The position numbers were made by a program, and so were the translations under genes. From Methylobacterium sp. J-030 (GTDB lineage Bacteria > Pseudomonadota > Alphaproteobacteria > Rhizobiales > Beijerinckiaceae), in the NCBI RefSeq assembly GCF_022829545.1, contig NZ_JAKSYM010000080.1, positions 60,124-124,123 of the forward strand: a stretch of DNA of 64,000 nucleotides, read 5' to 3'. Of the stretch, positions 1-64,000 are shown one piece after another. The notes beneath the pieces were generated by a model. The model was not told the DNA's origin. It did no database searches and saw nothing but the letters and a program-made list of their open reading frames with translations. Each line of letters opens with the position of its first letter. Within the stretch, counting starts at the first letter, position 1.

Positions 1-267
1 ATCGGCCGAGGGCTCGATGGCGAAGGGCTCGTGGCGGCCATCGCGCCGGCCCGCAACGATCTGGAGCCGCCGGCCCTCACCGTGGCGCCGGTGATCGGGA
101 CCGTGCTGGCGGCGCTGCGCGAGCGCGGCGGACGGCTGGCGCGGATGTCGGGCTCCGGCGCGACGGTCTTCGCGCTGTTCGCCGACCGGCGCCAGGCGGT
201 GCGGGCGGCCGTGGCCCTGCGTGCCGCTCATCCGGATTGGTGGGTGGCGCCGACCTTCCTGCGCTGA
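1..267 (+). CDS. ispE: 4-diphosphocytidyl-2-C-methyl-D-erythritol kinase, C-terminal part (5' truncated by window)
   Basis: This is the C-terminal end of the GHMP-family kinase that phosphorylates CDP-methylerythritol in the MEP isoprenoid pathway in the cytosol. The frame is open from base 1 and ends in TGA at 265-267, so the start lies outside the window. About 88 codons are visible. They carry the RNDLE segment and the glycine-rich [12 protein letters not shown] motif typical of the IspE C-terminus. The tail WWVAPTFLR is a normal IspE ending. The only doubt is the missing N-terminus. Confidence 0.85.
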
Positions 268-745
268 GATGAGCGCGCGTTCGGTCCGGTTCCCCATCGT
301 CGGCCGTGACGCCGCCGCCCGCTTCCGGAACGATCCCGCGCCGGCGCCGGGCAAGCGGCAGGTCGGCGGGACCGATCGCGCTGGCGACATCGAAGGTCAC
401 CGTTGGCCCGAAACCGGCCCGGCCGCACAGATAGGCGCCACTGTCTCCGAGAGTGAGCCCGGCGGGATCCGCGGTGCCGCGGCCGAACGCGATGGCGCCG
501 CTCGACACCAGGACGGCCCCTTGCACCGCGAGGACGGCCGCGTCGGCAGAAAGGCCGGACACGACCGGCAGATGCCCGCCCCCACCCCATTGTGCCGATC
601 GAGCGACAGCGACGCGCGCCGCCCCTCGCGGGTAACGACGCGGGCTAGGTCAGGTCCGGCCCGACGGCACCGGCGGTCAGGTCGCGGGCGCTCGGCCTGA
701 GCCGATCCAGGCTGATCGTTCGTCCCGGGACACGAATCATCACGG
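268..745. other. Intergenic region with no confident gene
   Basis: This 478-base stretch lies between the convergent ends of ispE and the chloride transporter. A minus-strand frame with a GTG at 562 encodes a plausible low-complexity stretch (residues such as VLAVQGAVLVSSGAIAFGRG), but it has no clear start signal and runs about 190 bases antisense into ispE. It could be a decayed gene remnant. I see no RNA gene or terminator with a T-tract. Confidence 0.4.
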
Positions 746-2575
746 TCATGCTCCCGATCCCGCGCCCTGGCTGCCCCGGCCTCTCCGGTAGAACGCGCGG
801 CGCTCGGCCTCGGCCCGCACCACGGTCGCGCGCACCTGAAGCAAGTCCTTGCGGGTCAGCAATCCGACCAAGCGACCGCTCGTCGGATCGGTGACCGGCA
901 GTCGCCCCTGCCCGCCTGAGAGCATCACGTCGAGGGCATGCGAGACCACGTCGCCCGGATGGACAATTGCGAGATCGGCATCCGAGACGCGCTGGCCGAG
1001 CGTGTCGGCCGCCGGATTGCCGTCCCGCTCCGCCAGGGTCCCGCGCAGGGCGTCGCTGCGGGAGACCAGCCCCACCGGTCGGCCCGCCGCGTCGACGACC
1101 GGATAGGCGTGGTGGGCGCCGGCCTCGATGGCGGCCTGCGCCGCCCGCAGCGGCATGGCGGCGGCGAGCGTGTCGACGGAGCGCGTCATCACCGCCTCGA
1201 CCCGGGTGAGATCGTAGGGATCGATCCCGTATTCCCGGGTGATGTGCTGGCCGCGCCGGGCGATCTTCTCCGTGAGGATCGAGCGCTTGAGCAGCAGCAC
1301 GGTCACCGCGTAGGCCGTCATGGTGGCGGCGAGCAGCGGCGCGAGGGCGGCGACATCGCCCGTCACCTCGACCGCGAAGACCACGCCCGTGAGCGGCGCG
1401 GGCAAGGTCCCGCCGAGCATCGCCGCCATGCCGATCAACGCCCAGAACCCGTGCGCGCCGGGCAGCACGAGGCCGATCAACCAGCCCGCGGCCCCGCCCA
1501 GGATCAGCAGCGGCGCGAGCACGCCCCCGGAGGTCCCCGACGACAAGGCGGCGAGCCAGATCACCGCCTTGACGACCAGGATCGTCGCGACCGCACCCGC
1601 CAGCATGTGGCCCGACAGGAGATCGTGGATCACGTCGTAGCCGACGCCCAGCGCCCGCGGCTCCACGAGGCCACCCAGACCCACCACGACGGCGCCGAGG
1701 GCCGGCCACCACATCCAGTGGAGGGGAAGCCGGCCGAACCCGTCCTCCAGGGCGTAGAGGGCCCGTGTCAGAACGCCCGAGATCAGGCCGCAGGCGAGGC
1801 CCAGAGCCGCGCAGGCGGGAAGGCCCCACCAGGGCAGCGCCGGATTGTCGGCGAAGGGAAACAGCGGGCCTGCCCCGAACAGGGCCGGCCGCCAGCAAGC
1901 CGCCGTCACCGCCCCGACCGTCACCGGGACGAGGCTGCGCGGGCGCCACTCGAACAGCAACACCTCGACGGCGAGCAGCACCGCCGCAACGGGCGTCCCG
2001 AAGATGGCCGTCATACCGGCGGCGGCGCCTGCTACCAGCAGAGTCTTCCGCTCGGCGGCGCTCAGGTGGAAGAACTGCGCGAACAACGAGCCGACCGCGC
2101 CGCCCGTGACGATGATCGGCCCCTCCGCGCCGAAGGGCCCGCCGGTGCCGATCGCCACCGCGGAGGAGAGCGGTTTTAGCACCGCCACCTTGGGCGACAT
2201 CCGGCTGCCGCCGATCAGGATCGCCTCCATGGCCTCCGGGATGCCGTGGCCGCGGATCTTTTCGGACCCGTAGCGCGCCAGGGCGCCGACGATGAGCGCG
2301 CCGATCACCGGGATCGCGACCATCCAGGGGCCCGGCGCGGCACCTGCGAGGGAGGTCAGGCTCGGGTCGAGGCGGCCGTACCACGCGAGATTGGTCACGA
2401 GGCCGATCAGCGTGAGCAGAATCCAGGCGGTGCCGCTTGCGGCAGTGCCGGTGACGATCGCCATCCCGGCGAGGACCACCACGCGCCGATCGGCGCTGAA
2501 ATCACCCAGCGCCCGGCGCCGGGGACCAGCCCCACCGCGCTCGAACTCGCTCCCGCCGTCCATCAGGGCCTCCAC
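746..2575 (-). CDS. CLC-family chloride channel/transporter with C-terminal CBS pair
   Basis: A 609-residue inner-membrane CLC protein, a Cl- channel or Cl-/H+ antiporter. Selectivity-filter elements are visible: GHGIPE at about residues 109-114 (His replaces the Ser of the common GSGIP), GPFGAEGP at 146-153 with gating Glu151, and GTSGGVLAP further on. Many hydrophobic helices fill residues 30-440. Two CBS domains follow (about 450-605), the first beginning near VEAVMTRSVDTLAAA and the second near GQRVSDADLAIV; these commonly bind adenine nucleotides. The start is GTG at 2575; an ATG at 2563 in the same frame is an alternative. It is divergent from a MarR regulator with a palindrome in the shared promoter region, so repression by that protein is a reasonable inference. 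Confidence 0.9.
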   Translation of the reverse strand: MEALMDGGSEFERGGAGPRRRALGDFSADRRVVVLAGMAIVTGTAASGTAWILLTLIGLVTNLAWYGRLDPSLTSLAGAAPGPWMVAIPVIGALIVGALARYGSEKIRGHGIPEAMEAILIGGSRMSPKVAVLKPLSSAVAIGTGGPFGAEGPIIVTGGAVGSLFAQFFHLSAAERKTLLVAGAAAGMTAIFGTPVAAVLLAVEVLLFEWRPRSLVPVTVGAVTAACWRPALFGAGPLFPFADNPALPWWGLPACAALGLACGLISGVLTRALYALEDGFGRLPLHWMWWPALGAVVVGLGGLVEPRALGVGYDVIHDLLSGHMLAGAVATILVVKAVIWLAALSSGTSGGVLAPLLILGGAAGWLIGLVLPGAHGFWALIGMAAMLGGTLPAPLTGVVFAVEVTGDVAALAPLLAATMTAYAVTVLLLKRSILTEKIARRGQHITREYGIDPYDLTRVEAVMTRSVDTLAAAMPLRAAQAAIEAGAHHAYPVVDAAGRPVGLVSRSDALRGTLAERDGNPAADTLGQRVSDADLAIVHPGDVVSHALDVMLSGGQGRLPVTDPTSGRLVGLLTRKDLLQVRATVVRAEAERRAFYRRGRGSQGAGSGA

Positions 2576-2594
2576 GATCCATCGATCCGCTATT

Positions 2595-2613
2595 TATATC
2601 GGATTACGATATA
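2595..2613. promoter_or_regulatory. Perfect inverted repeat, candidate MarR operator
   Basis: TATATCG, five bases, then CGATATA: a perfect 7-bp inverted repeat in an AT-rich island between the divergent starts of the CLC gene (2575) and the MarR gene (2703). Size and spacing suit a dimeric winged-helix repressor. Its binding by the neighbouring protein is inferred, not shown. Confidence 0.55.
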
Positions 2614-2702
2614 TTCTAGACGGGATCGACAGCCGGTCGGAGCGGATCGGCGTCAGTCGGCACAGGACACGCATGGATGCCCGGGAAGCTGGGGGGAACG
2701 CG

Positions 2703-3131
2703 ATGGATGCGGATGCGTCGGGCGCCGATACGTTGTCGGCGGAGCAATATGCAGCGCTGGCGGACTTCCGGTTTCGCCTCCGGCGCTTCCTGGCGTTCAG
2801 CGAGACTGCGGCAGCACGGGCCGGATTACCGCCGCAGCAGCATCAGGCCCTGTTGACCCTGGCCGGCCATGTCGGTCGCACGCCTGCGACCGTCGGGCTG
2901 CTGGCGGAGCAGTTGCTGATCGCACCCCACAGCGCCGCCGAACTGGTCGCCCGCATGGTCGATGCCGGATTGCTGACGAAGACGCGGGCCGCGCAGGATC
3001 GGCGCCGGAGCGAGCTGGCGCTCACGCCTCGGGCCGAGGCGCTGCTGCGAACGTTGACCGCGGCCCATCTGGAGGAGTTGCGCGGATTGGCGCCCGCCCT
3101 GGCGGGGGCGCTGGCTTCGGCGACGCGTTGA
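2703..3131 (+). CDS. MarR-family transcriptional regulator
   Basis: A 142-residue cytoplasmic DNA-binding protein with the MarR winged-helix layout. An N-terminal helix (RFRLRRFLAFSE) is followed by PPQQHQALLTLAGH, the recognition helix region APHSAAELVARMVDAGLL, and the wing TRAAQDRRRSELALT, where the D-R-R-x-S pattern is diagnostic. The ATG at 2703 follows a GGGGGGAA ribosome-binding site; another in-frame ATG at 2673 would add ten residues. It is transcribed away from the CLC gene, with a palindrome between them, suggesting autoregulation and control of the transporter. The ligand is unknown. Confidence 0.85.
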   Translation: MDADASGADTLSAEQYAALADFRFRLRRFLAFSETAAARAGLPPQQHQALLTLAGHVGRTPATVGLLAEQLLIAPHSAAELVARMVDAGLLTKTRAAQDRRRSELALTPRAEALLRTLTAAHLEELRGLAPALAGALASATR

Positions 3132-3191
3132 TGTCGGCCGGCCCCGGGCCGGTTTCGGCGCAGCGACCAAGCGATGGGACGCGGTCTCGGC

Positions 3192-4211
3192 TCAGCGCGC
3201 CCGTGCCACGCAGAACTCTACAGCCCCGTTGAGCGCCGCCTTCACGGGGCCGTCCGGGAAGACGTCGAGCGCCGTCCGGGCCTCGGCGCCGTAATGATGG
3301 GCGCGGGCCACGGTCTCCTCCAGCGCGCCGTGGCGGTGGAGCAGGTCGAGGGCGGTCTCCAGGTCGCCGTCGCGGATCTCGCCCTGCTGCAGCGTCCGCC
3401 GCCAGAAACCGCGCTCGCCCTCGCTGCCCCGGCGATAGGCCAGCACGATCGGCAGGGTGATCTTTCCCTCGCGAAAATCATCGCCGACGTTCTTGCCGAG
3501 TTCGGCCGATGTGCCACCGTAATCGAGCACGTCGTCGATCAACTGAAAGGCGATGCCGAGGCTCATGCCGTAGGACCGCGCCGCCGCCTGCTCGACCTCC
3601 GGGCGTCCGGCCAGCACGGGCCCGACCTCGCAGGCCGCCGCGAACAGCTCGGCGGTCTTGCCGCGGATCACCGCGAGGTAGGCCGCCTCGTCGGTCTCCA
3701 GGTTCTTGGCGTTGGTGAGCTGCATCACCTCGCCCTCGGCGATCACCGTGGCGGCGGCCGAGAGGATGTCGAGCGCCTTCAGCGAGCCGACCTCCACCAT
3801 CATCCGGAAGGCCTGACCGAGCAGGAAATCGCCGACCAGCACCGAGGCCTCGTTGCCCCACTTGATCCGGGCCGCGACCCGCCCGCGGCGCATGTCGCTC
3901 TCGTCGACCACGTCGTCGTGCAGAAGGGTTGCCGTATGCATGAACTCGACGCTGGCGGCGAGCTTCACGTCGCCGTCCGTCTCGCCCGCGTAGTCGCAGA
4001 GCCTGGCACAGGCGAGCGTCAGGATCGGGCGCAGGCGCTTGCCGCCGGAGGCGATCAGGTGGTTGGCCACCTCCGGGATCATCGTCACCTCGGAGCCCGT
4101 CCGCGACAGGATCGTGGTGTTGACCCGTGCCATCCCGTCCGCCACCAGCGCGACGAGGTCGTTCAGCCCCGCCTCGGCCTCGGGCTTCGGGTTCTCGATG
4201 GAGAGGGCCAT
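3192..4211 (-). CDS. Long-chain trans-polyprenyl diphosphate synthase (octa-/decaprenyl type)
   Basis: A 339-residue head-to-tail prenyltransferase that extends FPP/GPP with IPP to make the ubiquinone side chain. The first Asp-rich motif is LLHDDVVDESDMRRG and the second is QLIDDVLDYGGT; both bind Mg-diphosphate. GGKRLRP near residue 70 is the usual substrate-binding segment, and KTAELFAAAC and DDFREGKITLP are also conserved. Length matches IspB/DdsA proteins. Alphaproteobacteria often make Q10, so decaprenyl is likely, but chain length cannot be read from sequence. The ATG at 4211 was chosen because homology begins there, although the frame stays open upstream. It is divergent from the DUF2007 gene. 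Confidence 0.9.
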   Translation of the reverse strand: MALSIENPKPEAEAGLNDLVALVADGMARVNTTILSRTGSEVTMIPEVANHLIASGGKRLRPILTLACARLCDYAGETDGDVKLAASVEFMHTATLLHDDVVDESDMRRGRVAARIKWGNEASVLVGDFLLGQAFRMMVEVGSLKALDILSAAATVIAEGEVMQLTNAKNLETDEAAYLAVIRGKTAELFAAACEVGPVLAGRPEVEQAAARSYGMSLGIAFQLIDDVLDYGGTSAELGKNVGDDFREGKITLPIVLAYRRGSEGERGFWRRTLQQGEIRDGDLETALDLLHRHGALEETVARAHHYGAEARTALDVFPDGPVKAALNGAVEFCVARAR

Positions 4212-4367
4212 ACCCAAGATGCGTGACCTCCAGACCGGTTCCGCCCCGGGCGGAGGGCGATCCCTTCGCACGGGCCCCGCGGCGCCGCAACATCGGCTCC
4301 GGGACGATATGGGTCGCCCGGGCCGCGGAGCCGACGCGGCGAAACCGCCGGGCCGTGGGGCGTTCTC

Positions 4368-4592
4368 ATGATCGAACTGATCCGGGCCAACGACGTCGTG
4401 TTGATCGGGTTCGCCCGCACGGTGCTCGAAGCGGCCGAGATCCCCGTTCTCGTAGCCGACAGCCACATGAGCCTGATGGAGGGCTCGATCGGCATGTTCG
4501 GGCAGCGTCTGCTGGTGCCGCGGGACCACGCGGCCCAGGCGCGGCGCCTGCTCACGGATGCCGGTCTCGCCCACGAATTGCGCCAGCCGTGA
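4368..4592 (+). CDS. DUF2007 domain protein (putative signal transducing protein)
   Basis: A 74-residue soluble protein matching the DUF2007 family, which is small and of unproven function. The typical pattern MIELIRANDVVLIGFARTVL is followed by an acidic stretch and the segment QRLLVPRDHAAQARRLL. Its stop overlaps the next start by four bases (GTGA), so it is translationally coupled to the TrmN6-like methyltransferase, an arrangement often seen in alphaproteobacteria. No membrane segment or signal peptide is visible. Confidence 0.85.
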   Translation: MIELIRANDVVLIGFARTVLEAAEIPVLVADSHMSLMEGSIGMFGQRLLVPRDHAAQARRLLTDAGLAHELRQP

Positions 4593-5332
4593 CCGCCGCA
4601 CCGGACGCCTTCCTGGGCGGACTTCTCCGGCTGCACCAGCCGCTGCGGGGGGCACACCGGGCCGGGACCGACGCGGTGCTGCTCGCCCGGCTTCTGACGC
4701 CGACGCCGGATTGCCGGCTCTGCGATGTCGGTGCCGGGACCGGCGCGGTCGGCCTCGCCTGCGCCGCGCTGGTGCCGGGGCTTCGGCCGACCCTGGTCGA
4801 GCGCGATCCGGGCCTCGCCGAGACGGCGCGGGCGAATGCCGCGCTGAACGGCATCGCCGCCGCAATCGTCCAGGCCGACGTCCTCGCCCCCGCGGCGGAA
4901 CGCCGCGCCGCCGGTCTCCTGCCGGACAGCTTCGACATGGTGTTGACCAACCCGCCGTTCTTCGAAGCCGGGACACATCGCGCCTCGCCGCATCCGAACC
5001 GGTCGGCGGCCCATACCTTTGCCGCGGGAAGCCTGGATGCCTGGATCCGTGCCTGCACGGCGATCCTCAGACCGGGCGGGCGGATCGGCATGATCCACCG
5101 GGCCGACGCGCTCCCGACCTGCCTCGACGCCCTTCGGGGCCGCTTCGGCGGTCTGGCGATCCGCCCCGTCCATGCCCGTGCCGAGGCTCCGGCGATCCGC
5201 GTCCTGATCGCCGCTACGAAGGGGAGCCGCGCGGCGCCGAGCCTGCTGCCGTCCCTGGTGCTGCACGGGCCCGACGGGGCCTTCACCCCGGAGGCGGAGG
5301 CGCTCCACCGGGCCGCGGGCGAGGCGAGTTAG
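4589..5332 (+). CDS. tRNA1(Val) (adenine(37)-N6)-methyltransferase-like protein (TrmN6/YfiC family)
   Basis: A 247-residue class I SAM-dependent methyltransferase. Motif I is DVGAGTGAVGLACA near residue 50. The catalytic NPPFF (N-P-P-[YF]-F) near residue 120 is typical of enzymes methylating exocyclic amino groups of adenine. RAGTDAVLLARLL near the N-terminus is characteristic of the YfiC/TrmN6 group. The start is a GTG overlapping the upstream TGA; the longer open frame further upstream is not coding. Substrate assignment is by family only; related proteins modify other nucleic acids or glutamine. Confidence 0.8.
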   Translation: MTAAPDAFLGGLLRLHQPLRGAHRAGTDAVLLARLLTPTPDCRLCDVGAGTGAVGLACAALVPGLRPTLVERDPGLAETARANAALNGIAAAIVQADVLAPAAERRAAGLLPDSFDMVLTNPPFFEAGTHRASPHPNRSAAHTFAAGSLDAWIRACTAILRPGGRIGMIHRADALPTCLDALRGRFGGLAIRPVHARAEAPAIRVLIAATKGSRAAPSLLPSLVLHGPDGAFTPEAEALHRAAGEAS

Positions 5333-5438
5333 GGTCTCGAAAGGTCGAGACCTTTCGCAGGTCCAGGATAGAGCCCTGGTCGGCCGCTCAGGGCTCCGCC
5401 CCGAGAATCCGCCAAAGGGCTCGCCCTTTGGGAACCCC
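5333..5438. repeat. Dispersed hairpin-rich intergenic element, family 1, copy a
   Basis: The element lies between convergent genes and contains three stems in order: GAAAGGTC/GACCTTTC (5339-5356), CCAGG/CCTGG (5363-5379) and CCAAAGGG/CCCTTTGG (5412-5431). A GGGCTCCGCCCC segment lies between the last two. The same series, in the opposite orientation and longer, is present at 23395-23516. No T-tract follows, so simple terminator function is not obvious. Confidence 0.7.
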
Positions 5439-5460
5439 GATCGCAGAGTCAGGCAGGCGC

Positions 5461-5757
5461 TCAGGCTGCCAAGGCCGCGGGCTCCGCATCGCGGATGCCC
5501 AGGAATCGCTCGACCTCCGGCAGATCCGGGAAGGCCAGGAATTCCGGCCGGAGCGGCGCGGGCAGGCCCTCGAAGTTGAGACCGGGAAAGGTGTCGGGGT
5601 GCGGGTAGAGCTGCCACGCGCCGCCCTCCTCCAGCGGCGCGAATAGGATCGCGACCTTCTCGGCCCCGAGGCGCACGATCCGCGACGGGCTGTACGACAG
5701 GGTTTCGATGCTCCAGTCCCGACGGGCCTTCACGGTGCGGCGCGCGGCGCGATGCAT
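5461..5757 (-). CDS. Hypothetical protein, 98 residues
   Basis: I do not recognise this protein. It starts MHRAARRTVKARRDWSIETL, contains an aromatic, proline-rich middle (AWQLYPHPDTFPGL) and ends in an acidic/alanine tail. It lacks membrane segments. The ATG at 5757 lies 29 bases after the phage-like gene upstream on the same strand and follows a GAAGGAGA ribosome-binding site, so the two are probably co-transcribed. The longer frame to 6222 is shadow. The pair may be a small phage-derived remnant. Confidence 0.6.
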   Translation of the reverse strand: MHRAARRTVKARRDWSIETLSYSPSRIVRLGAEKVAILFAPLEEGGAWQLYPHPDTFPGLNFEGLPAPLRPEFLAFPDLPEVERFLGIRDAEPAALAA

Positions 5758-5786
5758 GGCGGTCTCCTTCGCTTGGGAAATGGGGA

Positions 5787-6500
5787 TCAGGCGGCGCTGC
5801 GGCGGCCGGGGCGCTTCGGCCAGCCGAGCGCCACGAGGCGCGCCTTGGCGTAGTCGCGGACCTCGTCGCGGGTGCCGGGCGGCATCGTGGCGAGGACGGT
5901 CTGCGTGGCGCCGTCCAGCATCAGGTCGGTGACCGCATTGATGGTTGCGGCCTCGTCGATCCGGCGCTTCAGATCGCCCTCGGCCTCGGTGATTTCGTCG
6001 AAGGCGGGCGCCTCCTCGAAATCCTCGTCCACGGCCCGTACGGGGATCTGGTGGGCGCGGAACTCGTCGGCCTCCTCCTCCGAGTAGACGAGCCCGTGCA
6101 GCTCGATCAGCTTGAGGATCACGCGGTCCTTCCCGCGTTTCTCCGCCATGGCGTAGACGTAGGCGGCCTGCTTGCCCGAGACGCGGTAGTTCACGTTCAC
6201 CAGGGCTTCGCCCATCGACCACTCGACCCGCTCGATCCCGGGTTTGGCGCCAGGCAGGCGGCCGGTGACCAGGATCACCGCCTCGTCGCGCTCGGCGCGG
6301 ATGATGGTCGGCGGCTCGAACACGATCCCGGCCTGCGCGGCGATGCGCTCCAGCGTCTTGTGATAGATGACGGCTGTCCCCTGGACGCGCCAGACGTTGC
6401 CCCCGAAGGGCTCGCCGTAGCGGACAAGGATGTCGGCGATCTGCTTGTCGGCGGTTCGCATGCGGGGCTCGTACCGGCGGGAGAAGGCGACGTCGTCCAC
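5787..6500 (-). CDS. Hypothetical protein resembling phage nucleic-acid metabolism proteins
   Basis: A 237-residue soluble protein. The N-terminal half (QIADILVRYGEPFGGNVWRV, later PPTIIRAERDEAVILVTG) and the segment AAYVYAMAEKRGKDRVILKL followed by GLVYSEEEADEF resemble uncharacterised phage proteins encoded near recombination or replication genes; this is from memory of the pattern and not a database result. The C-terminus contains acidic stretches and DLKRRIDEAATINAV. The start shown is GTG at 6500; an ATG at 6461 is possible and neither has a strong ribosome-binding site. It sits immediately upstream of, and divergent from, the ccm genes, where ccmA/ccmB might be expected. Confidence 0.6.
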   Translation of the reverse strand: MDDVAFSRRYEPRMRTADKQIADILVRYGEPFGGNVWRVQGTAVIYHKTLERIAAQAGIVFEPPTIIRAERDEAVILVTGRLPGAKPGIERVEWSMGEALVNVNYRVSGKQAAYVYAMAEKRGKDRVILKLIELHGLVYSEEEADEFRAHQIPVRAVDEDFEEAPAFDEITEAEGDLKRRIDEAATINAVTDLMLDGATQTVLATMPPGTRDEVRDYAKARLVALGWPKRPGRRSAA

Positions 6501-6806
6501 AGCTTTTTGCGGCGACGCCCTTACGTTCTCTTTTTGTTCACTCTCATATGCGCAGTTTCCCCGTAATCCGCAAGGCTCGGACGCGCGAACGCGCGGTGCC
6601 GGACATGCGTCATCCTCCCCAGCCGCCTTTCAGCGCCGGGGCCATGGCCCAGGAGACAACACGAGGGACGCGGGACGGCGCGGGGGAAAGACTCGCGCCG
6701 AGCCGTTTCATGACCTGAGGGCGGCCCGCATCCCGTCGCGCCCGAACACTGCGCGCACGGCCCGCATTGTTGCTGCACCGCACCCTAGAGTAGACCGTCG
6801 GGCACG
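6501..6806. other. Divergent intergenic region between phage-like gene and ccmC
   Basis: 306 bases with no supported gene. The first 60 bases are T-rich relative to the rest (GTTCTCTTTTTGTTCACTC), which is consistent with promoter DNA for the leftward genes. No ccmB remnant was recognised. Confidence 0.4.
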
Positions 6807-7628
6807 ATGCCCGAGACCGCTGCCGCGATGACGCCTTCCCTCTGGACCCGCCTTTCGAATCCCGGCCATTTCATGCGCTGGTCGGGCGCTCTCGTGCCGT
6901 GGCTCACGGCCCTGTCGCTCGCCGTGCTGGCGGTCGGCCTGTATCAGACCTTCTTCGTCGTGCCGCCCGATTACCAGCAGGGCGAGACCGTGCGGATCAT
7001 GTACATCCATGTCCCGGCGGCGTGGCTCGGCGTGTTCTTCTACGGCGCCATGAGCCTATCGGCGATCGGCACCCTGGTCTGGCGCCACCCGCTGGCCGAC
7101 GTGGCCCAGCGCGCGGCGGCGCCGATCGGCGCGGCCTTCACGCTGATCTGCCTCGTGACTGGCTCCCTCTGGGGTAAGCCGATGTGGGGCACCTACTGGG
7201 TGTGGGACGCGCGGCTGACCTCGATGCTGATCCTGCTGCTGATCTATTGCGGCATCATCGCCCTCTGGCGCACCCTCGAGGAGCCGAACCGCGCCGCCCG
7301 CGCGGTAGCGATCCTGACGCTGGTCGGCGCCGTGAATCTGCCGATCATCAAGTTCTCGGTGAACTGGTGGTCGACCCTGCACCAGCCAGCCTCGATCCTG
7401 CGCATGGGCGGCCCGACCATCGATCCCTCGATGCTCTACCCGCTGCTGGTGATGATCGCCGCCGCGACGCTCGGCGGCACCACGCTGCATCTCTACGCCA
7501 TGCGGACCGAGATCATGCGCCGCCGGGTCCGGACGCTGACGATCCGCGAGGCCGAGCGCCTGGACCGCGCCCAGCCCCGCCTCACGCCGCAGCCGTCGTC
7601 GGGGCTGCCGGTGGGCCAACCGGTCTAG
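6807..7628 (+). CDS. ccmC: Heme exporter/heme-handling protein CcmC
   Basis: A 273-residue polytopic inner-membrane protein of System I cytochrome c maturation that presents heme to CcmE in the periplasm. The tryptophan-rich WWD signature WGTYWVWDARLTSM is present near residues 130-143. Conserved heme-ligand-type histidines appear in YIHVPAAW and STLHQPASI. Six transmembrane helices are apparent. The start at 6807 could be replaced by the ATG at 6828. It is followed by ccmD (10 bases later) and ccmG. ccmA and ccmB are not upstream here, so they must be elsewhere if the system is complete. Confidence 0.92.
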   Translation: MPETAAAMTPSLWTRLSNPGHFMRWSGALVPWLTALSLAVLAVGLYQTFFVVPPDYQQGETVRIMYIHVPAAWLGVFFYGAMSLSAIGTLVWRHPLADVAQRAAAPIGAAFTLICLVTGSLWGKPMWGTYWVWDARLTSMLILLLIYCGIIALWRTLEEPNRAARAVAILTLVGAVNLPIIKFSVNWWSTLHQPASILRMGGPTIDPSMLYPLLVMIAAATLGGTTLHLYAMRTEIMRRRVRTLTIREAERLDRAQPRLTPQPSSGLPVGQPV

Positions 7629-7638
7629 GAGCGCCGCG

Positions 7639-7782
7639 ATGGATCTCGGGTCTCACGGCGGCTTCATCCTGGCCGCCTACGCCTTCACGGCCCTTGTGAT
7701 GGGCGCGCTCATCGGCAACGCGATCCGCGACCGGCGCGCGCAGGTGCGGGCGCTCAGGGGTTTCGGCGAGGACCGGCGATGA
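7639..7782 (+). CDS. ccmD: Heme exporter protein CcmD
   Basis: A 47-residue single-pass membrane protein, easily missed because of its length. It has a short N-terminus (MDLGSHGGFI), one hydrophobic helix (LAAYAFTALVMGALIGNAI) and a basic cytoplasmic tail (RDRRAQVRALRG). This matches the size and topology of CcmD, which releases holo-CcmE from the CcmABC complex. Position between ccmC and ccmG is diagnostic. Its TGA overlaps the ATG of ccmG by four bases. Confidence 0.88.
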   Translation: MDLGSHGGFILAAYAFTALVMGALIGNAIRDRRAQVRALRGFGEDRR

Positions 7783-8393
7783 CCGCGGCACACGACGACG
7801 CGACGGACCGGCCGCCCCCGGTTCGCCGCTCCCTGCTGCTGATCCTGCCGGCTTTGGCGTTCACGGCGCTCGCCGCCGTGTTCTTCCTGCGCCTGCGCTC
7901 CGGGGTCGATCCGGCGGCCCTGCCCTCGGCGATGATCGGCAAGCCGGTCCCGCAATTCGACCTGCCGCCCGTACCGGGGCTCAACGCCGCCGGCGCCCCG
8001 GTGCCTGGCCTGTCGAGCACTGACTTGAAGGGGCAGATCACGGTGCTCAACGTCTTCGCCTCGTGGTGCGCCCCCTGCCAGGTCGAGCACCCGATGCTGA
8101 TGCGGCTGGCCAAGGAGCCCGGCATCCGGCTGGTCGGTATCGACTACAAGGAGCCGAGCCCGGAGGCCGGCCAGCGCTTCCTGGCCCGGCACGGCGTGCC
8201 GTTCAGTGCCGTGGGGGCCGACGCCAGCGGGCGCGCGGCGATCGATTTCGGCGTCTACGGCGTGCCCGAGACTTTCATCATCGGGCCGGACGGGGTGATC
8301 CACGACAAGCTCGTGGGCATCCTGACGCCGGAAAACTTTTCCAGCGTGCTCGCGCGGATCCGGGCCGCCGGGAAGGTCGCGGCGGCGCAGTAG
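7779..8393 (+). CDS. ccmG: Thiol:disulfide interchange protein CcmG/DsbE
   Basis: A 204-residue membrane-anchored periplasmic thioredoxin that reduces apocytochrome c CXXCH cysteines before heme ligation. An N-terminal anchor (about 18-38) is followed by IGKPVPQFDLPPV and the active site ASWCAPC, with Cys97 and Cys100. GVYGVPETFIIG supplies the cis-proline and the GVPET segment typical of CcmG. It is translationally coupled to ccmD by an ATGA overlap. The stop lies one base from the convergent yciB stop. Confidence 0.92.
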   Translation: MTAAHDDATDRPPPVRRSLLLILPALAFTALAAVFFLRLRSGVDPAALPSAMIGKPVPQFDLPPVPGLNAAGAPVPGLSSTDLKGQITVLNVFASWCAPCQVEHPMLMRLAKEPGIRLVGIDYKEPSPEAGQRFLARHGVPFSAVGADASGRAAIDFGVYGVPETFIIGPDGVIHDKLVGILTPENFSSVLARIRAAGKVAAAQ

Positions 8394-8394
8394 C

Positions 8395-9009
8395 TCACGC
8401 CTCCGGCTGCGGCGCCTTGTTCTCGTAGCGGGTCAGCAGCGGCGTCTGCGCCAGGGCGAACAGCACCGTGATCGGCATGATGCCGAACACCTTGAAGTTC
8501 ACCCAGAAATCCTCGGTCTGCGTCCGCCACACGATCTCGTTGAGCGCCGCCAGGACGAAGAAGAACAGACCCCAGCGGAAGGTCAGCTTGCGCCAGCCCT
8601 CCTCGGTGAGGCTGAACATCGAGTCGAGCACCACCGACAGGAGCGGCCGCCCGAAGGCGAGGCCGCCGAGCAGGATGGTGCCGAACAGGGCGTTCACGAT
8701 GGTCGGCTTGACCATGATGAAGGTCTTGTCCTGCAGCGCCAACGTCAGCCCGCCGAACACCACCACGACCATCCCCGACACCAGGGGCATGATCGGCAGC
8801 CGCCGCATCAGGACGTAGTGGATCGCCAGCGCCACCACAGTCGCCGCGATGAACAGGCCCGTGGCCACGAACAGCTTCTGGTCGGGGGCAACCCCGAATC
8901 GTTCGGAGTAGGCGTTCCCGAGAAAGAACAGCACCAGGGGCCCGAGTTCCAGCGCCAGCTTCATCAGGGGCGGCAGGTGGCGGCGCGGGGGGACGGATTC
9001 GATCTGCAT
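8395..9009 (-). CDS. yciB: Inner membrane septation/spanning protein YciB (IspZ)
   Basis: A 204-residue multi-pass inner-membrane protein of the YciB/IspZ family, implicated in envelope integrity and septation. Typical segments are [13 protein letters not shown] near the N-terminus, [20 protein letters not shown] in the middle, and [20 protein letters not shown] followed by WVNFKVFG. Length fits the family (about 180-210). It sits between ccmG and ftsY, a frequent alphaproteobacterial order, here interrupted by vapBC. Confidence 0.9.
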
Positions 9010-9096
9010 GCGCGTCAGTTGGCTCGGATGCGGCGCCCACGGTACGATCGGGGGCCGGACTGGATTCGTCGGGGTGTGTGTAACGCGGGGCGCGCG

Positions 9097-9357
9097 ATGT
9101 CCATCACGATCGAGAATGCCGAGGTCGAGGCGCTGCTGGCCGACCTTACGCGGACTACGCGGCGTGCGGTGCCGGATCTGCTGCTCGACCTGCTTCGGCA
9201 GGAGCAGGCGCGGATGTCCGGCGAGGCAGAGCGCCGGATCGCGGAGGGCTTGGCCGCCGACGCGGCGATGCGGCGGCGTCTAGCCGCGAGCGAGATCGAT
9301 GATCCGCGCCCGATCGACGAGATCCTGGCCTGGGACGAACACGGCCTGCCGGCGTGA
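9097..9357 (+). CDS. Type II antitoxin, VapB-like (Rv0623/PSK family)
   Basis: An 86-residue protein. The N-terminus [19 protein letters not shown] forms a ribbon-helix-helix-like DNA-binding segment, and the C-terminal [14 protein letters not shown] is typical of VapB proteins that wrap a PIN toxin. The ATG at 9097 was chosen by family start. Its TGA overlaps the GTG start of the PIN gene by four bases, the classic TA arrangement. VapB-VapC complexes normally repress their own promoter. Confidence 0.85.
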
Positions 9358-9740
9358 TCGTCCTGGACTCATCGGCCTTCATTGCGATTCAGCGTGCGGA
9401 ACCTGAGGCTGAGCAGTTCTCGCGGTTGCTGTCGCTCGCGGACATCGTGGTGATGGCGGCGGCGACATATCTCGAATGCGCTATCGTAGCCGCCCGCGTC
9501 CCGAACGGTCGCGCGGTCCTCGACGCCTGGATCGCGGCGCGGCGCATCTCCATCGTCCCGGTGGACCACACCCTCGCGCAGATCGCGGCCGATGCCTTCG
9601 CCCGCTACGGCAAGGGCCGGCACCCGGCCGGCCTCAACTTCGGCGACTGTTTCGCCTACGCGCTCGCCCGCTCACTGAACGCGCCGCTCCTGTTCAAGGG
9701 CGCTGATTTTTCCCGCACCGACGTGATGCGCGCCGCCTAA
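9354..9740 (+). CDS. PIN-domain ribonuclease toxin VapC
   Basis: A 128-residue PIN-domain protein, in the family a Mg-dependent endoribonuclease that cuts tRNA or rRNA. All four acidic positions are visible: Asp5 in [11 protein letters not shown], Glu in TYLECAIV, Asp in NFGDCFAYALA, and Asp in KGADFSRTDV. The module therefore looks catalytically intact. The start is GTG, coupled to the antitoxin. The last four bases overlap the 3' end of convergent ftsY, so readthrough would make antisense RNA against ftsY. Confidence 0.88.
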   Translation: MIVLDSSAFIAIQRAEPEAEQFSRLLSLADIVVMAAATYLECAIVAARVPNGRAVLDAWIAARRISIVPVDHTLAQIAADAFARYGKGRHPAGLNFGDCFAYALARSLNAPLLFKGADFSRTDVMRAA

Positions 9741-11077
9741 TCCTTCTCCAGCCCGGCGATCGCCCGGGCGAAATCCCGGGCCGCGAAGGGCTCCAGATCC
9801 TCCACCCCCTCGCCGACGCCAATGAAGTGCACCGGCAGGCCGAACTTGGCCGCCAGCGCCACCAGGATGCCGCCCCGGGCGGTGCCGTCGAGCTTGGTCA
9901 TCACAAGCCCCGAGACCGGCGCCGCCTGCGAAAAAAGCTCCACTTGGCTGATCGCGTTCTGGCCGACCGTCGCGTCGAGGACCAGGAGCGTCGCGTGCGG
10001 GGCCTCGGGATCCTGCTTGCGCAGGACGCGCACGATCTTCTCTAGCTCGGCCATCAGCCCGGCCTTGTTCTGGAGGCGGCCGGCGGTGTCGATCAGCAGC
10101 ACGTCGGTGCCGGCGGTCGAGGCCTGCTTCAGCGCGTCGAAGGCGAGCCCCGCCGCGTCCGCGCCCTGCGCGCCGCTCACCACCGGCGTGCCGGTGCGCG
10201 CCCCCCAGACCTTGAGCTGGTCGATCGCCGCCGCCCGGAACGTGTCGCCGGCCGCCAGCATCACGGTTCGGCCCTCCGCCCGCAGCTTCGAGGCGAGCTT
10301 GCCGAGGGTGGTGGTCTTGCCGGCCCCGTTCACCCCGACCGTAAGGATCACGAACGGCTTCTTCGCCGCATCGACGGTCAGCGGAATGGCGACGGGTTCG
10401 AGCGCCCGCTCGACCTCGGTGGCCAGGATCGCCCGCACCTCGTCGGGCGAGATCCCCTTCTCGTAGCGGCCCTTGCCGACGGCCTCCGAGATCCGCATCG
10501 CGGTCTCCAGGCCGAAATCGGCCTGGATCAGGGCGTCCTCCAGATCCTCCAGGGTGGTGGCGTCGAGCTTGCGCTTGGTGAACAGGCCGGTCACGCGCTC
10601 GGACAGCGCCGAGGATGTCCGCTTCATCCCGGAGGTGAGGCGGCTCCACCAGCCCCGGGCCTCCGGCTCGCGATCCGGCCCGGCCCCGGCATCGTAGGCC
10701 AAAGCCGCCGCGGCATCGACCGGCTGGATGTCGGGCTGCGGCGCGGCCACCGGTTCGCAATTCGCGTCCCCCGTATCGACCGGATCGGCGCCGTGGGCGG
10801 GGTCGTCCCCGGCCGTGCCCGCGGGCGGACGCTCGGGCTCGCCTTCGATCGGCAGGAGGTCCGCGCCCTCGGCGACGTCGGCCACCGGCTCGCCGGTCTC
10901 CTCCGGCGGCAGCGGGATGACCGCGACATCCTCAGCGCCCGTCGCGAAGTCGGGTTGCCCCTCGGAGGGCGAGGCCGCCTCCGGGGGGAGTTCCGCCTCG
11001 GGCTTCTCGTCGGCCGCATCCTGACCCTTGCGCCCGAACAAACGTCCGAACCAGCCGGGCTTCTCCTCGCTCGCCAT
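9737..11077 (-). CDS. ftsY: Signal recognition particle receptor FtsY
   Basis: A 446-residue SRP receptor GTPase that docks ribosome-SRP complexes at the membrane. The N-terminus is basic/aromatic (PGWFGRLFGRKG), followed by a long acidic, proline-rich A domain to about residue 145. The N domain contains FTKRKLDATTLEDLEDALI. GTPase motifs follow: G1 GVNGAGKTTTLGKLASKL near 250, DTFRAAAIDQL, DTAGRLQNK, and TKLDGTARGG. The C-terminal ARDFARAIAGLEKD is usual. It is divergent from the pseudouridine synthase. Confidence 0.95.
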   Translation of the reverse strand: MASEEKPGWFGRLFGRKGQDAADEKPEAELPPEAASPSEGQPDFATGAEDVAVIPLPPEETGEPVADVAEGADLLPIEGEPERPPAGTAGDDPAHGADPVDTGDANCEPVAAPQPDIQPVDAAAALAYDAGAGPDREPEARGWWSRLTSGMKRTSSALSERVTGLFTKRKLDATTLEDLEDALIQADFGLETAMRISEAVGKGRYEKGISPDEVRAILATEVERALEPVAIPLTVDAAKKPFVILTVGVNGAGKTTTLGKLASKLRAEGRTVMLAAGDTFRAAAIDQLKVWGARTGTPVVSGAQGADAAGLAFDALKQASTAGTDVLLIDTAGRLQNKAGLMAELEKIVRVLRKQDPEAPHATLLVLDATVGQNAISQVELFSQAAPVSGLVMTKLDGTARGGILVALAAKFGLPVHFIGVGEGVEDLEPFAARDFARAIAGLEKD

Positions 11078-11133
11078 GAAGTCGCGTCCTCACCCACCTT
11101 GCCGACCCGGCAACAACGATCTAGCCGGGTCGG

Positions 11134-11832
11134 ATGTCCAACGCCTTCGACATAGGCGCGCGCCTGCTCTACCGCGATGCCCTGCTGCTCGTCATCGACA
11201 AGCCGCCGGGTCTGCCGGTCCATCCGGGCCCGCGCGGCGGCGAGACCCTGACCGACCATCTCGACGCCCTGCGGTTCGGCCTGCCGCGCCGGCCCGAGGC
11301 CGCGCACCGGCTCGACCGCGACACGTCGGGCTGCCTCGCGCTCGGGCGCCACACCAAGGCGCTGGCGCGGCTCGGCAAGCTGTTCGCGGGCAGCGCCGTG
11401 GACAAGACCTACTGGGCGGTGGTCGAGGGCGGCCCCGCCGAAGAGGCCGGCCGCATCGACCTGCCGCTCGCCCGCCGCTCGGACGATCCGCGTTCATGGT
11501 GGATGAAGGCCGATCCCGCCGGCGATCCGGCGCTGACGCATTGGCGCGTTCTCGGCCGAATGGGCGGGCGCACATGGCTGGAGCTGAAGCCGGTCACCGG
11601 CCGAACCCACCAGCTCCGGGTGCATTGCGCAGCCTCCGGCTGGCCGATCCTGGGCGACGCGGTCTATGGCGGCGCGCCCCGCGGGAGCGCCCTGCACCTG
11701 CACGCGCGGTCGTTGGCGATCCCGCTCTATCCGAAGCGCGATGCGATTACGGTGACCGCGCCGCCACCGGCTTACATCGCGGCGGCCACGGCCCCGATGG
11801 GGCTTCAGGCCCTGCCGTTTCAAGGTGTTTAG
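11134..11832 (+). CDS. RluA-family pseudouridine synthase
   Basis: A 232-residue enzyme that isomerises uridine to pseudouridine in RNA. The catalytic motif EAAHRLDRDTSGCLALG carries the nucleophilic Asp (HRLD) near residue 55. GRTHQLRVHCAASGWPILGD is the conserved C-terminal segment. It lacks an N-terminal S4 RNA-binding domain, so it is a short RluA/RluF-like form. The target base (rRNA or tRNA) is not deducible. Its start is 57 bases from the divergent ftsY start. Confidence 0.88.
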   Translation: MSNAFDIGARLLYRDALLLVIDKPPGLPVHPGPRGGETLTDHLDALRFGLPRRPEAAHRLDRDTSGCLALGRHTKALARLGKLFAGSAVDKTYWAVVEGGPAEEAGRIDLPLARRSDDPRSWWMKADPAGDPALTHWRVLGRMGGRTWLELKPVTGRTHQLRVHCAASGWPILGDAVYGGAPRGSALHLHARSLAIPLYPKRDAITVTAPPPAYIAAATAPMGLQALPFQGV

Positions 11833-11871
11833 CCGAGCGCGTGCCGCGCTCTGGTCTGCGTGACCTCATGT

Positions 11872-12029
11872 CGCGCGCCCTTCCTGGACGCCTGAAACGC
11901 ATTGGAAGGCGATCCGGAAATCAGCACCCAGAACGCCGTGCAGCAGCTCCGTTTGTTCTGAGTGGACGCTGCGCGACGTCGTATGCTGGGTCCTGGGTCG
12001 CATTCCGTTGAGCTGCATGCGCCCGGGAG
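11872..12029 (-). repeat. Dispersed intergenic element, family 2, copy b
   Basis: Read on the minus strand, this begins CCCGGGCGCATGCAGCTCAA, continues through CGGAATGCGACCCAGGACCC and GACGTCGCGCAGCGTC, and ends at GGCGTCCAGGAAGGG. It aligns end to end with 19515-19670 on the plus strand, with roughly two thirds of bases identical by eye. It lies between the pseudouridine synthase and mtaB (convergent ends). No protein or transposase is encoded. Confidence 0.7.
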
Positions 12030-12040
12030 AGGGATGGGCC

Positions 12041-13267
12041 TCAACCTGCGATCAGCCGCGTGCCGTCATGCGCCGCGACGGCGACTTTGCACAACGTGCC
12101 GGGGTCCATCTCGGCCGCAATCCGCACCGGCGTGAAGTCTTCGGCCCGCCCCATCCCGCCGCGCTCCGCCAGCACGGTCAGCCGCCGCCCGACCTGCGCA
12201 TCGAGGTGCCGCCGCAGCGCCTGCGCCCCCGCCTCCCGCAGCCGCGCTGCCCGCGCGTGGATCGCCACCGGCGCCACCGGCGGCATCCGCGCCGCGGGCG
12301 TCCCCGGCCGGGGCGAGTACGGGAAGACGTGGAGATGCGTCAGGCCGCATTCCGCAACGAGGTCGAGGGAGCGGGTGAACTGCGTCTCGGTCTCGGTCGG
12401 GAAACCCGCGATCAGGTCCGCCCCGAACACGATGTCGGGGCGCAGCCGCCGGGCCGCCTCGCAGAATCGGATCGCGTCGGCGCGGCCGTGGCGGCGCTTC
12501 ATCCGCTTGAGGATCAGGTCATCACCTGCCTGGAGAGAGAGGTGCAGGTGCGGCATCAGCCGCTCCTCCTCGGCCAAAGCCGCCACCAGGGCCGTGTCCG
12601 CCTCCACGGAATCGATCGACGACAGGCGCAGGCGTGCGAGGTCCGGCACCGCCCGGAGGATCGCCCGCACCAGGATCCCGAGGGAGAGCGGCGCTTCGGG
12701 AAGGTCCCGGCCATAGGCGGTGAGATCGACGCCGGTCAGCACGACCTCGTGGCCGCCATGGGCCACGATCGTCTCGACCTGCGCGATCACGTCGGCGAGC
12801 GGCACCGAGCGCGACGGGCCGCGCCCGAACGGAATGACGCAGAAAGTACAGCGGTGATCACAGCCGTTCTGCACCGGCACGAAGGCCCGCGTATGCCCGG
12901 CCACCGCCGCCACCCGGGTCGGATCGGCCGCACGCGCCGCCATCACGGCCCCCGGGCCGGTCCCGGCCGCCGACCAGCCCTCCGGCCGCAGCTTCTCGCC
13001 GTTGCCGACGAGGCGCGCCACCTCGGGCATCGCCGCGTAGGCTTGCGTCTCGACCTCGGCGCCGCAGCCGGTGACCACGATCTCGGCGCCGGGCCGTTCG
13101 CGGGCGATCCGGCGGATCGCCTTGCGCGCCTGCCGCCCGGCCTCGGCGGTGACCGCGCAGGTGTTCACCACGATCCGATCGCGCCCGTCCGCGCCGGCAT
13201 GGACCCGCAGGGCCTCCGATTCCACCGTGTTGAGCCGGCAACCGAAGGTGAGCGTCTCGACTCCCAT
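12041..13267 (-). CDS. mtaB: tRNA t6A37 methylthiotransferase MtaB
   Basis: A 408-residue radical-SAM methylthiotransferase converting t6A37 to ms2t6A37 in ANN-decoding tRNAs. The N-terminal cluster ligands are Cys10 (LTFGCRLN), Cys37 (NTCAV) and Cys68 (TGCGAE). The radical SAM motif CDHRCTFC (Cys136, 140, 143) follows, then PFGRGPSRS. GADLIAGFPTET and HVFPYSPRPGT are family-specific, and a TRAM-like C-terminus ends the protein. The ATG overlaps the dapF stop by one base, so dapF-mtaB form an operon. The open frame continues upstream to 14953 only as a shadow across dapF. Confidence 0.93.
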   Translation of the reverse strand: MGVETLTFGCRLNTVESEALRVHAGADGRDRIVVNTCAVTAEAGRQARKAIRRIARERPGAEIVVTGCGAEVETQAYAAMPEVARLVGNGEKLRPEGWSAAGTGPGAVMAARAADPTRVAAVAGHTRAFVPVQNGCDHRCTFCVIPFGRGPSRSVPLADVIAQVETIVAHGGHEVVLTGVDLTAYGRDLPEAPLSLGILVRAILRAVPDLARLRLSSIDSVEADTALVAALAEEERLMPHLHLSLQAGDDLILKRMKRRHGRADAIRFCEAARRLRPDIVFGADLIAGFPTETETQFTRSLDLVAECGLTHLHVFPYSPRPGTPAARMPPVAPVAIHARAARLREAGAQALRRHLDAQVGRRLTVLAERGGMGRAEDFTPVRIAAEMDPGTLCKVAVAAHDGTRLIAG

Positions 13268-14154
13268 CAGGCGAGGCCGGCAAACAGCTCCGGCGCGAGC
13301 GTCCCCTCGGCGACGAGCGCGACGGGGCCGGTCATCAGGACATGGTCGTCGGCGCGCCACTCCACGGACAGCGCGCCGCCCGGCAGCGCCACCTGGGCCT
13401 GCCGGCCGATCATCCGGAGCCGGGAGGCCGCCACCACCGCGGCGCAGGCGGCGGTGCCGCAGGCGAGCGTCAACCCGGCGCCCCGCTCCCAGACCCGGAG
13501 CTTGATCATCTCGCGGTCCGTGACCTGGGCGATCGAGATGTTGGCCCGCTCCGGAAAGAGCGGGTGGTTCTCCAGCATCGGCCCGATCCGGCCGAGGTCG
13601 AAGCTCTCGGGGTCGGCCTCGACGAAGAACACCGCGTGCGGGTTGCCCATATTCACCACGCCCGGCGAGTGCAGCACCGGATCGTCGATCGGCCCGATCT
13701 GCAGTTCGATCCGCCGCGTGTCGGGGAACGGCTCCGACAGGGGGATCTCGTCCCACCCGAGCTTCGGCCGGCCCATATCGACCGTGAAGGCGCGCTCCGA
13801 CACCCGGCGGACGCCGAGAAGGCCGGCCCGGGTCTCGAGCGTCAGCCGGCTGCCCTCGGCGGGGCGCGCCATGGCCGGATCGTCGAGCATCGCGTAAGCG
13901 ACGCAGCGTGTGCCGTTGCCGCAGGCGCCGGCTTCCGACCCGTCGGTGTTGTAGATCCGCAGGAACGCATCCGTGCCGGGGCTCACGGGATCGTGCAACA
14001 CCATCAATTGATCGAAGACCGAGCGCGGATCTTGCGCGATCGCCCGCGCTTCCCCGGGCCGGACCCGCACGTTCGAGCCGCGCAGATCCAGCACCACGAT
14101 GGCGTTGCCGGCGCCGTGCATCTTCAGGAAGCGTCTGTGGGCGAGTGCGCTCAT
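13267..14154 (-). CDS. dapF: Diaminopimelate epimerase
   Basis: A 295-residue PLP-independent racemase converting LL- to meso-diaminopimelate for lysine and peptidoglycan. The two catalytic cysteines lie in [12 protein letters not shown] (Cys78) and [14 protein letters not shown] (near residue 230). [13 protein letters not shown] at the N-terminus, [10 protein letters not shown] and ERGAG are also conserved. Length is a little above the family average of about 275. It is translationally coupled to mtaB downstream. Confidence 0.95.
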
Positions 14155-14366
14155 GCGGTCCCGCGGCTGGGAGGGGTCGGTCGGCTATATGGCAAAACCG
14201 CCGGGCCGGCGCGAGTGGTCCGGCGTCGTGGCAGATGCGCCGCATTCGCGGTCCTGTCGCGAGGCCTTCGTGCACGGCACACTCGCGGGCGATCCCGATC
14301 ACCGCTACCCTATGTGGTGGGAAGCCCGGGCGGACGATCCGCCGGGCCCCGACCGGAGCGCCCACC

Positions 14367-15116
14367 GTGATCCGCCTTCGTCCGCTCGCCGCCCTCTTCG
14401 TCGGTCTCGTCCTCGCTGCCGGCCCGCTGGCCGGGCCGCTCGCCGCGCAGCAGCCGGCCCCGCCAACCTCGACCGCGCCGTCACCGGCCCAGACGAACCC
14501 GCTGCCGACCACCACGGCCCCGAACCCGGCACCCGATCCGGGAAAAAGCCCGGCGCCCGCCCCCGAGCAGGCGGTGGCGCCGCCGCCGGCCGGGCAGAAC
14601 GCCGTCGGCACGCCCGCACGGCCGACGCTGATCGACAAGCCCGGCGAGCCGGGCGACGTCGACGAGGTGACCCTGCCCGCCAAGCCCGCCGCGATCGTCT
14701 CCGGCAAGACCAAGTGGGAGGAGGCCGTGCCGAACCTCAAGCAGGCTTTTGCGCGGATCGAGGCGGATCTCGCCAAGCTCGGCATGGCGCCGGCGGGCCG
14801 GCCGCTCGCGGTCTTCACCCGCACGGACGATGACGGCTTCGAGTTCGAGGCGATGATCCCGGTGGCGGCCGCCCCGAACCCCGCACCCGCGGAAACCGAC
14901 GGCCTGCGCTTCGGCACGACGCCCTCCGGCAAGGCTCTGCGCTTCGCCCACAAGGGTTCCTACGAGTCGATCGACGGCACCTACGAGACGCTGACCGCCT
15001 ACCTCGATGCCAAGGACATCGTGGTGCAGGACCGGTTCGTCGAGGAATACGCCACGGATCTGAAGGACGGAACCGACGACAACCTCGACGTGAATATCTA
15101 TGCGTTGGTGAAGTAG
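14367..15116 (+). CDS. Secreted GyrI-like/effector-binding-like hypothetical protein
   Basis: A 249-residue protein starting at GTG 14367 with a signal peptide (IRLRPLAALFVGLVLAAGPL, cleavage likely after AAQ). A Pro/Thr/Ala-rich linker follows to about residue 75. The C-terminal half includes RPLAVFTRTDDDGFEFEAMI and GKALRFAHKGSYESIDGTYE, which resembles the GyrI-like small-molecule-binding (AraC effector-binding) fold. A periplasmic location is inferred. The function is unknown; lone GyrI-like domains bind or hydrolyse small ligands in other bacteria. Confidence 0.75.
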   Translation: MIRLRPLAALFVGLVLAAGPLAGPLAAQQPAPPTSTAPSPAQTNPLPTTTAPNPAPDPGKSPAPAPEQAVAPPPAGQNAVGTPARPTLIDKPGEPGDVDEVTLPAKPAAIVSGKTKWEEAVPNLKQAFARIEADLAKLGMAPAGRPLAVFTRTDDDGFEFEAMIPVAAAPNPAPAETDGLRFGTTPSGKALRFAHKGSYESIDGTYETLTAYLDAKDIVVQDRFVEEYATDLKDGTDDNLDVNIYALVK

Positions 15117-15267
15117 CCGTTTTAGAAAAACCGAAGTCCCTCCTCCTTTCGCCGGGGAGGAAGGGGCAACCGCCACGCGATCCTGACGGTCTTGCAGCCC
15201 GGTCGGACAGATCGCCGCTGCCCCATGCAAGCCGGAACAGCAGCGGTGCTCCGCGGATTCGCCCCGC

Positions 15268-16029
15268 ATGCCCGCAGCCTCCCTCCGAACCGGCACCGCC
15301 CTCCCGCCGCGCCGCAAGCCCGCCCCGTCACCGAACGATCCCGCCCTCGCCGAGAAGGCGCGCGTGATCCACGCGTGCCTCTGCCCGGTCTACGGCTGCC
15401 CGATCCCGTACTTCCACAGCCTCGATCCAGTGAGCGAGCTCGTCTCCTCGCTCCTGTCGCACCGGACCCGCAACGCGGAATCGGGCCGTGCCTTCAAGGC
15501 GCTGCGGGCGCGATTCCCCGACTGGGAAGCGGTGATCGACGCGGATGTGCCGGAGATCGAGGCCGCCATCGCGGGCGTGACCTGGCCGGAGCTGAAGGCG
15601 CCGCGCATCCGGGACGTGCTCCGCGCACTCCGCGACCGGCGCGGCACCCTCGACCTCGCCTTCCTGGCCGACATGGAGGTCGAGGCAGCGCGGGCGTGGC
15701 TGCAGGCGATCCCGGGCGTCGGTCCCAAGACAAGCGCGGCGGTGCTCTCGTTCTCCACCCTGCGGATGCCGGCCCTGCCGGTGGACAGCCACCACCACCG
15801 GGTCGCCCAGCGCCTCGGGCTGATCGGCCCGCGGGTCGATGTCGGCCCGGCGCACCCGATCCTGCGGGCGCAGCTCCCCGCAGACTGGAGCGCGCAGGAC
15901 CTCTACGACAATCACGAGGTCCTGATGTTGCACGGCCAGCAGGTCTGCCACCACGGCAAGCCGGCCTGCGGACGCTGCGTCCTGGTCGATCTCTGCCCCA
16001 GCGCGAAGCTGCCGACGCGGGAGCCCTGA
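15268..16029 (+). CDS. Endonuclease III-like HhH-GPD DNA glycosylase
   Basis: A 253-residue base-excision repair protein. The helix-hairpin-helix is LQAIPGVGPKTSAAVLSF, whose Lys is the position of the endonuclease III catalytic lysine. The catalytic Asp is in LPVDSHHHRVAQRL. A [4Fe-4S] loop with C-x6-C-x2-C-x5-C spacing is present in VCHHGKPACGRCVLVDLC. It is longer at the N-terminus than classical Nth. A bifunctional activity on oxidised pyrimidines is expected, but it could be a divergent paralogue with another base preference. Confidence 0.88.
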   Translation: MPAASLRTGTALPPRRKPAPSPNDPALAEKARVIHACLCPVYGCPIPYFHSLDPVSELVSSLLSHRTRNAESGRAFKALRARFPDWEAVIDADVPEIEAAIAGVTWPELKAPRIRDVLRALRDRRGTLDLAFLADMEVEAARAWLQAIPGVGPKTSAAVLSFSTLRMPALPVDSHHHRVAQRLGLIGPRVDVGPAHPILRAQLPADWSAQDLYDNHEVLMLHGQQVCHHGKPACGRCVLVDLCPSAKLPTREP

Positions 16030-16122
16030 GCGCGTCCTTGACCGGTCCGGCCTACGGGTGCGACTAACCGGGCGCCCGGACGGCACGGAGCCCCGGTCTC
16101 TACCTGCTCAGGATCGGCGCCG

Positions 16123-17187
16123 ATGGCCGCGTTCACCGAATTGGTCTTCTCGGGCGTCCAGCCCACCGGCAACCTGCACCTGGGCAACTACCTCGGGGCG
16201 GTGAAGCGCTTCGTAGAGATGCAGGACCGCGACGCGCAGTGCCTGTACTGCGTGGTCGACCTGCACGCGATCACCGTCTGGCAGGATCCCGAGGCCCTGC
16301 GCGGCCAGATCCGCGAGGTCACGGCCGCCTTCCTCGCCGCCGGCATCGATCCGAGGCGCGCGATCGTGTTCAACCAGAGCCAGGTGCCACAGCACGCCGA
16401 GCTCGCCTGGGTGTTCAACTGCGTCGCCCGCCTCGGTTGGTTGAACCGCATGACCCAGTTCAAGGAGAAGGCCGGCAAGGACCGGGAGAACGCCTCGATC
16501 GGCCTCTATGACTATCCCGTGCTGATGGCGGCCGACATCCTGGCCTACCGGGCAACGCACGTCCCCGTGGGCGAGGATCAGAAGCAACACCTGGAGCTGA
16601 CCCGGGACATCGCCCAGAAGTTCAACACGGACTTCGTGGGCTCGATCGCGGCCCACGGCCACGGCGAGGCGTTCTTCCCGGTCACGGAGCCGCTGATCGG
16701 CGGCCCGGCGGCGCGGGTGATGTCGCTGCGGGACGGCACCAAGAAGATGTCGAAGTCGGATCCGTCCGACAACGCCCGGATCAACCTCACGGACGACGCG
16801 GACGCCATCGCCCAGAAGATCCGCCGGGCGAAGACCGATCCGGAGCCCCTCCCCTCCGAGGTGGCGGGCCTGAGGGAGCGGCCCGAGGCCGACAACCTCG
16901 TGGGGATCTACGCGGCCCTCGCCGGGATCACCCGCGAGGAGGTGCTGCGCGATTTCGGCGGGGCGCAGTTCTCGACCTTCAAGCCGGCGCTCGCCGACCT
17001 CGCGGTGACGAGCCTTGCGCCGATCGCCTTGGAGATGCGCCGGCTCACCGCCGATCCCGGCCATATCGACGCCGTGCTGGCCGATGGCTCTGCCCGGGCC
17101 GAGGTGATCGCGGCGCAGACGCTGGATGCCGTCAAAGACATCGTCGGCTTCGTCCGGCGCGGTCCGAGCCTGCAGGCGGTGCGATGA
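16123..17187 (+). CDS. trpS: Tryptophanyl-tRNA synthetase
   Basis: A 354-residue class Ic aminoacyl-tRNA synthetase. The HIGH-equivalent HLGN is at residues 19-22 in [19 protein letters not shown], and KMSKS is exact at 208-212. [20 protein letters not shown] is the family segment binding Trp/ATP. Length is typical. The stop overlaps the next ATG by four bases, so the haloacid dehalogenase gene is coupled to it. Confidence 0.96.
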
Positions 17188-17885
17188 GGGTCGGGGCCCT
17201 GGTCTTCGACGTCTTCGGGACGCTGGTCGACTGGCGCTCCGGCGTCGCCCGCGAGGCGGCGCGGCTGCTCGCACACTTTGCGTCGAACCTCGATGCCGGC
17301 GCCTTCGCAGATGCGTGGCGCGCCCGCTACAACCCGTCCATGGAGACGGTGCGTTCGGGCGCCCGTCCCTTCGTCGACCTCGACACGCTCCAGGCCGAGT
17401 CCCTGCCCGACGTGCTGGCCCAGTTCGGCATCGCGGGCGTGCCGGAGGACGTGCAGAGCGAGCTGGTCCAGGCTTGGCACCGGCTCGACGCGTGGCCCGA
17501 GGTGCCGGACGCCCTGCGGCGCCTGCGCGAAAAACACCTCCTGGCGCCGAACTCCAACGGGCATGTCCGGCTGATGGCCGACCTCGCCCGCCGCAACGGC
17601 CTGATCTTCGACGCGGTTCTGGGTGCCGGCTATTCCCGCGACTACAAGCCGAAGCCGGCGCTCTACCTCGACGCGATCGCGGCCTTCGGCTTCGCGCCGG
17701 CGGAGACGATGATGGTAGCCGCCCATTCGAACGACCTCGCGGCGGCGACGAGCCACGGCCTGTCCACCGCCCACATCGCCCGGCCGCACGAGCACGGCCC
17801 GGCCGGCGGCGAGACCGCGCCGACGGTGCCGGTCACCTACGCGGCCCGGGATCTGGCCGATCTGGCCGACCAACTCGGCTGCTGA
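17184..17885 (+). CDS. Haloacid dehalogenase, type II (HAD superfamily)
   Basis: A 233-residue HAD hydrolase related to L-2-haloacid dehalogenases. The nucleophile Asp is in [12 protein letters not shown] near residue 9, the motif II Ser in [11 protein letters not shown], the motif III Lys in [12 protein letters not shown], and motif IV is [12 protein letters not shown] with the Ser-Asn-Asp set typical of dehalogenases. It is translationally coupled to trpS, which looks incidental. True substrates may be other 2-haloacids or phosphorylated metabolites. Confidence 0.85.
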
Positions 17886-17906
17886 GGCGTTTTACGAGAG
17901 GGTGCC

Positions 17907-18686
17907 ATGGCTGACTGGAACCCCGCCCTCTACACCCGCTTCGAGGATGAGCGGACGCGCCCGGCCGCCGAACTGCTCGCCCGCGTTCCCCTCGATGCGC
18001 CGCGTCTCGCCTACGATCTCGGCTGCGGCCCCGGCAATTCCACCGCCCTGATCGCCGCGCGATACCCCGAGGCGGACGTGATCGGCCTCGACACGTCGCC
18101 TTCCATGCTGGAGAGCGCCCGGGCCCGCCTGCCCGATCTCACCTTCGCGCAGGCCGATGCCGCAACCTGGGTTCCGGAGCGGGCGCCGGACTTGATCTAC
18201 GCCAACGCCGTGCTGCAATGGCTGCCAGACCACGCGACCCTGCTGCCGCGGCTGTTCGGCCTCCTCGCCCCGGGCGGCGTGCTGGCCGTACAGATGCCCG
18301 ACAACCTCGCCGAACCCACGCACCGCCTGATGCGCGAGACCGCGGCTGCCGGATCCTGGGCGGCGGTGATCGGCGATCCGGCCGTCGCCGGCCGCCTCGG
18401 ACGCATGCTGGAGCCCGCCGCCTACTACGACCTGCTGGCGCCGGTGGCCGCCGCGGTCGATGTCTGGCGCACCGCCTATCACCACCGGATGGCGGATGCC
18501 GGCGCCATCGTGGACTGGGTCAGTTCCACCGGCCTCCGGCCCTTCCTCGACCCGCTCGATCCCGGCGAGCGAGCCGACTTCCTGTCGGCCTACACCCGTG
18601 CGATCGCTGCCGCCTACCCGCCGCGCAGCGACGGGCGGCGCCTGCTCGCCTTCCCGCGGGTGTTCATCGTGGCGCGGGCGCAGTAG
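17907..18686 (+). CDS. tam: Trans-aconitate 2-methyltransferase
   Basis: A 259-residue class I SAM-dependent methyltransferase. [20 protein letters not shown] is the characteristic Tam N-terminus. Motif I is [15 protein letters not shown], and [13 protein letters not shown] is the conserved post-motif region. The enzyme methylates trans-aconitate, an inhibitor of aconitase. The gene follows the dehalogenase by about 20 bases in the same direction. Its 3' end lies four bases from the convergent FMN-binding protein. Confidence 0.92.
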
Positions 18687-18690
18687 CGGC

Positions 18691-19344
18691 TCATGCCTCG
18701 CCGCGGGCGACCAGCGCCTCGTATTCCGAGACCTCCAGCTTGCCCTCCTCGGCGACGCGGGCCTTGTCGGCGTCGCTGATCACGTCGCCCGCGAGATCGA
18801 GGCGCTTCCAAGCAGCGAGCGGAGTCTCGCGCCCGGGCCGGGGGACGTACTTGTTCTGCTCGACCTTCTGGTACTTGTGGATGTAGCGCGGGCAGTTGAC
18901 CCAGATTTTCGTGACCGCGACCTTCACGAGATACTTGGCCTCGGTGTACTCGGCCATCAGGGCATCGTCGCGCAGCAGGGTCGCGTGGCCCTGGACCCGG
19001 ATGCGGTGGGGCGTCTCGAAATCGATGAACAGCAGGCCGACCTTGGCCTGCCCCTCGATGTTGCCCATCGAGTAGAACATGCCGTTGCCGTCGAAGCCCG
19101 GGAACACGAGGGTGCTTGCGTCCAGCACTTTCACGAAGCCGGTGGGGCCGCCCTTGTAGGACACGGTCGGCATGCCGTCGGGATCGACGGTCGAGAGGAA
19201 GAACATGTCGCGGGAGCCGATGAAGGCGCCCTCCTCCGGCTGGATGCTCTCGTGGACCCAGTCCTCGTCGAGGCGTACCGCGAGCTTGGTTGTGCCGAAC
19301 TCCTCCTGCAGCGCCCGGTGCGCGTCGGAATAGAGCGATGCCAT
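18691..19344 (-). CDS. Pyridoxamine 5'-phosphate oxidase-related FMN-binding protein
   Basis: A 217-residue split-barrel flavin-binding protein. Residues such as GSRDMFFLSTVDPDGMPTVS, KGGPTGFVKVLDASTLVFPG and VGLLFIDFETPHRIRVQGHA match the PNPOx-like family. It is not PdxH itself; the C-terminal PNPOx signature is absent. Related proteins reduce F420/FMN-dependent substrates or bind heme. No operon partner is apparent. A repeat-containing intergenic region lies upstream. Confidence 0.82.
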   Translation of the reverse strand: MASLYSDAHRALQEEFGTTKLAVRLDEDWVHESIQPEEGAFIGSRDMFFLSTVDPDGMPTVSYKGGPTGFVKVLDASTLVFPGFDGNGMFYSMGNIEGQAKVGLLFIDFETPHRIRVQGHATLLRDDALMAEYTEAKYLVKVAVTKIWVNCPRYIHKYQKVEQNKYVPRPGRETPLAAWKRLDLAGDVISDADKARVAEEGKLEVSEYEALVARGEA

Positions 19345-19514
19345 GGGTGTCCTCTCCGCTTGCCAGTCCTCGTACGGGTGGGACGGCTGCAGGGCTTATG
19401 GCCGGGAAAGTTCGCCTTCAGCAACGTTGGATGTGGGCCGGCGATTCTGCCTGCTCGCATCACATGTGGAGGTGTCGATCGGGGGCGCCTGAGATCTTTT
19501 GAGGCCCCCGTTTT

Positions 19515-19670
19515 CCCGGGCGCATGGAGCGTCAGCGGAATGTGACCCGGGATCCAGCGGGAGACGTCGCGAGGCGTCTATCTGAAATAACCTGTGCCGC
19601 TGCGCGGCGCTCCCTGATGCTGGATCCCGGATCATCTTCCACTTCGTTCCAGGCGTCCGGGAAAGGGTGC
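19515..19670 (+). repeat. Dispersed intergenic element, family 2, copy a
   Basis: This is the plus-strand partner of 11872-12029, starting CCCGGGCGCATGGAGCGTCA and ending GGCGTCCGGGAAAGGG. It holds an imperfect 17-bp inverted repeat, TGACCCGGGATCCAGCG (19543-19559) against TGCTGGATCCCGGATCA (19618-19634), so a long hairpin is possible. It occupies most of the 416-base gap between the FMN-binding gene and ilvC. I saw no coding signal in the rest of the gap. Confidence 0.7.
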
Positions 19671-19720
19671 ACCATGCCGAACACAAAGAACCCGGCCACG
19701 CCTTCGCATGACCGGGCCCA

Positions 19721-19743
19721 AAACGGCCGAGCGAAGCCCGGCC
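19721..19743 (-). terminator. Probable intrinsic terminator of ilvC
   Basis: On the minus strand GGCCGGG, loop CTTCG, CTCGGCC forms a 7-bp stem (one G-U), followed by GTTTTGGG. It begins about 18 bases after the ilvC stop. The T-tract is short, so termination may be weak. Confidence 0.5.
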
Positions 19744-19760
19744 GCGACGTCTCGAACGTG

Positions 19761-20792
<1,032 letters not shown>

Positions 20793-21449
20793 TTAACGTT
20801 GGTGTTTCGGGTCGGGTTTGGCCTGGCCGTAGAGGACCAGGAACTGCTCGACGGCGCGGCCCGCATCGCGCCGGATCCCGGCCCCGTCGAGGTCGAGGGT
20901 CTCGCCGAGCAGAAGGCGAATCTGGATATCCCGGCCGACGAGGCCGAAGAAGGTGCGGAAGGCGGCCTCACTGTCGGCGAAGGCCAGCAGGCCCGCGGCG
21001 CGGCCCGCCTCCAGCACCGGCTTCACCCGCTCGCCGATGGCGAAGCGCCCGTTCGCCAGCACGATGCCGCCGAGGTTGCTCTTGCGCGAACCCGCATGCG
21101 CGATGGCGATGCGGTTCAGCGCGACCGAGGTGGGTCCGGTGATCACCTCCAGCCACGTGACCGCGAAGTCCTGCAGGCGTTCCCGGAGAGTCGCACCGTC
21201 GAGCACCTGCGCGGTGTCATGCCCGGCATGGACCCGGGAGGCCTGCCAGCGCACCGTCGCGGTCAGCAACCCGTCCCGGTCGCCGAACCACTTGTAGAGC
21301 GTCTCCTTCGAGCAGCTCGCCCGGCGCGCCACGGCGTCCATAGTGACCTGCTCGCCGTCCTCGACCATCAGGCCGAGCACGGCATCCAGCACCGCCTGCT
21401 GGCGGACCGACGGCGCTTCCTGCTCTGCTGTGACGCTGGCCTGCATCAT
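20793..21449 (-). CDS. TetR-family transcriptional regulator
   Basis: A 218-residue repressor-type protein. The N-terminal HTH includes VLDAVLGLMVEDGEQVTMDA, then RRASCSKETLYKWFGDRDGL, a textbook TetR recognition helix (KETLYKWF). The C-terminal TetR_C_7-like ligand domain ends FLVLYGQAKPDPKHQR. The ATG at 21449 was chosen because a 23-bp palindrome lies just upstream; a second ATG at 21446 is equally possible. It sits between gst and ilvC on the same strand. Targets probably include its own promoter and perhaps the glutathione transferase gene or ilvC. Confidence 0.87.
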   Translation of the reverse strand: MMQASVTAEQEAPSVRQQAVLDAVLGLMVEDGEQVTMDAVARRASCSKETLYKWFGDRDGLLTATVRWQASRVHAGHDTAQVLDGATLRERLQDFAVTWLEVITGPTSVALNRIAIAHAGSRKSNLGGIVLANGRFAIGERVKPVLEAGRAAGLLAFADSEAAFRTFFGLVGRDIQIRLLLGETLDLDGAGIRRDAGRAVEQFLVLYGQAKPDPKHQR

Positions 21450-21457
21450 CTCGAATG

Positions 21458-21480
21458 GCGTACCGTACCGTACGGTACGC
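21458..21480. promoter_or_regulatory. 23-bp palindrome, candidate TetR operator
   Basis: GCGTACCGTAC, one central base, GTACGGTACGC: a perfect palindrome with 11-bp arms, ending eight bases before the tetR start. Position and length suit a TetR dimer-of-dimers or single-dimer autoregulatory operator. A transcript starting here would serve tetR-ilvC. Confidence 0.7.
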
Positions 21481-21531
21481 GCTGTAGGACGAATGAGCCG
21501 GCGAGGCAAGAGGTGCTTCGCCGGCCGGATC

Positions 21532-22185
21532 TCAGCGCGGCAGCGGAAGCCCCTCGCGGGCGAAGACGGCCTGCACGGCGGGACGCTCGGCGACGCGGCG
21601 GGCATGGGCGGTCCAGGCCGGGAAGCGGCCGGCCATGTCGAACCGGAGCGTCGGGCCGTTGGCCCAGAACCAGAAGACCATCAGGTAGGCGTCGACCACG
21701 CTGAACCGGCCGCTCACAGCCCAGCCGCCGTGCGACAGGCGCACCTCGGTCATGGTGGCGAGATCGGCGTAGGTGTTGGCGGCCTTGGCCTTGATGCCGT
21801 CGAACGCGGCCTCGTCGTCCGTGTAGCGTTCCGGGCGGCGGACATGGGCGTAGGTCACGTGGTGGTTGCAGGCGAGCCAGCCGAGCCACTCGTCCGCGGC
21901 GGCCTGCTCGCGCAGATCCCTGGGCCACAAATCCTTCTCCGGCACGGCGCGGGCGACGTGGCGCAAGATCGCGGCGCATTCGGTGAGAACCCAGCCATCC
22001 TCGGTCAGCGCCGGCACGCGGCCGCGGTCGTTGATGGCGAGGTATTCCGGCCGCCGCTGGTCGCCCGCGGCGAGGTCGAGCTTGATGCCCTCATAGGGCA
22101 GCTCGGATTCCTCCAGGATGATGTGAGCGGCGAGCGAGCAGGCGCCGGGGGCGTAGTAGAGGGTGCGGGCCACGCGGTCGGTCAT
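21532..22185 (-). CDS. Glutathione S-transferase family protein
   Basis: A 217-residue cytosolic GST with an N-terminal thioredoxin-like domain. YYAPGACSLAAHIILEES is the beta-class start containing the active-site Cys/Ser region, and GRVPALTEDGWVLTECAAIL holds the cis-Pro and glutathione-binding residues. The C-terminal helical domain includes GRFSVVDAYLMVFWFW. The gene starts about eight bases after mazF on the same strand. The electrophile substrate is unknown. Confidence 0.88.
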   Translation of the reverse strand: MTDRVARTLYYAPGACSLAAHIILEESELPYEGIKLDLAAGDQRRPEYLAINDRGRVPALTEDGWVLTECAAILRHVARAVPEKDLWPRDLREQAAADEWLGWLACNHHVTYAHVRRPERYTDDEAAFDGIKAKAANTYADLATMTEVRLSHGGWAVSGRFSVVDAYLMVFWFWANGPTLRFDMAGRFPAWTAHARRVAERPAVQAVFAREGLPLPR

Positions 22186-22192
22186 CCTTCAA

Positions 22193-22558
22193 TCAAGTGA
22201 GCAAGTTGAACCCGAGCAGATTGGCGAGCTTCTGGCGAACGGCGTCGAGCGTTTCAACCGGAACGCCATCGATGTGGCGAAAGCCGCGTGCGGCGCGATC
22301 GACGTTCCGGATCTGATCGGTCTGGATCGCACCGGAAATCGCGAGACCTTGCGGAAGCAGAACCTTCGTCGGCCATGGATCGACATTGCGTGTCACCGGG
22401 CAGACGATTGCCGTCGCGTTCCGCGCGTGGAAATCGCGGTTTGTCAGAACGAGGGCGGGGCGAACACCGGATTGTTCGTGGCCAAGTGTCGGCCGGAAAT
22501 CCACCCAGGCGAGATCTCCGGCCTCCGGTAGTTCTCGCGGGTCATGTCCAGTCGTCAT
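22193..22558 (-). CDS. MazF/PemK-family endoribonuclease toxin
   Basis: A 121-residue toxin. AGDLAWVDFRPTLGHEQSGV and RPALVLTNRDFHARNATAIV correspond to the conserved MazF N-terminal barrel (G-D-x-x-W-x-D-F-x-P...G-x-E-Q-x-G-x-R-P). ICPVTRN-like VCPVTRN and SGAIQTDQIRNVDR contribute the active-site loop. In the family these cleave mRNA at short sequences. The ATG at 22558 overlaps the antitoxin's 3' end by 17 bases. Confidence 0.88.
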   Translation of the reverse strand: MTTGHDPRELPEAGDLAWVDFRPTLGHEQSGVRPALVLTNRDFHARNATAIVCPVTRNVDPWPTKVLLPQGLAISGAIQTDQIRNVDRAARGFRHIDGVPVETLDAVRQKLANLLGFNLLT

Positions 22559-22778
22559 GGATGATTTCGGCGCCGACATCCGGCCCCCAATCCACGACGG
22601 GAGGACGATAGGCCGGCCCGAGCCGATCCATCTCGGCGATCATATCCTGTAGCGTCTCTCTGCGTCGACGAGGCAAGATCTCAACGGTCTGACCATCCGC
22701 CAGACCGTGCCGATCCCCCTCGCCCGCAGGGATCCGAATCACGTATTCGTCGCCGGTGCGCGTGAGTTTGGCTTCCAT
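22542..22778 (-). CDS. MazE/AbrB-type antitoxin
   Basis: A 78-residue protein. MEAKLTRTGDEYVIRIPAGE resembles the swapped-hairpin AbrB DNA-binding fold. The C-terminal half (LQDMIAEMDRLGPAYRPP, then DWGPDVGAEIIHDDW) is acidic and aromatic, as expected for a toxin-neutralising tail. The overlap with mazF is the usual TA arrangement. It begins 48 bases downstream of ilvN on the same strand. Confidence 0.85.
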   Translation of the reverse strand: MEAKLTRTGDEYVIRIPAGEGDRHGLADGQTVEILPRRRRETLQDMIAEMDRLGPAYRPPVVDWGPDVGAEIIHDDWT

Positions 22779-22825
22779 GAGAGCGTCTCCGACTCTCCGG
22801 ACATCATAGCCCAATCGGTCGGTTC

Positions 22826-23368
22826 CTACAGCGGCTCCGCCCCGCGCCCCATCGCGGAGATGCCGGTGCGGCAGATCTCCACCAGCCCGATCACGCTCAT
22901 CAGGCGCACGAACCGGTCGATCTCCTCGGTGGCGCCAGTGAGCTCGAACACGAAGGAGTTGAGCGTGGCGTCGAGGGTCTTGGCGCCGAAGGCCGCGGCC
23001 AGCCGTAGGGCCTCGCTGCGGTGCTCGCCCTCGCCCTTCACCTTCACGAGGCAGATCTCGCGCTCGATGGCGTTGCCCTGGAGCGTCAGGTCCACGACCC
23101 GGTGCACCGGCACGAGGCGATCGAGCTGCGCCTTGATCTGCTCGATCACACCGTTGGTCCCGGTGGTGACGATGGTGATGCGCGAGATGTGGCGCGCTTC
23201 CTCGGTCTCGGAGACCGTCAGGCTCTCGATGTTGTAGCCCCGGCCGGAGAACATCCCCGAGATGCGGGCAAGCACGCCGGGCTCGTTGTCGACGATCACC
23301 GCGAGCGTGTGCCGGTTCACCGGCTCGACGCGGCCGGCATCGGGGTAGTGGGTGTTCATCGCGTTCAT
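22826..23368 (-). CDS. ilvN: Acetolactate synthase small (regulatory) subunit
   Basis: A 180-residue regulatory subunit of acetohydroxyacid synthase that confers valine feedback inhibition. The N-terminal ACT domain reads HTLAVIVDNEPGVLARISGM, then FSGRGYNIESLTVSETE. The C-terminal domain includes ERE-containing NAIEREICLVKVKG and the end segment RTGISAMGRGAE. It starts at ATG 23368 (another ATG at 23359). It lies about 190 bases after ilvB, separated by a hairpin-rich repeat. Confidence 0.95.
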   Translation of the reverse strand: MNAMNTHYPDAGRVEPVNRHTLAVIVDNEPGVLARISGMFSGRGYNIESLTVSETEEARHISRITIVTTGTNGVIEQIKAQLDRLVPVHRVVDLTLQGNAIEREICLVKVKGEGEHRSEALRLAAAFGAKTLDATLNSFVFELTGATEEIDRFVRLMSVIGLVEICRTGISAMGRGAEPL

Positions 23369-23394
23369 GGCCGGTTTCGTCCTCCTCGGGGTTT

Positions 23395-23516
23395 CCGAAG
23401 GGCGCGCCCTTCGGCGGGGTGTCGGGGCGGCGCCCCGACATCGGGCGGAGCCCGACATCGGGCGGAGCCCGACAGCAGGGCTCCGCCCTGCACCCGCAAA
23501 AGGTCTCAACCTTTTG
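23395..23516. repeat. Dispersed hairpin-rich intergenic element, family 1, copy b
   Basis: Between ilvB and ilvN. Stems in order: CCGAAGGG/CCCTTCGG (23395-23414), GTCGGGGC/GCCCCGAC, a tandem 17-bp direct repeat GACATCGGGCGGAGCCC (23437-23453 and 23454-23470), CAGGGC/GCCCTG, and CAAAAGGT/ACCTTTTG (23497-23516). Reading in the reverse direction reproduces the order seen at 5333-5438. In the ilv transcript it would form several hairpins and could affect relative ilvB/ilvN expression. Confidence 0.72.
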
Positions 23517-23556
23517 AAACCAAGATATTCGAGATCAGTCTTGGGATCTCGGCCCG

Positions 23557-25332
23557 TTACACCAGCATCTTGCCTTCCTCGGAGATCACGTCGCCGAGTT
23601 CGACGCCGGTCTCGCCGAGGTAATCGGACAGGAGCATCTCGTTGTGTGCCTTGCCCGACGGGATCATCGGGAAGCAGTTCTCGGTCTTGTCGACGATGCA
23701 GTCGAAGATCACCGGGCCGTCATAGGCGAGCATCTCCGCGATGGCGCCGTCGAGGTCGCCCGGCTTCTCGCAGCGCATGCCCTTGGCGCCGTAGGCCTCG
23801 GCCAGCTTCACGAAGTCCGGCAGGCTCTCCGAGTAGCTCTGCGAGTAGCGTGAGCCGTGCAGCAGCTCCTGCCACTGCCGGACCATGCCCATATACTCGT
23901 TGTTGAGGATGAACACCTTGACGGGCAGCCGGTACTGAACCGCCGTCGACATCTCCTGCATGTTCATCAGGATGGAGGCCTCGCCAGCGATGTCGATCAC
24001 GAGCCCGTCCGGATGGGCGAGCTGCGTGCCGATCGCCGCCGGCAGGCCGTAGCCCATCGTGCCGAGGCCGCCCGAGGTCATCCAGCGGTTCGGCTCGTCG
24101 TACTTGAAGTACTGGGCCGCCCACATCTGGTGCTGGCCGACCTCGGTGGTGATGTAGGTCTCGCGATTCTTACAGGCCTCGTAGAGGCGCTGGACCGCGT
24201 ATTGCGGTTTGATGATCGTGCCCGAGGGCCAGTAGGCGAGGCAGTCCCGCGCCTTCCAGGCCTTGATCTTCTGGAACCACGGATCGAGGTTGGACGTCTC
24301 CGGCCGCGACGGCAGGGCGCGCCACGCCTCCAGCATGTCGGCGAGCACAGAGCTGCAATCGCCGACGATCCCGATATCGACTTTCACGACCTTGTTGATC
24401 GAGGAGGCGTCGACGTCGATGTGGATCTTCTTCGAGAACGGCGAGAACGCGTCGAGCCGACCGGTGATTCGGTCGTCGAACCGGGCGCCGACGCAGATCA
24501 TCACGTCGCATTCGTGCATCGCGAGGTTGGCCTCGTAGGTCCCGTGCATGCCGAGCATGCCGAGGAACTTCTCGTCCGTGCCCGGATAGGCGCCGAGCCC
24601 CATCAGCGTCGAGGTGATCGGGAAGCCGGTCTCGCGGACGAGCTCGCGCAGCAGGCGCGAAGCCTCCGGGCCGGAATTGATCACGCCGCCGCCGGTGTAG
24701 AAGACCGGCCGGCGGGCGGTCGCCATCAGCTCGACGGCCGCACGGATCCGGTCCGCATCGCCCTTCACAGCGGGGCGGTAAGTCTTGTGGCTCGCGATCT
24801 CCGGGCGCTCGTAGAGCCCGGAGGCGAACTGGATGTCCTTGGGCAGGTCGACCACGACCGGGCCGGGCCGGCCGTTGGCCGCGACGTAGAACGCCTCGTG
24901 CAGGATGCGCGGCAGGTCGTCGATGGATTTGACCAGGTAATTGTGCTTCGTGCAGTGGCGCGTGATGCCGACCGTATCGCATTCCTGGAACGCGTCGGTG
25001 CCGATCAGGTGCGTCGGGACCTGGCCGGTGATGCAGACCAGCGGGATCGAATCCAGCATCGCGTCGGTGAGACCGGTGACGATGTTGGTCGCGCCGGGAC
25101 CCGAGGTGACGAGGACGCAGCCGACCTTGCCGGAGGAGCGGGCATAGCCCTCCGCGGCGTGGACGGCGCCCTGCTCGTGACGGACGAGGATGTGCTTCAC
25201 GGCGTTCTGGTGGAACAGCGCGTCGTAGATCGGCAGTACGGCGCCGCCCGGATACCCGAACAGCGTATCGACACCCTGATCCTGGAAGGCCCGGATGACC
25301 ATCTCGGCCCCGGTCATGACCTCGCCGCCCAT
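23557..25332 (-). CDS. ilvB: Acetolactate synthase large (catalytic) subunit
   Basis: A 591-residue ThDP- and FAD-dependent enzyme condensing pyruvate with pyruvate or 2-ketobutyrate. FGYPGGAVLPIYDALF and the ThDP-activating Glu in VRHEQGAVHAAEGYA mark the N-terminal domain. The ThDP motif is IAGEASILMNMQEMSTAVQY, in which the usual G-D-G is G-E-A. The C-terminus ENCFPMIPSGKAHNEML is family-typical. The ATG at 25332 was chosen by family start; the frame upstream to 25503 is leader RNA. It is preceded by an attenuator with a leader peptide. Confidence 0.95.
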   Translation of the reverse strand: MGGEVMTGAEMVIRAFQDQGVDTLFGYPGGAVLPIYDALFHQNAVKHILVRHEQGAVHAAEGYARSSGKVGCVLVTSGPGATNIVTGLTDAMLDSIPLVCITGQVPTHLIGTDAFQECDTVGITRHCTKHNYLVKSIDDLPRILHEAFYVAANGRPGPVVVDLPKDIQFASGLYERPEIASHKTYRPAVKGDADRIRAAVELMATARRPVFYTGGGVINSGPEASRLLRELVRETGFPITSTLMGLGAYPGTDEKFLGMLGMHGTYEANLAMHECDVMICVGARFDDRITGRLDAFSPFSKKIHIDVDASSINKVVKVDIGIVGDCSSVLADMLEAWRALPSRPETSNLDPWFQKIKAWKARDCLAYWPSGTIIKPQYAVQRLYEACKNRETYITTEVGQHQMWAAQYFKYDEPNRWMTSGGLGTMGYGLPAAIGTQLAHPDGLVIDIAGEASILMNMQEMSTAVQYRLPVKVFILNNEYMGMVRQWQELLHGSRYSQSYSESLPDFVKLAEAYGAKGMRCEKPGDLDGAIAEMLAYDGPVIFDCIVDKTENCFPMIPSGKAHNEMLLSDYLGETGVELGDVISEEGKMLV

Positions 25333-25501
25333 GCTCGTCTCCTCGCGCTCTCCGGGGCCACGGCGATCCTTGAGACCGCCGCCCTGCCCCGTCCTCTCTC
25401 GTCGCACCCTCGTCCCGCGGGGCGGTCTCCGCCTCGCCCGAAGGTGCCGTCGCTTCGGCATCCCGTCTGTCTCGGTCTCGTCCCGCCCGGACGCGGGCAA
25501 C

Positions 25502-25524
25502 AAAAAAGGGCCCCGAGGGACCCT
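25502..25524 (-). terminator. Attenuator terminator upstream of ilvB
   Basis: On the minus strand AGGGTCCC, loop TC, GGGGCCCT forms an 8-bp stem (one G-U) directly followed by six T residues. It lies 170 bases before the ilvB start and about 32 bases after the leader-peptide stop. This is a textbook intrinsic terminator positioned for attenuation. Confidence 0.8.
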
Positions 25525-25556
25525 GCATGCGCCACCGCCCGGATCGCGGCCCTAGC

Positions 25557-25607
25557 TCAGGGCCGCCCCGTCGGTGACGCTACCGCTACAATAAGGACCG
25601 TGGTCAT
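25557..25607 (-). CDS. ilvB leader peptide (attenuation)
   Basis: A 16-codon reading frame, MTTVLIVAVASPTGRP, far too short for gene finders. Residues 4-8 are Val-Leu-Ile-Val plus Ala, then Val: the three end products of the pathway. Its TGA lies within a GGCCCT/AGGGCC inverted repeat (25548-25564), and a terminator follows. A ribosome stalled at these codons under branched-chain starvation would be expected to favour antitermination. The ribosome-binding site is weak (GGAGCAGG rather distant). Confidence 0.75.
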   Translation of the reverse strand: MTTVLIVAVASPTGRP

Positions 25608-25680
25608 CGGATGTCCGAACCTGCTCCGCGACGGCCGCATGATCCGGAACGGGTCATGGTTGGCACGCGGAGTGTCGGGC

Positions 25681-25709
25681 CTCTTAGCGGAGTGCGCGGA
25701 GCCGGTCAA
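25681..25709 (-). promoter_or_regulatory. Probable sigma-70 promoter of the ilvB leader
   Basis: On the minus strand TTGACC (-35) and TAAGAG (-10) are separated by exactly 17 bases, about 75 bases before the leader peptide. It is the best match in the region and correctly placed for an attenuated leader transcript. Confidence 0.5.
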
Positions 25710-25756
25710 CGCATCCCTGCCCGCGATTGCGCCTGTTCGGCGCTTTAGCCCAACCC

Positions 25757-27202
25757 TCAATTCAGCGGCGGCGGGCATCGGCGGACCCAGTTGCTCGCCG
25801 CGTCGTAGGCGGCCCCGAGCTGCAGGCAGGCGAGTTCACCGTGGTTGCGGCCGACGATCTGAATGCCGGTGGGCAGACCGGCCTCGCCGAACCCGGCCGG
25901 GACATCAAGCGCCGGCAGACCCGACATGGTCACCGGAATCACGGTCTGCATCCAGCGATGGTAGGTGCCCATCGCCCGCCCGCCGACCGTCTCGGGCCAG
26001 CGCATCTCCTTGTCGAACGGAAAAACCTGCGTCGTCGGCATCACGAGGAAGTCGTAGGCCTCCATGAAGCGGCGCAGGGTCTCGTACCAGCGCGTGCGCC
26101 CCTCGAGCGCCGCGACGATCCGGTCGGATCCGAGGGCGAGCCCCCGCTCGACCTCCCAGACGGCCTCCGGCTTGAGCATCGCCCGGTGGCGGGGCTCGTC
26201 GTAGAGCGGCCGGAGTGCCGCCGCGACGGTGAGCGCCCGTAGCACCAGCCAGTCCTGCCAGAGCTGCTCCATGTCGTAGCGCGGCACCGCCTCCTCGACG
26301 ATGCAGCCGATATCGACGAACGTCGAAAGCGCGGCACGCCCGGTATCGAGCACGCCGGGATCGAACGGGATCTGGCCGCGGCAGTCGCCGAGCCACGCGA
26401 TCCGGGTGCCGCGAAAATCCCGGGTGAGCGGGCTCGCGAAAGCTGCGGGGTCCTGGCGGATCGAATTCGGGCAGCGCGGGTCGTAGCCCGCCTGGACGGA
26501 CAGCATCAGGCCGATATCGGCGGGCGTCCGCCCGATCGCGCCGAGCACCGCGAGACCCGGGCTGAACACGTCCTTGGCCTCGGCGGGGATGCGGCCCCAG
26601 CTCGGGCGCAGGCCGTAGCAGTTGTTGAAGGCTGGCGGATTGCGCAGCGACCCGGCATGGTCGCTGCCGTCGGCGACCGGCTGCATCCGCAGGGCCACCG
26701 CCACCGCGGCGCCGCCGCTCGATCCGCCCGCGCTCTTCGTCACGTCGTAAGGATTGGCGGTGGTGCCGTAGACCGGGTTGAAGCTGTGCGAGCCGAGGCC
26801 GAATTCGGGGACGTTGGTCTTGCCGATGAAGATCGCCCCGGCGGCTCGCAGGCGGCTCACCATGATCGAGTCCGCGTCGGCGATGCGGTCGGCGAAGATC
26901 GGCGAGCCTTGCGTGAAGCGCAGGCCGCGGACCGCATCGAGATCCTTCACGGCCAGCGGGAAGCCGTGCAGCGGGCCGACGGCCTCGCCGCGAGCAAGCG
27001 CGGCGTCGGCCGCTTCGGCCTCCTGCAGGAGCGCCGCATCGTCCTGCAGAGCCACGATGGCGTTGACCTGCGGGTTGAGCCGGTGGATCCGCTCCAGATA
27101 GGCGCGCATCACCTCGGCGCAGGAGACCACCCGGCTGCGGATGGCCGCGGCGAGGTCGACCGCGCCCATCGCCGTGATGCCGTCCTGTCGCGCGTCCTGC
27201 AT
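25757..27202 (-). CDS. Amidase-signature family hydrolase
   Basis: A 481-residue amidase-signature enzyme. The Ser-cisSer-Lys triad is visible: Lys in FPLAVKDLDAVRG near residue 80, the cis-Ser in KSAGGSSGGAAVAVAL, and the nucleophilic Ser in GSDHAGSLRNPPAFNN. The usual G-S-D-x-G-G-S becomes G-S-D-H-A-G-S. IGRTPADIGLML is also typical. It resembles broad amidases/6-aminohexanoate-cyclic-dimer hydrolase-like proteins; the substrate is not predictable. GatA is unlikely without gatB/gatC nearby. It is divergent from the second mazEF. Confidence 0.87.
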   Translation of the reverse strand: MQDARQDGITAMGAVDLAAAIRSRVVSCAEVMRAYLERIHRLNPQVNAIVALQDDAALLQEAEAADAALARGEAVGPLHGFPLAVKDLDAVRGLRFTQGSPIFADRIADADSIMVSRLRAAGAIFIGKTNVPEFGLGSHSFNPVYGTTANPYDVTKSAGGSSGGAAVAVALRMQPVADGSDHAGSLRNPPAFNNCYGLRPSWGRIPAEAKDVFSPGLAVLGAIGRTPADIGLMLSVQAGYDPRCPNSIRQDPAAFASPLTRDFRGTRIAWLGDCRGQIPFDPGVLDTGRAALSTFVDIGCIVEEAVPRYDMEQLWQDWLVLRALTVAAALRPLYDEPRHRAMLKPEAVWEVERGLALGSDRIVAALEGRTRWYETLRRFMEAYDFLVMPTTQVFPFDKEMRWPETVGGRAMGTYHRWMQTVIPVTMSGLPALDVPAGFGEAGLPTGIQIVGRNHGELACLQLGAAYDAASNWVRRCPPPLN

Positions 27203-27309
27203 CGTAAACCGCCTCCAGCTCGGTGGGGATCAGTACCGCGAGGCCGAGTGTTGGCAAGCTCACCGCTGTCCATGTAGCGTACAGGTCGCCGTCGCAGAGC
27301 GTGAACGAC

Positions 27310-27534
27310 ATGCCGCCTGTTTCCAAGGCCGAATCTGCAACCGCGAAGGCACGCAACGATCGTGCGAGGATCCGGGCTAAGGGCCTGAGACCCATGCAGA
27401 TCTGGGTGCCGGACGTGTGTGCGCCCGCGTTCAGAGCCGAGGCGCATCGCCAGTCGCGCGCCGTGGCCAAAAGCGAGCGCGAAGCGGAAGATCAAGCCTT
27501 CATCGACGCCGTGTCCGACCGGGACGATGAATGA
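27310..27534 (+). CDS. MazE-family antitoxin (DUF3018)
   Basis: A 74-residue protein. RARIRAKGLRPMQIWVPDV and RQSRAVAKSEREAEDQAF followed by IDAVSD are the DUF3018 signature of antitoxins paired with PemK/MazF toxins. The ATG at 27310 matches family start; the longer frame from 27223 is unlikely. Its TGA overlaps the toxin ATG by four bases. Confidence 0.88.
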   Translation: MPPVSKAESATAKARNDRARIRAKGLRPMQIWVPDVCAPAFRAEAHRQSRAVAKSEREAEDQAFIDAVSDRDDE

Positions 27535-27884
27535 GGCGCGGTGCGATCTGGACGGTGGCCGGCGGAAAAACCTACGCGTGGAAACCGCCCCCCGCCGTGG
27601 TCGTGCAGGATGACAGCTTCGATGCGACCGATTCGATTACCATCTGCGCCTTCACGTCGAACGAGCAGGACGCACCCCTCTTCCGGATCCCCATCCATCC
27701 GACAGAGCGTAACGGCTTACGCGCACCATCACGACTTATGGTCGACAAGATCACGACCGTTCCGAAAACGAAGTCGGGCAACCGCATCGGACAGCTCGAT
27801 GACGAGAATTTGCTGCGGCTCAACCGAGCGATCCTCGTCTTTCTTGGTTTGGCAGCGACTCCGTCGCGGAGCCGAACGCCTTGA
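27531..27884 (+). CDS. MazF/PemK-family toxin (second module)
   Basis: A 117-residue toxin. MRRGAIWTVAGGKTYAWKPP followed by PAVVVQDDSF is the conserved N-terminal segment (RRGxIxTV...KPRPAVVVQ), and APSRLMVDKITTVPKTKSG carries the substrate-loop residues. It is coupled to the DUF3018 antitoxin. It is from a different antitoxin lineage than the module at 22.2-22.8 kb. It ends 18 bases from the convergent pyrC stop. Confidence 0.88.
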   Translation: MRRGAIWTVAGGKTYAWKPPPAVVVQDDSFDATDSITICAFTSNEQDAPLFRIPIHPTERNGLRAPSRLMVDKITTVPKTKSGNRIGQLDDENLLRLNRAILVFLGLAATPSRSRTP

Positions 27885-27902
27885 GAGCAGCCACCGTCGC
27901 GC

Positions 27903-28988
27903 TCAGCTGGACGTCACCGCCCACGGCAGGGTCTCCTCCCCCCGGAACACCACCACAGCCGTATCCTCCACCGCCACCGCCTCGGCGATGCGGCTCTCCC
28001 GACGCTCCAGCGTCACCGTCCCGGCATTCGGCTCCAGCCCGTGGAAGCGCGCGCCGTTGAGGGACGCGAAGGCCTCGAACCGGTCGAGCGCTCCCTCCTC
28101 GTCGAACACCTGCACGTAGGTCTGAAGCGCGCTCGGCCCGCAGAACACACCCGCGCAGCCGCAGGCCGCCTCCTTGGCGCCGCGGACATGCGGGGCCGTG
28201 TCGGTGCCGAGATAGAAGCAGGCCTCGCCCGAGGTCGCGGCCCTGCGCAGGGCGAGGCGATGCCGCTCGCGCTTGGCCACCGGCAGGCAGTAGAGGTGCG
28301 GGCGCAGCCCCCCCTGGAAGATGTGGGTCCGGTTGATCACGAGGTGGTGCGGGGTGATCGTGGCCGCGCACCGGCTTCGGTTCTCCCGGACCACGTCGAG
28401 GATCTCCGCCGTGGTGGCGTGTTCCACCGTCACCTTGAGCCCCTGGTGGCGGCCGAGCAGCGGGATCAGGCTGCCCTCCATGAAGGCGGCCTCCCGGTCG
28501 AAGATGTCGATCTCCGGGTCGGTGGCCTCACCGTGGATTAGGAGCGGCATGCCGATCCGCTCCATCCGCTCCAGCACGGGGGCGATCCCGCGGAGGTCGG
28601 TGACGCCCGCATGCGAGTTGGTGGTCGCGCCGGCCGGATAGAGCTTGGCGGCGACCCAGACTTTTTCCGCGAAGCCTTGCTCGATCTCGTCCGGATCGGT
28701 GTCGTCGCGCAGGTAGCAGGTCATCAGCGGCGTGAAGTCCATGCCCTCCGGCAGCGCCGCCAGGATCCGCTCGCGATACGCCTGCGCTGCCGCGACCGTC
28801 GTCACCGGCGGCACGAGGTTCGGCATGATGATGCCCCGGGCGAACTGCGCCGCCGTGTAGGGCAGCACCGCCTTCAGCATGGCGCCGTCGCGCAGGTGGA
28901 TGTGCCAGTCGTCCGGCCGGCGGATCGTGATCCGGTCGGCCGATGCCGGCTCACGGCGCTCGGCGGGGAACACATCGGCAACGCTCAT
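27903..28988 (-). CDS. pyrC: Dihydroorotase, homodimeric class II
   Basis: A 361-residue zinc amidohydrolase closing carbamoyl-aspartate to dihydroorotate. Metal ligands are visible: the HxH in DDWHIHLRDGAML, the carboxylated Lys in WVAAKLYPAGATTNS, His in LLIHGEATDPEIDIF, His in KVTVEHATTAEIL, and Asp in YLGTDTAPHVRGAKE. It starts at ATG 28988, four bases after the pyrE stop, so pyrE-pyrC form an operon. A longer frame overlaps pyrE and was rejected. Confidence 0.94.
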   Translation of the reverse strand: MSVADVFPAERREPASADRITIRRPDDWHIHLRDGAMLKAVLPYTAAQFARGIIMPNLVPPVTTVAAAQAYRERILAALPEGMDFTPLMTCYLRDDTDPDEIEQGFAEKVWVAAKLYPAGATTNSHAGVTDLRGIAPVLERMERIGMPLLIHGEATDPEIDIFDREAAFMEGSLIPLLGRHQGLKVTVEHATTAEILDVVRENRSRCAATITPHHLVINRTHIFQGGLRPHLYCLPVAKRERHRLALRRAATSGEACFYLGTDTAPHVRGAKEAACGCAGVFCGPSALQTYVQVFDEEGALDRFEAFASLNGARFHGLEPNAGTVTLERRESRIAEAVAVEDTAVVVFRGEETLPWAVTSS

Positions 28989-28992
28989 GATC

Positions 28993-29694
28993 TCACGCCT
29001 GCCCAAACGAAGAAATGCCGCCATGGGCCGCCGACCACGCCGCCGGCGCGTTGAGGAAGCTCTCGACCTCGGCCAGCGTCTTCGGGTCGAAGGTGCCCAT
29101 CTCCTTGGCCACCGCCAGCACGTCCCGCCACGTGGTGAGGGCGTGGAGCTTGACGCCGATCTCCTGCATCAGCGCGGCGCTGTCGGGGAAGATGTCGTAG
29201 TAGAACAGCACGAAGCAGTGATCGACCTGGGCGCCCGCGTCGCGCAAAGCCTTGACGAAATTGACCTTGCTGCGGCCGTCCGTGGCGAGGTCCTCGACCA
29301 GCAGCGTCCGGGCGCCCTCGACGATCTCGCCCTCGATCTGCGCGTTGCGGCCGAACCCCTTGGGCTTCTTCCGAATGTACTGCATCGGCAGCATCATCCG
29401 GTCGGCGATCCAGGCGGCGAACGGGATCCCGGCGGTCTCGCCGCCCGCGATGTGGGTCAGTTGCTCGTAGCCGATCTCGCGCACGATCGTGGCGGTGGCG
29501 AAGTCCATGAGCGTCGCGCGCAGGCGCGGGAACGAGATGATCTTCCGGCTGTCGGTGTAGACCGGGCTCGCCCAGCCGGAGGTGAACTTGAACGGCTCGT
29601 CCTTGTAGAACAGGACGGCGCCGATCTCGAGGAACATCTTGGCCGCCTCGCGGGCGACGACCGCTCGGTCGAGGGGCAGGAAGGGGCTGGACAT
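28993..29694 (-). CDS. pyrE: Orotate phosphoribosyltransferase
   Basis: A 233-residue type I phosphoribosyltransferase converting orotate and PRPP to OMP. The PRPP-binding motif is [18 protein letters not shown], and [19 protein letters not shown] is the orotate-binding region. [20 protein letters not shown] forms the catalytic loop. It is operonic with pyrC. Confidence 0.94.
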
Positions 29695-29835
29695 GCGGCG
29701 TGCGCGCTCCGCTTGGGCGCTCTCCGGGGCCTGAAGACCCGTCCGGCCGGGGAGAACGCGTTGGATGAGGGCCTGACCGCCCTCCTCCGCCCTGTCTCCG
29801 CCAGCGTCAACCCTGCGCGGCGCGCTATCCGCGCT

Positions 29836-30285
29836 TCACGCAGTCCGGGCGGCGCGCAGATGCGCGAGGTGGCGGATCGCCAGGGCGTAGCCATGCGTAC
29901 CGAACCCCGCCAGCACGGCCGTGGCGGCGAGCGAGACGTAGGAATGATGGCGAAACGCCTCCCGTCGGTGGACGTTCGAGATATGGCACTCGATCACCGG
30001 CACCGCGCAGGCGTTGAGCGCGTCGAGGATCGCCACGGAGGTGTGGGTGTAGGCACCCGCATTGATCACGATGCCGGCCGAGCCGACCCTAAACGCGTGG
30101 ATCGCGTCGATCAGCACGTGCTCGGCGTTGCTCTGTCGGAAATCGACCGCGAGGCCGAAACCGGTGGCGGTCTCGCGGCACAGGGCCTCGACATCGGCCA
30201 GCGTCTCGCGCCCGTAGATCTCCGGCTCCCGCTTGCCGAGCAGGTTCAGGTTCGGCCCGTTCAGGACCAGGATCGTGTCAATCAT
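29836..30285 (-). CDS. aroQ: 3-dehydroquinate dehydratase, type II
   Basis: A 149-residue dodecameric flavodoxin-fold enzyme of the shikimate pathway. [20 protein letters not shown] is the N-terminus with the catalytic Tyr/Arg lid (REPEIYG). The general acid His is in [18 protein letters not shown], and [17 protein letters not shown] is also conserved. The ATG at 30285 was picked by homology. It is about 140 bases upstream of pyrE on the same strand. Confidence 0.95.
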
Positions 30286-30459
30286 CGTGTGCCTCGCGCA
30301 CCGAGAGGTGCGGCAAGCGCGGGCGCGACACAAGTCCAGGCTGTCATCCGGCCACAGATGTCCCGCGCACGGATCTGGCGCCCGCCGCGGGCAGTTCAGA
30401 TCCTCCGCCCGTGGCGTTATCCCAAGGACAACGACGATTGAGCCAGGGAGGAAGAACGG

Positions 30460-31302
30460 ATGGCAGCATCCCGGAGCGACGCACCCGTGGTGATCGCGGT
30501 GGCGATCACGGGTTCTGTGCCGCGCAAGGCGGACAACCCGGCCGTGCCCGTCACGGTGGCCGAGCAGATCGAATCGACCCATCAGGCCTTCGAGGCGGGC
30601 GCCACGCTCTGCCACATCCACGTGCGCAACGACGACGAGTCGCCCTCCTCCGATCCCGAAAAATTTGCGGCCGTGCAGGAAGGCCTGCGGACGCACTGCC
30701 CGGGGATGATCGTGCAGTTCTCGACCGGCGGGCGCGGGCGCGACCCGGCGGCCCGGGGTCTATCGCTGAAGCACCGGCCCGACATGGCCTCCCTGTCCAC
30801 CGGCTCGGTGAACTTCCCGACGATCGTCTACGAGAACTCCGCGAGCCTCGTGACCGATCTTGCGAGCCAGATGAAGCGGTACGGCGTCCGGCCCGAGATC
30901 GAGGTCTTCGACCTGTCGCACCTGCACGGGGCTAAGCGCCTCGTCGAGGCGGGCCTGATCGACGCGCGCCCGCACGTGCAATTCGTGATGGGCGTCCAGA
31001 ACGCGATGCCGGCCGAGGAGCACCTGCTCGACATCCTGCTCGCCGAGACGCGGCGGATCCTGCCCGAGGCGACCTGGACGGCCGCCGGAATCGGCCGCAA
31101 TCAGGCCGTGGTGATGGCGTGGGCGCTCGCCCGCGGGGCGGACGCGGTGCGCACCGGCCTGGAGGACAACATACGGGTGACCAAGGACCGGCTGGCCGCC
31201 AGCAACGCCGAGCTGGTCGGATTGGCGGCCGAGGCCGTCGCCCGGCACGGCCGGCGGGTCGCCACGCCCGCCGAGGCTCGGGCTGCGCTCGGCCTGACCT
31301 GA
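30460..31302 (+). CDS. Beta-keto acid cleavage enzyme (BKACE, DUF849)
   Basis: A 280-residue TIM-barrel enzyme that splits a beta-keto acid with acetyl-CoA, as 3-keto-5-aminohexanoate cleavage enzyme (Kce) does. The Zn site is in [13 protein letters not shown] (HxH), and later ligands include [18 protein letters not shown] and [11 protein letters not shown]. The C-terminus VKTGLEDN equivalent is [16 protein letters not shown]. The actual substrate in this organism is unknown because no lysine fermentation genes are nearby. It lies immediately upstream of tRNA-Gly. Confidence 0.88.
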
Positions 31303-31346
31303 ATCACCTTCTCACGCGCGGGCCAGCGTGCTAACGCTCCGCCCGC

Positions 31347-31420
31347 GCGGGTGTAGCTCAATGGTAGAGCAGCAGCCTTCCAAGCTGAATACCCGGGTTC
31401 GATTCCCGGTACCCGCTCCA
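31347..31420 (+). tRNA. tRNA-Gly (anticodon UCC)
   Basis: A 74-base cloverleaf with encoded CCA. The acceptor GCGGGTG pairs with TACCCGC, the D-arm contains AGCTCAATGGTAGAGC, the anticodon loop CTTCCAA gives UCC, and the T-arm is CCGGGTTCGATTCCCGG. A GCGCGGG/CCCGCGC inverted repeat at 31316-31348 overlaps its first two bases. Confidence 0.97.
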
Positions 31421-31916
31421 TTTGCTTTCCTGCCGATCAGAGCCGTTCAGGGGCGCCCGCCTGGGTTTGGCCCTGACCACGCGAGAGCGGGCCTTCGCCA
31501 CGCGTCGAGGTCGGCCCGGCGCAAGGCCGAGACCCCGTCCGTCGCCCCACCGCCACAGGTTCAACCGGATCCGTCCCGAGAAGCGTCGCAGGAGCGACGG
31601 GGCTGGAATCGTGCCCGATCGCGCCGCACACGGGACACGACAATGATCGGTGTTCGGAGCCATCGGTGCTCCCATCGGACCCACTCATCCCGAAGCGCCC
31701 CCGTCAGCGGGCCTTGAGGGAGGGCTCCAGCCAGCCGCGCGATCCCTGAGGGCTCCTTCGCGGCCTGCGCTGCGCTCCGGCGCCTCAGTTAAGTGGAAGG
31801 TCGAACAGCCGCTCCGCGGCGTCCCTGTCGCGTCTCGTGTACCGTGCGCGTTGCAATCGCGCAGCGCTGAAGCGCGTCGCTGCGCACACTCGGAGAATAC
31901 GGTCGCGCCCGGCGGG
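31421..31916. other. Intergenic region after tRNA-Gly
   Basis: About 500 bases with no supported gene on either strand. Open frames antisense to the tRNA in this area are the well-known spurious type. No integrase, att-like duplication of the tRNA 3' end or terminator was found. Confidence 0.45.
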
Positions 31917-32096
31917 CTACAGACGCGTCAGCCGCAGGTGCCAGGCCCCATTCTCGGGTGGCTGGGTCACAAACGTGTTTGGGATGGCAGGCTGGATCGG
32001 CGAGAGCGGCCCGATCACGGTCCGGTCGACCGGCTCGGCCTGCACCAGCGTGCAAGCCCCGAGAGCGAGCGCCAGCGGCCAAGCCACGAGCAGCAT
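31917..32096 (-). CDS. Small putative lipoprotein, 59 residues
   Basis: MLLVAWPLALALGACTLVQ is a lipobox signal (LALGAC, lipidated Cys at residue 15). The mature part contains DRTVIGPLSPIQPAIPN and ends HLRLTRL. It is below the length of most gene predictions. The ATG at 32096 was chosen because the hydrophobic segment starts there; the open frame continues upstream. It follows the coiled-coil genes on the same strand, at a distance of about 260 bases, and may share their transcript. Function unknown. Confidence 0.45.
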   Translation of the reverse strand: MLLVAWPLALALGACTLVQAEPVDRTVIGPLSPIQPAIPNTFVTQPPENGAWHLRLTRL

Positions 32097-32356
32097 GCGG
32101 AGCCATACACGGACGATGTCCGCCTGCGGCAAGCGTCGGTCGCAGCCCGAGCCGCGCCGGCCTTCCTGAGCGCTCGCCGCCGCAGCGGATACCGGGTCGG
32201 CGCCGGTGAGCGCGCGACGACACAGTCCCAGAACCACGCGCGATCGCATCGGGATCGGGCATGGCGCGGGCAACTGACTTCGTTGGCCCGTCGGCCGATG
32301 GCGCTGCGCTCCACGGCCAGGGAGGTTCACGGGTCCGACCCTCCGATAGGCACCCG

Positions 32357-32893
32357 TCAGGCTGCGGCCCGGCGCTCGCCCGGAACGAGATCCCGGCTCG
32401 CCTGCTCGATCCGCACCAGCCAGCCCTCGGCAGCCTCGGCGCGGCGCTCGGCGGCCTGGACCCGCGCCTCCATGGCCTGCAGCTTCGCGGCAGCCTCCGC
32501 CTGGACCTTTCCGATCTGCGCCTCGGCGCGGGCGCGGAGTTCGCCGGCCTTCGCGTCCGCCTGAACCTGAACCTCGCGCAGCAGCACCTCGAAGGCGCGG
32601 ACCTCCTGCTGCGAGCGCCTCAATTCCTGGAGCAGGGCATCCTGCTCGGCGGCCTGCTCGCGCAGGCGCGCCTCCTGCTGCTGGGCGGCACTCTTGGCGG
32701 CCGTCAGCGTGTCGAGCACGCCGGTCCAGTCCGAGGCCACCCGGCGCAGGGGCGCGGCGTCGCTGACCACGGCGATCGCCGGAGCCGCCTGCAAGGGAGC
32801 CGCCGGCGGCTTGTCCTGGCCGTCCTGCCGCTGCGCGACGATGTGCGCGTCGATGTTGGCCCAGAACGCCTCGTCCATCGCTGGCATCGCCAT
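32357..32893 (-). CDS. Coiled-coil protein C of a three-paralogue cluster
   Basis: A 178-residue protein, not recognised. A Trp-containing head (MDEAFWANIDAHI) and an Ala/Pro linker lead to a conserved block SDWTGVLDTLTAAKSAAQQQ (Trp56). A long, uninterrupted Ala/Glu/Arg/Gln coiled coil spans about 62-157, ending in the shared motif AERRAEAAEGWLVRIE (WLVRI, 158-162). There is no membrane segment or signal peptide. The same block-coil-WLxRI layout occurs in the two genes upstream, so these are paralogues. Annotation as SMC/TolA-like would only reflect composition. Confidence 0.85.
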   Translation of the reverse strand: MAMPAMDEAFWANIDAHIVAQRQDGQDKPPAAPLQAAPAIAVVSDAAPLRRVASDWTGVLDTLTAAKSAAQQQEARLREQAAEQDALLQELRRSQQEVRAFEVLLREVQVQADAKAGELRARAEAQIGKVQAEAAAKLQAMEARVQAAERRAEAAEGWLVRIEQASRDLVPGERRAAA

Positions 32894-33013
32894 TCCCTTC
32901 TGCCCCTACATGTCTCTGGACGGCGGTGCGCCGCGCGAGCCGCGGCGGATGTCTTCGTGCGCGTCGCCGGATTCGCGCCGTCTCCCGGGGATCGGGAGGC
33001 GGGCCAATCGGTC

Positions 33014-33469
33014 TCAGCGGCCTGCCACACCGATCCTGCGCGCAGCGGGCTCGACGACGAATTCCGACTCGATCGTGTCCGAGATCCGGCGCAGCCACTC
33101 TTCGGCGGATGCGGCGCGTTCCTCGGCGAGGCGGGCCCGGTCTTCCGAGGCCCGGATCAGCATCGCCGCCTGCGCCTGCACCGCGTCGGCGCGTTGCTCG
33201 GCGGCGCGGATCTTCGCGTCGGCATCGCGCAGGTCGGCCTGGACCTGCTCGACGAGGTCCTGAACGCGCAATTCATAGTCCTGCGCGCGATCCTCGACCT
33301 CGCGGATGTAGTGCGCCGCGCCGCGCACCCGATCGAGCAGGCTCGACCATTTCGCGGCGGTCGGCACCGATCCCAGGACGACGACGTTGGCATCGGACCT
33401 GACGGCGTCCGCGCCCGACACCGCCGCAGCGGCCACAGGGTCAGACTGAATGCGCGCTGACTGTTCCAT
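33014..33469 (-). CDS. Coiled-coil protein B of a three-paralogue cluster
   Basis: A 151-residue protein with a short head, the block TAAKWSSLLDRVRGAAHYIR (Trp41), a continuous coiled coil of about 80 residues (QVQADLRDADAKIRAAEQRA), and AEERAASAEEWLRRIS (WLRRI, 125-129). The tail is short and variable. It begins 48 bases after gene A stops. Cytoplasmic and filament- or scaffold-like by inference only. Confidence 0.85.
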   Translation of the reverse strand: MEQSARIQSDPVAAAAVSGADAVRSDANVVVLGSVPTAAKWSSLLDRVRGAAHYIREVEDRAQDYELRVQDLVEQVQADLRDADAKIRAAEQRADAVQAQAAMLIRASEDRARLAEERAASAEEWLRRISDTIESEFVVEPAARRIGVAGR

Positions 33470-33517
33470 GGTCGATCCTGAGGACGGGGCGGGAGCGATG
33501 GGTCCGGACGCTCGTCC

Positions 33518-34240
33518 TCAGCCTTCGGCCTGGATCTGAGCCATATGGCCGCCGAGCAGCAGCGTCTTCGCGGCCGCGTCGATCCGCGAGAGCCACTTCT
33601 CGGCGGTGTAGGCGCGGAGGTCGGCGACCCGCACCTGCTCCTCGGCCGCCCGGACCCAGGCCTCGGCTTCGGCCTGCAGGGTGCGCACCCGCGCTTCGGC
33701 CTCGGCCCGGATCTCCTCGACCTGGGCGTCCGCATCCGCCTGGACGCGCTGGAGGCGGATGTCGGCCCGCGTCTGGATCTCATGGGCCCGCATCTCGGAG
33801 AGCTGGAGCCGCTGCTGCGTCTCCTTCAGCTCCCGCTGCAGGGTCTCGATCAGCACCTCGTGGGACGCGCTCTGCTCCCGCAGACGCTTCTTCTGCTCGT
33901 CGGCGAGGCCGACCATCCCGTTGATGATGTCGAGGGTCGTCATCCAGTCCGAGACCGCGTCGGTCTGGGCTTCGGAGGACGCCGGGGCCGGGGCCTCCGT
34001 CTCGTCCGTCGCCGCGACGGGGACCGGCTCGGCATCGTTGACGGCCGGCTCCGGCATCACCGCGGAGGAGGCCTCCTCGGTGTCCAGGCTCAGGCGCAGC
34101 GCCGGCCCCTCGCCGAGACCGGAACTGGGTTTGAGCCTAAGGATCTCCGCCGAAGGCTTCTCGGAGATACGGTCCAGACTTTCCGCGACCTGCGTCAGAA
34201 TGTGGGACCAAGAGGCTGTGGGCGCCGCGATCATGCTCAT
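33518..34240 (-). CDS. Coiled-coil protein A of a three-paralogue cluster
   Basis: A 240-residue protein and the longest paralogue. The first 95 residues are an extra region: MSMIAAPTASWSHILTQVAE, then an acidic Pro/Ala linker. The shared block AVSDWMTTLDIINGMVGLAD (Trp99) follows, then a coiled coil with ADADAQVEEIRAEAEARVRT-like heptads, and ADLRAYTAEKWLSRID (WLSRI, 216-220). An alternative ATG at 34264 adds eight residues. It is the first gene of the cluster, downstream of an AT-rich 480-base intergenic region. Confidence 0.85.
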   Translation of the reverse strand: MSMIAAPTASWSHILTQVAESLDRISEKPSAEILRLKPSSGLGEGPALRLSLDTEEASSAVMPEPAVNDAEPVPVAATDETEAPAPASSEAQTDAVSDWMTTLDIINGMVGLADEQKKRLREQSASHEVLIETLQRELKETQQRLQLSEMRAHEIQTRADIRLQRVQADADAQVEEIRAEAEARVRTLQAEAEAWVRAAEEQVRVADLRAYTAEKWLSRIDAAAKTLLLGGHMAQIQAEG

Positions 34241-34264
34241 TGCTGCCTTTCCCGGGGCGAACAT

Positions 34265-34748
34265 GGCATGATAAAGACACAGACATGGTTAATGAGCCGT
34301 TAATTGTGTATTCGACCACTAGCTTTTCATAAGCTCCTCCTAACCTCAATTAATCTTCGTCGCCCACGATGCCCTCGGCCGTTCTCGACGGATTTGGCAC
34401 GCTCAGGTTGCCGATTCGACGCGGTGTTCGTGCGACCGCCGTCCGGTTCAACCACCCTGGCTGGCAGTATTCGTAATACATTCCTGATCTTCTCGATTTT
34501 GAACGCAAGCAAGTAAGCAATTATCCACTTTCAGCGGCGTGGGTGCGCAACGACTTGCCGTCGCGCGAAGCACAGAATCGCACGCGTTCGGCAGTTCCAC
34601 CGGCATTTTTCAATCTTTATAGTGCTTTCAGCCCAGACGATCGCGCAGATCCGTTGACGTCTTGGCCGACATCATTCGACCGGCGGCGTGAAAGCGCGCG
34701 AATCCGCCCGCGATGTTCCGCGACGCCACATCGGCGCGGACGCGTCAC
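34265..34748. other. AT-richer intergenic region upstream of coiled-coil cluster
   Basis: This 484-base gap separates coiled-coil gene A from the downstream end of the RND operon. Base composition is visibly lower in GC than its neighbours (for example TCGTAATACATTCCTGATCT). Several short frames exist but none with a recognisable product. On the minus strand, AGGAGG with an ATG five bases later opens a three-codon frame (MKS) near 34330. It probably contains the cluster promoter. Confidence 0.45.
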
Positions 34749-37700
34749 TCAGGAGCGCAGGGGCACCGGCGCATGGTCCCCGATCGGTGGCGGACGGAAG
34801 CGGGCGAAGCGCTCGGCCAGAACCGGCAGCACCAGCAGGTTCAGGATCGTCGAGCTGACGAGGCCGCCGAGGATCACAAGCGCCATCGGCCCCTCGATTT
34901 CCCGGCCGGGCTCCCCGGCGCCGAGGGCGAGCGGCAGCAGGCCGAGGCCGGTGACCAGGGAGGTCATCAGGATCGGCACCATCCGGTCGGCCGCGCCCGC
35001 GGCGGCGGTGGCGGCGTTCCAGGGTCGGCCGTCCCGGTTCACCATCTGCTCGTAATGGGCGATCATCATCACGCTGTTGCGCAGCGAGATGCCCGCCAGG
35101 GTGACGAAGCCCACGATCGAGCCGAGCGACAGGATGCCGCCGGTCAGCGCGGCCGCCGCGACGCCGCCCACGAAAGCGAAGGGCAGGTTGACGAGGACGA
35201 GGATGAGGTTCGCCGCCGATCCCGTGACGATCGCGAGCAGCACCACGATGCCGAAGCCCGCGAGGCCCGCGTGGACCATCAGATCGCGCCGGGCGGCGGC
35301 CTGGGCTTCGGCGGCACCCGCGAAGGTCACGTAGACGCCCTCCGGCAACCGGACTTCCCGGGCGATCTTGCGTTTGGCCGCCGCCACGAAGGCCGTCACG
35401 TCGCGGCCCGCGACATTGGCGGTCACCGCCTGCATCCGCTGCGCCCCGAGGTGCTGAACCTGATAACGTCCGGCGCTCTCGTAGACGTCGGCAACCTGCG
35501 ACAGGCGGACGTAGCGCCCGCCGGGGGCGCGCAGGGGCAGATCGCCGACCGCGCTGAGGCGGCCCCGCACCTGCGCGTCGAGGATCACCAGCACGTTGAC
35601 CACCGCGTTGCCCCGGTAGCTCTGACCGACGACATCGCCCTGATAGGCGGTGCGCACCGCCTCCAGCACCTCCACTGGGTCGAGCCCCCAGTGGCGCAGA
35701 TCCACCGGGCGCAGCGCCACGGTGACCTGCGGCAGACCGGCCGGCGCGGCCTGCTGCACGTCCCGGGCGCCCTTCACCTCGGCGAGTTCGCGGGCGACCG
35801 AGCGCGCGGCGGCCTCGATCCGGTCGAGGTCGCTGCCGACCACGTTGACCACCACCGGCGCGGTGAAGCCCGAGACCGTCTCCTCGATGCGTTCGGTCAG
35901 GAAGGACTTCAGCGAGAAGGCCGGCCCGGGAAAGCCGGCGATCAGCGTCCGGATCGCCGCCTCGACCTCGCGCTGGGCGGCGCCGTCGAGGCCGGGCTCC
36001 AGGTCGATATGGATCTCGCTGTAATGCGGCCCCGCCGTGTCCTCGCCGGCCTCGGCGCGCCCGATCTGGGCCGCGACCGCCCTCACCCCCGGTATCGCCT
36101 TCAGATCCGCCGTGACGAGGCCGCTCAACCGCTGGGATTCCTGCAGAGAGGTCCCGGGCACCGCCACCATGTGCAGGATCATGTGGCCCTCCCGCAGATC
36201 GGGCAGGAACACCGCCCCGAGGGTCGGCAGAATCGCGCCACCGCCGAGGGTGATCAGGACGCTCGCCAGCATCACGAGGCGCGGCACCCGGCCGATCCGC
36301 GCCAGCAGCCCGAGATAGCCGGCGCGGCTCCAGCGCACGACCGGGGGCTCGCGCAGCACTTCGCCGCGAGCCGGGCGTCCGCCGAGCAGGAGCAGCACGA
36401 GGGCCGGCGTCACCGTCAGCGCCACGAGGAGCGAGGCCACGACCGCCGCGATGTAAGCGAGCGCCAGCGGGCCGAAGAGGCGACCCGCCACCCCGGTGAG
36501 CGCGAGCACCGGCAGAAACATCAGCAGCACGGCGAGCGTGGCGTAGGCGACCGAACTGCGCACCTCCAGCATGGCGCTCAGGACCACCCGGGCGCCGCCC
36601 CTGCCCTCGGCCCGCGCCGCCCGCAGCCGGCGGGACGCGTTCTCGACGCCGATCACCGCGTCGTCGACCACCTCGCCGATGGCGAGCGCCAGCCCGCCGA
36701 GCGTCATGGTGTTGAGGCTCTCGCCCCAGGCCTGGAGGGCGAGCGCGGCCGCGATCAGCGACAGGGGGATCGCCGCCGCGCTGATCAAAGCCGCCCGCCA
36801 GTCCGCCAGGAAGACCAGGAGCACGACCACCACCAGGACCCCGCCGAGGGCGAGCGCCTGCATGACGTTGCCGGTGGCGACATCCACGAAGTTCGCCGGC
36901 CGGAACAGGTCGGCGCGCAGCGCCATGCCCTCCCGTTGCAGCACCGGCCTGAGTTCGTCGAGGGCGGCCTCCAGCCGGGCCGTCACCGCCCGCGTATCGA
37001 CGCCGACCTGGGCGCCGACCATCAGCAGCACGCCGGGGGTGCCGTCCACCAGGGCGGCGCTGATCGCGGGTTCCGGGGCGGCCGTCACGGTCGCCACGTC
37101 CGAGAGCAGGACGCTCGGACCACCGTCGTTGTGCAGCACCGTCTGCCCCAGCGCCTCCGGGGTGAGCGACTGCCCCTCGGTCCGCAGCAGCACGCGCTGG
37201 TTCGGCGTATCGACGAAGCCCGCCCCGCGCACGCCGGTCGCCTTCCGGGCCGCCGCCAGCACGTCGTTGAGACCGATCTGGTAGCGGATCAGGTCGTCCG
37301 GGCGGATCTGGACCTGCAGCGAGCGCACCGCCCCGCCGTAGAGCGACACCTGGGCGATCCCCGGCACCGCCTGGAGGCGCCGGCGCACGGTCCATTCGGC
37401 CACGTGGCGCAGATCCATGGCGTCGCGGGTGGCGGAGGTCAGGCCGACGAGGAGCACCGTGAGCGTCGATGAGGTGAGCGGCGTCATCGCGGGCGCCGCC
37501 ACCCCGTCCGGCAGGCGCCCCGCCAGCGCCGCGAGCCGCTCGTTGACCCGCTGGCGCACCCGGTCGACGTCGCTGCCGGCCTGGAACACCGCGGTGATCA
37601 CCGACAGGCCCTGGATCGAGGTCGAGCGCAGCGTCTCCAGCCCGGGCAGGCCGCCGACCGAGACCTCGACCGGCTGGGTGACCAGCACCTCGACCTGCTC

Positions 37701-37910
37701 CGAATCGAGGCCCGGTGCCTCAGTCTGTATCGTCACGGTCGGCGGCGCGAACTCCGGAAACACGTCGTAGCGGGCGCCCGCGAGCGCAGCGAGGCCGAAG
37801 ACCAGCAGCGCGCAGGCCAGTGCCAGCACCACGCGCGGCTGACGGACGGCGAAGCCGACGAGGGCGATCTGCGGCCCGGAGCGGCCGGCCTCCGCGGGCG
37901 GCTCAGTCAT
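34749..37910 (-). CDS. RND-superfamily efflux pump inner-membrane subunit (HME/CusA-like)
   Basis: A 1053-residue proton-driven transporter. It has the RND layout of TM1 (VVLALACALLVFGLAALAGA), a periplasmic porter loop, TM2-6, a second loop and TM8-12. YDVFPEFAPPTVTIQTEAPG and EVLVTQPVEVSVGGLPGLE are typical of heavy-metal RND (CzcA/CusA) proteins, and IGEVVDDAVIGVENASRRLR near TM4 holds the proton-relay Asp pair. CusA methionine-triad residues cannot be confirmed by eye, so substrate is undetermined. It overlaps the adaptor gene by eight bases; no outer-membrane factor gene is adjacent. Confidence 0.92.
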   Translation of the reverse strand: MTEPPAEAGRSGPQIALVGFAVRQPRVVLALACALLVFGLAALAGARYDVFPEFAPPTVTIQTEAPGLDSEQVEVLVTQPVEVSVGGLPGLETLRSTSIQGLSVITAVFQAGSDVDRVRQRVNERLAALAGRLPDGVAAPAMTPLTSSTLTVLLVGLTSATRDAMDLRHVAEWTVRRRLQAVPGIAQVSLYGGAVRSLQVQIRPDDLIRYQIGLNDVLAAARKATGVRGAGFVDTPNQRVLLRTEGQSLTPEALGQTVLHNDGGPSVLLSDVATVTAAPEPAISAALVDGTPGVLLMVGAQVGVDTRAVTARLEAALDELRPVLQREGMALRADLFRPANFVDVATGNVMQALALGGVLVVVVLLVFLADWRAALISAAAIPLSLIAAALALQAWGESLNTMTLGGLALAIGEVVDDAVIGVENASRRLRAARAEGRGGARVVLSAMLEVRSSVAYATLAVLLMFLPVLALTGVAGRLFGPLALAYIAAVVASLLVALTVTPALVLLLLGGRPARGEVLREPPVVRWSRAGYLGLLARIGRVPRLVMLASVLITLGGGAILPTLGAVFLPDLREGHMILHMVAVPGTSLQESQRLSGLVTADLKAIPGVRAVAAQIGRAEAGEDTAGPHYSEIHIDLEPGLDGAAQREVEAAIRTLIAGFPGPAFSLKSFLTERIEETVSGFTAPVVVNVVGSDLDRIEAAARSVARELAEVKGARDVQQAAPAGLPQVTVALRPVDLRHWGLDPVEVLEAVRTAYQGDVVGQSYRGNAVVNVLVILDAQVRGRLSAVGDLPLRAPGGRYVRLSQVADVYESAGRYQVQHLGAQRMQAVTANVAGRDVTAFVAAAKRKIAREVRLPEGVYVTFAGAAEAQAAARRDLMVHAGLAGFGIVVLLAIVTGSAANLILVLVNLPFAFVGGVAAAALTGGILSLGSIVGFVTLAGISLRNSVMMIAHYEQMVNRDGRPWNAATAAAGAADRMVPILMTSLVTGLGLLPLALGAGEPGREIEGPMALVILGGLVSSTILNLLVLPVLAERFARFRPPPIGDHAPVPLRS

Positions 37911-39009
37911 CGTCGTCGCCCACGACGCGGATGCGGCCCTTCATCTCCTCGGACATCAGCGCCTGCCCGCCCCGCAGAACGATCTCGGCGCCGTCCGGCA
38001 GATCCTCGACCACGAAGGAATCCGCCGACATCGGCGCGTCCGGTCGGATCGGATGGCGCACGAAGGCGCCGTCGCCCGTACCGCGATAGACCCAGGTCCC
38101 CCCCTCCCCGTGAACCACCGCATCCTCCGGCACGAGCACGCCGCGGACCGACCGCTCGGCCGGCAGGAAGGCCATCGTGCTGGTGCCGGGCAGGAGTCCG
38201 CTGTCGCCGGAGACGAGGTAGAAGAAGCTCTGTCCCTGGATGCGGGGATCGGTCCGCGTCGCGGGCGAGACCAGCCTCAGGGAAACCCGCTCGCTCTGCG
38301 GCGGCACCTCGGCAAAGGCGGCCTGCGGCGGGCTCGCGAGGCTTTCCCCGGGCGGCAGCGTCACCTGGACCAGGAAATCCGCGCGCTCGATCAGGCGGGT
38401 CACCAGGGGCGCGCGGTCGATGATCGCCTTGCCGAGCACCGACCCCCATTCCTGCCGCGCCGTGGCGCTCAGCGTGCGCACTTGCGATTCCGCCCCCGTC
38501 TGAGCGGCGCGGTCGGTGAGCAGCGTGCCCTCGGCGGTCTCGATCTGGGCGACCGCCACCACCCCGGCGCCGAGATTGCGGGCGCGGCGGGCGGCGCTGC
38601 CGGACACCGCGACACGCGCCTCGGCCATCTGAAGCGCCGCGACGGCGCCCGCGTAGCTGTTGGCGAGTTCGGTGATGCGCGCGATATCGAGGACGCTGCC
38701 GTAGGCGGTCAGCTCCTGGGGGTGCGGAACGGCCGACCGTGTCTCGGTGACCAGGCCGATCCGCTTCCGCTCCTGATCGGTCAGCCGGACAAGATTGCGC
38801 CCGTCCTCGACGGCGGTCCGCGGCTGGGGCAGGCGCGCTGCCGCCACGGGCGCTCGGCGCAGATCGGGCAGCAATGCCTCGATCCGCGCGCGCATGTCCT
38901 GCAGATAGGGTGCAGCCCGGGCCGGCAGGACCGCATCCGGCGCGGCGATGGCAGCGCCGATCGCCGCGACCAGCACGCCTCCGACGATCAGGGGCCCTCG
39001 CACACCCAT
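37903..39009 (-). CDS. RND efflux periplasmic adaptor subunit
   Basis: A 368-residue membrane fusion protein with an N-terminal anchor (PLIVGGVLVAAIGAAIAAPD). RKRIGLVTETRSAVPHPQEL begins the barrel/lipoyl region, which is interrupted by a short helical hairpin (AVAALQMAEARVAVSGSAAR). VSGDSGLLPGTSTMAFLPAE and GVLVPEDAVVHGEGGTWVYR form the beta-barrel and membrane-proximal domain. The ATG at 39009 is preferred over 39063. It is unusually lean, with a short coiled-coil arm. The acidic tail GDDDD is odd. Confidence 0.87.
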   Translation of the reverse strand: MGVRGPLIVGGVLVAAIGAAIAAPDAVLPARAAPYLQDMRARIEALLPDLRRAPVAAARLPQPRTAVEDGRNLVRLTDQERKRIGLVTETRSAVPHPQELTAYGSVLDIARITELANSYAGAVAALQMAEARVAVSGSAARRARNLGAGVVAVAQIETAEGTLLTDRAAQTGAESQVRTLSATARQEWGSVLGKAIIDRAPLVTRLIERADFLVQVTLPPGESLASPPQAAFAEVPPQSERVSLRLVSPATRTDPRIQGQSFFYLVSGDSGLLPGTSTMAFLPAERSVRGVLVPEDAVVHGEGGTWVYRGTGDGAFVRHPIRPDAPMSADSFVVEDLPDGAEIVLRGGQALMSEEMKGRIRVVGDDDD

Positions 39010-39281
39010 GTCATGGCCCCCTGTGCAATTGCCGAAATATCCCGGTTCGCCTGCCAAATACACCCAGATTGACTCGGCTCAAACTCGCCGACGGTCAAAG
39101 GCGGGGGATTGATACCGACGGGCGTCGACTGGGGCTCGTCCAGCTTTCCGCCGTCGGCAGGCACGAACGCGCGTCGCCGCCCAGGAGGCGTCGGCATCAG
39201 GGCCGCCGGTGCGAAGTTTTCTTTGGAGGACACGCATCGGATGATGTGTCTCGTCCCGGGCGCAAGCCCTGCCCGCCCAAT

Positions 39282-39313
39282 AAAAAAGCCCGCCTCGGCA
39301 TTGCGAGGCGGGC
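39282..39313 (-). terminator. Intrinsic terminator of the repeat-containing secreted protein gene
   Basis: On the minus strand GCCCGCCTCG, loop CAATGC, CGAGGCGGGC: a perfect 10-bp stem followed by TTTTTTA. It lies about 30 bases past the stop at 39344. Confidence 0.92.
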
Positions 39314-39343
39314 TCCCGACCGATCGGACGTCGGTGTAGCGGG

Positions 39344-39742
39344 TTAGCAGCCGTCGGCCTTGACCGGGGCGGTATCCCGGTCGGCCACCGCCTTGTTCAT
39401 GGCGCCTACGGTGCCGGGAGAAGCCGGCTGCTGGCCGCCCGCGAGGTTCGCCGCGGCCGGATCGGTGCTGTTCGACTTCGCGCCCGGCGTGGTCTTCGCC
39501 TCGCGATCCGCCGTCTGCGTGGCGCCCGCATTGTTCATCGCCCCGACCGTGCCGGGCGACGCGGGCTGATTCCCGCCGGCAAGGTTCTTGCTCGACTTGT
39601 CAACATCCGAGCTATTGGGATTGGATGCGTGCTGATCCGGCGTCTTGGGCATGGTCGTCCCGGTCGCGCACGGGGCGGCGAGGGCCGGGCTGGCCGCTAG
39701 GGCCAGGAGCGCAACGGCGCTGGCCAGGCGTGAGACCTTCAT
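39344..39742 (-). CDS. Small secreted repeat protein
   Basis: A 132-residue exported protein with signal peptide KVSRLASAVALLALAASPAL (cleavage after ALA). The mature part is Ser/Asn/Thr/Gly-rich and contains two near-identical 19-residue blocks, NLAGGNQPASPGTVGAMNN and NLAGGQQPASPGTVGAMNK. One Cys follows the signal peptide and one is the last residue, so an end-to-end disulfide is possible. The start is ATG 39742: GGAGGA lies six bases before it, but directly abuts the ATG at 39748. It has its own terminator. Function unknown. Confidence 0.8.
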   Translation of the reverse strand: MKVSRLASAVALLALAASPALAAPCATGTTMPKTPDQHASNPNSSDVDKSSKNLAGGNQPASPGTVGAMNNAGATQTADREAKTTPGAKSNSTDPAAANLAGGQQPASPGTVGAMNKAVADRDTAPVKADGC

Positions 39743-40070
39743 GAACATTCCTCCGAAGATTTTTACTCACCGCTAATTGCCAAATCGACCCGGTAGTTCC
39801 AGCGTCTATGCCGGGAACTTCGCTCTGCCGCGGCGCGTGACGAGACTTCGTGCGCTTTGACGGCCGAACATCTCGACCGTCGCGCTGTCCAGACTGGCCT
39901 AGGCGGAACCGGATCCGACGGAGATCCTTGCCCGGTCCACGCGCCGCGGCGCTGCGGCATCGCCCTTGCACTCGCCGTCGGCCTGCTGAAGAGTCCTGCG
40001 GGGCACCCCGCCGAAGGCGCGAGTCGGATCATCTCCGGCGGCGCGACGGCGTTGCGAAGGAACCGATCCG
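39743..40070. other. Intergenic region between secreted repeat protein and pxpA
   Basis: 328 bases between divergent genes. A T-rich patch near 39760 (ATTTTTACTCACC) may belong to a leftward promoter. No coding or RNA signal was recognised. Confidence 0.4.
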
Positions 40071-40832
40071 GTGACGAGCGTGGACCTGAACTCCGACCTC
40101 GGCGAGGGCTACGGCGCCTATACCTGCGGCGACGACGCGGCGATCCTCGACATCGTAACTTCCGCCAACGTTGCCTGCGGCCTGCATGCCGGGGATCCCG
40201 AGATCATGGCCGGCACCTTCACCCTGGCGAAGGCGCGCGGCGTGGCGGTGGGCGCCCATCCGGGCTTCCCGGACCTCTGGGGCTTCGGCCGGCGCCGGAT
40301 CCCGTTCAGCGCGGGCGAGATCGAGCGGCTGGTGGCCTATCAGGTCGGCGCCGCGCAGGCGCTCGCCACCTACGCGGGCCACTGCCTCACCTACGTGAAG
40401 ACCCACGGGGCGCTGGGCAACCTCGCGGCCGAGGACCAATCCGTCGCCGATGCCGTGGCGCGGGCCGTCAAGGCGGTCGATCCCGGCCTGGCGCTGCTCG
40501 CCATCGCGTTGAGCGCCCAGGTGCGGGCCGGCGAGGCGGCGGGCCTCGACGTCCATCAGGAGATCTTCGCCGACCGCGGCTACACCGAGGCGGGCCTGCT
40601 GATCCCCCGCGGCGAGCCGGGCGCCTTCGTCACCGATCCGGGCACGGCGGCGGACCGGATCCTGCGCATGGTCCAGGGCGGGGTCATCCTGACGGCATCG
40701 GGCCGGGAACTGCCGACCCCGATCCGCTCGATCTGCGTGCACGGCGACACGGCCCACGCGGTCGCCACCGCCCGGGCGGTCCGGGACCGGCTGGAGGCCG
40801 CCGGGGTGAGGCTGGCGCCGTTCCGGCCGTGA
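40071..40832 (+). CDS. pxpA: 5-oxoprolinase subunit A (LamB/YcsF family)
   Basis: A 253-residue subunit of the ATP-dependent 5-oxoprolinase PxpABC, which opens pyroglutamate to glutamate. VDLNSDLGEGYGAYTCGDDA and TSANVACGLHAGDPEIMAGT are the YcsF signature, then GAHPGFPDLWGFGRR and YVKTHGALGN. It starts at GTG 40071. pxpA, pxpB and pxpC overlap by four bases each, implying tight translational coupling. Confidence 0.95.
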   Translation: MTSVDLNSDLGEGYGAYTCGDDAAILDIVTSANVACGLHAGDPEIMAGTFTLAKARGVAVGAHPGFPDLWGFGRRRIPFSAGEIERLVAYQVGAAQALATYAGHCLTYVKTHGALGNLAAEDQSVADAVARAVKAVDPGLALLAIALSAQVRAGEAAGLDVHQEIFADRGYTEAGLLIPRGEPGAFVTDPGTAADRILRMVQGGVILTASGRELPTPIRSICVHGDTAHAVATARAVRDRLEAAGVRLAPFRP

Positions 40833-41566
40833 GCGCGGACCCGGACGAGCCGAGGCTCCTCGACGCGGGCGAGGCGGCGATGGTGGTCGAGTTCGGCCGC
40901 ACGGTCGATCCCGCGATCAGCGACCGGGTCCTGGCGCTGGACGACGCGCTCGGCGCCGACCCGCCGGAGGGCCTGCGCGAGCGCGTGCCGACCTATCGGT
41001 CGCTGATGCTGCACTACGACCCGTTGGTGCTCGACCGCGCCGCGCTCGTCGAACGGGTCCGGACCCTCGCGGCCGGGACAACCGCGCGGGCGGCCGCCAC
41101 GACGCTCTGGACGCTGCCCTGCTGCTACGCGGCGCCCCATGGAGAGGACGTCGCTCAGGTGGCCGAACGCACCGGCCTCTCGCCCGACGCGGTGGTGGCG
41201 ACCCATGCGGGGGCGACCTACCGGGTCTACATGTATGGCTTCGCCCCGGGCTTCGCCTATCTCGGCGGCCTGCCGGAGGTTCTGGCCGTTCCCCGGCGGG
41301 CGAGCCCGCGCCCGCCGCACCCGGCGAACGCCGTGGTGATCGGCGGCGGCCTCGCGGCGGTCGCCACCGTGCCGATGCCGACCGGCTGGTACGTGATCGG
41401 CGCCACCCCGGCCCGGCTCTACGCGCCGGAGCGCGATCCGAGCTTCTTCGTCGGCGCGGGCGACCTGATCCGGTTCGAGCCGGTGGATGCCGCGACCTTC
41501 GACGCGCTGTCGGCCCGGGAAGCCGCGGGCGAGCCGGTGGCCCGCCGCTGGGAGTCGCGCGCATGA
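40829..41566 (+). CDS. pxpB: 5-oxoprolinase subunit B (KipI/AHS1 family)
   Basis: A 245-residue protein of the allophanate-hydrolase-subunit-1 fold. LDAGEAAMVVEFGRTVDPAI, TLPCCYAAPHGEDVAQVAER and YMYGFAPGFAYLGGLPEVLA are the family landmarks, with the end FFVGAGDLIRFEPVD. It starts at GTG 40829 overlapping the pxpA stop. Alone, members of the family can act as KipI-type kinase inhibitors, but the pxpA-pxpC context fixes its role here. Confidence 0.94.
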   Translation: MSADPDEPRLLDAGEAAMVVEFGRTVDPAISDRVLALDDALGADPPEGLRERVPTYRSLMLHYDPLVLDRAALVERVRTLAAGTTARAAATTLWTLPCCYAAPHGEDVAQVAERTGLSPDAVVATHAGATYRVYMYGFAPGFAYLGGLPEVLAVPRRASPRPPHPANAVVIGGGLAAVATVPMPTGWYVIGATPARLYAPERDPSFFVGAGDLIRFEPVDAATFDALSAREAAGEPVARRWESRA

Positions 41567-42579
41567 CGGCGCTCGTCGTCGAGGCCGCCGGGCCTGGGAT
41601 CACCCTGCAGGACGGCGGCCGCCACGGCTACCTGCGCTACGGCATCACCGCGGCGGGGCCGATGGATCCGCTGATGCACGCCACCGCCAACCGGGCGGCC
41701 GGCAATCCCCTGGACGCCACCGCGATCGAGATCTCGACGGGCGGCGTCACGCTATCGGCGGATGGCGGCGCGATCGGGATCGCCCTGGTCGTGCCGGGCT
41801 TCCGCGTCGCCCTGGACGGCGCGGCGCTGCCGGGATGTGTCGTGCTGACCCTGGAACCCGGCCGGACGCTCGTCGTGCGGGCCGGCGATGCGGGTTGCTG
41901 GGGCTATCTGGCGGTGTGCGGCCGCATCGCGGTAGCGCCGGTTCTCGGATCCAACGCGACCCATACCCGCTCGGGTCTCGGCGGTCTCGACGGGCGCGGC
42001 CTCGCCGCCGGCGACCGCCTGCCCGTGGACGAGGGCCGGTCGGGCGACGTCTCGCCCCATCGCCTCACCGCACCCTGGCTGGACCGGGACCCGCGGGTGA
42101 TCCGCGTGGTGCTCGGGCCGCAGGACGATTATTTCGCCCCCGACCAGATCGCGGCCTTCCTGTCCGGTCCCTGGACCGTCTCCCCCCGGGGCGACCGCAT
42201 GGCCTGCTTCCTCGACGGCACGCCCCTGACGCACGCCAAGGGCCACGACATCGTCTCCGACGGCGTCGCCATGGGGGCGATACAGGTGCCCGGCAACGGC
42301 TTGCCGATCGTGCTGATGGCCGACCGGCAATCGACCGGCGGCTACCCGAAGGTCGCCACGGTGATCGGCCCGGATCTCGGCCGCCTCGCCCAGGTCCGCG
42401 GGGGTGCGCGGATCGCGTTCCGGCAGGTTACGGTCGACGAGGCGGTGGCTGCGCGCCGGGCCGAGCGCGCCGTCCTGCGCGAGCCGGTGGCGCGGGAGCC
42501 CGTGGTGCGGGCGGATTTCGCCTCGGATTTTCTGCTCGGTCTCAATCTCGTCGGCGGCGTCACCGACGGTCGCGCGTGA
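41563..42579 (+). CDS. pxpC: 5-oxoprolinase subunit C (KipA/AHS2 family)
   Basis: A 338-residue protein of the allophanate-hydrolase-subunit-2 fold. EAAGPGITLQDGGRHGYLRY, GITAAGPMDPLMHATANRAA and VLGPQDDYFAPDQIAAFLSG are family-typical, as is GAIQVPGNGLPIVLMADRQS followed by TGGYPKVATVI. It forms the catalytic/phosphotransfer part of the 5-oxoprolinase with PxpB. The following aldolase gene starts 73 bases later. Confidence 0.94.
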   Translation: MTALVVEAAGPGITLQDGGRHGYLRYGITAAGPMDPLMHATANRAAGNPLDATAIEISTGGVTLSADGGAIGIALVVPGFRVALDGAALPGCVVLTLEPGRTLVVRAGDAGCWGYLAVCGRIAVAPVLGSNATHTRSGLGGLDGRGLAAGDRLPVDEGRSGDVSPHRLTAPWLDRDPRVIRVVLGPQDDYFAPDQIAAFLSGPWTVSPRGDRMACFLDGTPLTHAKGHDIVSDGVAMGAIQVPGNGLPIVLMADRQSTGGYPKVATVIGPDLGRLAQVRGGARIAFRQVTVDEAVAARRAERAVLREPVAREPVVRADFASDFLLGLNLVGGVTDGRA

Positions 42580-42652
42580 CGCCGCCGCGCGCTATGGGCG
42601 GGGCGGCCGGCGCCCCGGCCGGTCCGACAACAGCAAGAAAGGCTCTTCCCGT

Positions 42653-43441
42653 ATGGCTCACGCGGTCACCGCCCCGGGCACGCCGCCCGCGCGCAGCAAC
42701 GAGCCGCTCAACGCGGACGGTATCCGCCGCGCCCGGATCGACTTGGCCGCCTGCCTGCGCTGGGCCGCGCGCAACGGCCTTGAGGAAGGGATCTGCAATC
42801 ATTTCTCGGCGGTCCTGCCCGAGCGGCCCGACCTGTTCCTGGTCAACCCCTACGGCCTCGCCTTCGCGGAGGTGACCGCGTCGAGCCTGCTGCTCTGCGA
42901 TTTCCACGGCAACGTCGTGGAGGGGGATGGCCAGCCTGAGGCGACGGCCTTCCACATCCATGCCGAGCTGCATCGGCTGAAGCCCAACGCCCGGGCCGCC
43001 TTCCACACCCACATGCCCTACGCCACCGCACTCGCCATGCTGGAGGGGCAGCCCCTACTCTGGGCCGGCCAGACGGCCCTGCGCTTCTACGGCCGCATCG
43101 CAGTGGACGAGGATTACAACGGGCTGGCGCTGGATTCCCAGGAAGGCCGGCGGATCGCCGCCAGTGCCGGCGAGGCCGACGTGGTGTTCCTGAAGAACCA
43201 CGGCGTGATGGTGCTCGGCGAGAGCATCGCGGAGGCCTGGGACGACCTCTATTACCTGGAGCGCGCCGCACAGGCGCAGGTGCTCGCCATGAGCACGGGC
43301 CGGACCCTGAAGGTCGTGCCCGAGGCGATCGCGAAGCACGTCGCGGCCCAGGAGGCGGCCGGCCGCGCCGAGAGCGCGCGGCTGCATCTGGAGAGCGTCA
43401 AGCGCGTGCTGGCCCGGGACGAGCCGGCCTTCCTGGCCTGA
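42653..43441 (+). CDS. Class II aldolase/adducin-domain protein
   Basis: A 262-residue Zn-dependent lyase fold. ICNHFSAVLPERPDLFLVNP is the N-terminal segment. The zinc histidines lie in AAFHTHMPYATALAMLEG and VVFLKNHGVMVLGESIAEA. VDEDYNGLALDSQEGRRIA is typical of the larger aldolase II group lacking sugar-specific signatures. Its placement right after pxpABC suggests co-transcription, but a chemical link to 5-oxoproline is not evident. Confidence 0.85.
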   Translation: MAHAVTAPGTPPARSNEPLNADGIRRARIDLAACLRWAARNGLEEGICNHFSAVLPERPDLFLVNPYGLAFAEVTASSLLLCDFHGNVVEGDGQPEATAFHIHAELHRLKPNARAAFHTHMPYATALAMLEGQPLLWAGQTALRFYGRIAVDEDYNGLALDSQEGRRIAASAGEADVVFLKNHGVMVLGESIAEAWDDLYYLERAAQAQVLAMSTGRTLKVVPEAIAKHVAAQEAAGRAESARLHLESVKRVLARDEPAFLA

Positions 43442-43464
43442 GCCGGGTTCGGCCTGAGCCCGGT

Positions 43465-44718
43465 TCAGGGCGTCCCCCGGATCCGGTCCAGCAGCGCCGC
43501 GTCGACGTAGCCATCGGCCGGCAGACCGACCGAGCCCTGGAAGGCGCGCAAAGCCGCCCGGGTCTTCGGGCCGATCTTCCCATCGACGCCGCCGGTGGCG
43601 AAGCCGCGCGCGATAAGGCGGGTCTGCAGGTCGCGGCGCTCGTCGCCCGTGAGCACCCGATCGCCCCGAGGCCAGTCGCGAACCAGCCCCGGATCGCCGC
43701 GCAGGCGGTCCGACAGCAGCGCCACCGTCAGCGCGTAGGCGAGCGCCGTGTTGTAGCGCAGGATCACCGCGAAGTTCGGCCGGATCAGGAAGGCCGGACC
43801 CCGGATCCCGGCCGGCAGGATCAGGGTCGCCTCCGCGGCCTCATCCGGAAGGGTGTCCGGCCGGGCGGGCCGGACGCCGAGCGCCCGCCACGCGGCGAGG
43901 CTGCGGGGCGTGGTCTCATCCGCCAGCGCAGCGTCGAAGCCCTCGGGCAGGCGCGCCTCCGCGCCCCAGCCCTCGCCGGGCTTCCAGCCATGGGCGCGCA
44001 GGTAGTTGGCCGTCGAGGCCAGGGCGTCCGGCACCGAGGTCCAGATGTCGCGCCGTCCGTCGCCGTCGAAATCGACCGCGTCGCGGTGGTAGACGCTCGG
44101 CATGAACTGGGTATGGCCCATCGCCCCCGCCCAGGAGCCGGTGAGGCCGCCCGGCATCCGTTCGAGGGGCGCCTGGTTCCAGGCCAGGATCTGGAGCGCC
44201 GCCGCAAGCTCGGTGCGCCAGTACGGCGCGCGGGCGGGATCGCCGCAGGCGAGGGTCGCGAGCGAGCGCACCACCGGCTTCACGACGGCGGGGTTGTCGA
44301 GCACCGCGCCGAAGCTCGATTCCACGCCCCAGAACGCCGCCAGGATGTGGCGGTCGACGCCGTAGCGGGCCTCGATCGCCGCGAAGGTCTCGGCATGTTC
44401 GGCGAGCTTGGCCCGGCCCGCCTCGATCCGCGCCGGGGTGACGCTGGCCTCGATGTAGTCCCAGAGCGGCCTGACGAACTCGCCCTGGTTCGTGGCGGCG
44501 GCCAGAACGTCGGGATCGGGCGCGAGGTTGGCGAGTTGGGCATCGGCGAGGCCCTGCGGCACGGCCTGCGTGGCCGCGAAGGCGATCAGGTCGGCCCGGC
44601 AGGCCTCGAAGGGCAGCGGCGCGGGCGCATCCGGCGCCGCGAGGGCGAGGCTCGGCGCCAGCGCACAGGCGAGCACGGCTCTGCGGATTCCCGGACAGTG
44701 ACGTGTCGGGCTGCTCAT
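43465..44718 (-). CDS. Lytic murein transglycosylase B-like, with C-terminal peptidoglycan-binding domain
   Basis: A 417-residue periplasmic enzyme making 1,6-anhydro ends in peptidoglycan. Signal peptide: AVLACALAPSLALAAPDAPA. The catalytic Glu is in ILAAFWGVESSFGAVLDNP. GLTGSWAGAMGHTQFMPSVY and DAVDFDGDGRRDIWTSVPDA are the MltB/SLT_2 landmarks. The last 60 residues (DLQTRLIARGFATGGVDGKI, GPKTRAALRAFQ) form a PG_binding_1 domain. No lipobox Cys is present, so it is probably soluble. Confidence 0.92.
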   Translation of the reverse strand: MSSPTRHCPGIRRAVLACALAPSLALAAPDAPAPLPFEACRADLIAFAATQAVPQGLADAQLANLAPDPDVLAAATNQGEFVRPLWDYIEASVTPARIEAGRAKLAEHAETFAAIEARYGVDRHILAAFWGVESSFGAVLDNPAVVKPVVRSLATLACGDPARAPYWRTELAAALQILAWNQAPLERMPGGLTGSWAGAMGHTQFMPSVYHRDAVDFDGDGRRDIWTSVPDALASTANYLRAHGWKPGEGWGAEARLPEGFDAALADETTPRSLAAWRALGVRPARPDTLPDEAAEATLILPAGIRGPAFLIRPNFAVILRYNTALAYALTVALLSDRLRGDPGLVRDWPRGDRVLTGDERRDLQTRLIARGFATGGVDGKIGPKTRAALRAFQGSVGLPADGYVDAALLDRIRGTP

Positions 44719-44887
44719 CGGTGATCTGGGTCTCGCGATCTGTCGGCGCCAGCATACGCGGCCGGTCGCAGCGGGTTCCAGGGGCGGACGCGGTCGCCCC
44801 GCGGCGGCGGCGTCGCGCCAACGTGATCACGCCATTCCGCCGGATGGAAGCATCCTTTCCGGCCGGGGGCCCAAAGGAGATCGATCG

Positions 44888-45382
44888 ATGAAGCGGATAG
44901 CCCTCGCGATGATCGGCGCGGCACTGCTCGCCGCCGGGCCTGCCCGCGCCCTGGAGGTCACCCGCAGCCGCGACATGCCCGCCTCTGCCGAGGCGGTCTG
45001 GGCGCTGGTCGGCGATTTCTGCGCCATCCAGCTCTGGCACCCGCAGGTGGAGCGCTGCATCCTGTCGGCCGACGACGACGATGACGGCATCCGCGCGCAG
45101 ATCCGCGGCCTCGTGGTGAAGGGCGGCCTCGGCACGATCGTCGAGGTCGAGACCGTCCGCGATGAGAAGAACCTGAGCTACAGCTACGGCTTCATCCAGG
45201 GTCCCCTGCCGGTACGCGGCTACAACGCGACGCTGGCGGTCCGGCCGAACGGCAGCGGTGCCACGGTGATCTGGAGCGCGACCTTCGAGGCCCAGGGGAT
45301 GAGCGACGCCGAGGCGGTCGCCGATATCGCCGGCGTCTTTGAGACGGGGCTTGCCGGGATCGCCCGCGAGGCGTCCAGATAG
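44888..45382 (+). CDS. Secreted SRPBCC/polyketide cyclase-like protein
   Basis: A 164-residue START-fold protein with a signal peptide (IALAMIGAALLAAGPARALE). SRDMPASAEAVWALVGDFCA, IQLWHPQVERCILSADD and YGFIQGPLPVRGYNATLAV match the SRPBCC family, which binds hydrophobic ligands. A GGAG-type ribosome-binding site (AAAGGAGATCG) precedes the ATG. Periplasmic ligand binding is inferred. Confidence 0.83.
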   Translation: MKRIALAMIGAALLAAGPARALEVTRSRDMPASAEAVWALVGDFCAIQLWHPQVERCILSADDDDDGIRAQIRGLVVKGGLGTIVEVETVRDEKNLSYSYGFIQGPLPVRGYNATLAVRPNGSGATVIWSATFEAQGMSDAEAVADIAGVFETGLAGIAREASR

Positions 45383-45535
45383 CGGCCGGCCGAATCAGGC
45401 GGCCGCGCGAACAGCCCCCCGGCCGTCGGCGTTCCCCCCTCGCCCCGGCGCCCGCCGGCACCGATGTGAGCGGCGTCGCAACGACCGATCGCCCGGCTCG
45501 ATAGCCGGAGGCAGCCTCAGGAGGCCGAGACCCGC

Positions 45536-46948
45536 ATGCGCCGTCACCGCCACGCCAAGATCGTCGCCACCGTGGGCCCCGCCAGTTCGGCGCCCGACCG
45601 GTTGAAGGCCCTGTTCCTCGCCGGGGTCGATACGTTTCGGCTGAACTTCAGCCACGGGGTGCAGGAGGATCACGCCCGGGTCCACGCCGCGATCCGCGCC
45701 CTCGAGGACGAGGTCGGTCGGCCGATCGGCATCCTGCAGGACCTTCAGGGACCGAAGATCCGGATCGGCACGCTGCAGGGCGGCCGGCTCGACCTCGAGG
45801 CCGGCGAGCGGGTGCGCTTCGTCCTCGACGGCGCCGAGGGCGACAAGCAGACGATCCCGCTGCACCACCCGGAGATCTTCGACGCGGTGGTGCCCGGCCA
45901 GGAACTGCTGATCGACGACGGGCGGGTGCGCGTCCGGGTCACCGGGCCGGAGCGGACCGCGATCACCGCCGAGGTGGTCACCGGCGGGCCGATCTCCAAC
46001 CGCAAGGGCGTCAACCTGCCGGGCACGCTGCTCGACCTGTCGCCGCTCACCGAGAAGGACCGGGCCGACCTCGCCTTCGGGCTCGGCCTCGGCGTCGACT
46101 GGGTGGCCCTCTCCTTCGTGCAGAAGCCCTCGGACGTGATCGAGGCCCGCGGCATCATCGGCGACCGGGCCGGGATCATGTCGAAGATCGAGAAGCCGCA
46201 GGCGCTGGAGCGGATCGACGACATCATCCGGCTCTCCGACGCCGTGATGGTGGCCCGGGGCGACCTCGGTGTCGAGATCCCGCACGAGGACGTGCCGGGC
46301 CGCCAAAAGGAGCTGATCCGCGCCTGCCGGCTCGCCGTGAAGCCCGTGGTGGTGGCGACCCAGATGCTCGACTCGATGGTCAACGCCCCCGCGCCGACCC
46401 GGGCCGAGGCCTCGGACGTGGCGACCGCCATCTACGACGGCGCCGACGCCGTGATGCTTTCGGCGGAATCGGCCACCGGCCGCTACCCGGTGGAGGCGGT
46501 CGCGATGATGGACCGGATCATCCGCAGCGTGGAGGGGCACAAGCTCTACCACTCGATCGTGGCGGCCTCGGAGCCCGGCGAGGAGGAGACGCCGCCCCAC
46601 GCGGTCGCGACCGCGACCGCCGACCTCGCCGAGGCGATCCACGCCGCCGCGATCGTGGCCTACACGTCGAGCGGGACGACCGCGGCCCGGGTGGCCCGGA
46701 AGCGCCCCGCCGCCGCGATCCTGGCGCTCACCCCGAACCGCGCGACCTCGCGCCGGCTAAGTCTGCTCTGGGGGGCGCACAGCGTTCATACGGACGACGT
46801 CGATTCCTACGAGGAGATGACCGCCAAGGCCTGCCAGCACGCGCAGCAGGAGGGCTTCGCCAAGTCGAACGACATCATCGTGGTGACAGCCGGCATCCCG
46901 TTCCACACGGCGGGCAACACGAACAACATCCGGCTGATGCAGGTCTGA
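45536..46948 (+). CDS. pyk: Pyruvate kinase
   Basis: A 470-residue glycolytic enzyme transferring phosphate from PEP to ADP. KIVATVGPASSAPDRLKALF is the N-terminus; DTFRLNFSHG binds K+/substrate. The active-site motif is GIMSKIEKPQALERIDDII, with VMVARGDLGVEIPHEDVPG and MLDSMVNAPAPTRAEASDVA. The ATG at 45536 follows a GGAGGC ribosome-binding site. No adjacent glycolytic genes. Confidence 0.95.
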   Translation: MRRHRHAKIVATVGPASSAPDRLKALFLAGVDTFRLNFSHGVQEDHARVHAAIRALEDEVGRPIGILQDLQGPKIRIGTLQGGRLDLEAGERVRFVLDGAEGDKQTIPLHHPEIFDAVVPGQELLIDDGRVRVRVTGPERTAITAEVVTGGPISNRKGVNLPGTLLDLSPLTEKDRADLAFGLGLGVDWVALSFVQKPSDVIEARGIIGDRAGIMSKIEKPQALERIDDIIRLSDAVMVARGDLGVEIPHEDVPGRQKELIRACRLAVKPVVVATQMLDSMVNAPAPTRAEASDVATAIYDGADAVMLSAESATGRYPVEAVAMMDRIIRSVEGHKLYHSIVAASEPGEEETPPHAVATATADLAEAIHAAAIVAYTSSGTTAARVARKRPAAAILALTPNRATSRRLSLLWGAHSVHTDDVDSYEEMTAKACQHAQQEGFAKSNDIIVVTAGIPFHTAGNTNNIRLMQV

Positions 46949-47037
46949 CGGCGGGCGGCGCGGGTGGAACGCAGCCCGCGGCTCGCCCGTTGAATCGGAA
47001 GCTGCGCCATTTTGGCGCGACACTGGAGGGCCATCCC

Positions 47038-47166
47038 ATGAATCTGATCGGACGCCTCGTCACCAAGCTCCTCGGCAACGAGAACCGCCCCGTCGACCGC
47101 GACGACCGGAACGCCAGCACGGCGACGCCGATCGGCCGCCTCGTCACGAAAATTCTGGGGAAGTGA
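47038..47166 (+). CDS. Small 42-residue protein with duplicated terminal motif
   Basis: MNLIGRLVTKLLGNENRPV, then a charged middle, then PIGRLVTKILGK. Both ends contain the same amphipathic segment IGRLVTK[LI]LG, separated by a DRDDRN-rich linker. GGAGG lies eight bases before the ATG. It follows pyk by 89 bases in the same direction and is below usual gene-calling length. No function recognised; the duplicated basic amphipathic helices suggest membrane-surface or nucleic-acid contact, or a toxin-like peptide. Confidence 0.6.
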   Translation: MNLIGRLVTKLLGNENRPVDRDDRNASTATPIGRLVTKILGK

Positions 47167-47298
47167 GCTTGGGCCAGTAAGCGCGGGCGGCTCTACCCCG
47201 AGAGATCGACGATTTCGCCGATCCCGTTCGGGCGGGACGCGTGACGCCCCCTTGCCCCGCTTGCGGGGCAAGGGGATTCTCGGCGACGGCATACGCTC

Positions 47299-48486
47299 CT
47301 ACTGCACCACCGCGCTCGCGGTCGCCTTCACGATCGGCGCGGCCGGGACCGTGTGCTGCCAGAAGTTCCCGGTCCGGCCCTTGGTCAGCCCCTCCTCGTA
47401 GAGGGTACGCATGTAGGCGGTGTCGAACCCCTTGGAGGCCGGCACCTTCGGGCCGCCCTCATCGATGTAGGTCAGGTTGAAGCCGATTCCGTTGCCGCGA
47501 GCCAACGCGTAGGTCGCCGTCAGCGTGGCCCGCGAGCGCGCGCGGCTCGCCGTCGTGAATGAGCGCTCCACGATCGAGAGCGTGTTGTCCTTCGTGACCT
47601 CGAAATCGGGCTCCAGGCGGCCGTTGATCACGACGTAGATCTCGGCCTTCCCGCCCGTGCGGATCCGGCCGTCGCGCAGCAGCAGGGTCTGCGGCAGGGT
47701 GAAGACCGGCGTCACCACCGAACCGTCGACGTGCATCTCCTGGAAGCGCGCATCGCCAGCGGACACATCGATGAATTGCGGCGGGAACACCGCCGGGATG
47801 CTGGCCGAGGCCGCCAGAACGTCGCGGAACAGCTCCCGGGCGTTGGGCACGCCGCTCGCCGCGATGGCGCCCATGTTCCAGATCACCGCCCGCTGGGAAT
47901 CCAGGTTCGTGGTCACCACGAGCAGGCGCCGGCCCTTGGCGTGCTCCTCGGCCACCGCCCGGACCAGGTCGGGCGTGACGTAGCGATCGATCAGGTTGCG
48001 CAGCCGCCCGTCGCCGAACAGCCCCGAGCCGAACAGCACGTTGGCGAGGCTCGGCGAGGCCACCAGCTCGCTGGCGACGCCGCTCGTGTAGAATTCGGTC
48101 AGATAGGCATCGTAGCTGGAGCCCAGGAACGCGAAGGGCGCGATCAGCGCGCCGGTCGAGACGCCCGAGACCAGGGTGAATTCGGGCCGCTGCCCGGAGG
48201 CCGTCCAGCCGTTCAGAACGCCGGCCCCGTAGGCGCCGTCGCCCCCGCCGCCCGAGAGCGCCAGGTAGGTGAAACCCTTGCCCCGGCGCTGCGGGTTGGC
48301 GGCCAGCTCCGCGATGGTCTCCACCGAGGCATCGGCGAAGACGCGCGCGCCGGGGATGCCCGGAACCACCGCGAACGAAGCCTGCTCGGCCGTATAGGGC
48401 GTGCGCGGGAGGCTGCCGCAGGCCGCGACCTGACCCGCCAGCCCGAGCGCGACCAGCGCGCGCAAGCCTGTCCCACCGAAACCCAT
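47299..48486 (-). CDS. Patatin-like phospholipase lipoprotein
   Basis: A 395-residue patatin-domain hydrolase with a lipoprotein signal (VALGLAGQVAACGS, lipidated Cys23). The oxyanion loop is GGGGDGAYGAGVLNGW (79-87), the nucleophile Ser110 is in GVSTGALIAPF (G-x-S-x-G), and the catalytic Asp is in MHVDGSVVTPVF. Domain order matches bacterial patatins acting on phospholipids. Envelope localisation is inferred from the lipobox. The frame is open far upstream but not coding. Confidence 0.9.
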   Translation of the reverse strand: MGFGGTGLRALVALGLAGQVAACGSLPRTPYTAEQASFAVVPGIPGARVFADASVETIAELAANPQRRGKGFTYLALSGGGGDGAYGAGVLNGWTASGQRPEFTLVSGVSTGALIAPFAFLGSSYDAYLTEFYTSGVASELVASPSLANVLFGSGLFGDGRLRNLIDRYVTPDLVRAVAEEHAKGRRLLVVTTNLDSQRAVIWNMGAIAASGVPNARELFRDVLAASASIPAVFPPQFIDVSAGDARFQEMHVDGSVVTPVFTLPQTLLLRDGRIRTGGKAEIYVVINGRLEPDFEVTKDNTLSIVERSFTTASRARSRATLTATYALARGNGIGFNLTYIDEGGPKVPASKGFDTAYMRTLYEEGLTKGRTGNFWQHTVPAAPIVKATASAVVQ

Positions 48487-48984
48487 CTCGTCACCCTGAT
48501 CCGTGAAGCCCGGCCACCTTGCCACACGAAACGAGCTTGGCTGTGACACGCGTTCCGACTTTGCCGACCGGCGGGCGCGATAACGCCCGGCTGTTGCGCG
48601 GGAGTCACGATCCCACGGGATCGCGGCGCGAGCGAGGCCAAGCTTGGCGACGCCGATGCCGTAGCTGGTTCGGCGCGCGGGTGCACCGCCGGCATCGCGA
48701 TCGGGTCGCGCGGCAGCCATTTCGTCGCCCGTTGCACAAGGGGCGACCGCGCCATTGGCGGTGGACAGGGGCCGAGGGGGACGGCGGTGCACTCTTGCAA
48801 CGCTCGGGAGCGCCGCGCTAGGGTTCCGTGCGACCTGACGGGACAGGGTGTCGCACCGCGGTGCGGCTGCCCTGCGTGGGCGCGGTCTGCTCGGCTGCCC
48901 GCCCCGCCGATGGGGGGTCGGCAAACCCGGGGGGGTGCGTGCCGGACCACGGCACGGCGCGGGCCGCAGGGGGCGGAGGGGATT
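48487..48984. other. Divergent intergenic region upstream of gcrA
   Basis: About 500 bases without a gene. A perfect CGATCCC/GGGATCG inverted repeat sits at 48608-48623, immediately after a GANTC site (GAGTC at 48602-48606). GANTC is the CcrM methylation site through which GcrA-regulated promoters are often marked, so autoregulation is a possibility only. Confidence 0.4.
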
Positions 48985-49518
48985 ATGGAAGCGGCTGTAG
49001 GCTGGACGGATGATCGCGTGGCGCTCCTGCGCCGGCTGTGGGAAGACGGGCAGAGCGCGAGCAAGATCGCGGCGCAACTCGGCGGCGTCACCCGCAACGC
49101 GGTGATCGGCAAGGTCCACCGCCTCGGCCTGGCAGGCCGCGCCCGGGGTGGGGAGGATTCCTCCGCCGCCGCGGTACCACCCTCGAAGGTCATCGAGATC
49201 GAGACGGCCATCGCGGTGGTGGAGACGCAGGCTCCCGAGCCGGTGGCGATCGTCTCGCATCGGCCGGCGCCGAACTACCTGGCTGCCGCGGCCCCCACCC
49301 CGGCCACGACGCCCCTTCCGGTATCGCAGCGCGTCACCATCATGGACCTTCGGGAATCCATGTGCCGCTGGCCGCTCGGCGATCCGACCACGCCGGAATT
49401 TCGGTTCTGCGGCGCCCGCTCGATCACCGGTCTGCCCTATTGCACCCATCACGCCGAGATCGCCTATCAGCCCGCAGCCGAGCGGAAGCGGGATCGCCGC
49501 GTCGCCTCGTTCCGCTGA
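48985..49518 (+). CDS. gcrA: Cell-cycle transcriptional regulator GcrA
   Basis: A 177-residue alphaproteobacterial regulator that binds sigma-70 and CcrM-methylated GANTC promoters to control S-phase genes. The N-terminal HTH is GWTDDRVALLRRLWEDGQSA, then IAAQLGGVTRNAVIGKVHRL, nearly identical to the family consensus. A Pro/Ala-rich linker leads to the sigma-interacting domain SMCRWPLGDPTTPEFRFCGA, followed by LPYCTHHAEIAYQP. GGAGGGGATT precedes the ATG. Confidence 0.95.
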   Translation: MEAAVGWTDDRVALLRRLWEDGQSASKIAAQLGGVTRNAVIGKVHRLGLAGRARGGEDSSAAAVPPSKVIEIETAIAVVETQAPEPVAIVSHRPAPNYLAAAAPTPATTPLPVSQRVTIMDLRESMCRWPLGDPTTPEFRFCGARSITGLPYCTHHAEIAYQPAAERKRDRRVASFR

Positions 49519-49691
49519 GCGGGGACGCCCTTACGGCCAGAGCCGTGCCTGGGGGTTGGGTCGCATCGCCGATCCGAGGCCGCCCTGGCTGTTTCCTGTA
49601 CCGCGGGCAGGCCAACGCTTCATCCGCTTTGCGCCTGGGCGCGTCGCGGGTGTTCATCGCAGGAACCGGTGACCGCGTTCGCGAACCCTGC

Positions 49692-50633
49692 TTAGATGAG
49701 CCCAGCCGCATGCAGAGCGCGGCCGGTCGCGGGATTCAAGCGGTCCACAGGGACAAGCCCGATCAGGTTCTTCGGATCGGTCGTGGCGGCATGGTCGCGG
49801 CCGAGCGCGCGGACGATCCGCTCCGCCGCATCGCCGTCGAAACCTGGGCGGGTCAGGACGAAGCTCCACGAGCCCACCGTCTCGATCGGGTCCGCCTGAC
49901 CGGGAAAGCTGCGGGCCGGCACGGTCAGACGCTTCATCGCGGCGCCGGGCTGCGCCAGATGAACGATCCCCACCTCCGAGGGTCCGAAGAAGCGCGCCCC
50001 GCCCGGCGCTTGGGCCATGGCGAAAAAGCCCGGCCAGTCGAGACCGCCGCCCCAGAGCGCGTCGGCTTTGCCTTCGCGCACCAGCGTTGGCCCATCGCCC
50101 GCGCGATCGAGCAGGATCGGGCGGATGTCGCGTTCGGGATCGAGCCCCGAGGCGGCCAGCGCGCTGCGGGCCATGACGGTGAGCCCCGACTGGTGCGTGC
50201 CCAGCACGACCGTGCGCCCGCGCAGATCCGCCACCGACCGGATCGGGCTGGCTGACGGCACGACGAACAGGCCCGGCGTCGGATACATCGGAGCCAGCAC
50301 GGTGACGCCGTCGGCCACCGCGAAGGCCGGGTAGGCGTATTCCCCCTGCACCAGGCCCAGATCGACGCTGCCGGCGTGCAGGAGGCGGAGATTCTCGACC
50401 GAGCCGGCACTGGCTCGGGGCTCGATGATCAGCGCCGAATCGGCTTTCCGGATCGTCTCCGCGAAGGCCTCCCCGAAGGCGGGAAAGCCGCCGCCCGGCG
50501 TCGCCGTCGCCAGGACGACGCGAACGGGCTCGTCGGATCGGGCCGATCGCGGCGCGAGGAGGCCCAGTGCCATCAGCAGCGCCGTCCGCCGAGTCGCCGA
50601 CGTAAGTCCTGACTCCGATGCGCGAGTCGACAT
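49692..50633 (-). CDS. TAXI-family TRAP transporter solute-binding protein
   Basis: A 313-residue exported binding protein. Signal sequence: SATRRTALLMALGLLAPRSA with twin Arg. VRVVLATATPGGGFPAFGEA and ALIIEPRASAGSVENLRLLH are the TAXI landmarks, then GLVQGEYAYPAF and GSWSFVLTRPGF. TAXI proteins serve TRAP or TAXI-TRAP permeases; no DctQM genes are adjacent, so this is an orphan. The start at 50633 was preferred over 50645 and 50663 because GGGGGT lies five bases before it. Confidence 0.83.
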   Translation of the reverse strand: MSTRASESGLTSATRRTALLMALGLLAPRSARSDEPVRVVLATATPGGGFPAFGEAFAETIRKADSALIIEPRASAGSVENLRLLHAGSVDLGLVQGEYAYPAFAVADGVTVLAPMYPTPGLFVVPSASPIRSVADLRGRTVVLGTHQSGLTVMARSALAASGLDPERDIRPILLDRAGDGPTLVREGKADALWGGGLDWPGFFAMAQAPGGARFFGPSEVGIVHLAQPGAAMKRLTVPARSFPGQADPIETVGSWSFVLTRPGFDGDAAERIVRALGRDHAATTDPKNLIGLVPVDRLNPATGRALHAAGLI

Positions 50634-50913
50634 CAGCACCCCCATCAAGCAGACGCGCCGCACCGGCGCCGGTCAGGAGAATAAGTTTCTACCGGCACGG
50701 CGATAGTCAGAAGCGCCGTCCCGCGATACCGCAAAGACTGCACCGGACGCAGAAAGAACTTTCAATATGGACACTTAGCCCGATTGCTCCCCGGGCGGCG
50801 ACGCGATATCGCAGCCCTCCGTCCGGGCCGAACCGGGTCTCCCGCCCGGGGGGCTTGGTCTCGTCCGACCGGACCCACATCTCAGCGATCTCAACACGAG
50901 CAGGAGCTCCGCG

Positions 50914-51888
<975 letters not shown>

Positions 51889-52081
51889 GCGGCACCGCTC
51901 TTCGAACGCGTGCCCTCACGCCTCGCGCCGGATCGAGCGGCGCGGGGCACACCGTTGGATCCCCAAGGATGGCGGGCGCTGATTGCAAGCTTTCAATTGG
52001 TTAAGAACACGTTTTCGGGAATTCATCGGCGAACCTGGAAACTGCCATGACTGATTGAGATCGATCGACTTTAGTGAGTTC

Positions 52082-52102
52082 AACGCGAACCAGATTCGCG
52101 TT
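52082..52102 (+). terminator. Hairpin, possible terminator between cysK and a secreted protein
   Basis: AACGCGAA, loop CCAGA, TTCGCGTT: a perfect 8-bp stem followed by TGTTTC. It lies about 190 bases after the cysK stop. The T-tract is weak, so the call is uncertain. The remaining 300-base gap (51889-52187) shows no gene. Confidence 0.4.
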
Positions 52103-52187
52103 TGTTTCGGTGCCCCGCCAACACCAGCCTGGATCTTCCGTCACCCTTCCGCTACCGCCGATCGCGCGATCGATCGGGGATCCTGTC

Positions 52188-52685
52188 ATGCGCTGTCTCA
52201 TCGTGATCCTGTGTACTCTCTGGTCACAGGCGGCGCTGGCGCAGGGTTTTGCCGTCCACGATCTGACGCCGCTCGCCGAGGACGCCCTGCTGGCCCTCGG
52301 CAAGGACGCCACCGCTCAGGCTCAGCCGTTTCAGCTAATCCTCACCTGCCCGGCCTGCGACGGCGCCCCGGCGGTCGCGTTGCGGCTCGGGCGCCTCACG
52401 GATGGAACCGAGGGCCGGGTCCGGTCCGGCAAGACCACGATGGCGGCGCTGGAGACGATCTGCGTCAGGAAAAATCCGGATTGCCGGCTCACCACCCTGC
52501 CGGCCGGCCCGGCGGTCGCGTGGATCACGTCCTACGCGTTCGGGACGGGCGCGGGCGCGACGGCCATCGTCCTGCGCGACGGCGATCTGCTGACCATCGA
52601 CGCACGGTCGATCGACCGCGGGGCCGCGGAGGATACGGCGCTGCGCGTCGCACAGAAGCTGCTGCCCCGGATCGTCGGACGCTGA
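52188..52685 (+). CDS. Secreted hypothetical protein with two Cys pairs
   Basis: A 165-residue exported protein, not recognised. Signal peptide: MRCLIVILCTLWSQAALAQG. The mature part has a C-x2-C (ILTCPACDGAPAVALRLG) and a second Cys pair in TICVRKNPDCRLTTL, so two disulfides or a metal site are possible. The C-terminal region TAIVLRDGDLLTIDARSIDR is beta-rich. The ATG at 52188 was chosen because the signal peptide starts there. Confidence 0.65.
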   Translation: MRCLIVILCTLWSQAALAQGFAVHDLTPLAEDALLALGKDATAQAQPFQLILTCPACDGAPAVALRLGRLTDGTEGRVRSGKTTMAALETICVRKNPDCRLTTLPAGPAVAWITSYAFGTGAGATAIVLRDGDLLTIDARSIDRGAAEDTALRVAQKLLPRIVGR

Positions 52686-52779
52686 AGGCGCGAGCGGCGG
52701 CAACCGCGCTCGATCGCCCCGCCGGCGCAACCCTCCTCGGCCGCCCCCGTTGTCCCGCGAAGACACGGAGAGGCGCACC

Positions 52780-53106
52780 ATGACCGGCCCGACAGAACGA
52801 CCGTCGCTGAAGGACTTCGACGCCAACGCGGACCGCAACGGCCAGGACCTCGGGCAGGACTCGCCGCTGGATGTCGGCTTGGCCGCCCGCACCCAGGCGG
52901 ATCTCAAGCGGGATCCGGCGGGCGACGCCGAAGCCGCGCGGATCGCCTCCGGCACCCCCGGCTCCGACGCCACGGACGCCACCGAGGCCGAGACGCCGCG
53001 GGAGAACTTGGACAAGCTGAAGGGGACGTCCGGCGGGGGGGCGGACCTGAGCGAGGCGATCGACCGCGCCACGGCGGCCGTCGGCCAGGATGACGGGAAG
53101 CGCTGA
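52780..53106 (+). CDS. Small acidic disordered protein 1 of 3
   Basis: A 108-residue, Asp/Ala/Gly-rich protein, not recognised. It starts MTGPTERPSLKDFDANADRN after GGAGAGG and contains TPGSDATDATEAETPRENLD. No hydrophobic core is visible, so it is probably intrinsically disordered. It overlaps the next start by one base (TGATG), making a coupled three-gene unit. Possible roles include stress or desiccation tolerance, but this is speculation from composition. Confidence 0.7.
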   Translation: MTGPTERPSLKDFDANADRNGQDLGQDSPLDVGLAARTQADLKRDPAGDAEAARIASGTPGSDATDATEAETPRENLDKLKGTSGGGADLSEAIDRATAAVGQDDGKR

Positions 53107-53420
53107 TGGCCCGGCCGACCAGCGAATCCGGGACCGTCACGCGCAAGCCCGACGATTCCGTCGGGTCCGGCGGCGCGCCGCCCGCGGGGGGTGGCCGCCA
53201 GACGGCCGATCAGGCCGCCATCACCGACATGGGCGGTGGCGGAGCGGCCCAGCCGGAGCCCCGGGAGGGGTGGGGCCGCAGCGGCGAGCCGGGGCGGTCG
53301 CCGCCGGCCGTCGGCGGGTCATCGGGCGGCCACTCCGATCAGAAGGTGTCCCGGGGTCCCGCCGCCGACGCGACAGTGGCGGACGGGCACTCCCGGGCGG
53401 AACGGGAGAACCGGGAATGA
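53106..53420 (+). CDS. Small disordered protein 2 of 3
   Basis: A 104-residue Gly/Pro/Ser-rich protein (DDSVGSGGAPPAGGGRQTAD; REGWGRSGEPGRSPPAVGGS). Not recognised; low complexity throughout with a charged end HSRAERENRE. Its stop overlaps the ATG of the next gene by four bases. Compositional similarity with both neighbours suggests a shared origin or function. Confidence 0.6.
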   Translation: MARPTSESGTVTRKPDDSVGSGGAPPAGGGRQTADQAAITDMGGGGAAQPEPREGWGRSGEPGRSPPAVGGSSGGHSDQKVSRGPAADATVADGHSRAERENRE

Positions 53421-53575
53421 ACGAGCGCGACACGGCGGGCACCGAGCCCGAGAAGCCGAAGAACATCGCGCCCGACGCGGTCAAGGATCCGAACGAGAAG
53501 ACCGAGGGTCATCCGGGAGCCGGCCCGGCGGGTGGCGGCAAGCAGAACGACGAGACCGATCCCGGCGGCAGCTGA
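53417..53575 (+). CDS. Small disordered protein 3 of 3, 52 residues
   Basis: MNERDTAGTEPEKPKNIAPD and DPNEKTEGHPGAGPAGGGKQ: a short hydrophilic, Lys/Glu/Pro/Gly-rich chain. Too short for most predictions but coupled by ATGA to the gene before. Not recognised. Extremely hydrophilic short chains such as this can behave like hydrophilins, which is an inference from composition only. Confidence 0.6.
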   Translation: MNERDTAGTEPEKPKNIAPDAVKDPNEKTEGHPGAGPAGGGKQNDETDPGGS

Positions 53576-53766
53576 CGCTTTCATGCCGCCGGGCGGCCAT
53601 TTGGTACGGCTTCCGCCTGCACGCCTCGGTCGACGCGTCCCTTGCCGTCGTCGCGAGCGGCGCGAAGTGACTCAAGGCAGCCCGGCTTCCGTGAGCGGGG
53701 TGCCGCTCGATGGCGCCGCTCCACTCGCACAGACGGCCGTGCCGAAATCATCCGCCTGAAGCGGTA

Positions 53767-54018
53767 TCAGGCGAGCCGGAGCGGGATCGGGTCCGCGGCG
53801 AGCTTCACGTCGTCGGGCCGGCATCCGGTCTCGATGCAGGCGTAGCGGATCGCGTCCCGGCGCGACCGAAAGATGCCCCCGGCCCGCCCGCCGGTCTCGA
53901 CCGCCACCCAATGGCCCTCGCCATCCTGGCCGACGAGGTAGGAGAGCGGCGTCCCGGCGGCGGGCAGGGGCGACGGGGACGGATTCAACGCGACAGGCAT
54001 GGTCGTCTGGGGGTTCAC
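53767..54018 (-). CDS. Small hypothetical protein (DUF2188-like)
   Basis: An 83-residue protein with the core YLVGQDGEGHWVAVETGGRA followed by IFRSRRDAIRYACIETGCRP. The pattern of a beta-hairpin with W-x-V and then a helix R-x-A-I-x-Y-A resembles DUF2188-type proteins. It starts at GTG 54018 because GAGAGG lies five bases before it; the ATG at 54000 lacks a ribosome-binding site. The function is unknown. Confidence 0.6.
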   Translation of the reverse strand: MNPQTTMPVALNPSPSPLPAAGTPLSYLVGQDGEGHWVAVETGGRAGGIFRSRRDAIRYACIETGCRPDDVKLAADPIPLRLA

Positions 54019-54130
54019 GCGGACCTCTCGGGTGCCGCCATGCCAAGCTAGGAGGCCCGGCATAAGGGTTCGATGGACCCGAGTGCGATCCGGAATAAGG
54101 GCTGCATCAGCAACCGGACGTGAGCGCCCG

Positions 54131-54207
54131 GTTGCCGGCCGTTCACGTCCGAGGCCGGCCGTGAACGTCCGGTGCCGGCCGTTCACGTCCGGGGCCGGCC
54201 GTTCAGC

Positions 54208-54210
<3 letters not shown>
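54131..54210. repeat. Four tandem 20-bp repeats at the typA 3' end
   Basis: Units at 54131, 54151, 54171 and 54191 share the core GCCGGCCGTTCACGTCC; the second has GTGAACG in place of GTTCACG, and the fourth diverges at its end where it contains the typA stop codon. Adjacent units form inverted pairs CGTTCACG/CGTGAACG. It is too short and spacerless to be a CRISPR array. Confidence 0.8.
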
Positions 54211-56031
<1,821 letters not shown>

Positions 56032-56417
56032 GGCGGCCCGAAACGGGTTGTGCCGGCTCCCTGGCGGCCGCGCGGCGCGGCCGTCCGCGCCGGTTCAGGT
56101 ACGGAGTCGTGGTGGTTGCGTCGCAATATAAGGCCGCGCGCTCCGGGGCAAGGCCGCCGATGGATCGGCGTCGAAACCGGACGGGATTTCGCGGACTTCG
56201 AAGCCGATCCGCATCACCGAATCCCTGCTTGGCGGGTTGCGCAGATCAGCCCTGCAGCCGGTCCAAGCGAGCCACCCATACCCTATATGACGGTCTCATG
56301 ACGCCGCGCGGCGCTTTACGGGTCCGCGTCGCGCGGTCTCTCGGGCGTATTGGATGAATTCTGACCCTTCGGCTACGGTGTCGATTCTGGGCCTACGCAT
56401 GGGCGCGGCGAATCGGC
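56032..56417. other. Divergent intergenic region between typA and the ABC-like gene
   Basis: 386 bases without a supported gene. A short AT patch occurs near 56280-56290 and again near 56350 (TTGGATGAATTCTGACCC). It probably holds promoters for both divergent genes, though none is clear by eye. Confidence 0.4.
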
Positions 56418-59102
56418 ATGACTTCCGCTGTGACGGCTCTCCCTCGGAACGAACCGATGCGACCGCTTGAGCCGCGGCTGTTCCCGTATATCTGGCGCTA
56501 CTCGAAGGGCGATCAGTTCCGGATCTGCGCCGTCGTCCTAGCCTCGCTGCCGTTCTACTTCGCCTCGCTCGACCTGCCCAAGCGCATCGTCAACGACGCG
56601 ATCACCGGCAAGGCCTTCGCGCACGGCGAAGCAACTGTCCCGTTCCTCAACATCACCGTGACGTGGCCCCGGCTGCTCGGCGGCGGGACCACGCGGCTGT
56701 TCGAGGGGTTCCAGTTCGACCGCTTCGAGCTGCTGCTCGGCCTCTCGACGCTGTTCCTCGGCCTCGTACTGATCAACGGCGCCTTCAAGTACTGGATCAA
56801 CCTGCAGAAGGGCATCCTCGGGGAGCGGATGCTGCGACGCCTGCGGTTCCAGCTCTTCTCCCTGATGCTGCGCTTCTCGCCGGAGACGCAGCGGGAGGTG
56901 AAATCCTCCGAGACCGCCACGATCATCCGCGACGAGGTCGAGCCGATCGGCTCCTTCATCGGTGACGCGATCGTGGTGCCGGTGTTCCTGGGCACCCAGG
57001 CCGCGACGGCGCTCGCCTTCATCCTGATGCAGAACCTGTGGCTCGGCCTCGCGGCCGGCGGCATGGTGGGCGTGCAGATGATCGTGATCCCTCGGCTGCG
57101 GCGGGAGATCATCCGCCTGAGCCGGCGCCGCCAGATCGCCTCGCGCAACCTCGCGGGCCGCATCGCCGAGGTGCTCGACGGGCTGCCGGCGGTGCGCATC
57201 AACGACACCGGCCGGTGGGAGCGGGCCGAGATCGGCGGCCGGCTCTTCAGCCTCTACGACCTGCGCCTGCGGATCTACCGGCGCAAGTTCGCGGTCAAAT
57301 ACCTCAACAACCTGCTGGCGCAGGTGACGCCATTCCTGTTCTACGCGATCGGCGGCTATTTCGCCCTGAAGGGCGAACTCGATATCGGCCAGCTCGTGGC
57401 CGTGCTCGCGGCCTATCGCGATCTGCCGCCGCCCCTCAAGGAGCTGATCGACTGGGACCAACAGCGCCTCGACGTCGAGGTGAAGTACGAGACCGTGGCG
57501 GCGCATTTCGGGCCGCAGCGCCTGCAGCCGGGCGAGCCGGAGATCTCGGAGACGCCGCCGCCGCTCGGCAGCCCGCTGCGGATCGAGGGGCTCAGCCTGC
57601 ACGATCCGCAGGGCGGTGCGCCGATCGAGGTCGGCGACGCCGAGGTTCGGCTGCCGGCGCGGCTCGCGCTCGTCCCGCCCGGCCCGGCCGCCCAGGAATT
57701 CGCCCGCGTGCTCGCCGGGCTGCAGACGGCGCCGGGCGGCACGATCCGGATCGGCGAGCACGACCTGTCGATCCTGCCGCGGCCGGTTCACGCCCATCGG
57801 ATCGCCTTCGCGGGGGTGGAGCCGGTCCTGTTCCCCGGGACCCTGCGCGACAACGTGCTCTACGGCCTGCGCATCCAGCCGCTGCGGACCGGCAGCCTCG
57901 ATCTCAGCAAGATGCGGATCAACGAAGCGGTGAAGACCGGCAACCCCTGCGACAGCGTCGAGGACCCCTGGATCGACTACCGGCGCCTCGGGATCACCAA
58001 CGCGACGGAACTCGACCAGCGTCTCCTCGATCTGCTCGGCCGGCTCGACCTCGGCGACGATCTCTATCGGTTCGGCCTCGGCGCCCTCAGCTCGATCACC
58101 CACGAAATGCCGGCCGGCCAGCGCATGATCGCGGCCCGGGAGCGCCTGCGCACGCATTTCGTCGAGAAGGGCCTCGCCGACCTCGTGATCCCCTTCGCCC
58201 GCGGCCGCTACAACGATCAGGCGACTGTCGGGGAGAACCTGCTGTTCGGAGTCCCGCGCGACCCGACGCTGACGGATCCCCATCGCCTGGCCGCAGCGCC
58301 CCTGTTCCGCGACGCGCTGGAAGAGGCGCACCTGCTCGACGACCTCGACCGCATGGGCGTGGCCATCGCCAGCAACCTCAAGGACATCTTCGCCGACGTG
58401 CCGCCCGGCCATCCGCTGTTCCGGCGCTTCTCGCTGATCACCCCGGATGCCCTGCCGGACTACCTCCGCCGGCTCGCGCGCCTGCCCGAGGACGGGCGCC
58501 TCAACGAGGCGGACAGCGTGGCCTTCCTGGCCCTCACCCTGGCGTATGTCGAGCCGCGGATGCGCTTCGGCCTGCTCGACCAGGCGATGACCCAGCGCAT
58601 CGTCGGGGCGCGGACCATCGTCCAGCGCCACATGCACGGCGACCACGGCTGCGACGTCGAGTCCTACGATCCGAACCGGATCAACCCGCGCAGCACCGTG
58701 CTCGACAACCTGCTGTTCGGCCGCATCGACACGGCGCGGATGCACGGGGAGACCATCATCCAGCGGGAAGCGCGGGCGGTGTTTCGGGCGTTCGACCTGG
58801 AACGCCCGATCCAGCTCCGCGGGCTCGACAAGGACGTGGGCAACCGCGGCCAGCTCCTGACCGAGCGGGTGCGGGTGCGGATCGGCCTCGCCCGGGCGAT
58901 CCTGCGCCAGCCGGAGGTCCTGGTGGTCGACAGGGTCGACGAGTTCCTGGAGCGCGGGGTCGACACGCTCCTGGATGTCACGGAGGCCACCCTGCCCCGG
59001 GCGAGCCTGGTGGCGAGCCCGTCGGCCAAGGCCGATCCTGCCAAGTTCCCCGCGCGGCTGCCGCTGCGCAAGCCGGAGACGCAATTGCGCGCCGCCGAAT
59101 GA
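56418..59102 (+). CDS. ABC exporter-like protein with degenerate ATPase domain
   Basis: An 894-residue protein. Residues 20-350 form a six-helix exporter membrane domain (FRICAVVLASLPFYFASLDL; LLGLSTLFLGLVLINGAFKY; FLFYAIGGYFALKGELDIGQ). What should be the nucleotide-binding domain follows (about 390-880), but Walker A is reduced to LVPPGPAAQEFARVLAGL with no GKS/T (near 418), the signature is LTERVRVRIGLARAIL, and Walker B reads VLVVDRVDEF. A 300-residue insert separates the halves, including QRHMHGDHGCDVESYDPN. It is therefore unlikely to hydrolyse ATP normally. Start by ATG 56418. Confidence 0.75.
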   Translation: MTSAVTALPRNEPMRPLEPRLFPYIWRYSKGDQFRICAVVLASLPFYFASLDLPKRIVNDAITGKAFAHGEATVPFLNITVTWPRLLGGGTTRLFEGFQFDRFELLLGLSTLFLGLVLINGAFKYWINLQKGILGERMLRRLRFQLFSLMLRFSPETQREVKSSETATIIRDEVEPIGSFIGDAIVVPVFLGTQAATALAFILMQNLWLGLAAGGMVGVQMIVIPRLRREIIRLSRRRQIASRNLAGRIAEVLDGLPAVRINDTGRWERAEIGGRLFSLYDLRLRIYRRKFAVKYLNNLLAQVTPFLFYAIGGYFALKGELDIGQLVAVLAAYRDLPPPLKELIDWDQQRLDVEVKYETVAAHFGPQRLQPGEPEISETPPPLGSPLRIEGLSLHDPQGGAPIEVGDAEVRLPARLALVPPGPAAQEFARVLAGLQTAPGGTIRIGEHDLSILPRPVHAHRIAFAGVEPVLFPGTLRDNVLYGLRIQPLRTGSLDLSKMRINEAVKTGNPCDSVEDPWIDYRRLGITNATELDQRLLDLLGRLDLGDDLYRFGLGALSSITHEMPAGQRMIAARERLRTHFVEKGLADLVIPFARGRYNDQATVGENLLFGVPRDPTLTDPHRLAAAPLFRDALEEAHLLDDLDRMGVAIASNLKDIFADVPPGHPLFRRFSLITPDALPDYLRRLARLPEDGRLNEADSVAFLALTLAYVEPRMRFGLLDQAMTQRIVGARTIVQRHMHGDHGCDVESYDPNRINPRSTVLDNLLFGRIDTARMHGETIIQREARAVFRAFDLERPIQLRGLDKDVGNRGQLLTERVRVRIGLARAILRQPEVLVVDRVDEFLERGVDTLLDVTEATLPRASLVASPSAKADPAKFPARLPLRKPETQLRAAE

Positions 59103-59170
59103 CGACGGCGTGACCGCCCCGTGCGACGCGTAGGCTTGCGGTTTACAGCTCGGCCCGTCTCCGGCACAGG

Positions 59171-60640
59171 ATGACGCCCATGCCCGTTCTGACGATGCCC
59201 GTTCTCCCGGACGCGACCGTGACACAGACCGGCACCGCCCAGAGCCTCGCCGGACTGCCGCGCGTGGTCCCCCCGCACCGCGTGCCGCCGGATCGCGAGC
59301 TGCCGATCTGGGCCTATCTGCGCTCGATCCGCGACAACAGCCTCCGGGGCTTCCCCCGGCGCGCCTTCGAGGAGCCGGTGACCCGGCGGAGCCTGCTCGG
59401 CCGGTCGAGCTTCGTCCTGAACGACCCGGAGGCGATCCGCCGGGTCCTCGTGGAGAATCAGGCGAATTACGCTCGCACCACCGGCACCACGCGCATCCTG
59501 CGCCCGATCCTCGGCGATGGGCTCCTGATCAGCGAGGGCTCGGCTTGGCGCCACCAGCGCCGGACCCTGGCCCCCGCGTTCACGCCACGGGCGATCGACG
59601 GCCTCGTGCCCCACATCGCGGCCGCGATCGCGGACGGGCTGGACCACATCGCCGGGGAGGCCGATTCCGGCCCGGTCGACCTGTTCACGGCCTACTACCG
59701 GCTCGCCCTGGAGGTGGCCGGGCGCGCCATGTTCTCGGTGGGCATGGACGAGCACGGGGCGGAGCTGCGCCGGTTCATCGCCGCCTACGGCGAGCGGATG
59801 GGCCGGCCGCACCTCCTCGACATCGTGACGCCGCCGGGCTGGCCGGTGCCGCTCGACTGGTCGCGGGCGCGCTTCCGCCGCCGCTGGATCCCGTTCCTCG
59901 ACCGGATCATCGCGGCCCGCCAGGCTTCGAACCAGGATCATGACGGCTCGGGCGACCTGCTGGACCTGCTCGCGGCGGCGCGCAATCCCGACACGGGTGC
60001 CGCCTTCACGCCGGCCGAGCTGCGCGATCAGGTCGCCACCATGATCCTGGCCGGCCACGAGACCACGGCCGGCACGCTGTTCTGGGCCTCCTACCTGTTG
60101 GCCCTCGCCCCGGAGCTGCAGGAGCGCGTCGCCGCGGAGGCGCGCGGCGCGGACCTCGCCGACCCCACCGGCTGCCAGGGCGACGGGCGCCTCCCCCTCA
60201 CCCGCGCGGTGATCGACGAGACCCTGCGGCTCTACCCGGCGGCCTTCGTGGTGGTCCGCCGGGCGCTCGGGTCCGACACCGTGGCGGGCCATGCGGTGAA
60301 GGCGCGCGACATCGTGATGGTGAGCCCCTGGGTGCTCCACCGGCACCGGGCGCTCTGGTCCGACCCGGAGGCCTTCAATCCGGGCCGCTTCCTGCCGGGG
60401 GCGCCGCCGCCGCGGCGCTTCGCCTATCTACCCTTCGGCGCCGGCCCGCGGGTCTGCATCGGCGCGCAGTTCGCGCTGAGCGAGGCGGTGCTCGCGCTCG
60501 CGCAGGTGCTGGTCCGGTTCCGGATCGTGCTGGGCGAGGACGAGCCGATCCTGCCTCAGGCGGTGGTCACGACCCAGCCGGAGCGGCCTGCCCGGTTCCG
60601 GCTGATCCCGCGCGATCCGGTCAGCCCGCGATCCCCGTGA
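59171..60640 (+). CDS. Cytochrome P450
   Basis: A 489-residue heme monooxygenase. The I-helix oxygen-binding motif is ILAGHETTAGTLFWASYLL, the ExxR helix DETLRLYPAAFVVVRRAL, and the heme-Cys motif FGAGPRVCIGAQFAL with Cys429. Arrangement and length resemble bacterial CYP4/CYP102-like class II proteins, but redox partners are not encoded nearby. The last 20 bases overlap the convergent hydrolase gene. Substrate unknown. Confidence 0.92.
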   Translation: MTPMPVLTMPVLPDATVTQTGTAQSLAGLPRVVPPHRVPPDRELPIWAYLRSIRDNSLRGFPRRAFEEPVTRRSLLGRSSFVLNDPEAIRRVLVENQANYARTTGTTRILRPILGDGLLISEGSAWRHQRRTLAPAFTPRAIDGLVPHIAAAIADGLDHIAGEADSGPVDLFTAYYRLALEVAGRAMFSVGMDEHGAELRRFIAAYGERMGRPHLLDIVTPPGWPVPLDWSRARFRRRWIPFLDRIIAARQASNQDHDGSGDLLDLLAAARNPDTGAAFTPAELRDQVATMILAGHETTAGTLFWASYLLALAPELQERVAAEARGADLADPTGCQGDGRLPLTRAVIDETLRLYPAAFVVVRRALGSDTVAGHAVKARDIVMVSPWVLHRHRALWSDPEAFNPGRFLPGAPPPRRFAYLPFGAGPRVCIGAQFALSEAVLALAQVLVRFRIVLGEDEPILPQAVVTTQPERPARFRLIPRDPVSPRSP

Positions 60641-61505
60641 TCGTCGCCGAGGCCGAGCGCGGGTCGCGCATCGGCCAGCGCCCGGTCTCGACCTGAGCGA
60701 GGAACGCGTCGAGCAGCGCGTTGTAGGCTTCGGGCTCCTCCACCGAGAGGGCGTGGCCGGTATTGGGCAGGACAGCGAGGCCCGCGGACGGGATCACCCG
60801 CTTCAGCATCAAGCTCGGGGCGAGGCAGGGCCAGTCCTCGTCACCGGCGACGATCAGGGTCGGCACGGTGATCCGCCCCAGCGCGTCCGTGAGGTCGTAC
60901 AGGGAGGGGCGTTCCCTCTGGACGCCGCGTTGCGTGTTGGCCGAGCCGACAGCGGAATGCTCGGCCAGCATCCGCTTGAATTCGGCGTGCCCCCGCGGAT
61001 CCTTGTTGGCGAATTGCACGCGGGTCGGCCCGTAGGCGTAGCGCTCCGCGAAGGCCGCCATGCCCTCCCGGCGCAGCAAATCGGCGGTCGCCGTGGCTTC
61101 GGCCCGGAACGTCGCCTGCCGGTCGGGCTCGGCGCCGTAGCCACATCCGCCGAGGCATAGCGACAGGCCGCGGCCGGGGTGGCGCAGGCCGAAATGCAGG
61201 GTCGCGAAGGCGCCCATCGAGATCCCGGCGACGTGGGCGCGCGGCGCGCCGATCTGATCGAGGATCGCCAGGATGTCGTCGGCGGCGCGCGCCTGGGAAT
61301 AGGCCGAAACGGATTCGGGCACGTCGGAGGGCGGATAGCCCCGGGCGTTGAAGGCGATCGCATGGTAGCGGCGGCCGAAATGGCGCAGCTGCGCCTCGTA
61401 GCTGCGGTGATCCCCGGCAAATTCGTGCACGAAGATCAGCGGCGTTCCGGATCCGCTCTCCTCGTAGTGAAGGAGCACGCCGTCATCGGTGGTGGCGCTC
61501 GGCAT
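60621..61505 (-). CDS. Alpha/beta hydrolase
   Basis: A 294-residue soluble hydrolase. The oxyanion region is TPLIFVHEFAGDHRSYEAQL, the nucleophile Ser lies in VAGISMGAFATLHFG, the Asp in VAGDEDWPCLAPSL, and the His in LPNTGHALSVEEPEA. It resembles 3-oxoadipate enol-lactonase-type and carboxylesterase proteins; substrate not assignable. Its 3' end overlaps the P450 gene by 20 bases in antisense orientation. Confidence 0.87.
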   Translation of the reverse strand: MPSATTDDGVLLHYEESGSGTPLIFVHEFAGDHRSYEAQLRHFGRRYHAIAFNARGYPPSDVPESVSAYSQARAADDILAILDQIGAPRAHVAGISMGAFATLHFGLRHPGRGLSLCLGGCGYGAEPDRQATFRAEATATADLLRREGMAAFAERYAYGPTRVQFANKDPRGHAEFKRMLAEHSAVGSANTQRGVQRERPSLYDLTDALGRITVPTLIVAGDEDWPCLAPSLMLKRVIPSAGLAVLPNTGHALSVEEPEAYNALLDAFLAQVETGRWPMRDPRSASATITGIAG

Positions 61506-61661
61506 GGCCGCTCCGTGAACGCTCTCTCCCGCGCGGGCAGAGGTAGGGCAGCGCCACGTGCGGTCGAGGGTTACATCCGGAGCCGATACGACGACGCCGC
61601 ACCCGGCGGACCGGGCGCGGCGATCGCAATGGCGTGCCGGCGGGAGCGAGCCCGCTCCGGC

Positions 61662-62000
61662 TCAAGCGGCTTTCTTGGAGGAGCCGGACCGGCCGCCCTT
61701 GTTGGCCGCGACCTCGGCAAGCTTGGCCGCGAGCTTCGCGTCGAGCTTGGCGGCGGCACCGAGCGGAAGCTCGATGTCGAGGCCGAGCGTCGAGACCGCC
61801 TCGCCGCGCTCCAGGGTGACCTTCACCTTGTCGGGTTCCACCGCGACATGGTTGGCGATCACCGCCAGGATCTCCTCCCGGAGCTGGAGCACGAGGTCGG
61901 GGCGACCCGACTCGGCGCGCTCATGGGCGAGGATCAGCTGCAGGCGGTCGCGGGCGACCGTGCCCGAATTGCGCTTCTGGAAGATGCCCAGGATGCTCAT
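61662..62000 (-). CDS. minE: Cell division topological specificity factor MinE
   Basis: A 112-residue activator of MinD ATPase. MSILGIFQKRNSGTVARDRL contains the membrane-targeting and contact helix, then LQLILAHERAESGRPD. The C-terminal topological domain includes ELPLGAAAKL. The tail is about 20 residues longer than E. coli MinE, ending Lys/Ala-rich. The ATG overlaps the minD stop by four bases. minC, minD and minE form one operon. Confidence 0.94.
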   Translation of the reverse strand: MSILGIFQKRNSGTVARDRLQLILAHERAESGRPDLVLQLREEILAVIANHVAVEPDKVKVTLERGEAVSTLGLDIELPLGAAAKLDAKLAAKLAEVAANKGGRSGSSKKAA

Positions 62001-62812
62001 GCCGCCCTCCGCATGAACAGCTTGTCGAGGAACGACTTGCGCTCGACCGGCAGGCTCATCGGCACCTCCTCGCCCTTCAGCCGGCGGGCCGCGTCGGCAT
62101 AGGCCCGCGCCGGGGCGCAGAGGGGGTTGTTGAGGGTGACGGGGCAGCCGAGGTTCGAGGCGCGCAGCACCTCCTGGCTCTCCGGGATGATGGCGAGCAG
62201 CGGGATCGACAGGATGTCGAGCACGTCCTCGGTCTTGAGCATGTCGCCGCGGTCGGCCCGGGACGGGTCGTAGCGGGTGAGGATCAGGTGCTTCTCCATC
62301 TCCTCGCCCTTCTCGGCCTTGGCGGTCTTCGAGTCGAGGAGGCCGATGATCCGGTCGGAGTCGCGCACCGAGGAGACCTCGGGGTTGGTCACGACCACCG
62401 CGATGTCGGCGTGGTGCATGGCGAGTTGGGCGCCGCGCTCGATGCCTGCGGGAGAGTCGCAGATCACCCAGTCGAATTTCTCGCGGAGCTCCTCCATGAC
62501 CCGGGCGACGCCGGCATCGGTCAGCGCATCCTTGTCGCGGGTCTGCGAGGCCGGCAGCAGGTGCAGGGTGTCGACCCGCTTGTCCTTGATCAGCGCCTGC
62601 GGCAGCTTGGCGTCGCCGTTGACCACGTTGATCAGGTCGTAGACCACCCGGCGCTCGGCGCCCATGATCAGGTCGAGGTTGCGCAGGCCGACGTCGAAAT
62701 CGACGACGCACACGCTCTGCCCGCCCTGTGCCAGGGCCGCTCCCAGGGCCGCGGTCGTCGTCGTCTTGCCGACGCCGCCCTTGCCCGATGTGACGACGAG
62801 AACCTTTGCCAC
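61997..62812 (-). CDS. minD: Septum-site determining ATPase MinD
   Basis: A 271-residue deviant Walker A ATPase that oscillates between poles with MinE and recruits MinC. The deviant P-loop is VTSGKGGVGKTTTTAALGAA; DFDVGLRNLDLIMGAERRVV and CDSPAGIERGAQLAMHHADI are conserved. The C-terminal amphipathic helix (SFLDKLFMRRA) anchors it to the membrane. GTG at 62812 was chosen over the longer open frame because GAGGGAGA lies nine bases before it and MinD homology starts here. Confidence 0.96.
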   Translation of the reverse strand: MAKVLVVTSGKGGVGKTTTTAALGAALAQGGQSVCVVDFDVGLRNLDLIMGAERRVVYDLINVVNGDAKLPQALIKDKRVDTLHLLPASQTRDKDALTDAGVARVMEELREKFDWVICDSPAGIERGAQLAMHHADIAVVVTNPEVSSVRDSDRIIGLLDSKTAKAEKGEEMEKHLILTRYDPSRADRGDMLKTEDVLDILSIPLLAIIPESQEVLRASNLGCPVTLNNPLCAPARAYADAARRLKGEEVPMSLPVERKSFLDKLFMRRAA

Positions 62813-62840
62813 GCGTCGATCTCCCTCAATCCAGAGCTTG

Positions 62841-63566
62841 CTAGTCCAAGCTTGCCATTCGGATGTTGCCGCCATCGAGCCAGACCTGGGCGGCCTTGCC
62901 GCGCAGGGCCGTGCCCATGTCCTCCGCCGTCCGCACGAGGCGGTCGATCCCCAGCAACTCGGGTTCGAATTTGCGGCAGTAGATTCGTGCGCGCGGGTTA
63001 CGCGCGGCCCCGGCGATCGCGCGACCGCGCAGGGCGCCGTAGACGTGGATCGAGCCCCCGGCCAGGATCTCGGCCCCCGAGGAGACCGAGCCCATCACGG
63101 TCACGTCCCCGGTCGGGTTGATCACGCTCTGGCCGGAGCGGACCGAGCCCTCGACGGTGATCGAGGTGACCAGAGGCGGCGCCGGCTCGGCCGGGCTCGG
63201 GATCTCGACCGTCTCGGACGGCTGACCCTTGACGAGGAGCGGCGGCAGCCCCGCACCGACCGTGTCGGCGCCCTCGATACCGAGCACCGCGATGCCGCGG
63301 GCCTTGAGCTCGCGCATGAGAGTTTCGAGGGCGTCCGGCTCGGGCTTGAGCTGGGCGCAGTCGAGGATGACCGCGCGGCCCTGGAGCAGGGTCGGCGAGC
63401 GCTTGAGCGCCGCGTCGAGACCCGCGAGCCACTCGGGGAGCGGCGGCTCGGGGGAGAGGGCCAGGGCCTTGAAGGCCCGCCCGCGCAGGCTGAGCGGCCG
63501 GGGCGCAGGGGGAGACGCCGCTGGGGCGGTCTCCGGATCGATCGGCTCGGGGAGGGTCTCGCTCAT
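62841..63566 (-). CDS. minC: Septum-site determining protein MinC
   Basis: A 241-residue inhibitor of FtsZ assembly. The N-terminal domain (LSLRGRAFKALALSPEPPLP; LQGRAVILDCAQLKPEPDAL) acts on FtsZ. A Pro-rich linker leads to the right-handed beta-helix VRSGQSVINPTGDVTVMGSV, then AGGSIHVYGALRGRAIAGA, which binds MinD. It is the first gene of the min operon, followed by minD after 28 bases. Confidence 0.95.
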   Translation of the reverse strand: MSETLPEPIDPETAPAASPPAPRPLSLRGRAFKALALSPEPPLPEWLAGLDAALKRSPTLLQGRAVILDCAQLKPEPDALETLMRELKARGIAVLGIEGADTVGAGLPPLLVKGQPSETVEIPSPAEPAPPLVTSITVEGSVRSGQSVINPTGDVTVMGSVSSGAEILAGGSIHVYGALRGRAIAGAARNPRARIYCRKFEPELLGIDRLVRTAEDMGTALRGKAAQVWLDGGNIRMASLD

Positions 63567-63780
63567 GTCCGCCCGTTAAGAGTCCTTACCGGACCATTGA
63601 CGGCGGGTATGGTTACCGAAGGGTTAAGTTTCGGATCCGGTCGGCAAATTCTGCCGGGATCCTGGTATCGGGGTGGCGGAGGACGCTCGCGAGCGGTCTA
63701 TCGGCGGCCTGCGAGCTATCCGTACGCCCGCACCGACAGGTCCTCTCGGGACTGCCGAAAGCTTAACGCTTAAAGAGGGT
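63567..63780. other. Intergenic region upstream of minC
   Basis: Together with the structured region that follows it forms a 434-base gap to the window edge. The part nearest minC is AT-richer (GGTATGGTTACCGAAGGGTTAAG at about 63608), with a GGTTACC palindrome-like core, and probably contains the min promoter. No coding frame is convincing. Confidence 0.4.
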
Positions 63781-63994
63781 TGACCTAAAGTGTTGGGGTC
63801 GCTCCATGGTACGCGACAAGGCCCGGGTGGGACGGTGTTCCGGTGAGTCCCACCCAGCTCCCTCATCCTTGTAAGTCCTCTGTTGTCCGATCTGGTAAGG
63901 TTGGATCTGCGGCGACGGGCAGGACCCCGGCTCATCCTGGGGCTTTGAAGCCCGCACCTCAGCTTGGGTGCCTGCCCGTCCATTCCACGACCCC
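63780..63994 (+). ncRNA. Candidate structured noncoding RNA or leader
   Basis: Nested and side-by-side stems with perfect pairing: GGGGTCG/CGACCCC (63795-63801 with 63988-63994), ATGG/CCAT, ACAAGG/CCTTGT (63816-63821 with 63867-63872), GGGTGGGAC/GTCCCACCC (63825-63833 with 63847-63855) and GACGGGCAGG/CCTGCCCGTC (63914-63923 with 63971-63980). Inside the last, CCCCGG/CC-GGGG and GGGCT/AGCCC alternatives exist. TTGACC at 63780 gives a possible plus-strand promoter, in which case the outermost stem would lie upstream of the RNA. Strand and identity are uncertain; I could not match it to tmRNA, RNase P, SRP or a known riboswitch. Confidence 0.45.
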
Positions 63995-64000
63995 GGACAG

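What the first reader, a model, noticed from the sequence alone, without database searches (positions are those of the whole stretch)
31917..34264. Three paralogous coiled-coil proteins plus a lipoprotein: candidate undescribed system
Genes A, B and C share the same order: a Trp block ([SD/AK]W-x3-LD), a long uninterrupted coiled coil, and a terminal A-E-x-W-L-x-R-I motif (216-220, 125-129, 158-162). Only the heads and tails differ, so they arose by duplication and could co-assemble into hetero-filaments or a scaffold. A tiny lipoprotein on the same strand could tether such an assembly to the envelope. None matches a family I can name.
Basis: partly seen in the sequence, partly recalled or inferred. 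Interest (0 to 1): 0.8.

Follow-up and report, generated by a model that had tools for sequence, protein, structure and literature searches.

The report
Rod proteins kin to crescentin's neighbours
Three adjacent Methylobacterium genes encode related proteins, predicted to be coiled-coil rods with a nearly constant spacing between their end motifs, and some of their relatives lie directly beside the predicted gene for crescentin, a bacterial cell-shape filament, so they likely form an internal scaffold of a kind that our literature searches did not find described.

Summary
Genes A (33518-34264), B (33014-33469) and C (32357-32893), minus strand, are true paralogues: profile-profile scores 74-128, against at most 41.5 in reversed or block-shuffled controls. 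Among 111 Methylobacterium-genus genomes A occurs in 20; all 20 also carry B and C, in the order A-B-C at 19 of 22 A loci, with the small lipoprotein after C at 14 of those 19. Spacing between the two Trp motifs is near constant: 117 in A, 102 in C, mostly 84 in B.

New here: A, B and C belong to a wider family. One branch, D, lies directly downstream of crescentin (creS) at 38 of 38 loci found with Methylobacterium-type CreS, including 8 Aureimonas. In a small tree the trio's B is sister to B genes inside creS loci (support 0.90).

Against: the trio is never beside creS in the 13 A genomes that have it; 7 of 20 lack it; 19 of 27 other creS loci show no D.

Best reading: accessory cytoskeletal rods that likely co-assemble. 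The database label DivIVA fails, and a direct lipoprotein tether is topologically unlikely. Function is untested.

The parts
33518..34264 (-). Gene A, 248 aa (orthologues start at 34240 or 34234): N-terminal Trp helix (res 19-35), AEILRLKP motif, disordered linker, Trp block, long helix 97-247, AEKWLSRI
33914..33949 (-). Trp block of A (residues 106-117, DWMTTLDIINGM)
33581..33604 (-). AEKWLSRI end motif of A (residues 221-228)
33014..33469 (-). Gene B, 151 aa: NVVVL motif, Trp block, coil, AEEWLRRI, EF end; sister in the tree to B genes inside creS loci
33323..33352 (-). Trp block of B (residues 40-49, KWSSLLDRVR)
33083..33106 (-). AEEWLRRI end motif of B (residues 122-129)
32357..32893 (-). 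Gene C, 178 aa: N-terminal FWANID helix, linker, Trp block, helix 56-169, AEGWLVRI
32702..32731 (-). Trp block of C (residues 55-64, DWTGVLDTLT)
32408..32431 (-). AEGWLVRI end motif of C (residues 155-162)
31917..32096 (-). Small lipoprotein, 59 aa, lipobox LGAC, conserved end W[HR]LRL; follows C at 14 of 19 A-B-C loci

Best explanation
A, B and C are likely accessory cytoskeletal rods: three diverged copies of one short coiled-coil protein that are predicted to pair through their coils and dock through the Trp motifs at the two ends, giving a cytoplasmic scaffold of fixed dimensions. Shown: the three are homologous, travel together, and keep a near-constant distance between the two end motifs; close paralogues (D, and in some loci B itself) are neighbours of creS. 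Inferred: the crescentin-linked paralogues act on crescentin filaments, as capping, cross-linking or positioning subunits; A-B-C is a copy of that module that works without needing crescentin. In the tree A and C are sisters, B is the other subunit type, and B-C also occurs as a pair without A, so the likely core is a B+C hetero-pair to which A, with the longest rod and an extra N-terminal Trp helix, was added. The conserved 59-aa lipoprotein would act on the outer side of the inner membrane in the same envelope process, not as a direct tether.
For: Homology beyond heptads: hhalign scores A-C 127.7, B-D 91.3, A-B 74.9, B-C 73.8, A-D 64.8, B-E 61.2, C-D 60.9; controls at most 41.5; each family against the crescentin rod at most 1.4% probability. 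Co-occurrence: B and C in 20 of 20 A genomes, A-B-C in order at 19 of 22 A loci. Rod length: spacing A 117 in 41 of 41, C 102 in 33 of 33, B 84 in 23 of 26 proteins that matched the motif patterns; D 73 in 27 and 66 in 12 of 39 matched. B-family genes flank creS at 4 of 38 loci. The trio's B is sister to three of these (0.90). In 347 genomes of the order, 4 of the 6 with CreS over the cut-off have the family against 1 of 341 others. Among 111 genus genomes creS is in 13 of 20 with A and 24 of 91 without (p 0.0015, not corrected for kinship).
Against: At none of the 13 A genomes with creS is the trio beside it (different contig in 12, about 3.6 Mb apart in G026), and 7 of 20 A genomes have no CreS match, so the trio does not need crescentin. 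19 of 27 other creS loci show no D in the roughly 1.5 kb held (one of them, L272, has a second creS there), among them 9 of 9 of genus g431; two distant crescentins lack it too (L140, L141). Genome G331 has a pair of family members with no CreS over the cut-off. The 38-locus scan used CreS patterns from 12 Methylobacterium sequences, so it is biased to that CreS type. The third creS-operon protein E is tied in only through B (A-E 2.4%, C-E 74.4%, D-E 73.7%). No solved-structure match. Complexes could not be folded. C shows only a weak coil periodicity. The tree uses 82 columns.
Confidence: 0.5

Rival explanations
1. The family consists of small coiled-coil adaptors of some other process (regulation, stress, phage-derived), and the creS neighbourhood is operon hitch-hiking; A-B-C has nothing to do with a cytoskeleton.
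For: The trio is never next to creS and 7 of 20 A genomes lack creS; 15 of the 27 genomes with B-family matches have no CreS over the cut-off. In G006 a pair lies beside genes that look phage-like by eye, and single members lie near response-regulator-like genes (by eye).
Against: Direct adjacency to creS is kept at 38 of 38 Methylobacterium/Aureimonas-type loci and at loci of three further genera of the family sample (g412, g414, g416). Fixed rod spacing argues for a structural part. No match to the phage or plasmid collections.
Confidence: 0.28
2. A is a DivIVA-type polar or curvature-sensing scaffold, as database names say.
For: NCBI names several A homologues 'cell division protein DivIVA'; a weak DivIVA profile match to the coil.
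Against: DivIVA profile E 0.83, 10.1 bits against a cut-off of 28, covering only the coil; NCBIfam lists no DivIVA model for A.
Confidence: 0.07
3. One reading: A-B-C hetero-filament tethered to the envelope directly by the small lipoprotein.
For: The lipoprotein follows C at 14 of 19 A-B-C loci (11 of the 14 were not among the three seeds of its profile) and keeps its lipobox and W[HR]LRL end.
Against: Topology: cytoplasmic rods and an exported lipoprotein cannot touch without an inner-membrane partner, and I noticed none between them. The lipoprotein is missing by profile at 5 of 19 A-B-C loci and evolves fast (31-46% identity, little third-position excess). C and lipoprotein are 260 bases apart here.
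Confidence: 0.1
4. The three resemble each other only through generic heptad composition.
For: Reversed and shuffled coils still reach hhalign probabilities up to 82% and 79%, so part of any score is composition.
Against: Real scores for A-B, A-C and B-C are 74-128 against controls of at most 41.5, the crescentin coil gives at most 1.4%, and Trp, LD and WLxRI columns are invariant in the 12-sequence A/B/C alignment.
Confidence: 0.02

Closest known systems
Crescentin (CreS, Pfam PF19220 Rod_CreS), bacterial intermediate-filament-like protein
   Same: Long coiled coil; close paralogues of A, B and C (D, E, some B) lie beside it; both are restricted to Alphaproteobacteria in what was searched.
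   Different: A, B and C are 151-248 aa against about 500 aa, do not match PF19220, and show no profile similarity to the rod (at most 1.4%).
DivIVA (PF05103)
   Same: Short coiled-coil scaffold; database name of A homologues.
   Different: Below the cut-off (10.1 of 28 bits) and only over the coil.
PspA/IM30 (PF04012)
   Same: Best Pfam match of B, over its coil (E 0.00095).
   Different: 19.3 bits against a cut-off of 33.9.
PapS lipoprotein-porin curvature system of Rhodospirillum rubrum (PMC11369160, passages seen)
   Same: A lipoprotein that acts in cell curvature in an alphaproteobacterium.
   Different: PapS has an OmpA-like peptidoglycan-binding domain; the 59-aa lipoprotein here has no Pfam match, and no rod operon is described in the passages seen.
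FilP/Scy, bactofilins and other coiled-coil or accessory cytoskeletal proteins (recalled; no sequence test made)
   Same: Accessory polymers of the bacterial cytoskeleton.
   Different: Not compared by any search; bactofilins are beta-helical (recalled).

Membership tests
Crescentin (PF19220) | Match to the crescentin rod profile | tested here: not met
   PF19220 is absent from the Pfam lists of A, B and C at E up to 10; hhalign against CreS 0.4-1.1% for A, B, C
Crescentin (PF19220) | Forms nucleotide-free filaments and curves the cell | not testable with these tools
   needs biochemistry and imaging
DivIVA (PF05103) | Profile match over the curated cut-off | tested here: not met
   A: E 0.83, 10.1 bits against 28
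PspA/IM30 (PF04012) | Profile match over the curated cut-off | tested here: not met
   B: 19.3 bits against 33.9
Trp-block / AExWL rod family (defined here) | Profile homology among A, B, C and the creS-adjacent D | tested here: met
   six pairs at scores 60.9-127.7, controls at most 41.5
Trp-block / AExWL rod family (defined here) | Constant spacing between Trp block and AExWL within a subfamily | tested here: met
   A 41 of 41, C 33 of 33, B 23 of 26, D only 73 or 66 in 39 matched of 45; in two other lineages C is 91 instead of 102 and one B is 77
Trp-block / AExWL rod family (defined here) | Gene next to creS | tested here: not met
   not for A-B-C in any of the 13 genomes with both; met for D and for B-family members at 4 of 38 loci

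The most novel reading that the evidence does not exclude
Methylobacterium carries a second, crescentin-free intermediate-filament-like system: crescentin in these bacteria works with dedicated rod subunits (D, E or B) from its own operon, and A-B-C is a duplicated set of those subunits that has become a self-standing hetero-polymer whose unit lengths are set by the fixed rod spacing.
Probability: 0.22. Interest if true: 0.85.

Novelty: new variant of a known kind. Interest (0 to 1): 0.6.

Why it matters
Crescentin is the classic bacterial intermediate-filament-like protein, and dedicated partner proteins encoded with it are, as far as the searches made here show, not described. A gene kept directly downstream of creS at 38 of 38 Methylobacterium/Aureimonas-type loci is a concrete candidate for such a partner. 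If A-B-C is its free-standing descendant, it shows how a bacterial cytoskeletal accessory can be duplicated into a hetero-assembly, much as eukaryotic intermediate filaments diversified into obligate heteropolymers (comparison from general knowledge). It also corrects names such as DivIVA, EnvC and 'chromosome segregation ATPase' given to these proteins in databases.

Tried and rejected
Pfam, NCBIfam and PHROGs scans of A, B, C and the lipoprotein: nothing at a curated cut-off (PHROGs has no cut-off, best E 0.0088). PDB by sequence for A: best E 0.015, a designed protein; Foldseek of the A model: no match. Plasmid search with B and phage search with a B relative: no match. Promoter scan: none; one terminator-like site on the other strand, fewer than expected by chance. 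Rfam: only the tRNA-Gly. Hendecad (11-residue) periodicity was considered: peaks are 3.58 (A), 3.54 (B), 3.55 (D) and 3.51 (CreS); C peaks at 3.42 only just above shuffles, so no clean hendecad. The length steps relative to B's 84 (+33, +18, +7, -11, -18) fit sums of 7 and 11, but many integers do, so this is only a remark. Rejected: generic heptads; DivIVA; direct lipoprotein tether. A first impression that the family is confined to Methylobacterium was dropped.

Full report
WHAT IS THERE. The window lies in a genome of the genus that holds Methylobacterium phyllostachyos, M. longum and M. trifolii: unnamed handles of that genus have contigs of the same lengths as those named records. On the minus strand lie A (33518-34264), B (33014-33469), C (32357-32893) and a 59-aa lipoprotein (31917-32096), with gaps of 48, 120 and 260 bases. 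An antisense ORF (32261-33460 +) displaced B and C in my simple gene caller, so strand was tested: in 7 of 7 comparisons for each of A, B and C most substitutions fall on third positions of the minus-strand frame. The lipoprotein shows little of this (for example 27/23/28) and only 31-46% identity, but keeps its frame, lipobox and W[HR]LRL end.

ARE THEY PARALOGUES? BLASTP: A-C 6e-18, A-B 1e-7, B-C 0.001. Family alignments compared by hhalign score 127.7 (A-C), 74.9 (A-B) and 73.8 (B-C). Reversed partners score up to 41.5 and 20 seven-column block shuffles per pair up to 39.9. Control probabilities reached 82% and 79%, so probabilities alone would mislead. The crescentin rod, as an unrelated long coil, gives at most 1.4% against any of the families.

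DO THEY TRAVEL TOGETHER? In 111 genomes of the genus, 61 match the joint profile. A is present at 22 loci in 20 genomes. I fetched or already held all 22 and scanned them with profiles: 19 have A-B-C on one strand in this order; the other three (G002, G820, G824) have a lone A, and B-C as a pair elsewhere in the same genome. Two further genomes that I looked at (G771, G823) have the B-C pair, and one search shows no A in them. The lipoprotein profile, built from three of these loci, finds it after C at 14 of the 19 and near the lone A at 2 of 3 (weakly, E 6e-5 and 2e-4). It is not found at 5 of the 19.

SPACING. From the Trp of the Trp block to that of AExWL: 117 in 41 of 41 A proteins, 102 in 33 of 33 C, 84 in 23 of 26 B. 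Only proteins that matched the motif patterns were counted; others were dropped. More distant lineages break it by 11 (C of G021 and G002: 91) or 7 (B of G021: 77). D is 73 in 27 and 66 in 12 of 39 matched, with 6 of 45 unmatched by my pattern.

PREDICTED SHAPE. A: helix 19-35, disordered 36-96, one helix 97-247, mean pLDDT 75.4. C: helices 8-20 and 56-169, pLDDT 81.0. Foldseek against the PDB finds nothing for A. Only monomers could be folded, and B was not folded.

THE WIDER FAMILY AND CRESCENTIN. A profile of B and its relatives matches 27 of 61 relatives. One such locus, in G023, flanks a gene that matches the crescentin rod (PF19220, E 1.4e-114). Searching PF19220 in the same 61 genomes gives 12 over the cut-off, and in 12 of 12 a Trp-block/AExWL protein (D) is the next gene on the same strand, the window's own genome included (G000:C162; L132 10497-10994). 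A scan of named genomes with patterns from 12 Methylobacterium-genus CreS found 38 loci: 27 Methylobacterium or Methylorubrum, 8 Aureimonas, 3 other MAGs. 38 of 38 have D directly downstream (D profile E 1e-31 or better; median distance from the creS stop to the D open frame 33 bases). The gene after D is of the E type at 22, a second D-like at 8 (all Aureimonas), a B-family gene at 3, and unrecognised at 5. B-family genes occur within the 4-kb flanks at 4 of 38. In an 82-column tree the trio's B is sister to three creS-locus B genes (support 0.90), and A and C are sisters (0.82; 0.99 with the second gene of a B-type pair from G028). E joins the family only through B (B-E 96.0%; A-E 2.4%, C-E 74.4%, D-E 73.7%).

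LIMITS OF THE CRESCENTIN LINK. In the family-level sample 47 of 199 genomes carry CreS over the cut-off. At the 27 loci newly held, D is next to creS at 8: four of genus g416, two of g412, one of g414 and one that is the same record as L208. At 19 no D is seen in the roughly 1.5 kb available (nine of g431, three of g427, three of g31, two of g442, two of g409); at one of these, L272, a second creS occupies the space. In g416 and g412 diverged members without the Trp also stand upstream of creS. Two distant crescentins (L140, L141) lack D. Of 347 genomes of the order, 4 of 6 with CreS over the cut-off have the family, and 1 of 341 others (G331). Of 111 genus genomes, creS is in 13 of 20 with A and 24 of 91 without (Fisher p 0.0015, kinship ignored). 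In none of the 13 is the trio near creS, and 7 A genomes have no CreS match at all. In a class-level sample of 385 genomes only the window's own genome had CreS over the cut-off, so nothing can be said on Caulobacter neighbours.

MECHANISM. Shown: homology, co-occurrence, near-constant end-to-end spacing, creS adjacency of paralogues, synteny of the lipoprotein. Inferred: coils pair, Trp ends dock, D acts on crescentin, A-B-C forms a scaffold of its own. The lipoprotein is exported and the rods have no signal peptide or membrane helix (read from sequence), so a direct tether would need an inner-membrane partner; a shared envelope process is more likely.

LITERATURE. Full-text searches for Methylobacterium+DivIVA, crescentin+Methylobacterium, crescentin+operon+coiled coil+downstream, crescentin+Hyphomicrobiales, crescentin+interaction partner and others, Methylobacterium+cytoskelet+coiled-coil, and crescentin+Aureimonas listed no paper whose title or abstract start describes such genes. 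Passages were seen of PMC12700997 (crescentin-like proteins limited to Caulobacteraceae and Hyphomicrobiales; a Chelatococcus creS restores curvature in Caulobacter; the main text has no hit for Methylobacterium, Aureimonas or 'neighbor'), PMC4448529 (names Methylobacterium among crescentin holders), PMC11369160 (PapS) and PMC12750041 (unrelated). Subscription papers, preprints and supplements were not searched.

VERDICT. Observation confirmed; interpretation partly supported and extended. A new variant of a known kind (accessory coiled-coil cytoskeleton), interest 0.6. The plain next test is whether D sits on crescentin and whether A, B and C bind each other.

Noticed in passing
32158-32269: A dispersed repeat between C and the lipoprotein gene: 12 other places in the own genome match it at 71-88% identity; it can fold into a strong hairpin.
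   Followed up: partly
L132 8901-11475 (G000:C162): The window's own genome carries creS followed by D and E rods on another contig.
   Followed up: yes
L112 8687-9654 (G000:C291); L113 8826-9335 (G000:C132): Further family members in the own genome: an overlapping tandem pair, and a single gene next to a response-regulator-like gene (by eye).
   Followed up: partly
L270 8458-9505 (G331): Two family members with no CreS-profile match in the 18-kb stretch, after genes that look by eye like a mitofilin-type coiled-coil protein and HemY.
   Followed up: no
L045 8769-9838 (G006:C49): A B-type gene and its partner lie beside genes that look phage-like by eye (lysozyme-like, tail-like).
   Followed up: no
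L272 (G913:C22): Two creS genes in tandem in one genome of the family.
   Followed up: no
L293 (G871:C2): A creS reading frame interrupted by a stop codon, with D downstream.
   Followed up: no
L285-L288, L291, L298, upstream of creS: Diverged coiled-coil relatives that lack the Trp stand upstream of creS in genera g416 and g412, so creS lies between rod genes on both sides.
   Followed up: partly
A, C and D homologues in databases: Automatic names such as 'cell division protein DivIVA', 'septal ring factor EnvC' and 'chromosome segregation ATPase' are spread over this family.
   Followed up: partly
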